Source: Struthio camelus
Taxonomy: Eukaryota > Chordata > Aves > Struthioniformes > Struthionidae
Direction: 5' to 3'
Assembly (NCBI RefSeq): GCF_040807025.1
Contig: NC_090956.1
Coordinates: forward strand, 6,126,517-6,190,516
DNA: 64,000 nt
Made by a program: the position numbers and the translations under genes. Positions 1-64,000 of the stretch are shown here, piece by piece. The notes beneath the pieces were generated by a model that saw only the letters and a program-made list of their open reading frames with translations, had not been told where the DNA came from and searched no databases. Within the stretch, counting starts at the first letter, position 1, and each line of letters opens with the position of its first letter.

Positions 1-3000
1 GGCTCTTCTGGAGAGGGAACAAGATTTAGCAACTCTGAATGAGGCTCTCGGGGATGGGGGGCACCTTTGGCAAATTCGCTGCATTCCCTAGGAACCAGGC
101 ATTCAACTGATCCAGGCTAAAACTAGGCAGAGAGCGTTCACACTTATCCCCCCCTCCTTTCTCAGGATCTCTCATTGCTTTAGCTCTGAGCCAGAGACCA
201 CCATGAAAGGACACTCGGTACACCCACATGCTCGCGCAGAGGAATAGGGCAAGGCCCAGCGCCAGCTCTCCTCCTTCTCCATTAATCACTGGGAAGAAAG
301 AGACAGATGTCTCCCCGGGGAGTTTGGAAGGTATCGCAGAGGAGTAGGATAAATCAGGTCTCTGCATATACAACGGGGCAATTATTTACGGATGATCAAA
401 TATTGGCTCAGGGAACTCTGGGCCATGAACAACCACCCGTGCCAGTTTGTGTATTTACCTTCTGCTTGAACCTTAGAGCACTGAGCAACGGTGATATGTA
501 AGGGCACAGGAGTATCAGCAATGGCAGGGCTCTGAACCCAGCACCGCTTTCCAACTGGAGCCACTGGCAAGGGAAATAGGACCTGCTTTGATGTAGCATA
601 GGGCTTCACCACCTTCTCCTTGGGGAACTAAGCAGGGAACTGCGAAGTAATGGTTCAAAAAGCCTTGCTAGTTAAGAGCACAGAAGAAATGAGGACTGGC
701 TGGTACTGATATGCTGGCTGTGGAGGTGTATGTGTTGCAGCACATGCAGTTGCCCTGAGCTGAGGAAATAGGGGTAGCTACAGCTCATGCTTAACTTCTT
801 TCTGTGCTTTCTCACCTCTCATCTCTGGAGGACCTTAGCTCGATTTCCGGTATGTCAGGGTAGAGCCTGGCTGGCCCCGTGACACAAATAGCAGCAAGGT
901 GGCAGCAAGCAACAGTTGGTGGAGATGCCCATATAAGAGCAAACGCTAGCTCCGGATCATAAACGAAACTCTCCTCTTTCATTTACTCATTTGACCCAGC
1001 GGTGCTGGAGCTGATAATGCTGATTTCCTTTTAAGTGGAGGCTAGTCATAAATAAAATAAACCAGGCATGCTTTGTGTTTCCACTGTGTTTCCTTTTATC
1101 CTCACTTCTCAAAGCAGCTTGAAATAAAAAACCTAATCAGTGAATGGGAGCTGCACTGGGGACATCAGTGGCTCCTGGATTTGGCCTCGGTTGCGCTTCC
1201 TCCTCCTCACCGGCTGGCAGCGTAGGCAGGACCGCCTTCCTGTTTCACCAGGAGGGGGAACAGCACACAAAGAGATGCAGAGACTTTGTCTGTAATCACA
1301 AGGGAAGTTCAGGGCACTACCGTGAACCGAGATCCCTTTCACACTTAAGTGTGAACACCCATAAAAGCAGAACTTCATATCCCGTAGCTCCAGCCAAGCC
1401 ACTGCCTAGATGACTGCTGGGGGAAAAGATATTCCCTCTCCTTCCCCAGAATTGTTGCCTAATCAGGAAGATTGTGGGATACTCTAATGACAGTCCGAAG
1501 AATGGAAAAACTGACAAATGCAATGACCACAGAAACCTCCAGTGATGAGGCTGTTCCCTGTGGCTTGGCGGCTAGTTAGGGGCTGTGATGAAGCTGACAC
1601 TTTAACAACATCCTTGAAGCTCAGTTAACACCAGGCGTGACAGCGACAGCGTGTGCCTGTGGGTGTTAGCTTTTCACTGTTTCTCTTGCCACCTTGCGGG
1701 GTGTAATGTTTTTCTTTCCTTGGTCTGCAGTGATCTGCCTCTTAATATTTAGACTGAGCAGTTGCAATAGTCTTGCTCTACACAACATTTAAACTGAAGT
1801 CTCTTTAAGGAGTGTGTGTGAAAGCTGCAGATTGCAAAGACAATCCACATCCCAGAGAGTGGGAGGCAGAGCGGGTGTTGCATCAGGCTATTCTAGAATT
1901 AGATCCATGTGTGATTTTTATGATGATGATCATTCGTCTTAGTGATCTTCCTGGAGTCTCCAGCCCTCTCCTGGTGAGCACCATAAAGCATGGGAGGATG
2001 AGATTATGGAAATGTGGAGATGCCACAGACTGTTACACTGAGATTTGACTCAAAATGATTGCATCCTTTGAGAGGTGGCTCTCTCCTATGCTAGCCTGGA
2101 GGAGCAGTTACCCCATCCAGCCCTGCATGGCTCTGCGACGGCCGTCCTCTCTAGGTGCTCCTTACGGAGAGCCAAGTTGGAGAGTGATCCCAAGCAGAGC
2201 AATTCCAGGAAGGAGGCTAAGGCTGATCTATAGGTCTGGGGGAAAGGCAATCGACGTTAGCTGGACTGTGTGATGTGCCAAAACCCTTCCTGGGGTAACA
2301 GATTCCTGAGGGCAGCACATACGGAGCAGAGGGCTGTATTCTAATTCCAAGAGGGAGTTTCAGGAATTCCCTGGAGGAACTGAAATCATTGCAGAGAAGG
2401 TATAAATAATGCAAGCAGGCTGATAAGCAAGTCTGGAGAAGCCTGACACAGGCATGTCCTCTGGGGAAACTGCACACCCTGATCTGGCCTGGTGGAGGAA
2501 GGCTGCGGGAGTAACCTGGCTTAGGGGTAACCTGGACTCACCCTCCAAGGAGAGCTGGGCCTGTCTGGCATGCAGATGCTGGGCAATGCCCAGGGAGCTC
2601 TCCTTGCATGCTAACTATTGTTTCATGGAACTTTATTTTCTGCAATGCTTTTGTCCTAAAACAAAGAGTGCTGGGTTTGGGGAAAGCCAGAGGACTCCTT
2701 TGGTTTGTGCGGAACCAGAGACAGAGAAGGAGGCCAAAATCCTCCTGGCAAAGGAGAGTGTCGTGGCACTCCCTTGACGCAGGCAATGGACAGATGAGAT
2801 GCCCTCAAGGATGTTCAAAGACACAGTTATCCCCAAAACCACAACAGACAGTATAGACAGGAGACAGACAATATTACTGACACTATTGCAAGCTGGCCGG
2901 ACAAAATAGGAAGTAAAAAAGAAGCAAACAAGCCACAGCAAGTTGATAGAGCAAGAAACACAAAGTGACCCCAGGTCCAGCCTGCTGAGCACAGAGTTAG

Positions 3001-5630
3001 CTTGGCAGCCGAGAGCCCAGCGGCTACCACTGGCTGCTGGCCAGGAGCTCCAGGCCAACTTGTTTGCATTGGGGTTTTTGAGGAGCATAGGTTGATTTGT
3101 GATCATGGCCTCCAGTTGGTTCATATTGCTGAGGCTCAGCAGGTGCTGTGCATATACGTGTACTATACATATGTATGTGAGTTCATATGTGAATGAATAT
3201 TAACAGGATCATAGGGCTGCGCAATAATATATGAGGACATATATAGCAACATAACACCAGCACGTGCACAGCCAAACCTGCATGTTGATGCTTCGGGCTG
3301 GTAGGACAAGCATCATGTTGTGAGTAAACTGCAGGGTCGGTCTGGAAAAAAGAGAAGAACATATGTGCATAATGTAGAGATGAAAGTACTATGTTCAGTT
3401 CCTGAGAGTCCATTCTTTGTATTTGGAGACCTCTAGAGACTAATTAAAATAATCACACTTCCAGAAAAATGCACTAATTTTAGCACAGAAGGCCCTTGCA
3501 TGAAAATCACCGTGGGGCAGTGCAGAGCCAGGCTCCTTGCTGAGTGCTTCAGTCATTCCTTGAGCAGCAGAAAAAAGACTTTGGGATGAATGACCAAGAG
3601 CAGGACATGGATAATAACAACTTAAAGAAAAGGTGCATGAATGCCCAGCCTGAAAACTGTTTGGCCAAATGGCTGATAAATGAATAGCTAGGTCTGCTAA
3701 TAGGCCATTCGAGAACCCTCAAAGTGTCAAACTAACAATCCGTCAGTTTATCATCTCCTTTTCTACGCTACACTCCTTCTGCCTCAGGCTGTATTTGCCT
3801 TTTCTCTACTCATGTGGCGCATAACCAGGGCCTTTGGGAAGAAAGTGGGAAATGTTAAGACACTAAAAGCTAACCACCCAGAGTTACCTCTGACATCCAA
3901 GATTTTGAACAGCTTTACATTCCCTTCCTCCTTGCTAAGCAAATAGAAGTTAAAGTGGCTCTTGCACAATGTCAAAAAAAGGAGAATGTAAATAAAGATG
4001 CACCCGTAAAACTAGTTAGTATTTGGCCATCATCTAGTGGTGAAACACCTGTGTTTGCACCTTTCCCCAGAAGCCTTTCCTGCAGCAAGGCCTCTTGCTC
4101 TTGCTGGAGTACCAATGGGGAGCAAAGCCTTGACTTTGGGGGAGTGCTGAGCACCTCAGAAGTTGGTGTCTCTGAAACGGGAGCAGTCTAAATCCCCCCT
4201 TTCTTCTTGAGAGCGTTCCCAGCTCCCCAGATGTGGTGTTTTCCAGCTCCTACGGTGCAGCCCTGCTGCAGGAAAGCCTCTGCACAGTGTAGCCCTGTTG
4301 CTGAGCCTTGCACAGGGGGAAGATGGTTCACCACAGCCCTCTGCCTCCTCACAAATTTCCATCCGCCCTACCTGCTCTGCACTGACTTAGCCTTCTCCCA
4401 GCCCACTGACTTTGTTAACGCAATTAAGCTAAACTCTGTGATTATTTAGCTTGCAGATTGCTCCTTCCCAAAAGTGCACAACTTAGATCTTAGCTGGCTT
4501 TGCCCACCACTCTAGTGGGTCTCATAAAAGCTGCTCCTTCTCCCTGCAGCCCTTTACCTGGCTGGCAGGAGAAGCAAGCAGAAAGAGGGGATTTGGGGCA
4601 TGAGGATGCAACTCAGGGCTCCTGTCATGGGCAGGGGAAATGCATGGCTCGGTGGCTCATCAAGGACCGTCTCTGGCATCCTCAGGCAGCCCAGCGGGGG
4701 ACAGCTCAGAGCTACTTGCTCTAAGCTCTCTTGCACGTCCCGATACTGCCATCTGTAGCACAGACGTGCTGCTCCACTCCAGTGCCTCCGTGTTGCAGCA
4801 GCTCCTCAGCGCGAGGGAGCGCGCCTTGGTGGTGATGCCTTGCTTTACGTTCTTTATATGAAAGCAGCCCTATCCTCACCACTAGGCACCAGAACTACAC
4901 ACTTGTGAGGGCAGGGAAAGGTTCCTCCTGCTCGTGCCCAGGCTGTGGCCACTGGGGACATCACCTTCATGCCAACAGTCCTCTGCCGCACGCTGCTCGC
5001 CACAGAGGGTGGGAGATGGAGCCTTCACGTGGGAGCAGTACAGTATTGTAGGAGTCTCAGTGAGCAAATCCCAGACCAGGGCTTGGCCTCTTTAGCCCCG
5101 AGAGAGGCTCCTGGCCCGTATGTGTGCTGGATTGCATTTTTAATTATCTGTCAAGGGCACCAGAGCTTGGGATAGTAGCTGTCATTCTGCTTATCAGCAT
5201 TAAATAACATCAGCACTGTGGCCCATAGAGTGAGGAGGATTTAACCACAAAAGCCATGGATTCCTGTAGCACCATCTGTGGGGCATCTCAGTGTCCCATC
5301 CATGTGGTGATGGAGGACAGCATGTGTTTTAATGCAAGTAGCCTGCAAGGAGGCGAAAATGTACAGCAATCCTAGAGCATCTGGGGGCTGGGCCCTGCTG
5401 AGTGCACAAGACACGCCTGGGAGACACAGCGAGCTGGGAGTGGGAATTTCCTTGGCTATTGGTGGATGGTGGCCACCAGAAGCTTCGGAGCTTCAAGAAA
5501 TGGAGGTGGCCTGGGAAAGCCACAGTATGGGGAAACCTTCCAGCCAGTGCTGTCCCTGGTGAGTCTGGGATTAAAATCCTCCCCTGCAACATGCAGAGGG
5601 CTCGCTCCCACAGCAGACCTAGCAGACGGT
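1..5630. other. Non-coding stretch, left end of window
   Basis: I see no supportable gene here. Open frames on both strands are short (115 codons or fewer up to about 2.6 kb, 163 at most), lack domain resemblance and are not bounded by convincing splice sites. By conserved vertebrate gene order (CHST12, GRIFIN, LFNG) the 5' end of LFNG would be expected to the left of this segment, transcribed leftwards, but no LFNG exon was recognised. The base composition is mixed, without a CpG island. Confidence 0.6.
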
Positions 5631-5634
5631 GGCA

Positions 5635-6472
5635 GGAAACTGGTTGTGCTGCCATTCAGACCTCGACAGGCTGGAGAGTTGGGTGGAGAGGAACCTCCTG
5701 AAGTTCCCCAAAGGCAAGTGCAGGGTCCTGCACCTAGGCAGGAATAACCCCATGCACCAGTACAGGTTGGGGTTGACCTGCTGGAAAGCAACTCTGCAGA
5801 GATGGACCTGGGGGAGTCGTGGTGGACAACAAGTTAAACATGAGCCTGCAGTGTGCCCTTGTGGCCAAGGCGGCCAATGGTATCCTGGGGTGCATTAGGA
5901 AGAGTATTGCCAGCAGGTTGAGGGAGGTGATCCTCCCCCTCTCCTCAGCCGTGGGGAGGCCTCACCTGGAGTACTGTGTCCAGTTCTGGGCTCCCCAGTA
6001 CAAGAGAGACATGGCACTACTGGACAGAGTCCAGCAGAGAGCTACGAAGCTGATGAGGAGACTGGAGCATCTCTCCTATGAAGAAAGGCTGAGAGAGCTG
6101 GGCCTCCTGGAGAAAAGAAGACTGAGAGGTGACCTCATCAATGTATACAGTTGTCTGAAGGGAGGATGTGAAGAGGATGGGGCCAGACTGTTCTCCGTGG
6201 TGCCCAGTGACAGGACAAGAAGCAATGGGCAGAAACTGAACCACAGGAAGTTCCATCTGAACATGAGGAAAAACTTCTTTCCTGTGAGGGTGACAGAGCA
6301 CTGGAACAGGTTGTGCAGAGAGGTTGTGGAGTCTCCTTCTCGGGAAATATTCAAAACCCGCCTGGACATGATCCTGGGTAATATGCTCTAGAGGACCCTG
6401 CTTGAGCGGAGGGGTTGGACTAGATGATCTCCAGAGGTCCCTTCCAACCTCAAACATTCTGTGATTCTGTGA
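5635..6472 (+). mobile_element. CR1 LINE, 5'-truncated 3' fragment
   Basis: This is the 3' end of a CR1 non-LTR retrotransposon, the dominant LINE of bird genomes. It contains the C-terminal part of the reverse-transcriptase ORF followed by a short 3' UTR and ends at about 6455-6472 in two ATTCTGTG units, the typical CR1 terminus, with no poly(A). The downstream part of the protein (5819-6391) is open for 190 codons. The preceding part (from about 5640) is in another frame, and the two reading frames meet with a frameshift near 5810-5820, so the copy is dead. Truncation at the 5' end is the usual result of CR1 insertion. Similarity was judged by reading, so the 5' boundary is approximate. Confidence 0.93.
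5819..6391 (+). pseudogene. Remnant of CR1 ORF2 (reverse transcriptase C-terminus)
   Basis: A 190-codon open frame inside the CR1 fragment encodes the C-terminal tail of the CR1 ORF2 polyprotein, downstream of the reverse-transcriptase catalytic motifs. Recognisable stretches are the block around HLEYCVQFW and the terminal block around [10 protein letters not shown] to the stop. The apparent ATG is an internal methionine, not a real start. The upstream ORF2 sequence is in a different frame and the endonuclease and most of the RT are missing, so no functional product is expected. The absence of internal stops over 570 bases suggests a fairly young insertion. Confidence 0.85.
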
Positions 6473-7760
6473 GATACACTGGGGGAAGGTAACATGATGG
6501 GGAAAATGGATTTCTCTATCTCAGCAAACCTGATGATGGGTGGCTGCCCTGCTGCCTCCCTTCCCTGGCTCTGCTTCACCTAGTCGTATGTTAGAACTTA
6601 CTGTCAGCAGCAGAACTGTCACTGCTGGGTGAAGAGCGAAGAGCTCAGCTCTGTCCTCACAGTTGATCTTTCTGGCTGTCTGCAGACATAGGCAGACAGA
6701 AGTTAGGAATGTCCTGACCTCCCCAGCCAGTATGTCTACTCCATTCCTCATGCAGAAAGGACCCAATTGCTCGAAAGCCGAATCTCCTGCCCCACTTGTC
6801 TGCCTTCCTGGCTAATCCTTCCCCTCCCAGCGCTAAGCAGTGCCCCAGAGTAGGGGAAACCGCGGCGCAGTGCAGCCTGCCAGAAGAGCCTGCAATGCAA
6901 GCAGGGTTACTGTGAACATCCCCCCACACTTCAGGGATTCACTCATCATTCATTTCATTGCTACCCATTTCTTGGTGCATTTCCATGACAGGAAATGCCT
7001 AACAAAGGTACCCTCACCCCAGTCCTAAATCCCTATATTGTCCCCAGAGGACAGGGGAAATGCAAACGGCAGCATCCGAGCAGGGACCCAGGGCGCGCTG
7101 ACCTCAGCGCAGCAGCATCCCTAATCCTCATCAGCCCTGAGGGTGCTGAGAGGTGGAAAAGTGGCTGTAACAGAGCTGGCATCAGCTTGTTTTGGGCCTT
7201 ACCCACAAAGGAGTAGCAAAAAAGAAAATAGAAGGAAAAAAACCAAACAAACAAACCCCGTTTTGTTCTGGGAGAAGGTGCCTTCCTCTGCAGCCCTACC
7301 CTAGCTGGGGAGCTGATCCCCCACAGGAGTCACAGCGTTTCCCTTCTGCCACCTCTCTTCTTGCAGAGCCTTTGCTCTGCAGGCCACGCAGCAGTGGGAC
7401 TCCTGGGATCTCTTCTCAAGCTATGGGAGTCCCCATCCTCCCTGGGGAGGGTTCAGATGGCCTCATGATCTGAACATATCCGGCTCCGGCATTACAGCCT
7501 GAACCCTCTGCCTCCCCATCGCTGTGCACTAGGGCCCCATCGCACCACAGCTCAGGAATGCTTAGTTGCCGCCGCTATTGTCAGTGCGGCGGGAGGGGTA
7601 GATTAGCACCGAACACATGAGCGGGCGGACTCTGCCTGACAGGGAGCAGGATTTTCTGCTCCCCATCACCCAGCGATGTCCAGCAGGCCCACTCTCAAAA
7701 GCCGATCTCAGTCTGCTGTCTCTGCTAATCCTGCACACGTGGTCTTCTGGCAGACAGCCC
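6473..7760. other. GRIFIN upstream region
   Basis: This segment lies between the CR1 copy and the GRIFIN promoter. No coding exon is evident. It contains a palindromic Maf-type site near 7095-7110 (listed separately) and a purine/A-rich stretch at about 7215-7258. The final 150 bases carry an E-box CACGTG (7736-7741) and a TAATCC homeodomain-type core (7726-7731), both weak evidence on their own. Confidence 0.5.
7095..7110. promoter_or_regulatory. Candidate Maf-recognition element (palindrome)
   Basis: The sequence has perfect 7-base inverted arms, GCGCTGA and TCAGCGC, around a CC centre. The core GCTGA-NN-TCAGC matches the CRE-type Maf recognition element except for C in place of T at the outermost position. 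Large Maf proteins drive many lens genes in birds, and GRIFIN, whose start site is predicted about 690 bases downstream, is a lens protein. Function here is inference from motif and context only. Confidence 0.35.
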
Positions 7761-7761
7761 C

Positions 7762-7768
7762 TATATAG
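7762..7768 (+). promoter_or_regulatory. TATA box of GRIFIN
   Basis: TATATAG lies 56 bases upstream of the last base before the GRIFIN start codon, which would place transcription initiation near 7790-7795 and give a 5' UTR of about 30 bases. A focused TATA promoter fits a highly expressed, tissue-restricted lens gene. The start site itself is inferred. Confidence 0.65.
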
Positions 7769-7823
7769 GTCCTCCTGGCCCTACAGCCCTGCTGGTCTGA
7801 GAGTGGGAAGGCAGGCGAGCGAG

Positions 7824-10800
7824 ATGGCATTGCGGGTAAGGAACGGGCAGGATCCTGCACAGCCTGATCTGGCTGATGGGTAACAGCTGGGGGCCAGGTG
7901 ATGGATAAAGGAAAGCACACAGGTAAGGGTGAGAAACCCCGAGGAGAGCCAGAAATCCTGAAGCACACAGAGATGCTGCTGATGGTGCTGCCCCTCTGTT
8001 TCAGTAGTCCAGGCTATGTTAAATCCAGTGTGTATCCTGTGTGTTAGGGCTTGGGGTTTTCAAGAAAATGCAACAAGACAGATTTTTTTGCCTCTGGGGC
8101 TGATCTGGAGTAGCACCACTGCCCTGATGGCAGCTCTTCTGGCTGGGGAGGGTTTCAGCTGAGACCAAAATGTGGCCAGTGCTTCAGCAGCAGAGATTTC
8201 TGCCCTTTGCATGTTGAAGCCATCGCTGTTTGTTGCGTATGTGGTGTGTCTTACTGTCCATGTAGGTAAAGCTAGCCCAGGTGCTGGCACCACTACGCGC
8301 TGTTTGAGACCTTATAGGCAGCTCCACCTCCATGTCTCAGAGGGGCAAAAGCAAGTTATTGTTAAAGCCTTTGAATGAATGCATGAGGGTTTCTAAGGCC
8401 ACCTTCCAGAAAGAGCTGGGCACAATGCCACAAGTGATCTTGTCTCAGTTCCTGCCTCCAAAATGTGCATTTCTCAGGGATGCCTTGGAAACAGGAAGCA
8501 GTGACTGAGAAAGGAGACCATAGAGTTAAACTGCTGAGCTCTTAGAGGGACAACCAGGCCTGGAGATGGGAGCGGGAGCTGCCATGGCTGGAGAGAGTTT
8601 CCCAGCATGAACAATAAATTTGGGGGAGGGAGATGCTCAGAAAGGCAAAAATCTAAGAAAGAGATTCTGAAAATTTAAAGAGGAAGATAAAGCTGGGGTT
8701 AAAGAGAGGATGCTAGCAGTGGAGAAAGAGGGCTCTAGCCCCTGGTGTCTGGTTAGAAGAACTATTGCAGAAAACTCTATCCCTAATTTAAACTCTTTGT
8801 CCTAAATCCCAAAAGGAAGCTGGATGGAGATTCTCACATGGTGAAGAGAGTGAGGATCTGATGGGGTGAACCTCTGTCTTAGCTACTTGCCTTGGTTGTC
8901 CCCTACTTGTTGTAGCTAGCGTTATTGTTTGCCCTTGTTTGAAGGAGCTATAAAACATTGCCCTCATCTGAACTGGCTGCGTTTCAGTGACAGCTTTGTA
9001 TGATGTGGGGTTGGGGAGCCTTTGGCAGACAGGTCCTTGATGCCTGTGAAGAAATATGATCCCATTAATGAGGGGAAGGGAATCAGATCATTACAGTGCT
9101 AAAAAGAGGTGGGGTGAAATGACAAGCATTTCTTATTAAAATGAGTTATTTAATAAAGCTATGAATTATTCAAAAAGGAACACTTTCCAACTCATTTTAT
9201 ACAAGTTTAACCTTAGAGATGGAGGGAGACGGTGGAATGGGGGATCAGGCAAGGAGCTCTTGGGAAGCGTCATCTGTGTAACACGGGATGAGGATGTGCC
9301 AGATGCCACATTACGTTCATTCCTCTGATCAATCCCTGCCATTCAAACCCTTCTTCAGAGCATCACAGAGTTTTCTGCTTAGGTCTCTTAGGGTTTTATA
9401 TTGTTCAAATGGGGAGAGAGAGCAGAACTTCTTTGTGTCCTGTCAACAATCAACGTATTCTTTTTTTAATAAGAGCCCTGAATGTCTCTCTAAGTTGATA
9501 CAAAATGAAGGTTTCTTCAACATCCAGTTGATGAAATGGGCTTTGCTGCTGCCCAGGTCTTTTGTGAAGAGCTGGGTGGAATTAGGGAGGAAAAAAAATC
9601 CTGAGAAAGAAGAAAAAACAAAAAGTGCCAAGTTTGTTTGTTTCAGAGTGAGAAAGAGGCAGGCGCAGAGCATGTGTTTGTCTGTGCAGGAAGGGGAGAT
9701 AAAGGGAAAGGCAAAGAGAGGATGAGAAAGATGACTGAGAGGTGACATGGGGATAAAGATGTGTGAGGCAAGGTGGAGGGGAAAGTGGAGCCAGGCACTT
9801 CTCCGTCTGTGTTTCACTGACACGCTCTTCCTTGGCAGTTCGAGGCACTGTACCCCGAGGGGATGTGTCCCGGCTGGAGCGTCATCGTCAAAGGCGAAAC
9901 GAGTTCCAGCACAAGCATGTAAGGGTGCTCTCCACAGCTCTTCTCAGAGCAAGGGGACATCTCACATGGGCCAGTTCCATGGGTCTGAATCATTTATTTC
10001 TCTCATTGTTTTAGGTTTGAAATCAATTTCCTCTGTGATCCCGGAGACCAAATCGCTTTCCATTTTAACCCTCGCTTTGCCAGTTCCAGAATTGTCTGCA
10101 ACTCCTTCCTAGCCAACCACTGGGGGAAGGAAGAAGTTAATAACACCTTCCCCTTTGAAGCGAAGGAGTCATTCCAGGTAACGTGGTGGCACCCAAGGGG
10201 TCTCCACTGGTAGGACAGAAGTGACGCTCTGTCCTCTTCAGTGGACTCAGACCTTTCCTAGATGCCTGGATCTGCTCTCAGTTACAGGGCTGTCATTCAG
10301 GAATATCTCTACAGGTTTCTGGGGCAAAACTGCCATCCTTAGCACTAAGGGCCACTGCTTGGAGAAAAGAGCTGCAGCCCCTTCTCTCCCTAGCTCACTG
10401 CATCTCTGGGCCCAGATCAGCAGGGGTACAGATGGGTATAAACTTGTGCTCTCTGAACATGAGAGTCACCCTGCTAAAATCACGGTCGTTCTCACAGGTC
10501 TAACCCTGCCATTCCAACTAGTACCATACCCGGTAACCTCCCCTCTCTGGCTGTCTGAGAAGATCCCTGTCAGCAATTCTTTTGTCCCCTGTTTTGGTGC
10601 TGATTTCTGCATAATTCTGGTGCAGACATGCAGAGCTCTAGCAATAGTTCCTTGGCCCTGAATTTGTTTTCAGTCTAGGTTTTGTAGTTTCTGCTAGCAC
10701 TAAGCAAAGAACTTAATTACTTCTTCATTTGGCCCAGAAGGGTGACCAGTACATGTATCCATTCTGGCAGGATTTGAAGCTGGCTGTAGATGTGCTTGCC

Positions 10801-11052
10801 CAAATTTGAGAGCTCACTGAAACAAGAGCAGCAAGGTCCAGTGAGGACATAAGTCTTCACCTGGCAACCCTAACACAGTCTCTCTTTCAGGTCGAAATCT
10901 ACTCTGACCAGGACTATTTCCATATTTTCATTGATGAAAACAAAATCTTGCAGTATAAGCATCGGCAGAAGAATCTTTCGTCCATCACCAAACTGCAGAT
11001 TCTGAATGATATTGCCATTTCTTCAGTGGAAATCACCAATCGGGGCCTTTAG
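7824..11052 (+). CDS. GRIFIN: GRIFIN, galectin-related inter-fiber lens protein (4 exons)
   Basis: Lens galectin of 138 residues, assembled from 7824-7835, 9839-9918, 10015-10177 and 10891-11052. Exon 1 encodes only Met-Ala-Leu-Arg and ends at a GTAAGG donor. Every later junction keeps frame (phase 0, 2, 0) with GT-AG sites, and exon 2 has the 80-base size usual for galectins. The product is a single carbohydrate-recognition domain. In the galectin sugar-site signature it keeps His47, Asn49, Arg51, Val58, Asn60, Trp67 and Glu70, while Val72 stands where most galectins have Arg. There is no signal peptide, as expected for galectins. Mammalian GRIFIN is known as a lens fibre-cell protein without normal lactose binding; the chicken protein is reported to bind lactose. 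The start has strong context (G at -3, G at +4). The sequence agrees closely with chicken GRIFIN as I remember it. Confidence 0.95.
7836..9838 (+). other. GRIFIN intron 1
   Basis: Intron of about 2.0 kb separating the 12-nt first coding segment from exon 2, with a GTAAGG donor and a pyrimidine-rich acceptor ending TTGGCAG. A 145-codon open frame (9288-9725) inside it is Lys/Arg/Phe-rich, has no domain resemblance and is regarded as chance. The intron also holds an A/G-rich stretch at about 9575-9630. Confidence 0.85.
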
Positions 11053-11600
11053 TAGAGACTGGGGCTGGGACAGTCTCGCAGTCCACTCACTCTCGAGCTC
11101 CTGATCCAGCTGAGGGCTGTCTCACCTCTTTACCTACCCCTCACATGCCCTCTACAGGAGAGATATGGCTATACAGAGTGCAGCATCCTTGTAGTGGAAG
11201 TGAACGTCATTCCCATCACACACCACAGCACTAAGGCAGCATCAGCCACGTAGCTAGCGGCAGTCCAAATCACTGAACACCTTCTGCTCCTGCATAGTAG
11301 GGTGCCCAAAGGGATTTGTAGGAAGGCCTACTACAAATCATCCTCGCAGCTGAACAGCCTGATAGATCACTATTGTATGTAGAAGTCTGCCTTGAGTAGT
11401 CCAGCACTTGAATGTTATCCTAGAAATTATATTTGCCCAACAGTAGGCTATGAGTTAGTGCTAGTCCTCAGCTGGCCAGGTGGTGATGAATGTAATGGGC
11501 GTGGATGTTACCGACAGAAAGGGACATTTCTCTCTGGGAACTCGGTAAAAATCCCATCATACTTGCCAATAAAATCAAACAAGAAAATCCCTGCTGAAAT
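11053..11600 (+). other. GRIFIN 3' UTR
   Basis: The region from the TAG stop to just past the first AATAAA (11568-11573) is the probable 3' untranslated region, about 540 bases. No intervening canonical polyadenylation hexamer was noticed. The cleavage point, expected 10-30 bases after the hexamer, is inferred. Confidence 0.6.
11568..11573 (+). terminator. GRIFIN polyadenylation signal
   Basis: Canonical AATAAA, 516 bases after the GRIFIN stop codon, followed by an A-rich stretch. It is the first such hexamer downstream on this strand that I noticed. Confidence 0.6.
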
Positions 11601-14600
11601 GTCATTCACTGAGCAGCTTGACTGAGTTATTCCTTCCCTGTGATCCTCCAGGTGCACGATATGAGCAAGTCTGGGTGACCGGGAGGCAGGAGGACATCTG
11701 GGGCTTGCTTGTTTTCCTCACTACCTTTTTGCTTTGAGGGCTAATGTGAAATGAAAGTCCTGTACACGCAGTTTAGGGTGATAAGATTCAACATGCGAGA
11801 TATTTCCAAAAGATGCTTTTCAGCAATTGAGAGATATTTGCTCAGTCTGAATTCTGCCAACTCCAGGCAGATTAGACAGACTGCAAGAGTGATGCAGTGG
11901 GTCAGAAAAGGAGTAAAGCTTAAAGGAACACCTAACTGCTGGACCATGCACTAGAAATACAGATGGAGTCAAAAATGAAAGGATCTTAAGAGATCAGGGT
12001 CTAGAAATTAGGATAATAACTTTCAGAATGAATGAAGTGCCATTTTCCCTGTAGAGTCTGATTTCTCTCTCTCTCTCTGCTCTATTTTCTTATTTTCTCT
12101 TCTTCTCCTTTTCAGTTCTCTTTCAAAGCAGTCCACTTATCCCTTGCACCCTATTCTCTCCTCTCTCTTCTGCCATCTTCTTTAGACGCAACAGGTTTCT
12201 GTTTCCTTGACCAGGCCACAGGAGGCGAAAAGACATTATTTTTACTTTGTGTTAGTTACGGACATCAAAAGAAGCATAATGTCTCAGTATTAAATCTGAA
12301 CAGGAACTTGCTCCAAAAATACAATTACAGCTGTCCCCAAATCATTCCTTTGATCCTTAGACATAAGACGGGCCACATTCCTAATGGCGAGCAACAGGGA
12401 AAGACAATCATGTGTCACCAGTCGTTTCCATCAAGGAGAAGTTACTTGGTAACAAGCCAGCCCTGACACATCCTTGCTATTGCGTGCGATCACTGAAATG
12501 GGTAACTGCTCAGCAAAAGGTCACAGCCTCGCTCTGGTCTTTTCTCAATCCTTAAATTGGCCATTCCCAACTCTTCCCTCTATTTATAGTCTCAAGGATC
12601 TAAGAGGAAGAGGTGACCACTTAGCCAACCACAACACAGGATGCCACAGAGTTGACATTTACGAGTCTGTTTAAAAGTTTCTAATATTTTTCCAAACCAT
12701 TAAGAACACTAACTGGAAGGCATCCCGTTCTCATGGTAAAGAGTGCAATGGGAACATAAAATAGTCCCAAATGGTACCGTTTTCATCCAAAAAGAACAGA
12801 AAACATGCTTTGGAAATCGTCACTATCTCAGTTCAAGTCAGGAAGGTCTGATGAGCAAGATTACCAGCGTTGGTGACTCACTGTCCAGTTCTGTCCTTCT
12901 TCTGAGCCTCAGTGCTCGTATCTCCAGTCGTTGCGACTGCATGAGGAAGACCTCAGTGTAACCCCAGCCAGGGGCTCTCGGAGGACTGACTTCCACGTCT
13001 GCTCAGTTTGGGACTTCCAACAGCCTGGAGTAAATCCATCATCACTAGGACGGAAGGGTCACCCAGGGCCTGGCTCAAATTTCAGTTGCCATGCTCTAAC
13101 TCAGGGGTTCAACAAACTCCACTGTCTGTTATAGCTATCACTTCAGTAAAACAGGCACAAACACAGAGCAAAATCAGGCCCACTGGTATCTGTGTGTCAT
13201 GTATTTGATAATGCTGAACTATATTTGAAAGAAAATGCTCTTTTTATTAGTGTTTGTTTGGAGTTTAATAGGGAGAGATTATTTTTCACAGAGAAAAAGT
13301 GATGAAATGATTTGAAAGGGTAGCACTTTATACTTATATGGCAGTAGGCTCCGTCTATAGTCACTGCTGCAGACATACGCCACAATTTCATTTGCTCCAG
13401 AACTGAGTACAAAGGACCTCAGACAAATGGGACAAAATTATTTCAAGTACAAATAAATAAAGGGATGCCACAAAAGATCAGGCAGTGGCAGAGATTATGC
13501 TGTGACTCCTGAACACATTCACCGTAGCTTGTGCCAGAGGCTGATCTCACTCGATTACCATCTGCACAGAGAGAGAACCAATCGCGCCTGACATATCCAC
13601 AGAGCTGCCGTTGGGGCCAGCATTTTAACCACTTCCTCCTGCGGCTGAAACACTCCCAAGCCAAGCAGTGAAAGAGTCTTCAGAGCCCCTGGCTGCAGCT
13701 TGCCACGTTTCTACGGGGAAAGCCGGACATGGAGCCACTGGGGGCTGCAGATCATCTCTGGGAGGAAAACTGCACGGCTGACAGTTTGCAGTTGCCTTGC
13801 ATAGTTTCATTGGGAATAGGAGATGCCCTCTAAGCCAGTCACCCTCATCTACCCCTGAGGAAGAAACTCCAGAGAAAAGTGAAGCCACACAATTACGATG
13901 GTCAGTTAAACTCTTTGGAGCTCTGCAGGTGGTTTGGCACATCAATGATAGCACAAAGGCACTGCGTACTGGTATTCAGGCTATAGGAAAAAACACATCA
14001 GTCCTCCTCTCCCAAGTTTTTACTTGCTTTCCTATTAACAACTTGGGGTTTGAAACTGGGAAGGAAACTAATAGAGAAGAACTCCTGCCCCAGGGTATTT
14101 TTGGAGAGTTCAAGGCTTTCTGAAGGGGAAGAGCAGAGCCATCCAGGGGGCTGCGGCCCTGGAAAGGTCTGAAGTCTCACTTCCTAACCTAAAGACCAAA
14201 TTTATATCTTTGCTGTGGAACAGCTGAGCGACAGCGCAGGAGCCAGGCTGAAAGGCTTCCAGAGAGAGCAATTACTGGAGGAGGATATCGAGACTGTCTG
14301 TCCTGGACAGGAAGTGCCTATAAAGCAGACATTGCTGCTTACATGAACTGGAAAAGGACACCTGAGAGAAAAATGAACCTCAGGAGGCAAAGCAGAGAGA
14401 AAAAGGCAGGAGGAGACCTCTCACTGTGTAGGGCTGCTGCCAAGCGGACTCTCGCTTTTCCACTCAGACAAAACGGCACCCTTACTGGACTGCACTGCCT
14501 GCAGTCCCGGGGCTGGACAGTCTTTTCTCCTTTCCACTCTCCTTCAACCTGGCACCTCCGGGGCTGATCTAGGTGCTCCTCACCACTCCCAGAGAAACCC

Positions 14601-17600
14601 AGATGTCATATCTTGGACCCCAAACAGAGCCTATCTTCCTCCTCCCAGAGGAGGATCAGAGACTGGGGTAACTCTCACGGTGGTTGGAGAAGTCACTAAA
14701 TAAGGCAATGGCTGCTTTTGCCAGATGCTACCCAGAAGTCTTAGCTCTGGGAAGTGATTTTTCTCATTTGGACTGGATCTGCAGAGCAAAGTGAAACACT
14801 CTGGCTCATCACCAGATCAGTGAGAGCAAAGAAGGCTCATAATATCCCCTGTCCTTGATCTGTGCCAGGACTCCCAGGGCCAGGGTCCCCTCTGGCACTG
14901 TCATAGTGCTGCAGAGTTCCTGCAGAGCATCTGCCAACACTCCATCGGACAGCATCCCTCAGTGGCACTGACACTCCTGACTGTCATCACATGCACCGGT
15001 AACAAGCACCAGCAATTTCCTCACAGATCGGCAAGCAAAAGGCTCCCACGTCAGTGACAGTCATGTCTGCAGAGCAGCAGCCTGGAGACATCTGAATGAG
15101 TGACGTTCTCCCTGCTAGCCTTAGCAAGGGACGCTTGAATATCAGATGCTGGGTCCCACCTCGAGACACGAAAGGCAATGTGAAAACGGGCAAGGACTCA
15201 TTGCCAATGCATTGGAAAAGACTTCTCGGCAAGCATGACAAAGTTATACAGGTTGCATTTGCCTTATAGTCATTTTCTGAATCTACACCTCCCTTTTTTT
15301 TGTTTTTTGTTTTTAAAAAAGATGGCCACTCCTCTGGGGAAAAAAAAAAAAGACTGCAATGCTGGTGGTTTAGCTACATGCACATAAAGCATAGTTCTGA
15401 GAGCAGCTGTGTCTAACTAAAACAGGATGCGGGGAGGAGGTGTTATTAACTGCCTAACCATTCCCTTTCTCCTCCCATTTTGATGCCCCACCTGCAGCTC
15501 CTGATGGAGGAGCAGAGCCTCGTGGCTGCAGAGCTCCTCACCTCTTCACTGATCTTCAGCAACCACGTGCTGCCTGTAGTCTGCATGTTGCTGAACCTCA
15601 CTCTACAGCATTTCTGCTTTCCCACCTCTGCAAACACATTGTCACAGACATAGCTGTTGGGAAGAGCAGAGTTTATTAGCAATGAGGTTCTTTCTCACTA
15701 AGCCAAACACTTCTGAGCCTTTATCTGGGGGGCTGCTTATTTAATACGTGGGCTGTCAAACTCCTTACATGCTCAGGAGTCACAAGTGTTTGCCAACAGG
15801 AATGTAGAACATGAAAGACAAGTGTTCAGCATTTTTCTGAAGAGTATGTGAAAAAATAGAGAGAAAGGAGGAGTAATTCACAGCTCTCAGGCAGTTCTCT
15901 CAGGCCCAGTTTGCAGCTGAAAAAGAATCTCTGATGGAAAGAAGAGGAATATTTCTTTCATTGCATTTACAGACTGCTTTACAAAGCCACTTTAACTCAG
16001 AGCTGGGCTCTCTCTGTCCAGAGCCAGCTCAGACAGGAAGGTACGTCCCTCAGCTCTGATCTTTCATGGCAGATACCAGCTGCAGAGACTAAATGTAGCC
16101 TGAATAGAGATTATTTTCTAAAAGAAAGGATCTGCTATAGAAGTTAAGGAATTGGTACCCCCTTTATCTGACAGTTGTGTTATTGTATATCACCACTGCC
16201 CAAGGAAAGGACGTCAGGAATTAGCGTGACAGGATCCAAGTTCATTGACCCTCCGATTCTGCACTCTATTCGAGACCTTGCCATGACAGCTGGACACAGT
16301 CTGTCATGTTATTTCTTCAAGCTAAATAAAGAGGACCAAATTTCTGGCTTTACTAGTGCACAAGCCAACAGCCTATGGAGATCAGGATGCCTTCTCTGTG
16401 TTCACGTGCAGTCATAAGGAGTGTCTGGGCCTTATATAGCATTTTGAATCCATAGGGATCCAAATAAGCTATAAAGGGAAGGAAGTATCATAACACCCTT
16501 GAAAAAGTGGGGAAACCACAGCACTTGAGGAAAAGGAGGACAGAAAGGAGAGAACAGGGCTGTGGTTTGCCATAAGTCATAGGACAGCAAAGAAGCAGGG
16601 CCTGAAACAGTGACTGGATATTCTTGCTTCCAGTCTACCATTCTTGCCTTGTAGCTTATGTCCTGGCCACATATCTTATAAGTTGGTTCACCTGGGCCTT
16701 TTTGTTATATATCAGAGGTTGCCAAAGAGGCTTAATGAGCTAACAGGCCCCATTATGAATCACCTGTTCACAACCATTTCTGCTATACACTCAGCTACTA
16801 GTCAGTATTTCTTTTAGATTCCTTGTTTCGTGCTCCAGCCTAAGCAATGATCAAAGAGCCACAAGCATCCCTTCATTTTCTTTCCCTTCCTTGACACATG
16901 ACCTGCCCAAAGCAAAGGTTTGTGGAATGTTGCATCAAGAGCTTGCTAGTTTTGAAAGCTGAGAGTAAAACTAAAGTGCAGTTATTTCAACTTCTAACCT
17001 CAGCCTTTGCACTGAGCTCTAGCTGTTGTCACACTTCATTTCCTGAAGCTGCACTGTGAACATGCACTGGAATCAGAAAGACAGACATGGTCAGTAGTGA
17101 TGAGAGAGCACTGACTGTACTTGCAGCAAATTGCCCCAGTCTTTCCAGATGATCACCGAACAAAGAGAGGCTATACAGTATTCCTAGAGTGAAAAAGTTT
17201 GTAACTGATCCTGACAGTCTAGCAGCCTCTCGGAGTCCCTACCTGATCTTCTATGACTCTGGTTGTGGAGACTCCTTTTGAAAGGCTGCCCAAAATAAAT
17301 AAAACTGCACAGATTTTTTTTTCTTATCTTGTCAAAACATTAGAGCAGACTGCTTTAAAGCATTCAGACTCACAGCCATATCTTGCCCTTCCACCCAACC
17401 GAGCTTCCTTTTGAGTCCACGTAGCAGAAATCCTAAGGATCTGTGGATTAAGAGCACAGAATACAACAAGGCTTATTTTTAAACACACAGCATTTGATTG
17501 CCAAGCATTTTTTATGAAAATGCTTAAGTTCTAATTCTTATTGCAACCTGACCCTAGTCATAGCTACTTTGTGAAAGCTACCTCCAAAGGATCATCTAGG

Positions 17601-20600
17601 CTAAGAGTAAATCACCTTGCTCAGAAAGACAAACCTGCTCTCTCCTATTGTATTCTCTAAAATCTCTCTGCTCCCTGAATCTCCTCCCTGACAATAATAT
17701 GTTTAGGTTCTAGCAGCAGTTTTTCTCACTGCCTTTCCTTCCTGCCTCTATGCATTTCCCCTCAGCTTCTGCAAGCATGTACAGCTGGGAAGAGGCAAAT
17801 TTAAAGCTTTTGTCAGAGACTTCCCCCAGATGGCAATCAGCTGATGGAACTGAAACAGCTTTGTCATGAGCTCCTTATTGCCTGTTGCACCTGGGTATAG
17901 AGCTCCATGGCAGCAGGATTGTTAGGCGTATCGGCAACATTCAGGTATCAGGATGGAGGACTGCCTCTGACAGTGTTTTATCTGCATCTCTTCTTAGTAG
18001 TGTCAGCAAGAAACTGCCTAGATCACTAGCGTTACAGCAGGGTGAAGCTGGAGGCTGGCAGACCTGCTCAGACCACCGGGTTCCCAGGAATAGCTGAGTG
18101 TGGCTGATTTGGGCTTGACTTTCAGGCGGGCTCTAATTATTTCTCTGTGGGGCTAGTGATGCCTGTATTGACTGAGAGAATGAGACAGCCACACAAGACA
18201 TAAACAAAGAGAAAATCCCACTGCTACTTCAACTGATTCTGGGCTGCAGCTCAGGGAGGAGAAGGGCCAGCTGCAGGCAGGGTTTCAGATGGCTGCCTAG
18301 CACACAAGCTTCCTCTCCTTGGGACTTGGAGTCAAGTTTTCAGGGTAACTGCTAAGTCTCAGCTTCTCTTAACTTCTCAAAGGCTTGAAATCCCTTTTCA
18401 GGAGACAGAGTTAAAATATTACCAAATCCCTGTTTCCTCCTAAGCTCACTTCTTCCTCAAACACATGCCCCTCTGGCTGAGAAGCTGGGTCAATGAGACA
18501 GGGTGTTAGAGCAGGAGCTTTTCACTGAGTTCCTCTTCCTTTCCAAGGCAGCTATGTGGACTGTGACAAGAAAAGGCTGGCCCTCTTTGAAAATGCCATC
18601 AGGTTATAAGATAAAATGGTCTTTTGGGTGGGACAGATTTAGTGAGATAGATGATTTGAGCTTAGCAGGAGCTCACCTTCACTTCAAAATCTTGTCTGTA
18701 AATTTAGACTATGAGCTAGGGATTTACAGCACTGATTTCTACTAAAAACTACTTTGGTGCAGTCCATCTCCATTCAGTGACTCTCCTTTCAGTGAGACAG
18801 GATCAAATTCACTTAGTGGTTCCATTTTCAAGCAGGGTCCCTTCAGCAGTAAGTTTAGTCTGTTTAGTCCTGCCTTTCTCTGGATTTCCCCAGGTTGCTG
18901 CTTGCCTGCACTTCTGCACAATCCAAGAGCAAAGATACGAGAGACAGATTTTCAATCACGCTAATGTCAAAACTGTGTTTCATTGTTCTTGAGTCAGTGA
19001 ACATCATATCAGACAAATTCTTCTGTACAAAATTATCTTTTTATTTCAGCCACTACATTTCCAGAGCACTCGATTTACAAGGCTTCCAATAACAAAGACA
19101 GAAGATAAAGAAGTTGGCACATATTTGTTTATGAAAACAAACAGCAGTGAATATTCTCAGGCATAAAAATGCACACATTATCCATTTAAAATCCTCAAAA
19201 GGACACTTGAAATAGTTTAAATGTTTTATTCTTTGATGGAGAGAGAAGAATAGTGGGAAAAGAAAGGGTTTCACTCTCCTAAGAGTAATTACGAGCAACA
19301 AACATCAATTCCCAGCTGTTTTCTGTTTATTTTGTGATTTTATTTTCAAAGAGTCTGAAGTGCACTTGGCTTCTTTTGTACATTGTCTTTGGCTATATAC
19401 AGAGTTGGCCTCTTATCTCATCCCGGATTCACATGCACGTCAATGCACTGACATCAATGAACACCACTCCGGAGCTATGCCGAGGATCTGGACTCAGGCC
19501 ACAGTGCCAGAAATAGCTTTGTGTCCCCGCTGCAACTATGATGCCAGAGCAGCGCTGGCACAGGACCTCGCAGGGACCAGCAGAGGGAGCAGCAAACTGG
19601 ACTCAGAGGGTCCCCAAAACGGATGGCACCCGGTTTTGTTGCTGGGTTATAGATTTGTAAGGAAATTTCCCAGAGAGGACGAACGCACTCCTTGTCTGAT
19701 ACAAGTTAGCAAATTGTGGCCCCCCCCACCGTAGCTCTCTCCTGATGGCAAGCGTGACCAAGAGAGACAAGTTTCAGTATTATTTCTGAATATATCAAAT
19801 ATTTTTAAAAAAACATACACAAAAGGCTTGTCCAGGTGGCAGCAGTAGTAGGCTCACTGGGAGAGGGGGGAGGGAGCCTACGTAGCACAGGGGCAGATCT
19901 AAGAGCTTGGGGAGCCTTCCAAACCCCATCCCATCTAGCTGCTGGGCAAGCACAGGGGAAAAAAGTGGATATATCCTCTGATCCCACTGCCCCAGAGCAG
20001 AGCTTCAGGTCAAACAGTGGCAGCTGAGACACTTCAGGACCATCAGGAGATGCAATAGAACTAAGCTAAGAAAGATACTGCAAAAGCAAAGCATTGTTTG
20101 GTCAGAGGCACCCAGCTTTGCCACTTCCCTGGAGGGAGGCACTGGCGAGGGGAACACACCCCGGATTGCTCAGCTGCCAGCTGCCCCCCTCAGAGTCAGC
20201 CAGGAGGAGAGTTTAAGGGGGGGAAGGTGCACAATCAACTGTAACTAGGTGCACAACCGGAAGAACTGCTCCACTTCCACACTCACAGTCAGGCCGTCTG
20301 GTCACCAGCATAAACTAGAAAAGCCTTAGGATTTCCTTTAACTTGCACCAATTCTAGTGACTCCCCAGTGCCTGGGACAGTCAGAGCATATCATTTTGGC
20401 TGCCTCACTTCCAGCTCTGGTAGCGGCCCTGGGATACCCCTGCAGTGCAGTGGCAGCAGGGAGGTTGTGCTGAGCCAGCAATGCTAAATTCACCCTACCC
20501 TGGGATTGTGATGCAAAGCAGGCAGAGCAGGTTTGGGCAGAGAGGCTTGGGAGATGCTGTCAGTTTTTCTGAGCTTTCTGGCAAAGCCCCAAACTGACTG

Positions 20601-22860
20601 ACTCAGTTCTCCTCTCAGGTCAGATCTTCACAGCGGTAACTCTGGTGAGAGCAGGGGGTTAATTCTCCTGTACCTTGCTGCACAATCAGAATCTAGCCCT
20701 TTACTCTTGCCGGAGAAGAGTGGGGTCCTGGCTCCGGTAGGCTTTTTATAGCTTTTGCTTCAAAACTATTCTGTAAGAGGGGAACCAATGTGAAAAGAGA
20801 AATCTGTGCACGGCATTTTCTTTTTGTTGGAGATTCCACATTTTGAGATATTTGGTGTATTTGAACATGTTATAATCAATAACCTTGTCCTCCTTGTCTG
20901 CTGTTCACAGTGTATTATACTACACCATTGTTATGAGATGACTTGGCATTTGTGAGTTGTGTCAACGGATGCAAAAGCAGATTTCCTGTCAGTATCCTAA
21001 TTATATCAAACCACTGATCACCTTAGTAAACTACCCTAATATTTTAAACTTTAAAAGTTTCTAAGCAGTAAATTATGCAATCTACGAATAGAGTCCATGG
21101 GAAAAATGTAACTGTATTTATTAGCTTGGACATCTGGAAAGTAACTACCTGCGCAAAATACGCTTAAAGGGCCCTGGCACATTTCTTCACTCTCTTCTCG
21201 CGTACTCAGTTAATAACCTACTAAAAATGTTGACTTAAACACCTTCCTTCTGTTGTTTTTTGTTTGTAATGACAGGCCTGCTTTAGGGAGGTTGGGCAAT
21301 GGTTAGCAAGGGCTTGGGTGCCTGCAGATTTTCAATTGCTAGCTTTGACCCTGCCCTGGGTAGCTGCCTGTTTGCAACAGATCTATTTGCATTTGGAGCA
21401 GCTGTGAAACTGCAGCAGATTTTAGGTATCCATGAGAGTATTCGTGCATTGCACTGAATCAAATAATGTGTACCTTGTGCTCTGGGCAACCCACCATAAT
21501 TAGTTTGTTGAAGCTGTTTGTCTCTGAAGATCTATAAATACACATACATAAAACTATATAGGAATAAGTACTCACATGCTTAAAGCAAATATATTCTAAT
21601 GCAGAGGAGCTTTATACCCAGATCACATTTTCTACCCAAATGTGACTCTATTGCTGATCTTTCTTTCCTTTCACATCAGGCTGTCCAGAAATATTTATTT
21701 TCTTCTTCCACATACATACACTAAAATGTATGGAGTGCTTCCTACTGAAATCAAGGGCATTTACTGTTCAGTGACAACCAGCCTCCACCTGGGCTGTGTT
21801 TATTACTTCGATCTCTCTCTCTGAGAAGGCCAAGAAAGAAAATAAAAAATAAACACCTCGGGCAGATGTATCAGTTCCACTTGTCAAACACTTTCCCCCT
21901 GTGATTCACTGGCTTCATTTGAGCACCTCCAGTCAAAAGCTTCACTTAACAAAAGCTTCATTTAACAAACTAACCTCGTTCCCCAACCAAGCCTTTCAAA
22001 CTTTGCAAGTAACTTTTTCCATGACCAATTCTTCCCATTCATTGCCTTCAGTTTAAGAGAAAAGACAAAAAGCTGTTTCTTTCTGGAGTGCTCATTGCTC
22101 TAATGGGTTCCTGCTAGGGCAAGCTGTGGTGTTAATCACTTGCTTATCTGACTCTGCTAGAAAGCTCAGAGGAAGGAGGATGGATAAGCTGTTATAATAT
22201 GGGCCTGGCTATTTCTCCACTTTGTTGTGGCTGAACCCAAGACAGTCCATACCCATCCTCAGGCCATCCGAATTTCTTCAGCTGACCATGGGCCTATTCG
22301 TTGCCTTCTCTTTTAGCCCTGGTAGCGGGGTTCAGGTGAGGAGCTGGATGTTTTTTAATTAAGTGCAAATCAGGCTGAAAAGAAAAAAACATATTCAGAA
22401 GTTGCAGCCTCCCAGGGTCAAAGATCCTTTCTGTTCTCCAAGCCAAGCAAATAAATCCTGCCCAGCAGCTCATGGCTACCTTCATTCCAGCCAGCCTGTA
22501 ATCAATGCCTCCACTGATCTCCCATTGCAGGTGTGTGCTGCTGGGACTAGGAGAGGACCCCTTGCAGGGCACAGCCAGGAACCTGCAGGCAAGAACGAGA
22601 AGGGACCATCAGAAAGAGTCAGTGAAGTGCATGTATGTGTAGCACAGCAGCGCGGCTGTGGTCATATCTGCCAGCAGAAGGGACAGCGCTGCCAGGGCAC
22701 TACGCCATCCCGCAGCCCCCAGTAGGGGGCTATCCCCAATAGGGATAGCTAACTCTGATTCTTTCACTTCTCCCCTGCAAGGAGGACAGGGGAGCAGTCC
22801 TGCAAGCCTGCAGAGATGCTCAGCAGGGGCAGTACCAGACTCCCTTGTGGGAGCAGTGCT
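11600..22860. other. Intergenic, GRIFIN to receptor gene
   Basis: About 11 kb with no recognisable exon on either strand. It contains a short CT-repeat (about 12063-12078), T- and A-runs near 15292-15352, and an AT-rich stretch at about 20.8-21.2 kb with little simple repeat. The longest open frames are under 130 codons and have no family resemblance. Confidence 0.55.
12063..12078 (+). repeat. CT dinucleotide repeat
   Basis: Short run of TCTC units within a pyrimidine-rich tract that continues to about 12180. Confidence 0.8.
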
Positions 22861-22879
22861 GCTAGCCTGCCTGTTACTG

Positions 22880-23040
22880 TCCCGTCCTGCCCGAGGCCTG
22901 CCCGGCCCTGCCCCATCCTGCCTGGGTCCCTGCCCGGTCCTGCCTGGTCCCTGCCTGGTCCTTGTCTGGTTCTTGTCTGGTCCTGCCCTGTCCCTGCCCT
23001 GTCCCTGCCCTGTCCCGGCCCGGTCCCTGCCCGGCCGCGG
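22880..23040 (+). repeat. C-rich minisatellite (about 11-12 bp unit)
   Basis: Degenerate tandem copies of a unit like CCTGCCCTGTC, clearest at about 22978-23020, where CCTGCCCTGTC repeats nearly exactly. The repeat produces long open frames on both strands with biased composition; these are not genes. Confidence 0.85.
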
Positions 23041-23130
23041 GCGGAGCTGTCCCTTCAGCACCACCGCCGGGGCGGCCGGGCACCGCCGGTGCCGGCCACA
23101 CTGCCCACCGGGAGCCCGGGAGAGTTAGCC

Positions 23131-23290
23131 CGGCACGGCTCGGCTCGGCACGGCTCGGCTCGGCACGGCTCGGCTCGGCGTGGGCCGGAAGAGCCCGGCA
23201 TAGCTCAGCCCGGCCCAACCTGGCACGGCCCAGCACGGCACAGCCTGGCACGGCAGAGCCCGACCCGGCCCGGGACAAGACAGCACGGGC
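23131..23290 (+). repeat. 15-bp tandem repeat, unit CGGCACGGCTCGGCT, with degenerate tail
   Basis: Three perfect 15-base copies occupy 23131-23175. They are followed by about 115 bases of degenerate five-base-based relatives (GGCAC, GGCTC, GGCCC). Both strands stay open in several frames, giving Arg/Pro/Ala-rich shadow ORFs. Confidence 0.85.
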
Positions 23291-23340
23291 AGGGACCAGG
23301 CACAGCCAGCGCTCCCAGAGGCTAGGGAAGAGGTCCTGAG

Positions 23341-23850
23341 TGGGGGGGGGGTGCGGCCAAGGGGGTTCGTGTGGGTGTGCAAAGGGGGTGCTTGTGCAGA
23401 GATTGCCTGGGGGGGTGCGGGTGGGGGGGGGAGAATGTGCAAATGAGGGTTGTGCTTGCATGTACGGGGAGGGTGTGTGCAAGGAGTTCCGTGTGGCTGT
23501 GCAAAGGAGGTGGGTGGGCAGGGGTGGAGGTGTGCAGAGTGTGTGTGCAAAGGGAGGTTGTGCGTGCATGTTCCGGGGAGGAGTGCAAGGCACCTGCAGA
23601 AAAGTGTGTACAAAGAGGTGCTTGCGAGATACTCTGTGGGTGTTGGGGGGGGGGGTCTGTAAACGTGGTGTATGCGCAGAGGGAGGGGTGTGTATGTGCA
23701 GGGGTCGGGTCTGTAAAGGGTCTGCATGCCCTGTGTGTGAAGGGTTGTGGGGGGTGGTTTGCAGGACGGGTCTGTAACGGGACTGTGCGTGCATCGGGCT
23801 GTGCGCGCACCGGGCTGTGCGTGCAGGGCTCCGTGCACTGCCGGGGTCGG
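23341..23850 (+). repeat. G-rich degenerate minisatellite with long G-runs
   Basis: Irregular repeats built around GTGTGCAAAGG and TTGTGCTTGCATG-like words, separated by runs of 5 to 12 G (for example at 23341-23350, 23422-23431 and 23645-23655). The strand asymmetry is extreme, with G rather than C on the plus strand. Several neighbouring G-tracts could form G-quadruplexes. It lies 0.3-0.8 kb upstream of the predicted first exon of the receptor gene. Confidence 0.75.
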
Positions 23851-24000
23851 GGTGGGGGGTTACGGGGGGTGGGGGGTGCGCGGAGCTCTGTGTGTGCAGC
23901 GGAGCGTGTGCCGGGTTTGTGCGGGGTGCCGGGGCCGTGCAGGTGGCAGCCGAGCGAGTGCAGGGTGGGAGAGCGGCGCCGCGGGTGCGGGTGCGGGTGC

Positions 24001-24002
<2 letters not shown>

Positions 24003-24046
<44 letters not shown>

Positions 24047-24089
24047 GCGTGTGTGTGTGTGTGCGTGTGTGTGTGTGCGTGCGCGCGCG
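24003..24089 (+). repeat. GT/GC microsatellite
   Basis: About 38 bases of uninterrupted GT are followed by GT repeats interrupted by GC, ending in GCGCGCGC. Alternating purine-pyrimidine sequence of this type can adopt Z-DNA. It lies immediately upstream of the predicted receptor first exon. Confidence 0.95.
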
Positions 24090-24540
24090 GCAGCGGGTCC
24101 TGCGCTGCCGGCACACGGCAGAGCCGCCGGCAGTGCCGCCCGCGGGAGGAGCTCGGCCGCGCTGCCCGCCCTCCGCCCGGTGAGTGCCGCCGCGGGCAGG
24201 GGCCGGGGAAGGGGTCGGGGAGGGGGCTGCAGCCGGGGCCGCCCCGGGCAGGGGTGCCGGCAGCCCGCCACGGGGGCGCGCAACTTTCGCCGGAGGGAAG
24301 CGGGGACGCGGCGCAGCAGTTCGGGGCTGCCCTCGGAAAGGGTTGGGGCGGGGGGGAAGGGGCCACGGCCCCTCTTTCCCTTCCCCATCCCAAAAGCACC
24401 ACCTGCCCCGACCGGGCAGGGAGCTCCGGCCGACCCCCGGGGAGCCCTGGCCACTGCCGGTGCCGGTGCCCGCGGGGGGCCGAGCCGGGCTCCCCATTCT
24501 GCCCTCCCCAGGCGCTCCCAGCCGCGGTTTAACTAAGTGA
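24090..24540 (+). promoter_or_regulatory. CpG island with predicted non-coding first exon of the receptor gene
   Basis: This stretch is very GC- and CpG-rich and contains a perfect splice donor, GTGAGT, starting at 24180. The matching acceptor is the pyrimidine tract ending TTTTCCAG at 24632-24639, just before the receptor coding exon, so I predict a non-coding exon ending at 24179 and a 460-base intron (24180-24639). No TATA box was seen; a CpG-island promoter near 24090-24170 is inferred. Confidence 0.6.
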
Positions 24541-24661
24541 GTTGCCGAGAAGCCGTTTCCGACACGGCGCCTTCCCCGAGAAAGGAAAATATTGACAGGA
24601 GCCCACTCTGATCCCTTCTCTGCTCACCCTCTTTTCCAGGCTTGGCTGGTTCCAGCTGAAC

Positions 24662-24706
24662 ATGCCAGGATCGCTGAGCGCAGCCCGGCAGGCACTGCCG
24701 CGTTAG
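24662..24706 (+). CDS. Upstream ORF in receptor 5' UTR (14 codons)
   Basis: An ATG with A at -3 opens a 14-codon frame that stops at TAG, 27 bases before the receptor start codon, inside the same predicted exon. Because the upstream start has good context, it could reduce or regulate translation of the receptor. It is out of frame with the receptor. That it is translated is inference. Confidence 0.4.
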   Translation: MPGSLSAARQALPR

Positions 24707-24733
24707 CCCGGCGGCGCCTGGCGAGGCTCAGCC

Positions 24734-26062
24734 ATGAATTCCTCCCTCCCCACCCCGCGGGTCTCCTACAGCCTGTTGCAGCTCTGGCAGGAGGAGAACC
24801 AGACCCAAGGCAGGCTCTGGAATGGGAGCCAGGAGCTGGGATGGGAAGAGCTGGAGAAGATGCTCTTCCTCTTTGCAAAGGAGCCCATTACCATCAGCCT
24901 CACTGCAATGTACCTGGTGTCCTTTGTGGTGGGCTTGGTGGGCAACGTCATGTCCATCAGGGTGCTCACCCGGAAGCGTCGGAGCCGGGTGTCCAGTCTG
25001 AGTGCCACCCGCAGCCTTTTGATCAACCTGGCGGTATGTGACCTCATGGTGGTGTGCATCTGTATGCCCATCACTGTGGGCAACCTCATCTACAAAGCCC
25101 GGGTCTATGGGGACTTCCTGTGCCGGGCAGTGCCCTTCATCCAAGCTGTCTCAGTCTCTGCCAGCGTCCTCAGCCTGACAGTCATCAGTGTGAACCGTTA
25201 CTACAGTGTGCACAACCCGCTCAATGCCCGATCTTTCTTCACCCAGCGGAGGATCCTCAGCACCATCCTGGTGGTGTGGTTGCTGTCCTCTGGGATATGC
25301 ATGCCCCTCATTTTCATGAACAGAAGGGAAGAGATTGGGGTGGTGGAGGGCTTGCCCCTGGTGTTCCCCATCTGCAGGGAAATTTGGCCTCAGGAGAGGC
25401 TCAAGCAAGCTTACAACTTTCTGCTCTTCTGTGCTCTCTACTGCTTGCCCGTCCTCTTCAACATGGTCATCTGCTTCCTCACAGTGCGCCGACTGTGGAG
25501 CCGCAGCAGCCAGCTGAAAGAGAGCAGTGCCTTGAATCGGTCTCTGCCAGTCTCCAGGCTGAAGATTCGGAGGAAGGTAGCCCAGATGGTCATTGCCCTG
25601 GTCCTGCTGTTTGCAATCTCCTGGCTGCCCGTCTACCTGATGGACATCTGGATTGACTTCAACATCCCCAAGACTTTGCAGGATGTATCTCCTTCTCCCT
25701 GGATCCTGCAGCTCAGACCTTTTGCCCAATGGCTTGGCCTCACCAATTCCAGCCTCAACCCTATATGCTATTGCTTTGTTGGGAACCTCTACAGGTCAGC
25801 CAAGGAAATGAAGAGCAAATACCACCAAAGGATGGTTTCTCTCTTTAACTTCTCTCTGTCCGAAGGGACATCCCGCTCCTCAGTCCCAGAGCTGCTCTCT
25901 TACCGGAGTTCAATGGAGCCTGAAGAGAAAGGACACGTCACCACCCCTGCAATGGGCAGGAGATTTCCAGGGGAATGTGACAGTAAGAACAAGCATGGAA
26001 GCTTCAATTCCTGCCAGCATCCACCTCCGAGCACTGTCTCTAGTGAGAACACTTCCTTATAA
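24734..26062 (+). CDS. Class A (rhodopsin-like) peptide-type GPCR, unassigned
   Basis: A 442-residue seven-helix receptor in one exon. Helices lie near residues 52-78, 94-118, 127-158, 173-196, 226-252, 281-305 and 326-349. Class A landmarks are present: GNV (70-72), LAxxD (99-103), Cys130 and Cys214 for the extracellular disulfide, WLP (297-299) in helix 6 and NPxxY (342-346) in helix 7. Helix 3 ends Asn-Arg-Tyr instead of Asp-Arg-Tyr. The extracellular N-terminus has N-glycosylation sites at Asn2, Asn22 and Asn30 and no obvious signal peptide. The C-tail is Ser-rich, without an obvious palmitoyl cysteine after helix 8. Helices 2-5 read most like the peptide receptors of the orexin, cholecystokinin, RFamide and neuropeptide FF group, but I cannot assign ligand or symbol. 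The start follows an acceptor and has G at -3. Confidence 0.93.
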   Translation: MNSSLPTPRVSYSLLQLWQEENQTQGRLWNGSQELGWEELEKMLFLFAKEPITISLTAMYLVSFVVGLVGNVMSIRVLTRKRRSRVSSLSATRSLLINLAVCDLMVVCICMPITVGNLIYKARVYGDFLCRAVPFIQAVSVSASVLSLTVISVNRYYSVHNPLNARSFFTQRRILSTILVVWLLSSGICMPLIFMNRREEIGVVEGLPLVFPICREIWPQERLKQAYNFLLFCALYCLPVLFNMVICFLTVRRLWSRSSQLKESSALNRSLPVSRLKIRRKVAQMVIALVLLFAISWLPVYLMDIWIDFNIPKTLQDVSPSPWILQLRPFAQWLGLTNSSLNPICYCFVGNLYRSAKEMKSKYHQRMVSLFNFSLSEGTSRSSVPELLSYRSSMEPEEKGHVTTPAMGRRFPGECDSKNKHGSFNSCQHPPPSTVSSENTSL

Positions 26063-26530
26063 TTCTGTTCAGGAAGGGCCTCTCATGCCATCATCTGCAT
26101 TTCATAACTTTTTAGATGTCTTTCTGAACCACATATTTTAATTACGGAGAAAATCTTACTTCTAATTGCTTCCACCACCAGTTCAAAAACACAGAGACAG
26201 GGGAAAACAAGAAGGAAAAATACTGAGAAAAATATGACATATTTTAACTCACATCAAGTTTTAAGACAAATGATTTCTACTGGGGACAGCTAGATATAAC
26301 CTGTTGCCCTGTCAACACTCACATAATTAGATAGATAAACATCCCCAAAATGGTCTCCCCCCTGCAGCTCCATCTCTGAATGCTACAGCAAGAGATGCAA
26401 TTTGGATACAGCAGTGATTTGACTGCTTGCTGCTGTTCACCCTGTGCTGATAAAGTCCGGCTGGAACAGGCACTCTCTGCTGCAAATACATCAATTGCAG
26501 TTGCAAGCAATAAAGGAATGCTAGGAACAT
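26063..26530 (+). other. Receptor gene 3' UTR (probable)
   Basis: The non-coding DNA after the stop reaches the first AATAAA at 26509-26514. A second hexamer lies at 26641-26646. The sequence turns AT-rich immediately after the coding region, in contrast to the GC-rich coding exon. The true 3' end is not determined. Confidence 0.5.
26509..26514 (+). terminator. Candidate polyadenylation signal of the receptor gene
   Basis: AATAAA, about 450 bases beyond the stop codon. An alternative hexamer lies 132 bases further on (26641-26646). Confidence 0.45.
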
Positions 26531-29500
26531 AAAACATAACTAGGAACATAGTATCGTAAAAATAGTATTAGTGGAGAATTTCATACACTTGACCACTTGA
26601 GATTTCATTGTCTGATTGTATTGTTCCGCTCCCCCATGCAAATAAATCCTACTGAGGTGATGAGACAGTGCCAGAAGTACTAAGGCAACCATCACTGTTC
26701 CACAGTTGGGAATTTAGAAGGGATAACGTGGCCTTAGAGGCAAGCTGGGAAATGCAATAGGAAAATATGCTTTGGGCATCAGCTGTCTTTCTTACAGCTA
26801 TGTTCTTGTAGGTGTAGTGGAAAGAACCGGGCTTCTATTGACATGATTTGCACCTGAAAACCAGCTCTTTTTCGGCTGTGTCTGCACCAAACAAAGTCAA
26901 TGGCACGTGAAAATAAAAATAGAAAGTGTTTTATAGCTAATAAAATCAGAATCAAATAATGCAATGCTATTTGCCTGGGAAAGAGAATTAAAGTGCTTTC
27001 TTTTCTCAAGGATCAAAAGTAGGTTAAAACCTATTTTTTCCATCACCACTTTTAAAAGAGGCTTTGATAAATAAATTGTATATTTTTATTACATTAGCAT
27101 CGAAAGCTTGAGATCCTATTGCACCGAGTACGGGATATGTATTCATAATGAAAGAAAACCTTCCCCCTAAAGATCTTGCAGTCAAAACACACTAGACCAG
27201 GCAACAGGTGGGAGGAAAAAAATACAACAAAACCCCTCCAAAATGGAAATAAACTATATATCAGCCCCTACTCTGTGCCTGTCCAGTGCCGACTGTGATG
27301 GGGATGCACACTGTCTCTTGCCTCCCGATGCTACCAGAATACTCCGTGCTGTGGCTCCTTCTCTATCGGAGCTTGGCACAGCGGGGCTCTCCTCTTACTA
27401 AGCGGCAGAATGAAAGCAGCAGCCTTCCTGGCAAAGGATTTTGCATTTAATGGAACTCAGACTTTTGAAGACTGGGGGCGTTTTTATTAGTGAACAACAG
27501 AATGATGTTCTAGGAAGTCTAAGTTTCAAATAATATCTGCCTGACTTCTAGGGAGCCTTTTGCTCATAAAAACAGAGACCAAAAATAGCCATTCAGCCCA
27601 GCAGCATTTCCACCTTTTTAATGATGGTTAAATAACATTTTCTGTTACTAATGCTGTCCTCAGAAAACAAAGGATTCCTTTGTAACAGGCACTTCTATCC
27701 ACAATCTGTATTCTCTTTTTGGGTTGAACAAGAAAGAAATTACAATTAACCAGACTTACTTCAGGTGACAAGTGTTTTTTGTGTGTTCTGGGACTTGAGA
27801 ACAAGGACATCTGCATTTCCGCAGGTTATATGTGATAAGGAGTGTACCTACTGCTTGCTCTTTTAGTACCCTGCAGAGAAAAGCCTGAGAAGATTTTATT
27901 TCCTCTTTCAAGGCACATTTTTTAGGGCTGGAAAAATGTGCCAGGCTGAGGAGCATTAAAAGCTTGTTCCAAACGCCCGCTGACTCCAGGTCCTGGAAAC
28001 AGATGTCCTCCACCCACAGACCAGACGCGACACAATATTGAAACTTCCCTATGTTGCCCTGACCAATGTATCTAATCCTGCCCTGAATTAGCTGTGCACA
28101 GGCAACGAAAGGAGCATAGGAAGGCCAGACCAGCTCCATCCCATGTGGCAGCCCAGCTCTGAAAACGGCCAGGATCAAATGACGCAAGAAATCCACATTT
28201 ATGACATTTCCCAGAGGAGAAATTTTGCTTGGGTCATACCCACATCTCTATACCCTCCATGGAGAGAGAAAAAGAAAAGGGAGTGTAGGTTCTCCTGAAT
28301 GTGACTGTCTTTCCTTCCTGATATCAATATGCTCGCCTTTCTCCAGCCCTACCGAGTTCTTGACCTCCAAAACTGTGCCAAATGCCACTTCTACCGGGAA
28401 GGTCATTTCCTTTTCACACTTTTAACATGTATTGCTTTTCAACTTCATTCAGTGTTCCTGTTTTCCTATAATAAAGTTGAATTGCTCAGTTTAACTTCTC
28501 TATGTCTACCTCAGTCACTTTCTCCCTCTCCCCTTAAGCTCTAACTGCTTCTCTAGGATTTCTATAGAGAAATCTCTTTATGTCTCTTACCGTTACCACT
28601 ATTTGTCTGTGAATTCCCCTTACTCTAACTACTCATTCATGTCTTCACTCCTCTGCTGAAAATCCCCTCCTGCCCTGCTGTTTTGAATGGTTTCTTTTGT
28701 GCCAGAGACACCTGTTTGCTATGGAGAGCACTGATTTATTTTGCACAATTTTCCCAACAGCTGCCAGGTAGTAATGAATTTTGGGCACTATCACCCAAGG
28801 GTAAATTAGAAGCAGTGACGTCAGTACGAAAGCTACCGCATCCCGTGAGCCACCCAGTCTCTGGTGGTGATTTTATTAACCTGAACAGGTCTGTGTAGCT
28901 CAGCACTGCTTGTGTGACTCACGCCTGCTCAGATCAAGGCAAAAACCTCTGCATTGTGGAAAATGGCTTTCCCCCGACTCCCTTCTCATAAGACATCGCA
29001 TTATATTTATGTCTGGTAAGGTATGGGAGGGTCCTCCAGACCACACAAGCTCCTTGTTTCAGATGTTAGACACTTTGATAGGCATGCCTGGGACCGTAAC
29101 ACTTCTGACCCTTCAAGGAATCAGGAGCAGACGCAGCTCTGGGTAGTGAACGCAGACGATTTTCTCAGAGGAATTCCAGCTAAAAATCTCACACGTGGTG
29201 CTTACTTGAGGAAACGTATTTCTCTGCAAATGTGCACAGACAGACTGGAAACAATGTCTTTGTGATATACTGGGATCTCTTCTGAGGAAAGTCCTACACA
29301 GTCTCAAAGAAATGCCAACATTTCTAGATCTTCCTGGGACAATGCAGCCTACCCGTGGCTACTGAATTTTTAATAGGAAAACAAACATGCAGTGAACAAA
29401 TACCATAGGTCTGCAATCTGTGTTTCTTAATGTCTTCAGCTGCCCTGGCTGGCTTCCCCCAGAACAGCAAGCGCAAGCCACAGTGGCCTAGAAGCAACAT

Positions 29501-32500
29501 GGTTTTGCTAGTCCTGAAGTGCAGACATCTTGATGAACCCAAACATTTTTGCCCTGATCCATAATGACAACAGGAAAGTGCGAATCTGAGGTTCTTGGCT
29601 GAAAACAAGCCCAGCATCCACAACAGAGCAATGCTTTTCTGTGCCTCTTTGGAGCCCAGAAACTGCCTCACAAACGTGGATGGCACTAGCAGAGCACTCC
29701 CAGATGTGCATGTATGTGTCCATATTTGGGGATGAAACACTCAAGGACACACGTTCATGTTTATTTGGAAAGACTTTAATGTCCTGTCACATCACATAGC
29801 CATATCCCAGAACACAGAATTACTGAAAAGGGCTTTGTGAAAGGAAACGTTTACTGAACTATCCTAGGACCAGAATTACTGTTTCCATAAGCAACAGAAG
29901 ATCGAGTATGTCTTGAGGACAATTTCTTTCCAGAAGCAATGCTGGTAGCGTGTCTCCGTCCCGCTCTTACCCCCGTAGGTCCATCTTCTCTGCTTTGCCA
30001 TTTGAATCAGTACAGGCAAATACACTACCAAAAGAGCACGTGTAAACAGCTTTACCTGAATCCCTGTGCTACTCTAAGGATTTATAGTTGCTGTTCAGTA
30101 ATGCACTCTGGGAATATCCCATGGTCTGTTCTCGTACAGTGAGCATATCTCAAAGATGCTATGGATTTATTTTCCATCTGTGAAGCACTGGAGAGACAAG
30201 AAGAGATTATCTTTCATACAAGGTATCGTAGAGGTACGTACAATCATGACTGGTACATAGCACTCATGTGGAGAATGATGAATCACTGTTTCTTATAATC
30301 AAGTACTCAGGAGAAGCCAACAAACTGTTTAGACAGTGTGTGTGCGGGCAAGAAACAGTGTGTGCAGCAGCTGGAGCTCACTGTTGGAGGTTATGAGAGC
30401 TGGAAAAAAGGGCTCAAGGGGAGATCAGGCAGGACATGGCAGAAAGAGGTGTCAAGGGCTGTGAAAAACAACGATGCCACTCCTGGCTTAGGGGGGGCTG
30501 GGTACTTAACCTATAATATCCACTCTTACTCCTTCCCAAGACTTATGCTACTGGCCACCATCTGAAGTAGGATACTGGGCTGAACACGCCCATGGTCTGT
30601 TCAGTACAGTTGTTCTTACCTACTCGTGAAAAAAAAAAAATAAAAAAACAATTCCTCACTAGTCCGAGTCTTGGTTTAAAGAGCAGAGGGAGAGGATTTC
30701 CGACCCGGCACAATTTGATCAACGGTAAAACATTATGGGACACAGTCATCTGGAGGCAGGACATGTTAATGCTGACCTAGCACAGACTGAGAAATGGTCA
30801 CTCAGTCCCTTGCAGGGCAAATGCCTGAGGAATCCCAGCTGACAGTGCTTGGTGCCTATTCTAGTACAACAAAATAGTAAAAGACAGATCTTTCCTTCTT
30901 TTAATACTCTTTAGCACTCTCAGTGGGTCAGCACCTTCGCTGCAACAATCACAGAAAGCGCTTCAGAAAGACGGATCTCCTCCAAAGGGAAATTCCTGCA
31001 TGTTTTTTACATGTTATACTTATTGCTGCTGGGGGACCCAAAATAGGATGGAAGATGTCTGGTGAGTTATCTGCATCACTAACAGCCCAGAGCACCATTC
31101 CTGTGTCTCTTCCCACACTTCCCTCTCCAAAGCCCATCCTGTATACAAACACTTGAACTGTCCTAACTCGAAATAATGAAATCATCGGGGAAAGCAATAG
31201 CGCAGGAGTTGTTCGAGTTGCATTATGATGTCCCTGTTTTAAGGGATCAAAGAACTAGCAGCATGAATTTTCTAGGAAGAATCAGTGTGGTTGAGTTTAC
31301 CTGCATGATTATAACCATCATGAAAATAAATGACTGGAGGCTACTAGAAGAGCAAACAAAACAGCACCCATGAGCAGGTACAACCAAAGAGGTTCCTAGA
31401 GCCCTTCAGGAACAAGCCAGTACCCAGGAACATGCTGCATGCCTGGCAGACATGTGGATTGCATAGGACTTTCCTAAATTTTCCAGGAGTGAGTGACTTC
31501 TGGTCAGCTCAGCCCCAGGGGCACAGGAATGGCATTCATTTTTCTCTGCCTGCTACACCTCTTTAGGCAAACAAGCAATATTCCAGCGTGGAAGCACTGG
31601 TTTGAGCTACCTGCTGACCAGAGGCTTCCCAAAGGGTAACTGCACCCGGTGTCTCATCTCACCTGGAAAGCAGGCCCTACATTTGGTGAGCCCTGCAGTA
31701 ACTAAGCAGTCATCAGTGAAACACCGTAATGAAAAAGGCACCCAGGAAAAGAGCTTGGGAGGGACTTTGAGAGATCCGTGTGTGGTGCTAGGGAAATTCT
31801 TAACAAAGTCCGAGGAGTTGGCACAACTCTCCTGTGAAGTTAAGACACGCTCCTGACACCAGCAACAGCCCATCTTTGCTGCCATCCTGCAAGGGCTGCT
31901 CCTGAACCGCTCAGACCACATCCTCCCGATCGCCCCACAGGGCTGCTGGCCTGATGCAAGGATTCAGCTCTTAGCTTGAACCAGCTAGGAAAGCCTGACC
32001 TGGGGCAGAGGGGCAGCTGCCTTAGGGCAAGTGCCTTATCTGGAGAGGGAAGGAATGGTGCTGGCGATCTTACAGGGTTACTGCTCGCTAAAGAGCCTGA
32101 GGTAGTTATATGCATATATATATTTTTTTCAATTAAAATTATACTTTATAAACAAACAAACAATTTCAACTACAGAAATAAATTTGGCACTTGCAGAGAA
32201 CATCTTTGATTTAGATTCCACACTTGGAAAGTCTTTCTGTTTGCCGTCTCTTCCCGATTGCAAGAAGCCCCCTGAAGAAATCAGGGCCTGGAGCACATAG
32301 GTAAAGAGGTGGCTTAGGACCGCCAAAGCAGAGGGCAGTGATCACTTGTAATTATTCTCACTGCACTGAGAAGGGGGGCACGCTCATAGAGCTACAGTAT
32401 AACCTTTGATTTCAAATGTTTTCTATGCTCAACCTTTTCCTCTTACCTAGTTGCATCCTAAGACAACTGGTTCATGTTGCAAAACAGAGGAAGAAATATC

Positions 32501-34024
32501 TGAGGGAGACTGTATTTGAAAGAAATACATGTGAAATATTTTGGCACCTGAGCTTTTTAGAGATCAAGGAACAGATAGTTTACCTCCATATGTCTTACCT
32601 CCGCCCTCTGGGTTTTTACGACAACAGGCAGATACTGTGGCATGCAAAATGCTTTGTGCAGTATAAGTTAGAATAGCCAAGCTTTAATCATTCCTTAATC
32701 AGACACGTGGTTTCTCCACCACAGTGCTGTGCCAGGCGCTCTGGGTCCAATTTGCAGAGACGGGAGCAGTCAGCACTTCTGCCGGTCCAGCTCACAACGT
32801 CCCATGGGCCTGCCTGCCTGCTCAGCAGCTCCTTCCCTACACCTGCAGCTGGCATTTCAGAGCCTGGTCAAGCAGAGGCTGTCAAGAGGTCCAGGTGACC
32901 TCCCAGCACTGAGACCCACCTCCTCATGGCTGCTGCTGCTGGCTCACTGCCCAGGCTGGCTCCCAGGCATCACACAGGCAGCTCAGCTTAGTGACCCACT
33001 GCATACGGCCAGGGGAGACTGCAGGCTGGGTAAACAGGACCAGCCATCATTTCTGATCGCTGCATCAAAGCAGAACCTGCAAGGTTCGGCCATCCCATGG
33101 CACTCTTTCAGAGAGGGTCTGTGAGCACTTACCAACCATGAATCGGTGATGCCCCACCCTCTCAAGGCTGCCTGCACAGAGCATGCTGTTACCCCAGGTG
33201 CCACATGATCTTCGCCTTTCTTCATTTTCCACTTGAGGCATTTTCACTCAGTCACCGCTTTCCTTGTCCCAGCTATTCACCAAGAGAATGTGGCTGCTGT
33301 GTTAAAGATCTGTATGAATGGGTCTTCAGGCAGATGTATCCCATTATCTGGTGCTCACAAGTCATGAGCTGTTATTTCTCAGTGCAGGGAAGGAAAACGT
33401 GGCAAAACATACAGGAAATTAACTGAAAGAAAGGAAAATCTAGACAGTGAAATGAAACCTCTCAAGGTAATTACTGGGGAAGAAATAGAACTGCCAAGCA
33501 TATTAAAGCTCTCACACACCTGCTAATCTGTTATGATAAAGATCTGGCCAGCTGAACTAATAAGGGTACTAAATCTGCAGCATACATTACCAGAGACAGC
33601 CTGAGGAGCTCATAAAGCTATGTGCCTGGAGGAGGACCATTTCCAGCATCAATATGCACGACCAGGTGAGCAGTACCTGATCCTGAGACATCAGCTAAGA
33701 TGTCGGTGTGAGTCAATTCCCTCTCTAATTGCCTCCACCTCTGTCTGAAGGTGGATGCCTGTCAGACTCCTTGCACTGATGGGCTGGGGGTGCCTCCCTG
33801 CCTTTCTTCTCATTTCTTGCAACAGCAAGTTTCATTGCTTTGTGATCTCTGCCTTGTACACATACAGAAATCTTCCTGGGCACAGAGCCTCCTTTGCATG
33901 GTGAGCCAGGAGGAGCTTGCACGGTCTTACAGATTCCCTGTCCATGCTGGTGTAGCACCACAACTCCAGCATCTGCCCTGGTAGGACAACATTTGCTCCC
34001 GCTCAGTTCAAGAAAACAAGGGTT

Positions 34025-34130
34025 GCTGCAACCAGGTCACACACAAAGTCTCTGGCAGAGCTGAAAATCGAACCCAGATTTCTTAAGTCTCCATCCAGCA
34101 CTTTAGCCTTTTAACACTGTTCTGCTCCTG
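34025..34130 (+). mobile_element. MIR-like (tRNA/CORE-SINE) relic
   Basis: The order of words matches the central-to-3' part of a MIR-type SINE in sense orientation: AGGTCACAC, then GGCAGAGCTG, ATCGAACCCAG, and a segment resembling the CCAGTGCTCTT and TAACCACT region. It is diverged and truncated, as expected for an element that spread before amniotes split. The identification is by eye. Confidence 0.6.
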
Positions 34131-36381
34131 GTGACCACGTAACACAGTTACATGGGAGAAAACAAAAAGTTCCTATGCAGCTTCACAGTGTAAGTCAGAA
34201 TTCAGAGCAGACTGACTCCTAAAGTCTCCATGAAGGCTGGGAAGATCTCTTTAAAATGCTAATGACATAATGAGGCCTCTGGCAAAAGTGCATCAAGAGG
34301 TAGATATGCAACGGGAAGAGAGAAGCAGCAAAAAGCCACCTTCTAAACACTTGCAGCAGGTGCAGAGTTGCCGTCTGTGCCTCTCCTGGTGTGAGCAGGA
34401 GTGGAAATAGGTCACACAGAAAGAGCAGTGGCGTAAAGTCCATGCAATCACCCTCTCATACAGGGGAGGAGGTATCTGTCTGGAAGTTGGGGATCTCCCC
34501 ACCAGGGAGCCTTGGCTGGATGTCTGGAGGAGGAACAGGTGGGACTCCAAGACTGTGCTCTCTCGCTGGTCATGGAGAAATCAGACTTGTTCTGAGTGCA
34601 GATCAAGTAATGATTTTTCTGAGCTCCGTCTCCAGCCTGGACAGCAGAGCGCATCCATATAGTGAAATGAAAGCATGACGAGGAGTTTGCGCGAAGACAT
34701 TTCTGATGACTTCTCTTCTGAGCAGTTCCTGAGTGCCTAAAGAGAGCAGAAGAGGCCGTGGGAAAGCTGGTTCCCTCCGTGCCAGCAGATCAAAATCACA
34801 TTTGTGACAGAAGAGTGTGCATATGGTATCTGATGCCTGAAAACTCACAGACCTTCCTTCTCTTTTACTCCTTCAACCGCAGCATTGACTTCAGCAGAGT
34901 CACTTCTGAGTTATGGCAGCATGAGATTAGAAAGAAGCTCACAGTGAAATACTCTCAAGGTGAGGCTGCTGTCACATCAGCTGCCATAAATCCATTGACT
35001 TAATAGATCTGCTCCTAATTTACCAGTCAAATCTGCATCTGGCACCAGAGGCTGAATACGAATGTGCCATTTTTGTGTAGTCAAATTTATATCTGAAATA
35101 AATACCACATTAGAGCTTCCCAAGAGGTTTGCACTGCAATGCCTTCATTCTGCTCCCTGCAGAAAGCTGGAATTCTCATTAGTGTTCTCAGGTAACCATC
35201 AAGTCTCAAGATCAGATGTTTCTCAACTATCCGCTTGTTTTACACATGCCCTCGGGACCTGACAGGAGCAACTGTATCTTTCAGGGAAACCTTCAGCAAC
35301 TTACTGCAAAAGGTATTAAACCTCCCTCCTGTGGCCTGGCATTTCCTCGGAACAATATAGTAACCTGATGAGGTAGTCTCTTGTAGTGAAAATTACAGTC
35401 ATAAAGAAGAAATAGGTTTTCTGCTATATGGGCTTTTGTTGTATACTTCAGGAATATATCCCAGCCAATAACAATGTTTGCATATCACGTTCGAAACAGC
35501 CTCATCCCTCCAAAACCCAGCGAATATCTGTGTGGCCACAGGCTGTGAAAGGAAGTTTGTGGCTTAACCAGTATCATGCCACACAGGACACGTGCTCTTC
35601 TGGACTGCAAGACAGGGGAACGGATCTATACAAACTTGCTTCCCTAGGGAAAAAACCTCTACAACCTGCAACCAGGTGTCTGCATCTACAGGCATGGTAG
35701 CGGGAAACTCTTTGCGCTCAAGTAAAGTAACAAAATTCTCTTCTTGATCTCGTCCTCTTACTTCCCTTCCTGAAGTTCAGGCAGGACAGCCCAGAAGCCA
35801 GAAAGCTACCATAATTGTCGTGGAAACAGTAAAGCTTTTCTCCAAGGTGCAGTGCCAGAACTGGACACCAGAACTAGCGACAGCAAACAAATCTCTCACT
35901 CCACTGAGCAATAAATGAAACCTGGGAAAATCAGGGGCAGTGATGGGCACAGGCAGAGTGGTGGCCACCAAGCAGCCCTTCTCCCTGCCCACTCTCCGGG
36001 TTTAGTTAGCTGCAAGGTTATAACACAACTGAATAGCAAGATCTTGAATTTCTTCTCTGCAGACTCAAAGCATTTCAGCAAAACAAAAAAAAAAACAGAG
36101 GAATTCACTGTGTAGTCTCATACTGTGAAAGTACAGCCGATAACCTATAGACTCTTTTCAGGTTTGCAATTGGAAGCGACTGGAGGAAGTTCTTCAGGGC
36201 ATGGAAAAATCATATTTCTCTCTGATCAAGGTCTATAACTTGCTCTATGGGAGCAGAGATGTGCTCTGCTGGCGAGAAGGATTCAAAAGGAGTGAGAAAG
36301 AAAACTAGTGTTTCATTTGCACTGATAGCCTGAGCATGATCGGTCAAGCAGCCTTTGGCCCATGGAGAATATTTTGACAGA

Positions 36382-36394
36382 TTTTTTTTTTTTT
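36382..36394 (+). repeat. Poly(T) run
   Basis: Thirteen consecutive T. No adjacent retroelement body was recognised on either side. Confidence 0.9.
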
Positions 36395-39236
36395 CCTCCA
36401 AATCCTTTCAACTGAGAGAAATGTTACACACTTTTTTCCCCTGTTGCTTGGCATGCTATGCTGCAATAAGAGAAGTCTGCAAATAAAGGGGAGAGATCAT
36501 GGAGTGTGACCATGAACAAAGAGCTGGGCACATACAGAGCAGAAAACAGCTTAGACTGTGAGGCAGCAAGAAAGAACATAAAATATCTCTGGCTGAGCAC
36601 ATGGGCCTATCTCCTCTGCTGGGAGATGTAGGGGCTCCAAGCGCAAGCCAGCCTACATCTGAACAACGTGAATCTGTCTTGCCTCCCAGCTCACAAGAGC
36701 CTGCCATTTACCCAGGGACGGGGAGGACAACTTTTTTTGGCAATCCCTGCCATCTTTCCCATGGCCCTCTCAAAGCGAAAATGCCAAGCACCTTTCCCCA
36801 TCCCTCCCTTGTAGTATGGCATGGGCGGGGCCTTGGCTTCCTCGAGTCCTTCCACTGCTCAGGAAGGACATTGCTGGGAGTCTGGCTCTGCAGTTGTTGC
36901 ACTCCAAGGCTTTGGGCCAGAAATGGATCGGCTGGAACTGTACAGACTCCACTGCAAAGACTAGGCCTTCCAAGAAAAGTTATCTGCATACACTTGTAAG
37001 CATGGTTATTTAACTTGTCCTTTCTTTGCTCTATTTTTATTGCCAATTGTTTGAATTACACAAACGATATTTTCTCTCAATGTATTATATAAAACATTAA
37101 AATGTACTCACAATCACAAAAATTCTCTCATATATATTTATAATCTCTGGATTACCAGCATTAACGCAGAGGTAGCTTCTATGTGCTTATCACTTCTCAC
37201 TGCTTCTGCACCCACAATATACAGCACAAGAAAGATAAACACATTTAAACTACTCATCCGTTAACACATCTGCCATCCAAAAACAAATGCAAGGGACAAG
37301 TTTACAAGGAAAATCAGAGGAGGAGACAAGTACAATTACTGTGATGTGTCTCCACCAGTGTCTGATCATTAAGGACGATGATAAGAGAATTAAGTGTCAT
37401 TCCAAAGAATTCTGGTCATTCGGCAGCTGTTTCTAGTGCGAAAAGCACTAAGCAGAGAAGAAGAAACAAGGAGGGAAACCACAGTGAAACAGAGCAAATA
37501 GGCTGGCCAGTTACCTGTGTTTAGCCCAGGAGCTCCTTTGAATCGCTGAGGAGGCAACCGGTCAACAAGGCAGGAGCCGGTCTGTATTTTCAGTGAATGC
37601 ACCCAAAACAATTCCCATACTTGGGAAGACACACAACAGCAAGTGTAGTCCTCACCCACACTCTGAAGGGGAGCAAAGTAGAAGGACAGCAGATGCCCCA
37701 GTAGCAACATCCACTGCAGTCTCCACCTTCCCTCCCTTTGCTCCTTCTTTCCTGCTCTGATAGTTAATGTGCATGGTCACACAATAGCTGTGACTTTGAG
37801 GGAGCAGGAGGTAGAGGAGACCTCAGCCCTCAGTGCTGCAGTAGCCTGGATGGCCATCTCTCCTAGAAGAGGCCAAACACCTCCATCTCTACTTGCAGGG
37901 AGATGAAGGCACGCAACACTTCCCAGCATCCAGCTTCAGCAGCAGTAGATAATATTAGACCACAATTCAGTCTCTGTTCCCACCCCTCTCTGAAACGTCT
38001 CGAAAACATGCTCAGCCCCAGCTCTGCCTAGTCTTTGATACTGCTTTCACAGGCTAATCTGTGCCTTAGCAAGGCTCAGGTGCCACAATGACTCCTCAAG
38101 GGCAATTAAAGGTTGGCAGGCCACCTTGCAGCCATTAGCAGCCATGGAGCAGGTGGGGATCTCGCTCTGAAGATCGTCAAAGTGATAGAAAATGATGCCT
38201 GTCAGATGTGAGTCTCGCTACCTTCTTGCATTCCCCTGTATTTCTGTCTCCTTTCCTGGAGAGGAATCATTGCAGCTTTATCACAAGGTAGGAAGAATCA
38301 GCCCAGTGTATCTACACTGTCCTACCAGAGGAACCAACCTCCTCTCTGCGCACAGAGCACTCTTCTGGGGTGGTCAGCAAATTATCAAAACTTTAGATCA
38401 CGACTAAACGCAGACCCAAACCCTCAGACCCTGACTGCTCAGCCGGAGCGTCTCTGCGTAGCCCCATGAACAGCCCTGATACTGCACATGCTTTACTTTC
38501 TCTGGGTTTTAAGGCAGGAGTCGTTCACCACCAAATTAGTTTGATAATGTGACTTTTTAGAAAGACATCAGCCTCCACTTTTCTTGAGCCGAGGCTTGCA
38601 CCCAGGGCTGCTGAAGCGGCTGCTTGTAGGTAACGAGCTGTCTGCTTGATTCCCGAGTACCCTTTTAACTGCTGGGTCTCGCTTGCAAATTCAATCAGCC
38701 ATGCTTGCTGGAATCACTCCCACAGTCGCCCCAAATTTGAGGAACTTAATAGGAATGGCCAGGCATGAAAATCTGACCTTCACCATCAGTGAATGATGTT
38801 GCTAAGGCTGACTCCTTACACATTAGTCAGACTGACTGCTGCTCCCTGTAAGATGCATAGATGTCAAGTGCACCTTGACTGTACATTAGTAATAAGTTAG
38901 TGGAGGTACCTCTCGGTTTCTTCAATCAACAAGCAATCACCCTCCTCTCTTCCCCATGGCAACCAGGATCCAATAATCACCTCATCACCTATTCCAAATT
39001 GAGGCTGAAATGCATGTTCCCAAAGACCGAGAGCTCTAATCTTTAATAAACTGCAAACACTTGTTACACACTCAGACAAAACATCTTCCAAGCAGCACAT
39101 GGATAAATTTTCCTTTCTCTGTTTCGAAGTATTATGGGATGGGAAGGATAGAGAAGGTGAATATTTAAATAGCCTGTCAAGGGAAAATCATGCTTTGAGA
39201 CCCAGAAAACTAAATGCTGCAGAGGTGAACCTTCCG

Positions 39237-39254
39237 ACAAACAAACAAACAAAG
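39237..39254 (+). repeat. ACAA/CAAA tetranucleotide repeat
   Basis: About four copies of ACAA. A similar short run occurs at about 32151-32161. Confidence 0.85.
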
Positions 39255-42200
39255 GATCGTGAATGAAGTGTTTCGTTTTGGCCATGAAGAACCCTTCTCT
39301 CACATCTTTTTTCTGGCTATTGCAGCCAAGGCATTTACACTGCACAGAAAGTATTCTCGTTTTTGGGCCGATGCAGCAGAAGGCATCTGAAACAGAAATG
39401 GGGGTCACTATTTGCTTCTTTGCTGTCTGCTCTGGTTTCAAGAAATCAGCTATTATGACATTCAGTCTGGCCAGAGATGCTTAGATAAAGCCAACTGTGC
39501 ATCTCTCAGTAGTAGCAAATATATTGCCAGATTGTCTGAAAAGGGAGAGCTAGGACTCCCTCTTAAGACGTGATGGAGGAAGCTGGGCATTCATGTCTGT
39601 TCTCCAAAACCACTTGCCTTGTAGAATTTTTCTAATACTAGATTCTCGCTCCATAATAAGCTGGGCACTGAATTTTACTCAACAAAATTTTAAAAGCCAG
39701 ATTGACTATACACATTCAAAAATGCAAGATTAGAATTTGGGCTTTTGGCCAAAATATTTGTACTATAAAAATGGTATTAACTAGATGGCATGAGGAAAAA
39801 GGGGAAAAATGAAAAGGTGTAAACAACTTCTTGGGAAATATTTCAAACCCGGAAAAAAACTCTTCAAAGACAGGGAAGGATAGGAAAGTAGATGGATAAT
39901 AAGAACACTAAGATATGTGCAGTCCTTGAAGAATACATAAAAAGCCTCCGATAAGAAACTATTGAAATAAATGTGCAATATCGTGGCACCATCTACTGGG
40001 TGTCAACAGGAAAAACTAAGAAATGGAAGAACGGAAATGTGAGTCATTTAATGCCAACGGGACTGTCAACAGACAGAATGCACAAAAGCACCTGCAAAAT
40101 CCAAGAGAGCCACCAGCTGCTTGGATCCAGCTCGCGGACTCTTCCCTACCATAGCGCAAACAAGTCTGAGAGCACCTCTTCCACAGGCCTTTTCTTTCTG
40201 CAGTCTTCAAAGAAAATAGCAAAGTAGGATACATATATTCTCTTTCTGGTGAAAAGACAGGTACCATATGTCAGCTTTTAACTAGGAAATGCTAGGTGCA
40301 CATTTCTCCTTTTACAACCAAGAAAAATAGACCTACGTGAACATCCAACAGAAATGTTAAGCAGCGGCTTTTCATGTTTTGAATCAACTCTTTTTCAAGC
40401 CACACAGTGGAAAAAGCGTAGACCACAGACATAAGAAGGGCTTAAATTTAAGTCACGCATACAGTATGCACAAAGCTTTCATAACAGCCTCCCTGCTCAG
40501 TTCTCCCTCGGCTGTGGCACTGGGCTTCCAGTGTGCCTGGTATCGTGCTCTTTGGTGGCTCCAGACCTCACCTCTGGCATGCTCCAAAGCACCCAGCCTC
40601 TCCTGCCCCAGCCTGGAGGTGGACTCACATGCCCTTGCTGCTCCACATCCCCAAGGTCGGCAGCAATTTCCAGCAAAAGTCCCCTTCCCTGAGCCTCAAT
40701 CTCACGAGGATGCCGTCTTCGCAGCTCGCAGACCTCCCTTCTGTTTCATTCTTGCTCTCGCCTCGAAGGCAGCTTCCTTCAGCAGGAGCAGACACTACAG
40801 TTAAACAGGTCCTTCTTATAATGAACACACATTGTTATCTTTTCCTGCCACTTTTCACAGAATGTGCAAAGAGTTCCCAAATAGTCACACCTTGCTCCCA
40901 GAGAATCACCCACTGTGCTGGAGACACTCAATACAATAATCTTACAAATAACTGTAACGAGAAGACGCAGGATCCGTATTGTTCTCTGCTAAATTGCTTG
41001 ACTATAATCCAGGTTTCTTGCAAGGCTACTTTTGGATATATGCCTACAGCATTTGATGTCTGGATTTAATCTCCACCATTGCACGTCTCTGAGCCTTTTG
41101 AAGAAATAATAAACTTCTCAGTGATGTAGTAGGTGCTGAGATCCCTAAGATCATGCAAAATGGAATAGGAAGTCATACGTCGCCAGGGTCGGTTGCTGTA
41201 GTGTGCAGAGAAGCTATTAGTATTTTCAGGACCCCGATCTCCGTGACGGTTGGGCACATCATTGTGCCACAGAGACACTCCAGTGTCTTGAAAGTGAATT
41301 CTGGAATATCTAAAATGGTCATTTATCATATCTTGTCATCTTCCAGCTCCGCAGGAACCAACTCATGTTTCCTAGCTCATCACTGAATCACACCATGGGG
41401 TATTCCGTAGGCAACTCGATTTAAAAAGTAATGTCAAATTAAAAATGTTGAAAACAATCCAGCGGTAAAATTAGCAGTCTCTGGACACTATAAAGAAAGG
41501 CCATTAAATTTAATTCTCATGCTTCTGTAACCTATATCAGATTGACAAATTGAGAGTTTTGGGTTGTTTTTTTTTTTTTAAGAATTCAGCTTTGAAATGG
41601 AGTGGATGCCTCAGCAAAATTGCCTCCTTGCATCACATGCCCACTTGCACCAAGACTACAGCACCAAATCTCAAGGAGAAAAAGGGGGGTTTCCACAGGG
41701 ATTTGTGATGAAACTGGATATAAGTTGCTAACTGCCTTTATGATGACTTGACAAGATATTAGAACCTTCATTCCATTTAATTACTATAATTAATTTGTTC
41801 TTTGATAGGCTCCTTTGACCACCTAATTCTACGAGATGTGAGGAAATCTGAGGTTTCACCATATTTCCCAGCTGGAGATAAAAGTAAGTTGGAAAAGGTA
41901 ATTTTCTGATGACTTCATGGTGATTTTGAACTTCAGCTTCCCCACAGTACACCAGTTTGTGTCTCTCACAGGTCAGACACATGGATTTACTTAGTTATAT
42001 CAACTTTCATTTTTAAGAAGAAAGGCCTTATATCTGCTCTGAACTAGACTACTGTGATATTTCAGCTTTTAAAGCAAAAGATAAAACTTTGCATGACCTT
42101 TACATTTGCAAAATATTTTTTTTAAATATGTGTAGTGATGATTCTTTTCTTGTTCCTGGCATCAGTGATGTCTGTTTTGCAATTTTATATTTCCACTTTT

Positions 42201-45200
42201 AAGACCATCAGAAGGACACTACTCCAGATGATTTATGTGTCTGCTACAGTGATATTTTGCTACTTCTGCTTTTAAGAGAACAGATAGGGATTAGCTGAAC
42301 TCTACAGAGCTGCATTTTGCAGACTAGTGGAATATAAATAAGAAGGTTGTGGAAACACTTGCCGAGATTGCTGTTTTTCAGCTGCTGCAGGACCAAAACA
42401 GAACAAGGCTTAGTAACATATACTTTATAATCCCAATCAATAAACTAATTGAAATATTTCAGGTACTTCTTCCAGGTTTTTCTTTTCATTAGAAACAACT
42501 ATTGGACATGAGACATACAAAACACTTTGAGAGTTGCAGCTTTTTTAGAGTGGTAGAAAGCTCTGAGCCTTTTCCTGTCTTATCTCAGCCTTTTTGTATG
42601 TCTCAGGTCCATTACAGCACGGTCCACTTAGAAGCCATTAGTCATCTATTGGCATAGTTAGGAAGCTAATAGCTTTGAAAATCTGATCCTTGTGAGCACA
42701 AAGCATTTGGTCATATTAGACATGCACATCACCAGATTTTTTGGTGGTGCAAGCACAAAGTGCCAGAAGGATGTGCACGCAACCACCCATCCTTGCTGTC
42801 AAATCAGCCCCAGGGCCCGGCAGTCTGGTGCCCCCAAAGTCAAAGCGCCCACCCTGGGCCTTGTTTCCCCAGAGCATCCTCCAGATGCAAGTCCTGCTGT
42901 ACCAGAGGGATGCCTAGGGGAGGCTCCTTTTGCAGACTGACTTCATGTCTGAAGGCAATCAGACTAGGAAAAGCACCAAGCAATTTCTCAGGCACCACGA
43001 CATTTGCGCCTTGGCATTTTCAAAGTGCCATGTTAAGGCTGCATCATGTAGCAGCAGGAATTCACCTCGGCAATGGCTTTCTAAGTCCTCCTTTCCCAGT
43101 GAAACCTCGGGGTGGAGAGAGTCACAGAGTCGCTGCCCCAGGAACAGCCGTGCATGCTGCTCGCATCCTGCCCACAGGAGACAAGCACGAGAGGAGAGAT
43201 AGGACACACGTGCCAACCACTTCTGTGCTTTTTTACAGGTGCTGATAAAAGCCAGCGCGAGCAGGTTGGTTGGCTGCTGTTCTTTGCCGTATCTGGCTCC
43301 ACGAGAAGAGCAATGATTTGCCGTGGTGCTGTGCTGCAAGCAGAGAAAAACTGACAGAGGAGTTCAGGAAAGGAGGCAATTACGCAGATCTGTGCAGTGC
43401 TCTCCTGCTCCATGGTGAAGCAGAGACCAACTGAAACAGCCCTGTGGCAGGGAAAAGGAGGAAGCTCTGGTCCTAGGGCAGCCAGCCAGCCCCAGCTCCC
43501 AGCACTCTGCCGTCAACTTGTATGTGAAGCTGGAAAGGCAGCAGCAAAGATCACAAGTCCAAAGATGCTCTGAGCTATCTGGAGTTCAGCCTACACCAAG
43601 CAGTAGACAAATAGGATGTTCTCACAGGTTTTGCTTACTTGTGATTCTTCATTCCATTTCTATCTTCCGCATTCTCCCCCTTTTTGGCCAACAGGGCATT
43701 TCTCCCTCATCTGCAAACTGTCATCATCCACAGAAAGTGCTTTGCCACCATCACGGGTCTGGTTTCACAGATGATGATTTTTGCCTTCCAGGCACACGGG
43801 GAGCTTGCACCAGTTTTGGGTCCAGCTGGGTCAGTAGAGGGGCTCTTCCACATGCCCAACAAACCTGCCTACTCAAGACAGGTCAGTCTCGGCCATTACC
43901 AGCATCTCTTCAAACAGCTCCTGAGCAGCAAAGGAAGAGCAATGGGACATGCACATGGCCAGCTGTAAATGAGGCAGAGGGCTTTCCCTTTCAAGCTTGA
44001 GCCCCCATCAGCTCCTGAGAGCACCAGCAAGCTGCCGGGTGAGGGAGAGCCAGGCTCACCGGCGGCTGACGCAGCATGTTTCCTTGACGTTTCTCCAGGG
44101 GCACCCATGTCCTTTCTGCAGTTCTGCTTCACACCCAACCCTGCAGCCTTTTGTGACGCTGGTCTCTCAGGTCAGTGGGCCTTTCCTGCTCTCCCGGGGC
44201 CTCACTTCTCCGCCCTGTCCAGCACCGCCTTTGCAGAGACACAACGGGAATTACAAGAGAGGAACAATTGCGGAGTGTTATTTCTGCTGCCAGAAATGAG
44301 GCATCTAAAGCACTGTTGGCTTTCCATGAGTCTCATACACTGATGTCTATACCTAGGCTCCTAAATCACCTTGCCCTCCTGAAATAGTTACACTTTTTCC
44401 CTTCAAAGGACCCCAAATTTCCCCTTAACTGGCTGACATTCCTCGGGTGGGCACTAGGTGGCAAAACATCATGAGAAAGGGATTTTCCTGTTTCGCCTAA
44501 CCCCTTTTGGAGCTGAAGGTTTGTGGTGGTTTTCAAATACAGCTGGAAATACGGTATTTGGAAATCTAGATGAATACAGCCCAGCAGTGGCACAGGTCAA
44601 TTTGCATTCCTCTTCTACCTCCAAGCAGAGGTATTCGTGTATGAATGTCTAAAGCTGTTTCCTCCACAGCCGGTCTCCTTCCTGCTGACAGGTTATGGCC
44701 ATAGTGCTTCAAATATTCAAACAGTGCAGACTGATTCGAGAATAATGAATCTATTTACAAAGACATGTCGGTTCCTTGCAAAGGGCATGGGGCAAGCAAA
44801 CGTGTGGCACGTGATCTGTGGACGTTTGCAAGCCTCTGTTCAGACAACATCGCAAGCTGCTTGTATTAGGGACTCCAGACCCAAGAACTGCTCTTTTTTG
44901 CCCCCGCTATTCCCCTGCACGTCTCCATGTCTTGCACCACCCCAGCTGGGATGCACCCCTGGTGCCTAGTTATCCTGCTCCCGCTCCTTCTCCCACTTGT
45001 CTCCATGTTGAGTTATGGGGACACATTAGTGTCTTTGGCACCCCCATGGCCAGTGTGCATGTGCGGAGAGGAGCAGGACCACCGACAGCCCAAGCCACAC
45101 TGGGCTGCTCTGTGCCACCCTGCAGCCGGCTGGGGCAGAGACCAGCAGGGTAGACACTTCCCTGAGACCCCCAACAGCCCCCCAGTAAATCCATGCCCAG

Positions 45201-46079
45201 CACACACGAACCAGAATGAAACCACAGCAAGTTCTGCGGAAACATGTCTGCCCAACGATTTGCTCTCACACAGGTTTTCTTTTTGAAGGATTGCAACTTG
45301 GAGGTGGGTCCTGCAGGGCACTGCGTTAGGATCACGGATCCTGCGGCTCTGGCAATGTCACCTCAGGTTTTATGGAGCTGGAGCCGCCCCCCTGCCCATC
45401 GCTGGCAGGAAGTGCTCAGCAGATCATACACACAAGCTCTGCAGGAGCAGAGGCCTCTGTGTTCATACAGCAGCTGGCAAAAGAGGTTTCTAGTCCACCA
45501 CTAGATGCAATACAATATAAGCAAGAAGAAAAACATCGTGGCAGTCAGAGCCTGCAATAACATCTCCATTCATCTACGTACTCTAAAAATACCAATTCAT
45601 TCACAACGTCGGAGACCTTCATCCAGAAACCCCCACTGGGTACCTCCATCTTTTAGCTGCTCACCTGGATTTATGTCAAAGTGCATGAATCCGTTTGAAT
45701 CACATCTCAGCACACCATGGCGAGGCTTTGCAGCACCTCTGGTGCAACCTGCGTGTGTGACGCTTGGCACAACTGCCATGTCTCCAGGTGCAGTGAGATT
45801 CAGGATGCTCCATGGTGCGGGGCACCTTGAGCTTCTCCAGTGTGCTTCTTGCAAACACCATCCTTGGTCCAGAGAGCCAAAAGGCAGCGGCACCCATCAC
45901 GGAGAACCTGGGGAAACGCTGCTCCTGTCCCACCTCCTCATTGGAGATTTCTGGGCCCTCAGCTTGACTTGATGCTATGAGGGTAGAGCAGCTCCGTTCA
46001 GGTTGCGCTGGCCACATTAATCAGCGTCCCCATACTGCTGAGGACACTGATATAAAGAGAAACACCAAGGCCTGGGCAG

Positions 46080-46960
46080 GGAGAGGACAGCGCTTCGCCG
46101 TCACCGCTCTGCTTGCCTTGCGAGCCACGCCAGGCAGCCTGCCTGGGCACAGAGACGACCTCCAGCCGAGCCGCACACCGCTCCTCCACCCAACAGCAAA
46201 GCTCCCCGGAGACACGCGCGGACCTCCCCTGGGACGCCGGAAACCCTCCTCTTCCCCCCAGGATCAGTGTCTCTCGTTTACCTCGCTCAAACCCAGGGGA
46301 AACTCGCTGCCAATTTCACATTACCTGTGTGGACTGGGCTGAGGGAAAAGCGGATGCGCAGAGAGTCCCGCGGTGCCTGCAAGCACGGCGCTAAATCAGC
46401 CGCGCTCCTGCCCTGGGCTGCTTTCAGCGCGCGCTGCGCGGGGCAGCGGTGGGGCCGGCCGGGCGGTGGAAAAGCAGCTGCCCGAACGGCCAGAAACGCC
46501 CTTTCCTCAGCTCCTTGCCTTCACCGTTCCCTGCTGGCAAGTCCCGTTTTCCTGTTCCACAGTAATCGGCCCGTCGAAGCGAAGCATGGGCTGAGCGCTC
46601 TCACCTTGCACAACGTTGTCAACCGTTTCTGTCCTCCCTGGCAAAAGCTCCTCCTGCCGCAGCTGGGGAACGTCGCCCACCGCGCTTCGCCTTCACCCAC
46701 CCGCAGAAACTTCCCCTCACAAGCTGCTTTTCTCCCCCTCTTCTAGCCCTCCGGATGTCCGGGTCTCACCTCGGCCTCTCTGGATCCTTTGCACAGCTTT
46801 AGCCCCTTTGCTAAGGGGCCTCGCGGCGCTTTAAAGCGCGCACACTTTCTGCTCGTTTTACAGCGCTCCGCTTTGCTGGGAGCGCCTACGGGTGAGGCCG
46901 TGCCTCGCTCCAAGGGAAGCCCGACCAGACAAACAGCACCCCAAATCCCCCGTCGAGGAG
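46080..46960. promoter_or_regulatory. CpG-rich block, candidate promoter of unknown transcript
   Basis: CpG dinucleotides and GC content rise sharply over about 850 bases, with a peak at about 46370-46480 (GCGCGC words and GGGGCCGG-type Sp-factor sites). In vertebrates most such islands mark promoters, yet the nearest recognised genes are about 20 kb left and 13 kb right. Overlapping open frames on several frames (up to 159 codons) are what stop-poor GC-rich DNA gives by chance, and none resembles a known family. It could start a long non-coding RNA, an alternative CHST12 exon or an unrecognised gene. Confidence 0.4.
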
Positions 46961-48924
46961 GGGAGGTCAGGGCATGCCGTGCCTGCGGCTTTCCCAGAGC
47001 AGGAGACCCGGCAGCAGATGGCTCAGGACACGTCCCGGGTCACGCATGTGCCCGGTGGAGCCGTTTCATCCTAGGCAAAGGTATCCGAGAGCGAGGCCAT
47101 GCCAACTCCAGGGCTTGGCAAGCAGAGGGGAAAATGTGTTTAAAAAATATAGCTTCTGAGCACGGTCTCTGTCTGGAATCTGCCTGCAAAACAACTCAAA
47201 TTTCTCAAAGGGATTCATTATTCAAAACGCCTGGCTGAATAATTTCTGTGAGTAATTGCAGGTCTGAAGTTTGTCCGCAAACAATTCATTAGGAGCATCC
47301 AGGCGGCCAGCTGTAACCGCGCTCTGGCTTCAGTCTGTGCTCCCTGGCTGCGTGGGGAAAACCCCAGAGCCGGGCAAGAAGGGTAAATAAACTTGTTTAC
47401 AAAATCAAGACCTTGGGGGGGAAAAAAAAAAACCCTAGAGAAATTATATTAGGTTAAAATTAGCTGTTTGCATGGACATTTTGGGATATAACTGTGGCTG
47501 AAACCATCTGGGAGAGAGAAGCGAGTGCTGGGTGACGGGCCTTGGCTCCCGTGTGCCCACACGTGGTGCGGGGCTCCGTCCCCAGCGGCCAGCGTCACCC
47601 TAGGGGGGCTACAAAACCGCCCGGACACGGGGCAGGGGGAAGAGCAGAGACGGGGATGGAGGAGCTGCCTCCACCAGCCCGCTGTGGAGGGCCCCGAACA
47701 TCACGTAGAGGAGCGTCGCAGAGCCGTTGTCCCCAGAAAACGTCCCCGAGAAGCACTGACGATTCGGATGCATGTTTGGAGAGGGAGCAGAGACCGACTG
47801 GAAGCATTTCCACAGTTCAGGGCTCTGAGAGTGCACAGGAGCACTGGGCTGAGTACCAAAGTCATCACTCAGACTGTTTCCTGCTGAAATCATGAAATAA
47901 TAGATGTCCAATTAACTGGGAAAGCAAGATGCAAAGAGAAATATTGCTTACAGAGAGCTGGCACAGTGCCAACTGAGTTATAATAAGAATACTTTATTTG
48001 CCTGGGCTTTAGATAACGTATTTCTGTTCTCTCTCTCACTGCCCTTGGGGCTACTGAGAATTTATCAGCTTCTTGGAATAACTTTTCTCTTCCAGTTTCT
48101 CTAAAGCCCTCTCCCAGCTCCACCAGCTCAAATATAACCCTTAACGCTCTTAGACTAAACTCTGCCCTAATAACTGGTGTTAAAGACCAGAGTATCTAAC
48201 ACACTCAAACTGCACACAAGGCTCTTCAAAAGGTGCCTCCGTGGGGAGCAGGGAAGGAGAACAGGGGCTACTCTCCTCCACCCTTTGAACAAGGCAGAGC
48301 AGGCAAAGTTAAAGCCGGCATAGGAAAAAAGTAGGGGAAAAAAGTAGGAAAAAAATTACTGAGGGGGGAAAAAAGCCTGCCTAAGCAGCACTGAAGTTTC
48401 CCACGTCATAATAAAACCAATCGGGTACCAAAAGGACTAGAAAAACGTTAACTTACCAGTGACTTGCCTGGGAAGTTATTAAAGCCCAGGAAACATCCCA
48501 GGCAGTTAAACATTTGTTCAGCACTCAGCAGCTAACACAAGACACATATCAGACAACCTTGAAAAACAGCACGTACGAAAGGCTCTAACTGCAGCGTACC
48601 AAACTATTAGATGCGCGTGGTTTACATTACGCATAACTAGCATCAGCCAAAACCTCTGTATAAGACGTCCAGGAAAAAATCAAGAGGCAGCAGGCTTTTA
48701 CTGGGTCAGTACCTCCTTACAGGCCCTGCAGCGGGAACCTGGTTGCTTAACTTGCCATATAACCACAGCCAAAGGTAGTAAATAACTTAAATCATTTACT
48801 TGCTGCAGCCATGAACCCAAACTGCACTTTCAAGATTTCTGCCTATCTGCCTGGCCCAAGAACTTTTCCGAATCCTTAGAAACAAGTTTGTAGGTTGTAA
48901 CCTGTGGAAAATCGGAGGCATCAA

Positions 48925-49000
48925 GCAGATAAGCGACTTGCTGAAGATCAGAGCATGACCCGATTGCAGAACTAAGGCTGGAAACCCCTTAGCATCTACT
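48925..49000 (+). mobile_element. Possible MIR-like SINE relic
   Basis: Order of words TAAGCGACTTGC, GAAGATCA, TTGCAGAACTAAGGCTGGAAACCCC parallels the MIR segment that runs from AAGTGACTTGCCCAAGGTCA to GCAGAGCTGGGATT. It is badly diverged. Confidence 0.4.
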
Positions 49001-49171
49001 TCTTCGTCACATACCCTGGCCCTGGGAACACAGCCGCTTTCCTAGGTCTCTCTGTTCTCAGAAGAGGGACCACAAAGGCAATTCTAATACACTTACACAT
49101 ACATACACAGTTTATTTGTGTTAAACTGCTGTTTAAACAATCCAGAAAGAGGACTTGAAAATTTTATTTCC

Positions 49172-49188
49172 TTTTTTTTTTTTTTTTT
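49172..49188 (+). repeat. Poly(T) run
   Basis: About 17 consecutive T, equivalent to poly(A) on the minus strand. No retrocopy body was recognised next to it. Confidence 0.9.
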
Positions 49189-50227
49189 GAATTCTTAAAC
49201 CTCTCATTTTGCAAGGTCCCTCTTTATTCACAGAGAGCTTTACTGGGAAAAAGCTTGAGATATGTCACTAATGGGGAAGGGAGCCCTTAAAATCACCAGT
49301 GGATTAACCCCTAGGATGCTGGCGTTTACTACTCTCCTGGGCTGACAAGAGCCGAGGTACCAGGCTGGGGGTCTGTGCAAGGGTCCCAAAGCGCCTCACA
49401 GCCTTCCAGCCCGAATTCCCGACCAGCCTGTGCTGCACAGGAAGGAGAAAAGCACGTTCCTGCTGCGGCATCCCACCCGGCCTGTCCGTCAGAAAGCAGC
49501 AAGCTGCAGGGGACCGGGCGGGCGCTGCTGGGACACGGCTCCCAGGGGCCTCTTCTGCTCTCTTGCCGGCCAAAAAAGAAAAACTAAACGCCTTCACAGA
49601 CCTCAGGAACGAAGTCACAGCCACGTTCAAAGCTTTATACAGCTATTCCTGGGGTTTTCTCCCCCCGTAGCGCTGCGGCTGTGTTTAGGAAGGCCCAGAA
49701 GCTGTGTGCCAGGTCGCGGGTTGCATTTGCTGCAGGAGCCGGGGCTTTGCCTTCCCGCAAATTCGAGACCGGTTGCTTATATCAAGGCACTGGTCCCAGA
49801 GGCAGTTTTGTACCACATGAGACAACAGCATCTCCCAGCTAAGTGCAGAACTGGAAATGATATAGCTCTGTCAATACAGCCCCGAGCCACAAAGTCCAGC
49901 TGAGAATTTAATTCAGCTCTGTCGTGCCCGGGACAGCGACCCGGCCCGCTCGCTTACGCCGCAGCCCCGGGTGGGATTGGCACGTCCTAGGGGTTAGCAT
50001 ACAGGGTGATGACGGAGCCAGAAGTAAAACACAGGACACGGCCGGGGAGCGGAAGAGGCTTCCTCAGGCAGCTCCATCCTGGGAGCTCAGCAAAGCCCCA
50101 GTTCTCATCCGTGGAAGGCTGACACAGGTGCAAAAACGCAATCAAATAACCTAAAACACAATGAGGCAGCCTTTTCCTGTCTTTTCTTGACCTCTTCCTT
50201 TCCCAAACCAAACACTGCTGTTCTTCT

Positions 50228-50244
50228 GGGGGGGGGGGGGGGGG
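50228..50244 (+). repeat. Poly(G) run of 17
   Basis: Seventeen consecutive G on the plus strand. Runs of this length are rare, difficult to sequence and able to form quadruplexes, so the exact length should be treated with caution. Confidence 0.9.
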
Positions 50245-50833
50245 AGGTGGAAATATCCTCTGTTGGTTTTGCCCAAACAAGAAAAAAAGAAAAATAAATA
50301 CAAGGCTGAATCACGCTGCTCCAATATGCTCTCTTTGGGCAGTTGTCTGAAAGGGGCTTGGAAGAGCGACGTCCCTGCGCCACGTCGGCCACCGGCGGGC
50401 AGCGAGCTGCGGTAGCCCAGCAGCTTTAGAAATGCCTTCCCAGGTCAGGGAGCAGAGCAAGCCAAACGTGTGCATTTTCCATTTTTATTGGGGAAAAGGT
50501 TGATTTTGCTTTCAGGCTCAGCGTTGGGCACAAACACAGGCACCGAATGAGATCCTGAAGGCAAATACAAACGGTCTAACCCCCACAAGGGGGTTGTAGA
50601 TGAGAGAAAACACAGGTTGTCTCTGACTGTCTGGCCACATGTTGTTCCTTCACCAACGCATTAACTCTGTCCTCATGGGATTCCTCCTGCCGCTGCCCTC
50701 TCTTCTCAGGAATACGCAGGTCTACCGAAGAGCCAAGAAAGGGTCCTGGTGAAAAGCTTCACTTGCAGACCTCCGAGGGGCATCACAATCTCTGTATTGT
50801 GGTAATAGGCTCGTTCAAACCAAATACCAGGCC

Positions 50834-50851
50834 AAAAAAAAAAAAAAAAAA
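50834..50851 (+). repeat. Poly(A) run
   Basis: Eighteen consecutive A. Upstream sequence does not resemble a recognised processed gene or SINE. Confidence 0.9.
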
Positions 50852-53800
50852 GATCAAGCTCCAAGTTAAGCGCAAAGCAGCCAATTTCTGTATGCTCTTT
50901 CACTAAACAGCATCACTGTAAGGAGCCAGGCAGAATATTTTAACCAAAACGTTCCAACAAAGAAACTGCATCTGGCAATGACGCTGTGTTGGAAATTTCC
51001 TTACAATCAGCACAGCTAGAAAAAAGCTACTCCTGACAACAACAGCCTAATCTATACTAAAAAGCTTTTATCTACTCACTGGTTATAAGAAAAATCTTGT
51101 CCCTGGTTGTCGTTTTAAAATTAAACCAGACAAAACTCAAGAGCTAGATTTCAGCTAGTACCTCGATTCCAAAGGCAAGCTTTGCAAGCAGGCCATTTCC
51201 CTCTTATGCACAAAATGAAAAGCATCGCTCCCAAACCTGCAGCCTTTCCAAAAGTGAGGAACTGCATCCAAATATACTGACCTTTTGCTAAGCTCTAAAA
51301 TATGCAATAAGTGCAAATTGCAACAGCAGCTGGAACCTGCCCCGACATCTTGAATTCACATTCTCATTCGCTGAAGACTAGTGCTTAGCATATTTTTTAA
51401 ACAAATTTGCTCCCAGAAATCACGCCTCAGCCTGTAGCAAAGGCTGTGCTAGGGGACACAGTCCTAACCTGACCCAGGCGCACCACGTGAAGAGGGACTT
51501 CATACACAGCCGCTTCATCTTGCTGCCCTGCCTCTATCCCGTGCTGTGGGGTGAAACAGAAACACAGTTTGTCCTGGTCGTACAAAGGGCTTTTGTTTCC
51601 AGATTGGCTCCTAGCACCATAGCTTTCCCCAGGAAAACCTGGGTATGCAGTGCAGAATCAATCTGAGAAATGCCTGGATGTGGTGGAACCTGTGAAATAA
51701 CACCAAGAGTTTTAGTGTCCACCATACACTACATTCTTTCTCCGCTGCAGGCCCTGGAAGTGAACCTGATGCTATTTTGAGAATGCAAGATGAGGGCCAG
51801 AGAACTCAGATTTGAGGGGTCTAAATGAGCAGCGGAGGAACCAACGTGATCCTGATTCCTGCGCTTTGAAGCAGGGATGAGACACAGCTTCCAGCCTCCC
51901 TAAGCCAGGAGTTGCTGTAAACCCCCGATCCACGCGGTGAACGCTGGCCGGTGCGGGCTGCAGCCGTGGCGCGTGCGTTTGGGTCACCGTTTGCCTGCTA
52001 ACGGCAGCTGCATTTCAGAAAAGGAAAAAAAAAGCAAGCTGGCTTGGGGACTTGCAGCTGGAGAAAGCTCCACACCCACGGCAATAACCACTTTCTGTTC
52101 ATGGTTACACAACACAAACGTCTCCAGGACACAAGCGGGGCTTGTGGATAGGAGAACTGAGGAAAACGAAGCTCCGTTAACAGGGAGGAGCGACCATCCT
52201 AGAACTGACAGTCCATTGCAACATACTAATTGTAACTGTGAATAACAGCCCTCTGCTTATAGAAAAGAAAGGGCCAAAACTTGCATGTGTTTCACCCTAT
52301 CAAAACCTTATTGCCTTCACTTAAGCGTTTCAGATGCGCTCACCTGCCCAGGACCTGTGGATTGGTTTTGACATCTGACTGTACAGACATACACACATTC
52401 ACATATGCACACGCTCTCTACATCCAAGACACATGTAAAGATAATCAAGATCAAAACAGAAGTCTAGGCCATCCTGACTTGAGATAAGAACCTTTTTCCG
52501 GAAGACCTGCGTGCCCTGAACCATTGCTGGGTGTCTGTGCTACACCAATCCGGACCCCCGCCGTGCACGGCATTACTCAGCGCTCGGGAAATGCTTATAT
52601 ACACTTGCTTCATTGATTTCCCATTAACTAAAGGTCACTGAAGCCTTTGTAAAAAGCTTTATACTCTCAGCATGATTATTCTAGGTGACAAATACTTGTG
52701 ATTTACCCGAGAGCCAAAATATACACAGTCTGAAATCAATAAGGCATGCAAAGGTTGGGGGGGGGAAGACAGATAGCAGTGCCCGACATCACGCAAAAGG
52801 TCATCAGCACCATCTCTCCAGCACTTCCATCCCCTCTCTGATCCCGGCACGCAGCACGGACAAAGGCTGAGGTTCTTCTCTTCTCCTGCAGAAAAGGCCC
52901 TGGTTTTGGCAGTGGCGGAAAGCAGCTCTCCCTGCTGCTTTTGCAAAACAGTTTTCCCTGGCATTTCATCCCAGCTAACGCTGCTGGTTTAAACAAACGG
53001 GCTGGCCCTTCCAGTGCGTCCTTGCCTCGGTCTGGGCACAACTTGTGTGGCCAGTGAGCGACCTCCCGGACGTGGCTGCAGCCACAGCAGCACGGATGGT
53101 GCCCCAGGTGCAGAGCTCAAGGGCTGGGGAAGCTGCAAGCTTTCCTCTTCCAATACAGGCAAGAAATACCCTAGCCCAATGCTATTTTTAGTCTGCTTCT
53201 AAGTAACTGCTCGTTCGGTCTACTTCTGAAGGTCCCACCACCATTCCTAAAGCCACATCTATTGCAGATAATCTGACCCTGCGACCCCCGCACCAGAACT
53301 CCTTGGATTTTGCACACCCCACTCTGATGAGCTTTCAGGACACAGTTGTCCAATATCTATAACATTTCTCATCTTCCCTCCTTTGGCCCTGCTCCTACCC
53401 TTGGAGAAAACAGACCAGGCAGGCCTCCTGCTGCAGAAGACAGCACTTGGCTTCCCAGCATTCCCACTCGCCCTTCGAAGCATTTGCCCGCTTTTTGGCG
53501 GTTCGGTTTTACTTAAAGATGCCCTCAACTCTCCCTACCCTTCTTATCCTTCAGAAACACATCCCCAGCTCTGCTCCCCTCCCTGCTGAACCACTCTTTT
53601 GGCTGCTGCTGCCGCCTTTTTGACACACATTTTACTGGCTCTTCTCTATTCCCTGCCCTCCTCCCATTTTTCCACAGAGAACTGTCCAGGGTCCAAACAA
53701 AACAAGACTCGATCCCAATCACATTTTCTTCCATTTTGAATTCCTGCAATGACAGAGAACTAAATCCTGAAACTGGAGCCTCTCTGCCACAAAAACGCAG

Positions 53801-54547
53801 CTTTGCCAAAGCTGCGTGTGATCCATCTGCCTGGGGGATAAAGTACGAGATTTGGGAAGGCACTGTCTGGCGGGTCGGGAAAAGCCTCCCTCGTTCAGCA
53901 CACGGGTCTGACAGGGCTGGGAGCAGTTGGACACCGGCGCAGTCTGGCACTTAGATCCAGCATTTCCTGAGGACGAGAACCTGCAACAAAATTGTGACAC
54001 CCTTTTGCTAGGTGAAAAGCAACAGCCTCTTTAATGTTCATGAATGTCTTAGCTGAGTCCCCTCTGCTCTTCTCCGTCCCCTGCGGAAAGTCAAGGATCC
54101 CCAGCATTTGCCAAGATGGAGAAAGACACCTTGTTTGGAGGGGACGGCACGCTCTATGCCTCTTGGAGCTGCCTGGAAGCTGGCCAGGAACTGAGCCCTA
54201 GCAAAAGCCGTGACTCTTGTGCGCTTCCTCAGCCGAGCATTGCCCATGGATCGGTACGAGCCCCCGAGCTCTCCAAAGGGCAAGCGCTTCTTGAGTCAAC
54301 ACAGACGTTTTTCATGGCAACAAGCTTCTGGATCTCACCCTGTGGTGAGGAAAGTCTGGATTTAGATGTTTTTGCATGGCTTTCTCGGCAGCATGCTGCG
54401 GCCTTGCTCACCAACGCTCCCCCGCACTAGGCACCGCTGTTTCAGCTCCTCCGCCCGCAGACCCCAAAACCTCCCGCGGACACGGCTCCCACCTAGGAGC
54501 CCTTCAGGAAGGAGGCGTCTCCAATCCCCCTTCATGGGGGACAAGCT

Positions 54548-54645
54548 GAAGAGAGCTTGAGCAACTTGCTACAGAACATACAGCAAACGAGCAGCAGAGC
54601 TGCTAATTGATACCATGCTCCTCAGATCTCTGCCTTACGGTCCAA
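54548..54645 (+). mobile_element. MIR-like (CORE-SINE) relic
   Basis: The words run in MIR order: GCTTGAGCAACTTGC, ACAGCAAACGAG, GCAGAGCTGCTAATTGA, then CTCCTCAGATCTCTG. They correspond to the conserved MIR stretch through the tRNA-unrelated core and its 3' part. Diverged and 5'-truncated. Confidence 0.5.
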
Positions 54646-55549
54646 GGAGGACACAGGCTGCCTGCAGGCGTATTAAGCATTGACATTTTTCAGAGTTCAA
54701 GGATTTGGTCTGGCCCTGCTGGGAGAAGGAACAAGGGGAACTGTTGGGACCAGCCACAGCTAGATCACGCAGCAGCTCGGCGGGCTGGGCACGCGTCCAC
54801 AGCAGAAGTCCTGGGCTTGGCGCATCTGTACCTGCAGCAGCTTCTGCAAGGGAAGCTCCTGCAGCCCCTCAATGCACCACGTGGGCTTCAGTCTCTGACC
54901 ACATCCGTGGCACCCTATCAGCACCCTGCTCTCCTCAGGATCCCAAAAGCAACGACACAACAGCTGAAAACTCAAAGGGAAAAGTCGGGAAGAAATAATC
55001 TAAGATACAAGTGGGGGAGCGACGGTGCCTGCACAGCCCGCTCACCTGCCCCAGTCTGACCGAGTCGCACTGGGGAACCAGGGCAGTCCTGCAGGCGTTA
55101 TTCTGTTAGCACCTATAGATTATTTTTAAAATATCTCTTTTCATATGGCCTTTTCAGAGGCTTTGGCATTCCTGTGACAGGAATTCAATTTTTAATCTCA
55201 CAGAACAGTTTACAAAGAAACAAAAAGCCTACAGAGAGGTGATTGCTTTCCATTGAACATTAGGGCAGCTTTCTCAAGGGGTTTCTGGGGCCCCAAGGGC
55301 CAGGTCTGCTCCTGAATTCCTGCTCGCTTCAGAGTGAGACTCCGCATCCCTGCACCTGGTGACAGCAAATGACACAGAGACCTGTCACCGTCCCTCTGCT
55401 GATACCACTCCAGAAGCGAGGAAGTGACACCTTCAGATGCAGCAACTGTGTTTTTGGAGTGCTGTGGAGCAAGGAGGACCCCGTTTCCAGGTTTTATTCC
55501 AGGCGGGAGCATGCACAAAGCCACAGCCAGAAGGGCTGATAGCAGGTTT

Positions 55550-56000
55550 TGCTTGTGCCTCGCTTGGCCGTTTCTCGGGGCTCGCCGGCACGGCAGCGGG
55601 AGAGCCGGCTCTGCTGCCCCGAGTCCATCAGCCCTGGCGGTGCGGGGAACTGCCACCACCGGGTGACACGAGAGACTGAGCTGCCCGACCCAGGGGGAGC
55701 AGCGAGCCCGGCTGGGAAGAGCCGGTGCCGCTCGTCAGAGCCTGAGAACAGCAAACGGCTTTCAGACGGACCACCACGGAGCTGCCGCGCGGCGCTGGCT
55801 CCCCGCTGCTGCGGCCCCAGCGCTGCGCACAGACCCGGCACCTGCAGCGAGAGGCTCGGCCCCGAGCCCCCCGCCACCGTCCCGGGCCGGGCACTGCCCG
55901 CCAGCACAGCCCTCCAGCCCACCGTGCACGGGGACCGCTCTGCTGGCACAGCCGAAGGCTTGCCAGCGCCCACAAGGGCAAACTTCAACCTCCAAAGCAC
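55550..56000. promoter_or_regulatory. Second CpG-rich block in the gene-poor interval
   Basis: About 450 bases of high GC and CpG (for example around 55795-55890), followed by AT-richer DNA. It lies about 5.5 kb beyond the CHST12 leader exon on the 3' side of that gene, so it is not in the usual place for the CHST12 promoter. No family-like reading frame was recognised in it. It could be a promoter of an unannotated RNA or simply GC-rich intergenic DNA. Confidence 0.3.
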
Positions 56001-59000
56001 GTCCCGGGTTTGATTTAATCAAGGAGAGGTTGCACGAGCTGCATGACCCCTGCTCCGGCCTCAGCCGTGACCTGCCCTCCCCTTTTCTTCCCGAAACAGC
56101 CCGCTATCAGTGACTTTAGTAAATTCTGCCCCACTCCCCATTTTCTTTTTTCTTCCAGAGAATTTCCTAGCAAGAGCAACATGGTCAATCCTTTAAATTT
56201 GAGTGACACAACTTGCCCGTTAAGTCCCCGCACAGCCCACCCTCCCTGGCACTGTTTTGCACCGCAGCCACACACGGCTCTGCCAAGTCACCGGCTTTCC
56301 CGCGGACCGCGGCGAGGTCCGGCTTACATAAGAGGGAACAAACTCCCTTTTCTTCCCCACCCTTTCAATGCTGCCATTCATCCCTGCCTACCATCCTTCC
56401 AGTGCCACCTTGAGAGATTCAACACGCACAGCCAAAACACTTCATCTCACACGTTTTCCCAGGGCAGCTCGTAGCCGGGTACGTTGTCCGCAGGTAATGG
56501 GGCTGCAACGTTGTCCTCCTAACTTGTGAGTGACTTAAAAGGTTAAAGCAAAAGCTGTCGAGACGCAAAGGCACCCACGCGTAATGGACGCTCTGCGTCC
56601 TGGCAGGGCCACGTCGCTCCTCAGAAAGCAAAGGGCTGCGAGCCCTTCCCCGAGCATGCAAGCAAGGCAGGTAGTCGCTGCAGGGCCAGGCCGCGTGCGT
56701 CGTGCCACGGCAGTGAATACAGCATCGTACAGCACGGGACTGACCCTGCAGAAGGGCTGCACGAAGGCTTTGGCTCGGATGCTGAGCAAGCACTATGGCT
56801 GGTCTCAGCTCGACCTGGCTCAAAACATCTTGGTCAAACCCCAGGTTATTTTTGCATCTGCGCCATCTGTTCTGCCTGGTTAAAGACACTGTGCTGACTT
56901 TGGGCAAGTGGTCATCACTGGGGAAAAGAAAGTTAGGAGAGGAACAGGACATAATTTTGCAGGCTGAGCATGAAACAACAAAGCCAGGTTTATGCAGACG
57001 TGAACAGGCCATTTCAAGGCATTTTTCCTGTCCTCTGTAAAATCAGTACTAGCATCATAACCATCTAAACTCCAGGACTTTCAGGCTTCTTTTGACTTCT
57101 GTCCAGTATGGATGCATACTGCCTGGCCTTGCTAATCATTCTGCCACTATTTTTCAAATACTGAATTCCAGTTCCTTCAGGAAACAGGGGGGAGGGAGCC
57201 GTGGCTGGTTTTGAGCTCTTTGTCCTTCTCTCTCCCCCACACACTCGCATATCATGAGAACAGAGCAAGAAACCCACAAAAAATGCACATTCCCAAAGCC
57301 GGAGGCTCTGTCCCAGTTCTGGCAGCACAGTGGTCCTACCACAACCCAGTCGCCTTTGACTTCCTAACAATACGCTCACAGCGGTGGAAGGGCGGGGAGA
57401 AGGCTTCAAAGGAAAAGAGCAGCAAGGAACAAGCTATTTTGAACCTAGAAGCCGTTCACTGCAGAGGGAACCCTCCGTATCCGAGCCATATCGCTCCTCC
57501 CCACCAGCGTCCCCAAGAGCGGCAACGGGAGACGTGGCAAGAGCTAGCAGCACCAGGGCTTCGGTCAAATGGTCAAACCGATCAAACGGCTTAACCGCCA
57601 ACGCAGCCTGGACTTCGCAGGGGGAGAGCGCGGAAGACTGAGTCCCCTCGGACTCACGGCATCCTTGCATCTTCCTGCCTGCAGGCACTTGATGAAGCGC
57701 TAGTATCACCCAGAGCTTGCAGGTAGCTTGCTGAGCCTTGCCCACAGGGCGCTGCAGAGCTCAGGGCAACACAGGGTGGCATTAGCACACAACGCTGGCA
57801 TTTACCCTAGAGCTGCCCTTTAACTAGCTTTTGTGGGGAGGGAGAAGAGGAATCAGTGCACAGTCTCCCCTCTCTGGCTGAGGTTTGCAAGTAAAGGGAG
57901 AATTTTTCTCCTATCACTGTTAAAACACAAGGCAGCTATATAGCTGTTAAAACACAGGATACGCTCTCCTGTCACACACAGCAGCTGCCGTGCAACATTT
58001 GCAGCCATTTTACGTGTTCTCTGCCGATTGCACAACCAGGACGCTGCTGCCGCCGAAGACAATGGTTTAGAAGGATAACACCCTGCAACCAATTTTCTCC
58101 AACCAGAATGACTTATATCCCACTGGCAACCTTGAAAACACGCTCCTGCCTTGCGACCATCACAAGAACGCTCTGCCTGGGACAAGCCACAGCCATCAAT
58201 CACAGGACTGGGGGTGTGGATGTGGGCACAAGGGCCTGTTCGCAAGGCGAGTGTAGTGGGGGGACCTGGGCAGAGGATTGATCAGAGGGGCAGGGAGATG
58301 CAGCCAGGGCAGGACTCGATCAGCAGGTGGGGGGGAAGCAGCTGCAAGGAAATTTTCACAGCTCCGACTACGTTGTCTTTGGCAACGCATCTGCACTATG
58401 TTCCTAGCTGTTCACGTCTGCAAATACTAAGCACCAATTAGATTCACGCTAAACAAAAAACAAAAAAACACATTGCAAAGACAACAGATGAAAACATCCA
58501 TGCTATAACTGTGAAGAGCAGGATGAACCCACCCTCAGGAAATGTAAACGTAACAGGAACCAAGAGACTCCTGGGATTACCAATTACAGAAGACAAGATT
58601 CTCAACATCTTTCTGTTTTGCAGCAATTAGCTAGTAACGAGAAAAAAAAAAACCCTGAACAGATCAACACTCTTCTATTATTAGTTTTAAATAATGACTC
58701 AGAAACAGGAACTTCCTTTTTCCCCAAGCTGCAAAGAGCCAAGCACTGAGAACCTGATCATGGCTTCAGGCTGATTCAAACTGCAAGCATCTCTGCAGAA
58801 AGTACAGGAGAGAGGCGTGAATACGATGAGAAACAGATCCTTTGCTTCTAGCATAACTACTAGCTATTACCTTTAAATTGTAGGTAAGAAGTGTGATACA
58901 GGGTATTCACTAGGAGGAGCAGGCAATGCAAAGAGTCACATGTACACACAGACAGGAGCAAGGAGAGAGGAAAAGCCATGCCGGCCGATGGACTCGGAAA

Positions 59001-59790
59001 TAAACCGGGTAAAAAGCCAGTTTAAAGAAGTCTGCTTAGAATAAGAGGCTGTCTCCCGAGGCCTGCCTGATATTAATCACTGATACCATCTACAGCCCAG
59101 GGAAATAATTAACATTTCAGCTCCAAAAGAGTTCCCTGCCAAATCTGCTAAGCAGCCAGTTTTTGCAAAGCAATTCAGAGCAAGGATGGAAACACAGATT
59201 CAGCTGATGAGACACAAGAAGTATCTCTAAAAGCATTAATTTTCTTTGGGAAGCAGCTCACATGCTCCTAGCACAGTGGGCAACCATCACTCCTGCAGCG
59301 GTACCCAGCAAGGCACACGATTAAATCTGCATCAGTCATTCGGGATAAAGAGAAACGCAGTAGATGAGGACACAGTGCCACAAGCAGCGACTAGCGCTCT
59401 GAGAACAAATCACCTTTGAGTTTACCTGGACACAAGCTGATCAAAAGGAATTTGTATTTTTTCTTCTTCCAGGGATAACTACCCGCATCCCTGCCATGTC
59501 CCCTTAAAGCACTCCCAGCAATGGGGATACGATACAATCCCAGAGGGAACTGCCCTAGCTGAATGCACTAATGACCAGGCCACGGGGCAGCGTGTGTCAC
59601 CACGGCACTGGCATTCTTCCAGTACCGTTCACCAGGGCTGGGCCAGGACCTATCCAGCCTGCCCTAAACCCAGCTCAGAGCTGCTACCAGCAGACATGGC
59701 TGGTAAAGGTATCATCAACAAACCCCAAAGAGATTCGAGTGCCCTACAAACCTCCATAGCAAATTGCCCTGAAACAACACACAGAGGCAG
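56000..59790. other. Intergenic, downstream of CHST12
   Basis: No supportable gene. It contains a possible antisense MIR-like fragment near 56885-56945 (CTTTGGGCAAGT word) and a 197-codon minus-strand open frame (56419-57012) without domain resemblance. AT content rises toward the CHST12 3' end. Confidence 0.45.
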
Positions 59791-59826
59791 ATGCATCATT
59801 TCTTGCAGTTTTTCTTTGACTTTTTT

Positions 59827-59832
59827 TTTATT
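59827..59832 (-). terminator. CHST12 polyadenylation signal
   Basis: TTTATT on the plus strand is AATAAA on the CHST12 strand, about 380 bases past the CHST12 stop codon. Cleavage would fall near 59800-59815. It is the first canonical hexamer I noticed downstream of the gene on this strand. Confidence 0.55.
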
Positions 59833-60212
59833 CCTTCCCTCCCTTTGCCACAACACACACTTCGTATTAAATATCTGAAATATATTAATTTTTAAAAAGT
59901 ATTAATAAAAAGCTACTGAAGGACACAGCTGGCAGAGTGACCGAGGGCAGAGACCCACTTCAAAACATCAGGACATTTAAAAAAAAAAAAAACAATGATA
60001 ACAAAAAAACCCAGGCATCTTTTGCATATGCGCAGCTGCCTGCAATATCCCGGACTCTGGCATTATTGCAAAAATGGAAGGGGAAGCAGTAGAAAAAATA
60101 GATTCCATTGTACCAACCTGTATGAGAAAGGGAGTTAAGAGCAAAAATGAGGAGGCTTTAGACATTTTTGGTATTTCAGATGTTCCCTCCCACCCCTACC
60201 ATCCAATCACTT

Positions 60213-61472
60213 TTAATCTTTAAGCAAATTTTCTGGCTTGGGATAGCCAAACAGCACAAAATCTGCTTCGTAAAGCTTGTAGAGCTGTCGTCTCCAAGCC
60301 AGCGGGATTTTGGCAAACCAGTCATCCTCCCAGCTGCTGGCAGTCCTGTTCCGGTAGCTGGGGGGGAAGCGAAGCAGCCTGTCCACTTTGAGGAGCTGCA
60401 ACAGATGAGCAGCATCCTCATCCAGCGTCTCCAGCTTCCCAATAAAGTCATAGTCTATTTGGCACGGGTGGCACAGCCGGTAAACCTGCCTCCAGTGCTC
60501 ATTGAAGGGGGCCATCTTCTCTGTCCGGGGGTCCAGTAAGTACTGGATGAAGTCAGAAAAGGAGACTTTGAGGCCTGCCCCGAAGGCCTCACTGACTGAG
60601 GTGGGGAGGTTGGTATGGTTGGAGTAGAGCTTTAGCATAGGAATGGCAAAACGCCGGTAGAACTCCTCATTCTCCAGCTCAAATTTGCTGCGAAAGGCAG
60701 ATATAAGGCGGACAAAGGGGTCCCGTACAAAGAGAAACTTAGTGTACTTCTTCAGCTTGATCTTCATGAGGTGCCGGGAGAACTTCCCATAGCGGCGCCA
60801 GAATTTGTTAAAAGTCAGGTGGGTGCTGGTATTGTGGACATGTTCCCGCGGGATATCCAGAGGGTCCCGGTATGGGACCCCCTGGTCCAGCAGGCTCTCA
60901 CTTAGCACAATCATCACTCGTTTCCAGTTGGTGCAGGCCACCTTGGGGACATAACAGTAGATGATGCCGTGGCGGTCGTCCACGATGAGGTGGTTGAGTT
61001 CGTAGTTGGGGATGTCATCAAAGGAGCGCTCCTTGGTGGGGAAGGTAAAGCTGGAATTGGCACAAAACTCCCGCAGCGTTCTCTGCCTCTCTACCTGCAG
61101 TTTTTCTTGGTCCAAGCTGGCTCTGGCGTCGCGTGTAGACCAGTCATAGCCTCGCACATTCTCCTCCAAATTGCTTGCCGCAGGCTTGCTGGAGCCCTGG
61201 AGGAGTGGCTGCTCTGTCTTTTTGCTGATAGAGCTGTTCTGTTTCAGGCTCGAACTAAGCAGCTTTGCCAAAAATTCATCCACATCTGGCAAGGCTTCCC
61301 AGTCTGCACCCTCAGCGATACCAGGGATGGCCCCTGGGGAGTGAGGCCTGGAGAAGGACGTATGCAGGTAGAAGTGAGCTGTTCCCACGTTGTCCCAGTA
61401 CACGATGATCAGGAGGATCATGAAGATGGAGATCAGCACCACAGAGAGACGGAGGAGCCGTGCTTTGGTCAT
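60213..61472 (-). CDS. CHST12: Carbohydrate sulfotransferase 12 (chondroitin/dermatan 4-O-sulfotransferase 2)
   Basis: Golgi type II membrane enzyme that transfers sulfate from PAPS to the 4-position of N-acetylgalactosamine in chondroitin and desulfated dermatan. The frame encodes 419 residues; human CHST12 has 414 and matches along its length by recognition. A short cytoplasmic start (MTKARLLR) is followed by a membrane anchor at about residues 9-25, a variable stem to about 105, then the sulfotransferase domain. The 5'-phosphosulfate loop is PKVACTNWKR (176-185) and the 3'-phosphate site is FVRDPFVRLIS (248-258). Asn139, Asn214, Asn285 and Asn375 are potential N-glycosylation sites. The whole protein lies in one exon, as in mammals. 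The start has A at -3. Gene order next to GRIFIN agrees with mammals, except for the receptor gene in between. Confidence 0.98.
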   Translation of the reverse strand: MTKARLLRLSVVLISIFMILLIIVYWDNVGTAHFYLHTSFSRPHSPGAIPGIAEGADWEALPDVDEFLAKLLSSSLKQNSSISKKTEQPLLQGSSKPAASNLEENVRGYDWSTRDARASLDQEKLQVERQRTLREFCANSSFTFPTKERSFDDIPNYELNHLIVDDRHGIIYCYVPKVACTNWKRVMIVLSESLLDQGVPYRDPLDIPREHVHNTSTHLTFNKFWRRYGKFSRHLMKIKLKKYTKFLFVRDPFVRLISAFRSKFELENEEFYRRFAIPMLKLYSNHTNLPTSVSEAFGAGLKVSFSDFIQYLLDPRTEKMAPFNEHWRQVYRLCHPCQIDYDFIGKLETLDEDAAHLLQLLKVDRLLRFPPSYRNRTASSWEDDWFAKIPLAWRRQLYKLYEADFVLFGYPKPENLLKD

Positions 61473-61499
61473 CCTGACAGCTACTGTGATAGCTGGCTT

Positions 61500-61505
61500 T
61501 CACAT
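61500..61505 (-). promoter_or_regulatory. Start-stop element (ATG-TGA) in CHST12 leader
   Basis: ATG is directly followed by TGA, 27 bases before the CHST12 start codon. Start-stop upstream frames can hold initiating ribosomes and lower downstream translation. The context is weak (C at -3), so leaky scanning is likely. Confidence 0.35.
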
Positions 61506-61509
61506 CAGT

Positions 61510-61548
61510 TCACCTCCGGCTTGCAGAGTGAGGCTTGGGTTCCAGCAT
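61510..61548 (-). CDS. Upstream ORF in CHST12 leader (12 codons)
   Basis: An ATG with A at -3 opens 12 codons and stops at TGA, 37 bases before the main start codon. It is the first ATG of the leader in this exon. It would be expected to reduce CHST12 translation unless ribosomes reinitiate. Translation is inferred, not shown. Confidence 0.35.
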   Translation of the reverse strand: MLEPKPHSASRR

Positions 61549-61567
61549 GGTGCTGCAGACCAGGAGC

Positions 61568-64000
61568 CTGGAAAGGTACCAGAAATAAGGTTAGTTGATC
61601 CCTCAAGCGCTCTGGTTTGGAGAGAATGACTTTGCAGGATCAGGACTCTGCATGGGGCTGACTGTCCAGTTCTGCATGGGAAGAGCTCTGTGAACCTCAG
61701 GTGCCCACAAAGACCACATGGAGAGCGCTGACTCTCTTAGAGACAAAGCTTGACTTCCCTTCCCGTAGATCTTCCCTCGGCAGTGCCAATAGCGTGTCTG
61801 GTTCTGCAACTGAACAGAAGGAGACATCAGCACTCAAAACACCCCTAAGGCAGACTAGAGCCCTCAGCTGCTGCTCCAGCTCTCACCAACTCCTCTGTCC
61901 AGGAGAAGGAAAAAATTCACTTGGTCCTACAAACCAAGGGACAGAGTTAAGACTGGATCTTTTGGCCTCCATGAGGCCTCAGACCCCAACTTGTAACTGA
62001 TTGAAGGCTCCAATTTTCTGCACAAAAGAAGGCACAACATGTTGCAGTTTTATCAGTTTCCACAGCAACCATGTTGTGTTCATCAACCTCCAACTTCTGG
62101 AGTCATGTGATTTCATGAGACACCGCTTTCACTAACAGAATAAAATATTCAGATTTCAGCTCTCAAGTTTGCAGAGGAAACTTTGACAGTACTGAAAAAA
62201 AAAAATACAACTACATGCAGAAAACATCCAGAACCAACTATCTTTCGGACCTCCTTGATTTTTAGATACATCTAGCGCACAACAGGAAGAAAGGGGGGCT
62301 TGATCCATCATTTTAAGATTTGGTATCACACTGGTCTCATGTCCCTCAAGAGAATGCTCTCTACCTATGCGTGGAAAATAAACGCCCTATCAGAGATTCA
62401 ACATGCTGCTGTGGGTGCCATTGCCTCAGGGGTCAGAGCAGGCTCCTGTCCAGAGTACGCCACTGACCTGAATGCCCCATCTGACCTAACCAGTGTAAAC
62501 GCACCCAGGAGATACTGCCGCCATGACTTTTCCTGGTAGCTACTCCACTGCATCAACAACAGTCATTAAATAAAAAGCTTTCCTAAGAAAGCCTTGAAGG
62601 GACATGGCCCCAGTAAAAGCCAAGCATCAATACAAATCCAAAGGAATGGTTATTTTAATCGAACGATACCCGAGATCAAGGATGCTTTAGTAATGTTTGG
62701 ACTGTGTGTTGAGTCAAGATCTCTTTTCCCGGCTTAACGTCTTTTATGTTTCATCCCTAATAACTCTTGATCACCAATGACAAGTGGGAAATCATTGTTA
62801 CAAAGGGAGTGAAGAACACCATTTCTGGATGGTGCAGCAGTTTTGGGGTTTTTGGTTTTTTTGCTTTTTGTTTTGTTTTTACTTCTCATCTTTTCAGTGC
62901 ATCTGTGCCTCCATTTCCCTGCCCGGCAAACAAACGTGAAGCTCTTCTCACGCTCCTCACCAGGTGGTCCCAAGGTTTAACAGGTCTGAGAGTCCTAAAG
63001 CCCCCTGGGACCATGGAGCAGGCACAGGCAGGCAGGGAAGGATAATGCATTAGAGTGAGGAGCAGCTACCTGATGTTTTGGGAGAGAATCCACGTTTGCT
63101 GTTTTACACAGTCTCTCTCTGCAAGGTTTAACCTCAAAAGTCATATAAAGCAGTGGACACTCTGCAACCCCCCTCTCCCCTCCAGGCATAGTCCAGCACC
63201 TGGTTACAAGCATAGAAAAGCAGATACAGATACAAAACAAGAGTCACCCTTTCTGCAGACATCCCTGTTCTGTGTAACGACCTCAAAACAAGCCCTACAA
63301 GCATCAGTTGTGAAAACAAAACCTGTAAGCAGTCCTGAAAGGAGGCTTTTCAAAGTAAGAACTGGATCTCTCTTTCCCTCCAAACGCAGACATTGTTCCC
63401 CAGCCAGTTCACATGCAGCTCTTGAACAGCATCAGCCCCATGCCGTACAGGGATGCAAACAAGCTGAGAGTCCAGATATGCACAAGGTACTGAGCAGAAG
63501 GAGATCTGCTCAGTACCTCTGAAGCTCACAGAGGCCTTAATTTAAGAGACTTGTCCAAGCGACGCTGAGATTAAACCTCAGGAATGCAAGATTTTAGCAA
63601 TCAAAGTCCTGGTTTCAAATGCTGGACCAAAAACATTAGATCAGAATTTGCTAATAAACAGAAGAACAATACTGGATACCATCAGATATCAAAGCATTAG
63701 CTCAGTTTGTCCCAAAAGACCTAAAACGCAGAACTGAAGGTTTGGGGTTTTTCCACCCTGGTGTGTTTGTTTACGTTTAGGAGGGAGAGCAAGCCAGAAA
63801 TTCAGTGTAGCTGGTGACCTAACGCATGGCCTTGCGCTGCAACTCCAAATATCGTGTTTTGTGGATTCAAGCTTCTAATCTACGTGTCAAGAGGAGCTGG
63901 AAGAACTGCAGACATAACACATTGCGGAGCAAGAGGCAGGTATTACTCAGCAGTAATTCTCCACGTTTCATTAGTTAAGACTGAGGACAGATCCGAGAAG
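61568..64000 (-). other. Presumed CHST12 upstream intron
   Basis: From the predicted acceptor to the end of the window I recognise no exon on either strand. The CHST12 promoter and first exon are therefore probably beyond base 64000. A weak MIR-like relic lies at about 63531-63612, and a T/G-rich stretch at about 62840-62885. Confidence 0.5.
63531..63612 (+). mobile_element. Possible MIR-like SINE relic
   Basis: GAGGCCTTAATTTAAGAGAC, then TTGTCCAAG and GATTAAACCTCAGGAATGC follow the order of the MIR segment from GAGGTTAAGTGACTTGCCCAAG to GATTCGAACCCAGG. Strongly diverged, so uncertain. Confidence 0.35.

Follow-up and report, generated by a model that had tools for sequence, protein, structure and literature searches.

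An intact neuropeptide-type class A receptor gene between GRIFIN and CHST12 in Struthio camelus, carrying the pocket residues of RF/RY-amide receptors

The window analyzed here, i.e., the whole stretch of 64,000 nucleotides of Struthio camelus DNA, contains an intact class A G-protein-coupled receptor (GPCR) gene, the presence of which is confirmed (Table 1). GRIFIN and CHST12 were found at its flanks on opposite strands, in agreement with the placement given in an earlier note on this DNA. The tblastn matches of GRIFIN, searched with a hand-entered chicken sequence, lie at 9827-10180 and 10837-11037 (+), and the two exon stretches are approximately 94% identical to that query by a count made by eye. 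Human CHST12, also hand-entered, is matched at 60216-61472 (-) with 78% identity over 414 residues; a hand-entered human LFNG sequence gave no tblastn match in the window at E up to 1. The human genome is not known to hold a receptor gene between CHST12 and GRIFIN, and no paper on a receptor beside GRIFIN or CHST12 was found among the open-licence PubMed Central papers listed.

Table 1. Features located in the window, with positions counted from its first letter.
Feature	Position	Strand	Evidence or remark
GRIFIN, part of exons	9827..11037	+	tblastn with hand-entered chicken GRIFIN; Gal-bind_lectin in two exons
CpG island, probable promoter	23501..24800		5' side of receptor
Possible 5' UTR intron	24180..24639	+	donor GTGAGT at 24180, acceptor AG ending at 24639; consensus matches alone
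Class A (rhodopsin-type) GPCR CDS, 442 codons and stop	24734..26062	+	ORF; 7tm_1; PDB orexin receptor 1 match; pocket set 8/8
Possible poly(A) signal	26509..26514	+	first AATAAA past the stop codon; pattern match
CHST12 coding exon	60213..61472	-	tblastn with hand-entered human CHST12; Sulfotransfer_2, E 1.5e-73

The CpG island was defined on 500-base windows with GC > 0.55 and CpG o/e > 0.65. Judging by the splice-site and AATAAA pattern matches, the receptor gene may begin with an exon free of coding sequence and have a short 3' UTR; eight more AATAAA/ATTAAA motifs follow the first one, up to 28.5 kb. A short upstream ORF of 14 codons (24662-24706, ATG to TAG) lies in the receptor frame within the proposed second exon and could lower translation of the receptor. 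Adjoining the proposed promoter, GC-rich tandem arrays with units of 5-43 bases occupy 22886-24081 together with a GT repeat at 24003-24081. Two more stretches resembling CpG islands lie on the way from the receptor to CHST12, at 46001-47300 and 55301-56900, and may be promoters of genes that are non-coding or were missed; the one ORF tested in each had no Pfam match. In a spot check among the 126 stop-to-stop ORFs of at least 100 amino acids, eight other ORFs of the window (seven at 27.7-57.6 kb) had no Pfam match, and Rfam at its gathering threshold returned zero matches in the window. The ORF at 5777-6391, which resembles the end of an avian CR1 retrotransposon reverse transcriptase, had no Pfam match.

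The open reading frame of the receptor runs from ATG to TAA over 442 amino acids with zero internal stops and an intron-free coding part, whereas the longest ATG ORF in 300 dinucleotide-preserving shuffles of 24434-26362 had a mean of 115 and a maximum of 238 codons. Its third codon positions are GC-rich (GC of 0.485/0.420/0.738 at positions 1/2/3). The class A signature is present over the full model, as Pfam 7tm_1 (PF00001) matches with E 9.3e-43 across profile positions 1-260 of 260. A hydropathy scan shows a peak for each of TM1-TM6; the seventh helix stays below the cut-off chosen, and TM7 was located by alignment on NPICY. Alignment identifies the conserved N1.50, D2.50, R3.50, W4.50, P5.50, W6.48, P6.50 and N7.49-P7.50-Y7.53, along with C3.25 and the ECL2 cysteine as the disulfide pair, and N-terminal sequons are present at residues 2, 22 and 30. 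The ORF, the shuffles and the full-length 7tm_1 match confirm the intact 442-codon class A receptor of the earlier note; its mention of all structural landmarks is slightly overstated, since NRY replaces D/ERY at the end of TM3. As D/ERY is widespread in class A without being strictly required, this replacement leaves class A membership intact. The protein had no NCBIfam match, and tblastn against viral_contigs and genome_contigs returned zero relatives, as expected for a vertebrate gene. A single-sequence AlphaFold2 model (mean pLDDT 42.9, pTM 0.27) was too poor for a fold search.

The distance of the receptor from known families was assessed with phmmer against PDB chains, which matched 432 distinct sequences (E threshold 1e-10), orexin receptor 1 being on top (128 bits); the best 60 of these 432 begin with orexin receptors, followed by galanin receptor 1, NPFF receptor 1, CCK-B, kisspeptin and others. 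A similar ranking was given by a panel of 29 human receptors, the sequences of which were entered by hand, and which was later widened by twelve to 41. The hand-entered sequences of the first 29 were checked: 32 of 32 residue numbers from structural papers fit NPFFR2, PrRPR, QRFPR and NPY2R, and panel scores agree within 0.5 bit with those of the best PDB chains for GALR1, CCKBR, KISS1R, NPFFR2, QRFPR, CCKAR, PRLHR, GALR2 and NPY2R. The gaps are larger for NPFFR1 (5 bits) and the orexin receptors (8-9 bits), for which the PDB constructs are cut or engineered.

The best panel score of the receptor is 120 bits, against 255-628 bits in four defined within-family pairs, and 24 of the 29 human receptors score higher than this 120 bits with their best partner from another family. 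The orexin receptors reach 117-120 bits with it and about 626 with each other; the CCK receptors reach 99-110 bits, CCKBR being fifth of the panel at 110, and about 403 with each other; KISS1R reaches 106 bits, and up to 190 with its own best panel partners. Within-family similarity to orexin, CCK or kisspeptin receptors is thus absent. Rinne et al. 2019 (PMC6504862) report, over 189 aligned positions, that amphibian-to-mouse identity exceeds 90% for HCRTR2 and that GALR1 is one of the few receptors >80% across species; the identity of the receptor to HCRTR2 and GALR1 is 26-28%. Since the scores are of the between-family kind and the receptor forms a lone long branch in the trees described below, it is, as judged from its sequence, no ortholog of any of the 41 human receptors compared. 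The impression that it is not a recognized subtype is therefore upheld for these families, and a subtype of a known receptor is rejected for the 41. This exclusion is incomplete, because human orphans such as GPR165, GPR148, GPR151 and GPR176 lie outside both the panel and the PDB list. In addition, NPY1R and NPY2R, both NPY receptors, score only 166 bits with each other, so an old split within one ligand family can resemble a between-family score, with the 120 bits of the receptor lower still. A kisspeptin receptor lost in birds was also considered as a candidate and rejected on its 106 bits and on F5.38 and A6.59 in KISS1R versus Y and D here; a term search of the bird Kiss paper PMC4015844 gave no LFNG, GRIFIN or CHST12 in the text searched.

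Two trees were built, the first with 26 human receptors (GPR150, GPR139 and GPR22 dropped from the 29) and the second with 23 (ADRB2, UTS2R and GPR19 dropped too), and in both the receptor is a lone long branch without a supported position. Neither of the outcomes that the earlier note names as refuting was seen, within the scope of these comparisons with human receptors. None of the nine finished AU tests rejected a sister group (p 0.078 to 0.565), including NPFFR1/2 (p 0.349) and QRFPR (p 0.362). One clade of the receptor with the RF/RY-amide and orexin receptors gave p 0.088; that group left out TACR1, GPR83 and PROKR2, which the free tree places among NPY/PrRP receptors, and part of the cost of the constraint is therefore not the receptor's doing.

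An orphan clade fitting this description is already in print. The portion of Rinne et al. (PMC6504862) dealing with orphan clades lists GPR195 near CCKAR/CCKBR in fishes (8), coelacanth (2) and sauropsids (6), with no human ortholog. GPR195 (for example ENSLOCP00000021858) is thereby described as a clade of peptide type with sauropsid members, in the CCK/galanin/kisspeptin neighbourhood; the receptor is of peptide type and of that neighbourhood too, comes from a bird and has no ortholog among the 41 human receptors compared. The same account gives sauropsid members for the GPR165/Pgr15l, GPR194 and GPR209 clades, and the relatives of GPR165/Pgr15l, GPR83L, GPR194 and GPR209 in our panel score low with the receptor (GPR83 69, TACR1 75, PROKR2 85 and UTS2R 47 bits). 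We consider it rather probable that the receptor is GPR195, matched by description alone and not by sequence. Because this description, as far as seen in that account, fits, the gene has probably been listed before, and the suggestion of a receptor of unknown kind is not borne out; nor is a bird- or reptile-specific origin supported, given the fish and coelacanth members listed there. Since GPR195 stands near the CCK receptors in print, the trees, the pocket reading given below or the name may be wrong. What is new is an intact bird gene for a probably catalogued but unstudied orphan, its locus beside GRIFIN and its RF/RY-amide pocket; neither this pocket nor this position was found for the gene among the open-licence PubMed Central papers listed, one of which contains the name GPR195.

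In the passages on ligand recognition in PMC12069643, PMC11369081 and PMC11148045, the C-terminal amide of RF- and RY-amides is held by C2.57, T2.61, Q3.32 and H/Q7.39, the ligand arginine by E45.52, Y5.38 and D/E6.59, and the aromatic ring by V3.36 and other hydrophobic residues. The weight of 6.59 varies in these accounts, its mutation in QRFPR being almost without effect, and T5.39 is named there as a further arginine contact, which is variable and is A in PrRPR and KISS1R. Eight positions were scored in an alignment of the receptor with the 41 human receptors; the set omits 5.39 as well as 5.42, 6.51 and 6.52, ring positions that vary. All eight are present in the receptor, comprising four of four amide-binding and three of three arginine-binding residues (E/D at 45.52); at 7.39 it shares Gln with QRFPR. 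The full set occurs in seven of seven RF/RY-amide receptors (NPFFR1, NPFFR2, QRFPR, PRLHR, NPY1R, NPY2R and NPY4R) and in none of the 34 others, of which HCRTR2 holds seven positions, KISS1R and HCRTR1 six, GALR1 five, CCKBR four and the remaining 29 three or fewer. KISS1R is placed with the others despite its RF-amide ligand because its recognition mode differs in the published description; counted as a member, it lowers the tally to seven of eight. The product of the column frequencies over the 23 non-members of a 30-row panel is 6e-5, which assumes independent columns, and these are not independent. As the positions and allowed letters were settled once the residues of the receptor had been seen, the pocket test is not blind.

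Over 33 self-chosen pocket positions in 21 receptors, NPFFR1 (17), NPFFR2 (16), NPY2R (15) and QRFPR (13) lead, followed by both orexin receptors at 12, equal to PRLHR, and CCKBR at 11, equal to NPY1R. NPFFR1 and NPFFR2 further share PFAxWL and NSSxNPI in TM7 with the receptor; however, they are 26% identical to it by BLASTP and differ at 7.39 (H, here Q), 5.39 (T, here N), 6.52 (W, here Y) and 3.33 (G, here A). QRFPR shares P3.29, yet it is also 26% identical, scores 100 bits and has E6.59, T5.39 and I7.40. Asn at 5.39, where NPFFR1/2, QRFPR and NPY1R have T, means that the T5.39 contact is absent. The best whole-sequence match is orexin receptor 1 and not an RF/RY-amide receptor, which counts against an RF/RY-amide reading; the ligand of orexin receptor 2, the holder of seven of the eight residues, is not an RF/RY-amide, and shared ancestry can keep pocket residues without the ligand.

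The eight pocket residues lead us to expect an amidated ligand with Arg-aromatic at its end, with about even odds for an RF/RY-amide. The earlier grouping as orexin/CCK/RFamide-like is right as a neighbourhood, which the pocket sharpens toward RF/RY-amide; the trees do not resolve the grouping itself. We propose, with a probability of approximately 0.5, that the gene encodes a neuropeptide-type receptor from an orphan lineage that is old among vertebrates and has no human ortholog, likeliest GPR195, working by an RF/RY-amide mechanism. A peptide with an amidated C-terminal Arg-Phe or Arg-Tyr would insert this end into the helical bundle of the receptor, which we suppose to be expressed. The amide would be held by C2.57, T2.61, Q3.32 and Q7.39 and the arginine by E45.52, Y5.38, D6.59 and perhaps an extra D6.55, with V3.36 flanking the aromatic ring. 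TM3 and W6.48 would then move, opening the G-protein side. Class A receptors that lose the acid at 3.49 often show higher basal activity; N3.49 deprives R3.50 of its usual acidic partner and may have the same effect here.

Among the alternatives, a relative of the CCK/gastrin receptors that binds a CCK-type peptide or another amidated ligand without RF, and in which the RF/RY-like residues are an ancestral carry-over, is unlikely. It draws on the printed position of GPR195 near CCKAR/CCKBR in the pertinent part of PMC6504862. The CCKBR score noted above and the AU test, in which grouping with CCKAR and CCKBR is not rejected (p 0.547, the constrained tree being 0.71 log units better), favour it too. 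However, CCKAR and CCKBR hold two and four of the eight positions, with M3.32 and A6.59, and their R6.58 and N6.55, which are ligand contacts in CCK receptors, are replaced by I and D here.

Improbable as well is an orexin-type or other amidated-peptide lineage, the ligand of which would have no penultimate arginine, so that E45.52, Y5.38 and D6.59 would serve another basic group. The orexin receptors are the best whole-sequence matches, hold seven and six of the eight positions, share Q3.32, P3.29 and E45.52, and are not rejected by the AU test as a clade with the receptor (p 0.565, constrained tree 1.12 log units better). Their 27% identity and between-family scores oppose this, as do K6.58, R6.59 and Y6.48 where the receptor has I, D and W, the charge at 6.59 being reversed.

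Very unlikely is a gene under relaxed constraint or in early decay, signalling no longer normally, with NRY as the first mark. N3.49, at a site that is D or E in 41 of the 41 human receptors, could mark relaxed constraint, and a single genome is the basis. Against it stand the uninterrupted 442 codons with their GC-rich third positions, the disulfide pair and NPxxY, as well as the full pocket set and the CpG island.

Going further than the proposed RF/RY-amide mechanism, the receptor might belong to an unrecognized vertebrate RF-/RY-amide system, retained by birds along with other non-mammals and absent from mammals through loss, its ligand still unpaired and an acid-less NRY giving basal activity; we regard this as doubtful. 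Luqin is an invertebrate-type RF/RY-amide system described as thought lost in chordates. Descent from such a system is unsupported, a hand-entered Drosophila RYamide (luqin-type) receptor being outside the 11 best non-self matches of the receptor in a 31-sequence panel. Receptors missing from humans are easily overlooked because naming mostly follows human orthologs, and a prediction of the ligand class reduces such an orphan to a short peptide list for one assay. GnIH is an RF-amide described as first purified from quail brain, and such RF-amides act on reproduction in birds. If true, the proposed RF/RY-amide mechanism would add a pathway to bird neuroendocrinology and could reveal a receptor-ligand pair lost in mammals.

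Two further traits of the protein may be useful marks of orthologs. In the alignment to the PDB match, its ICL1 is four residues longer than that of the orexin receptors, and its Asp at 6.55 occurs in none of the 21 receptors compared.
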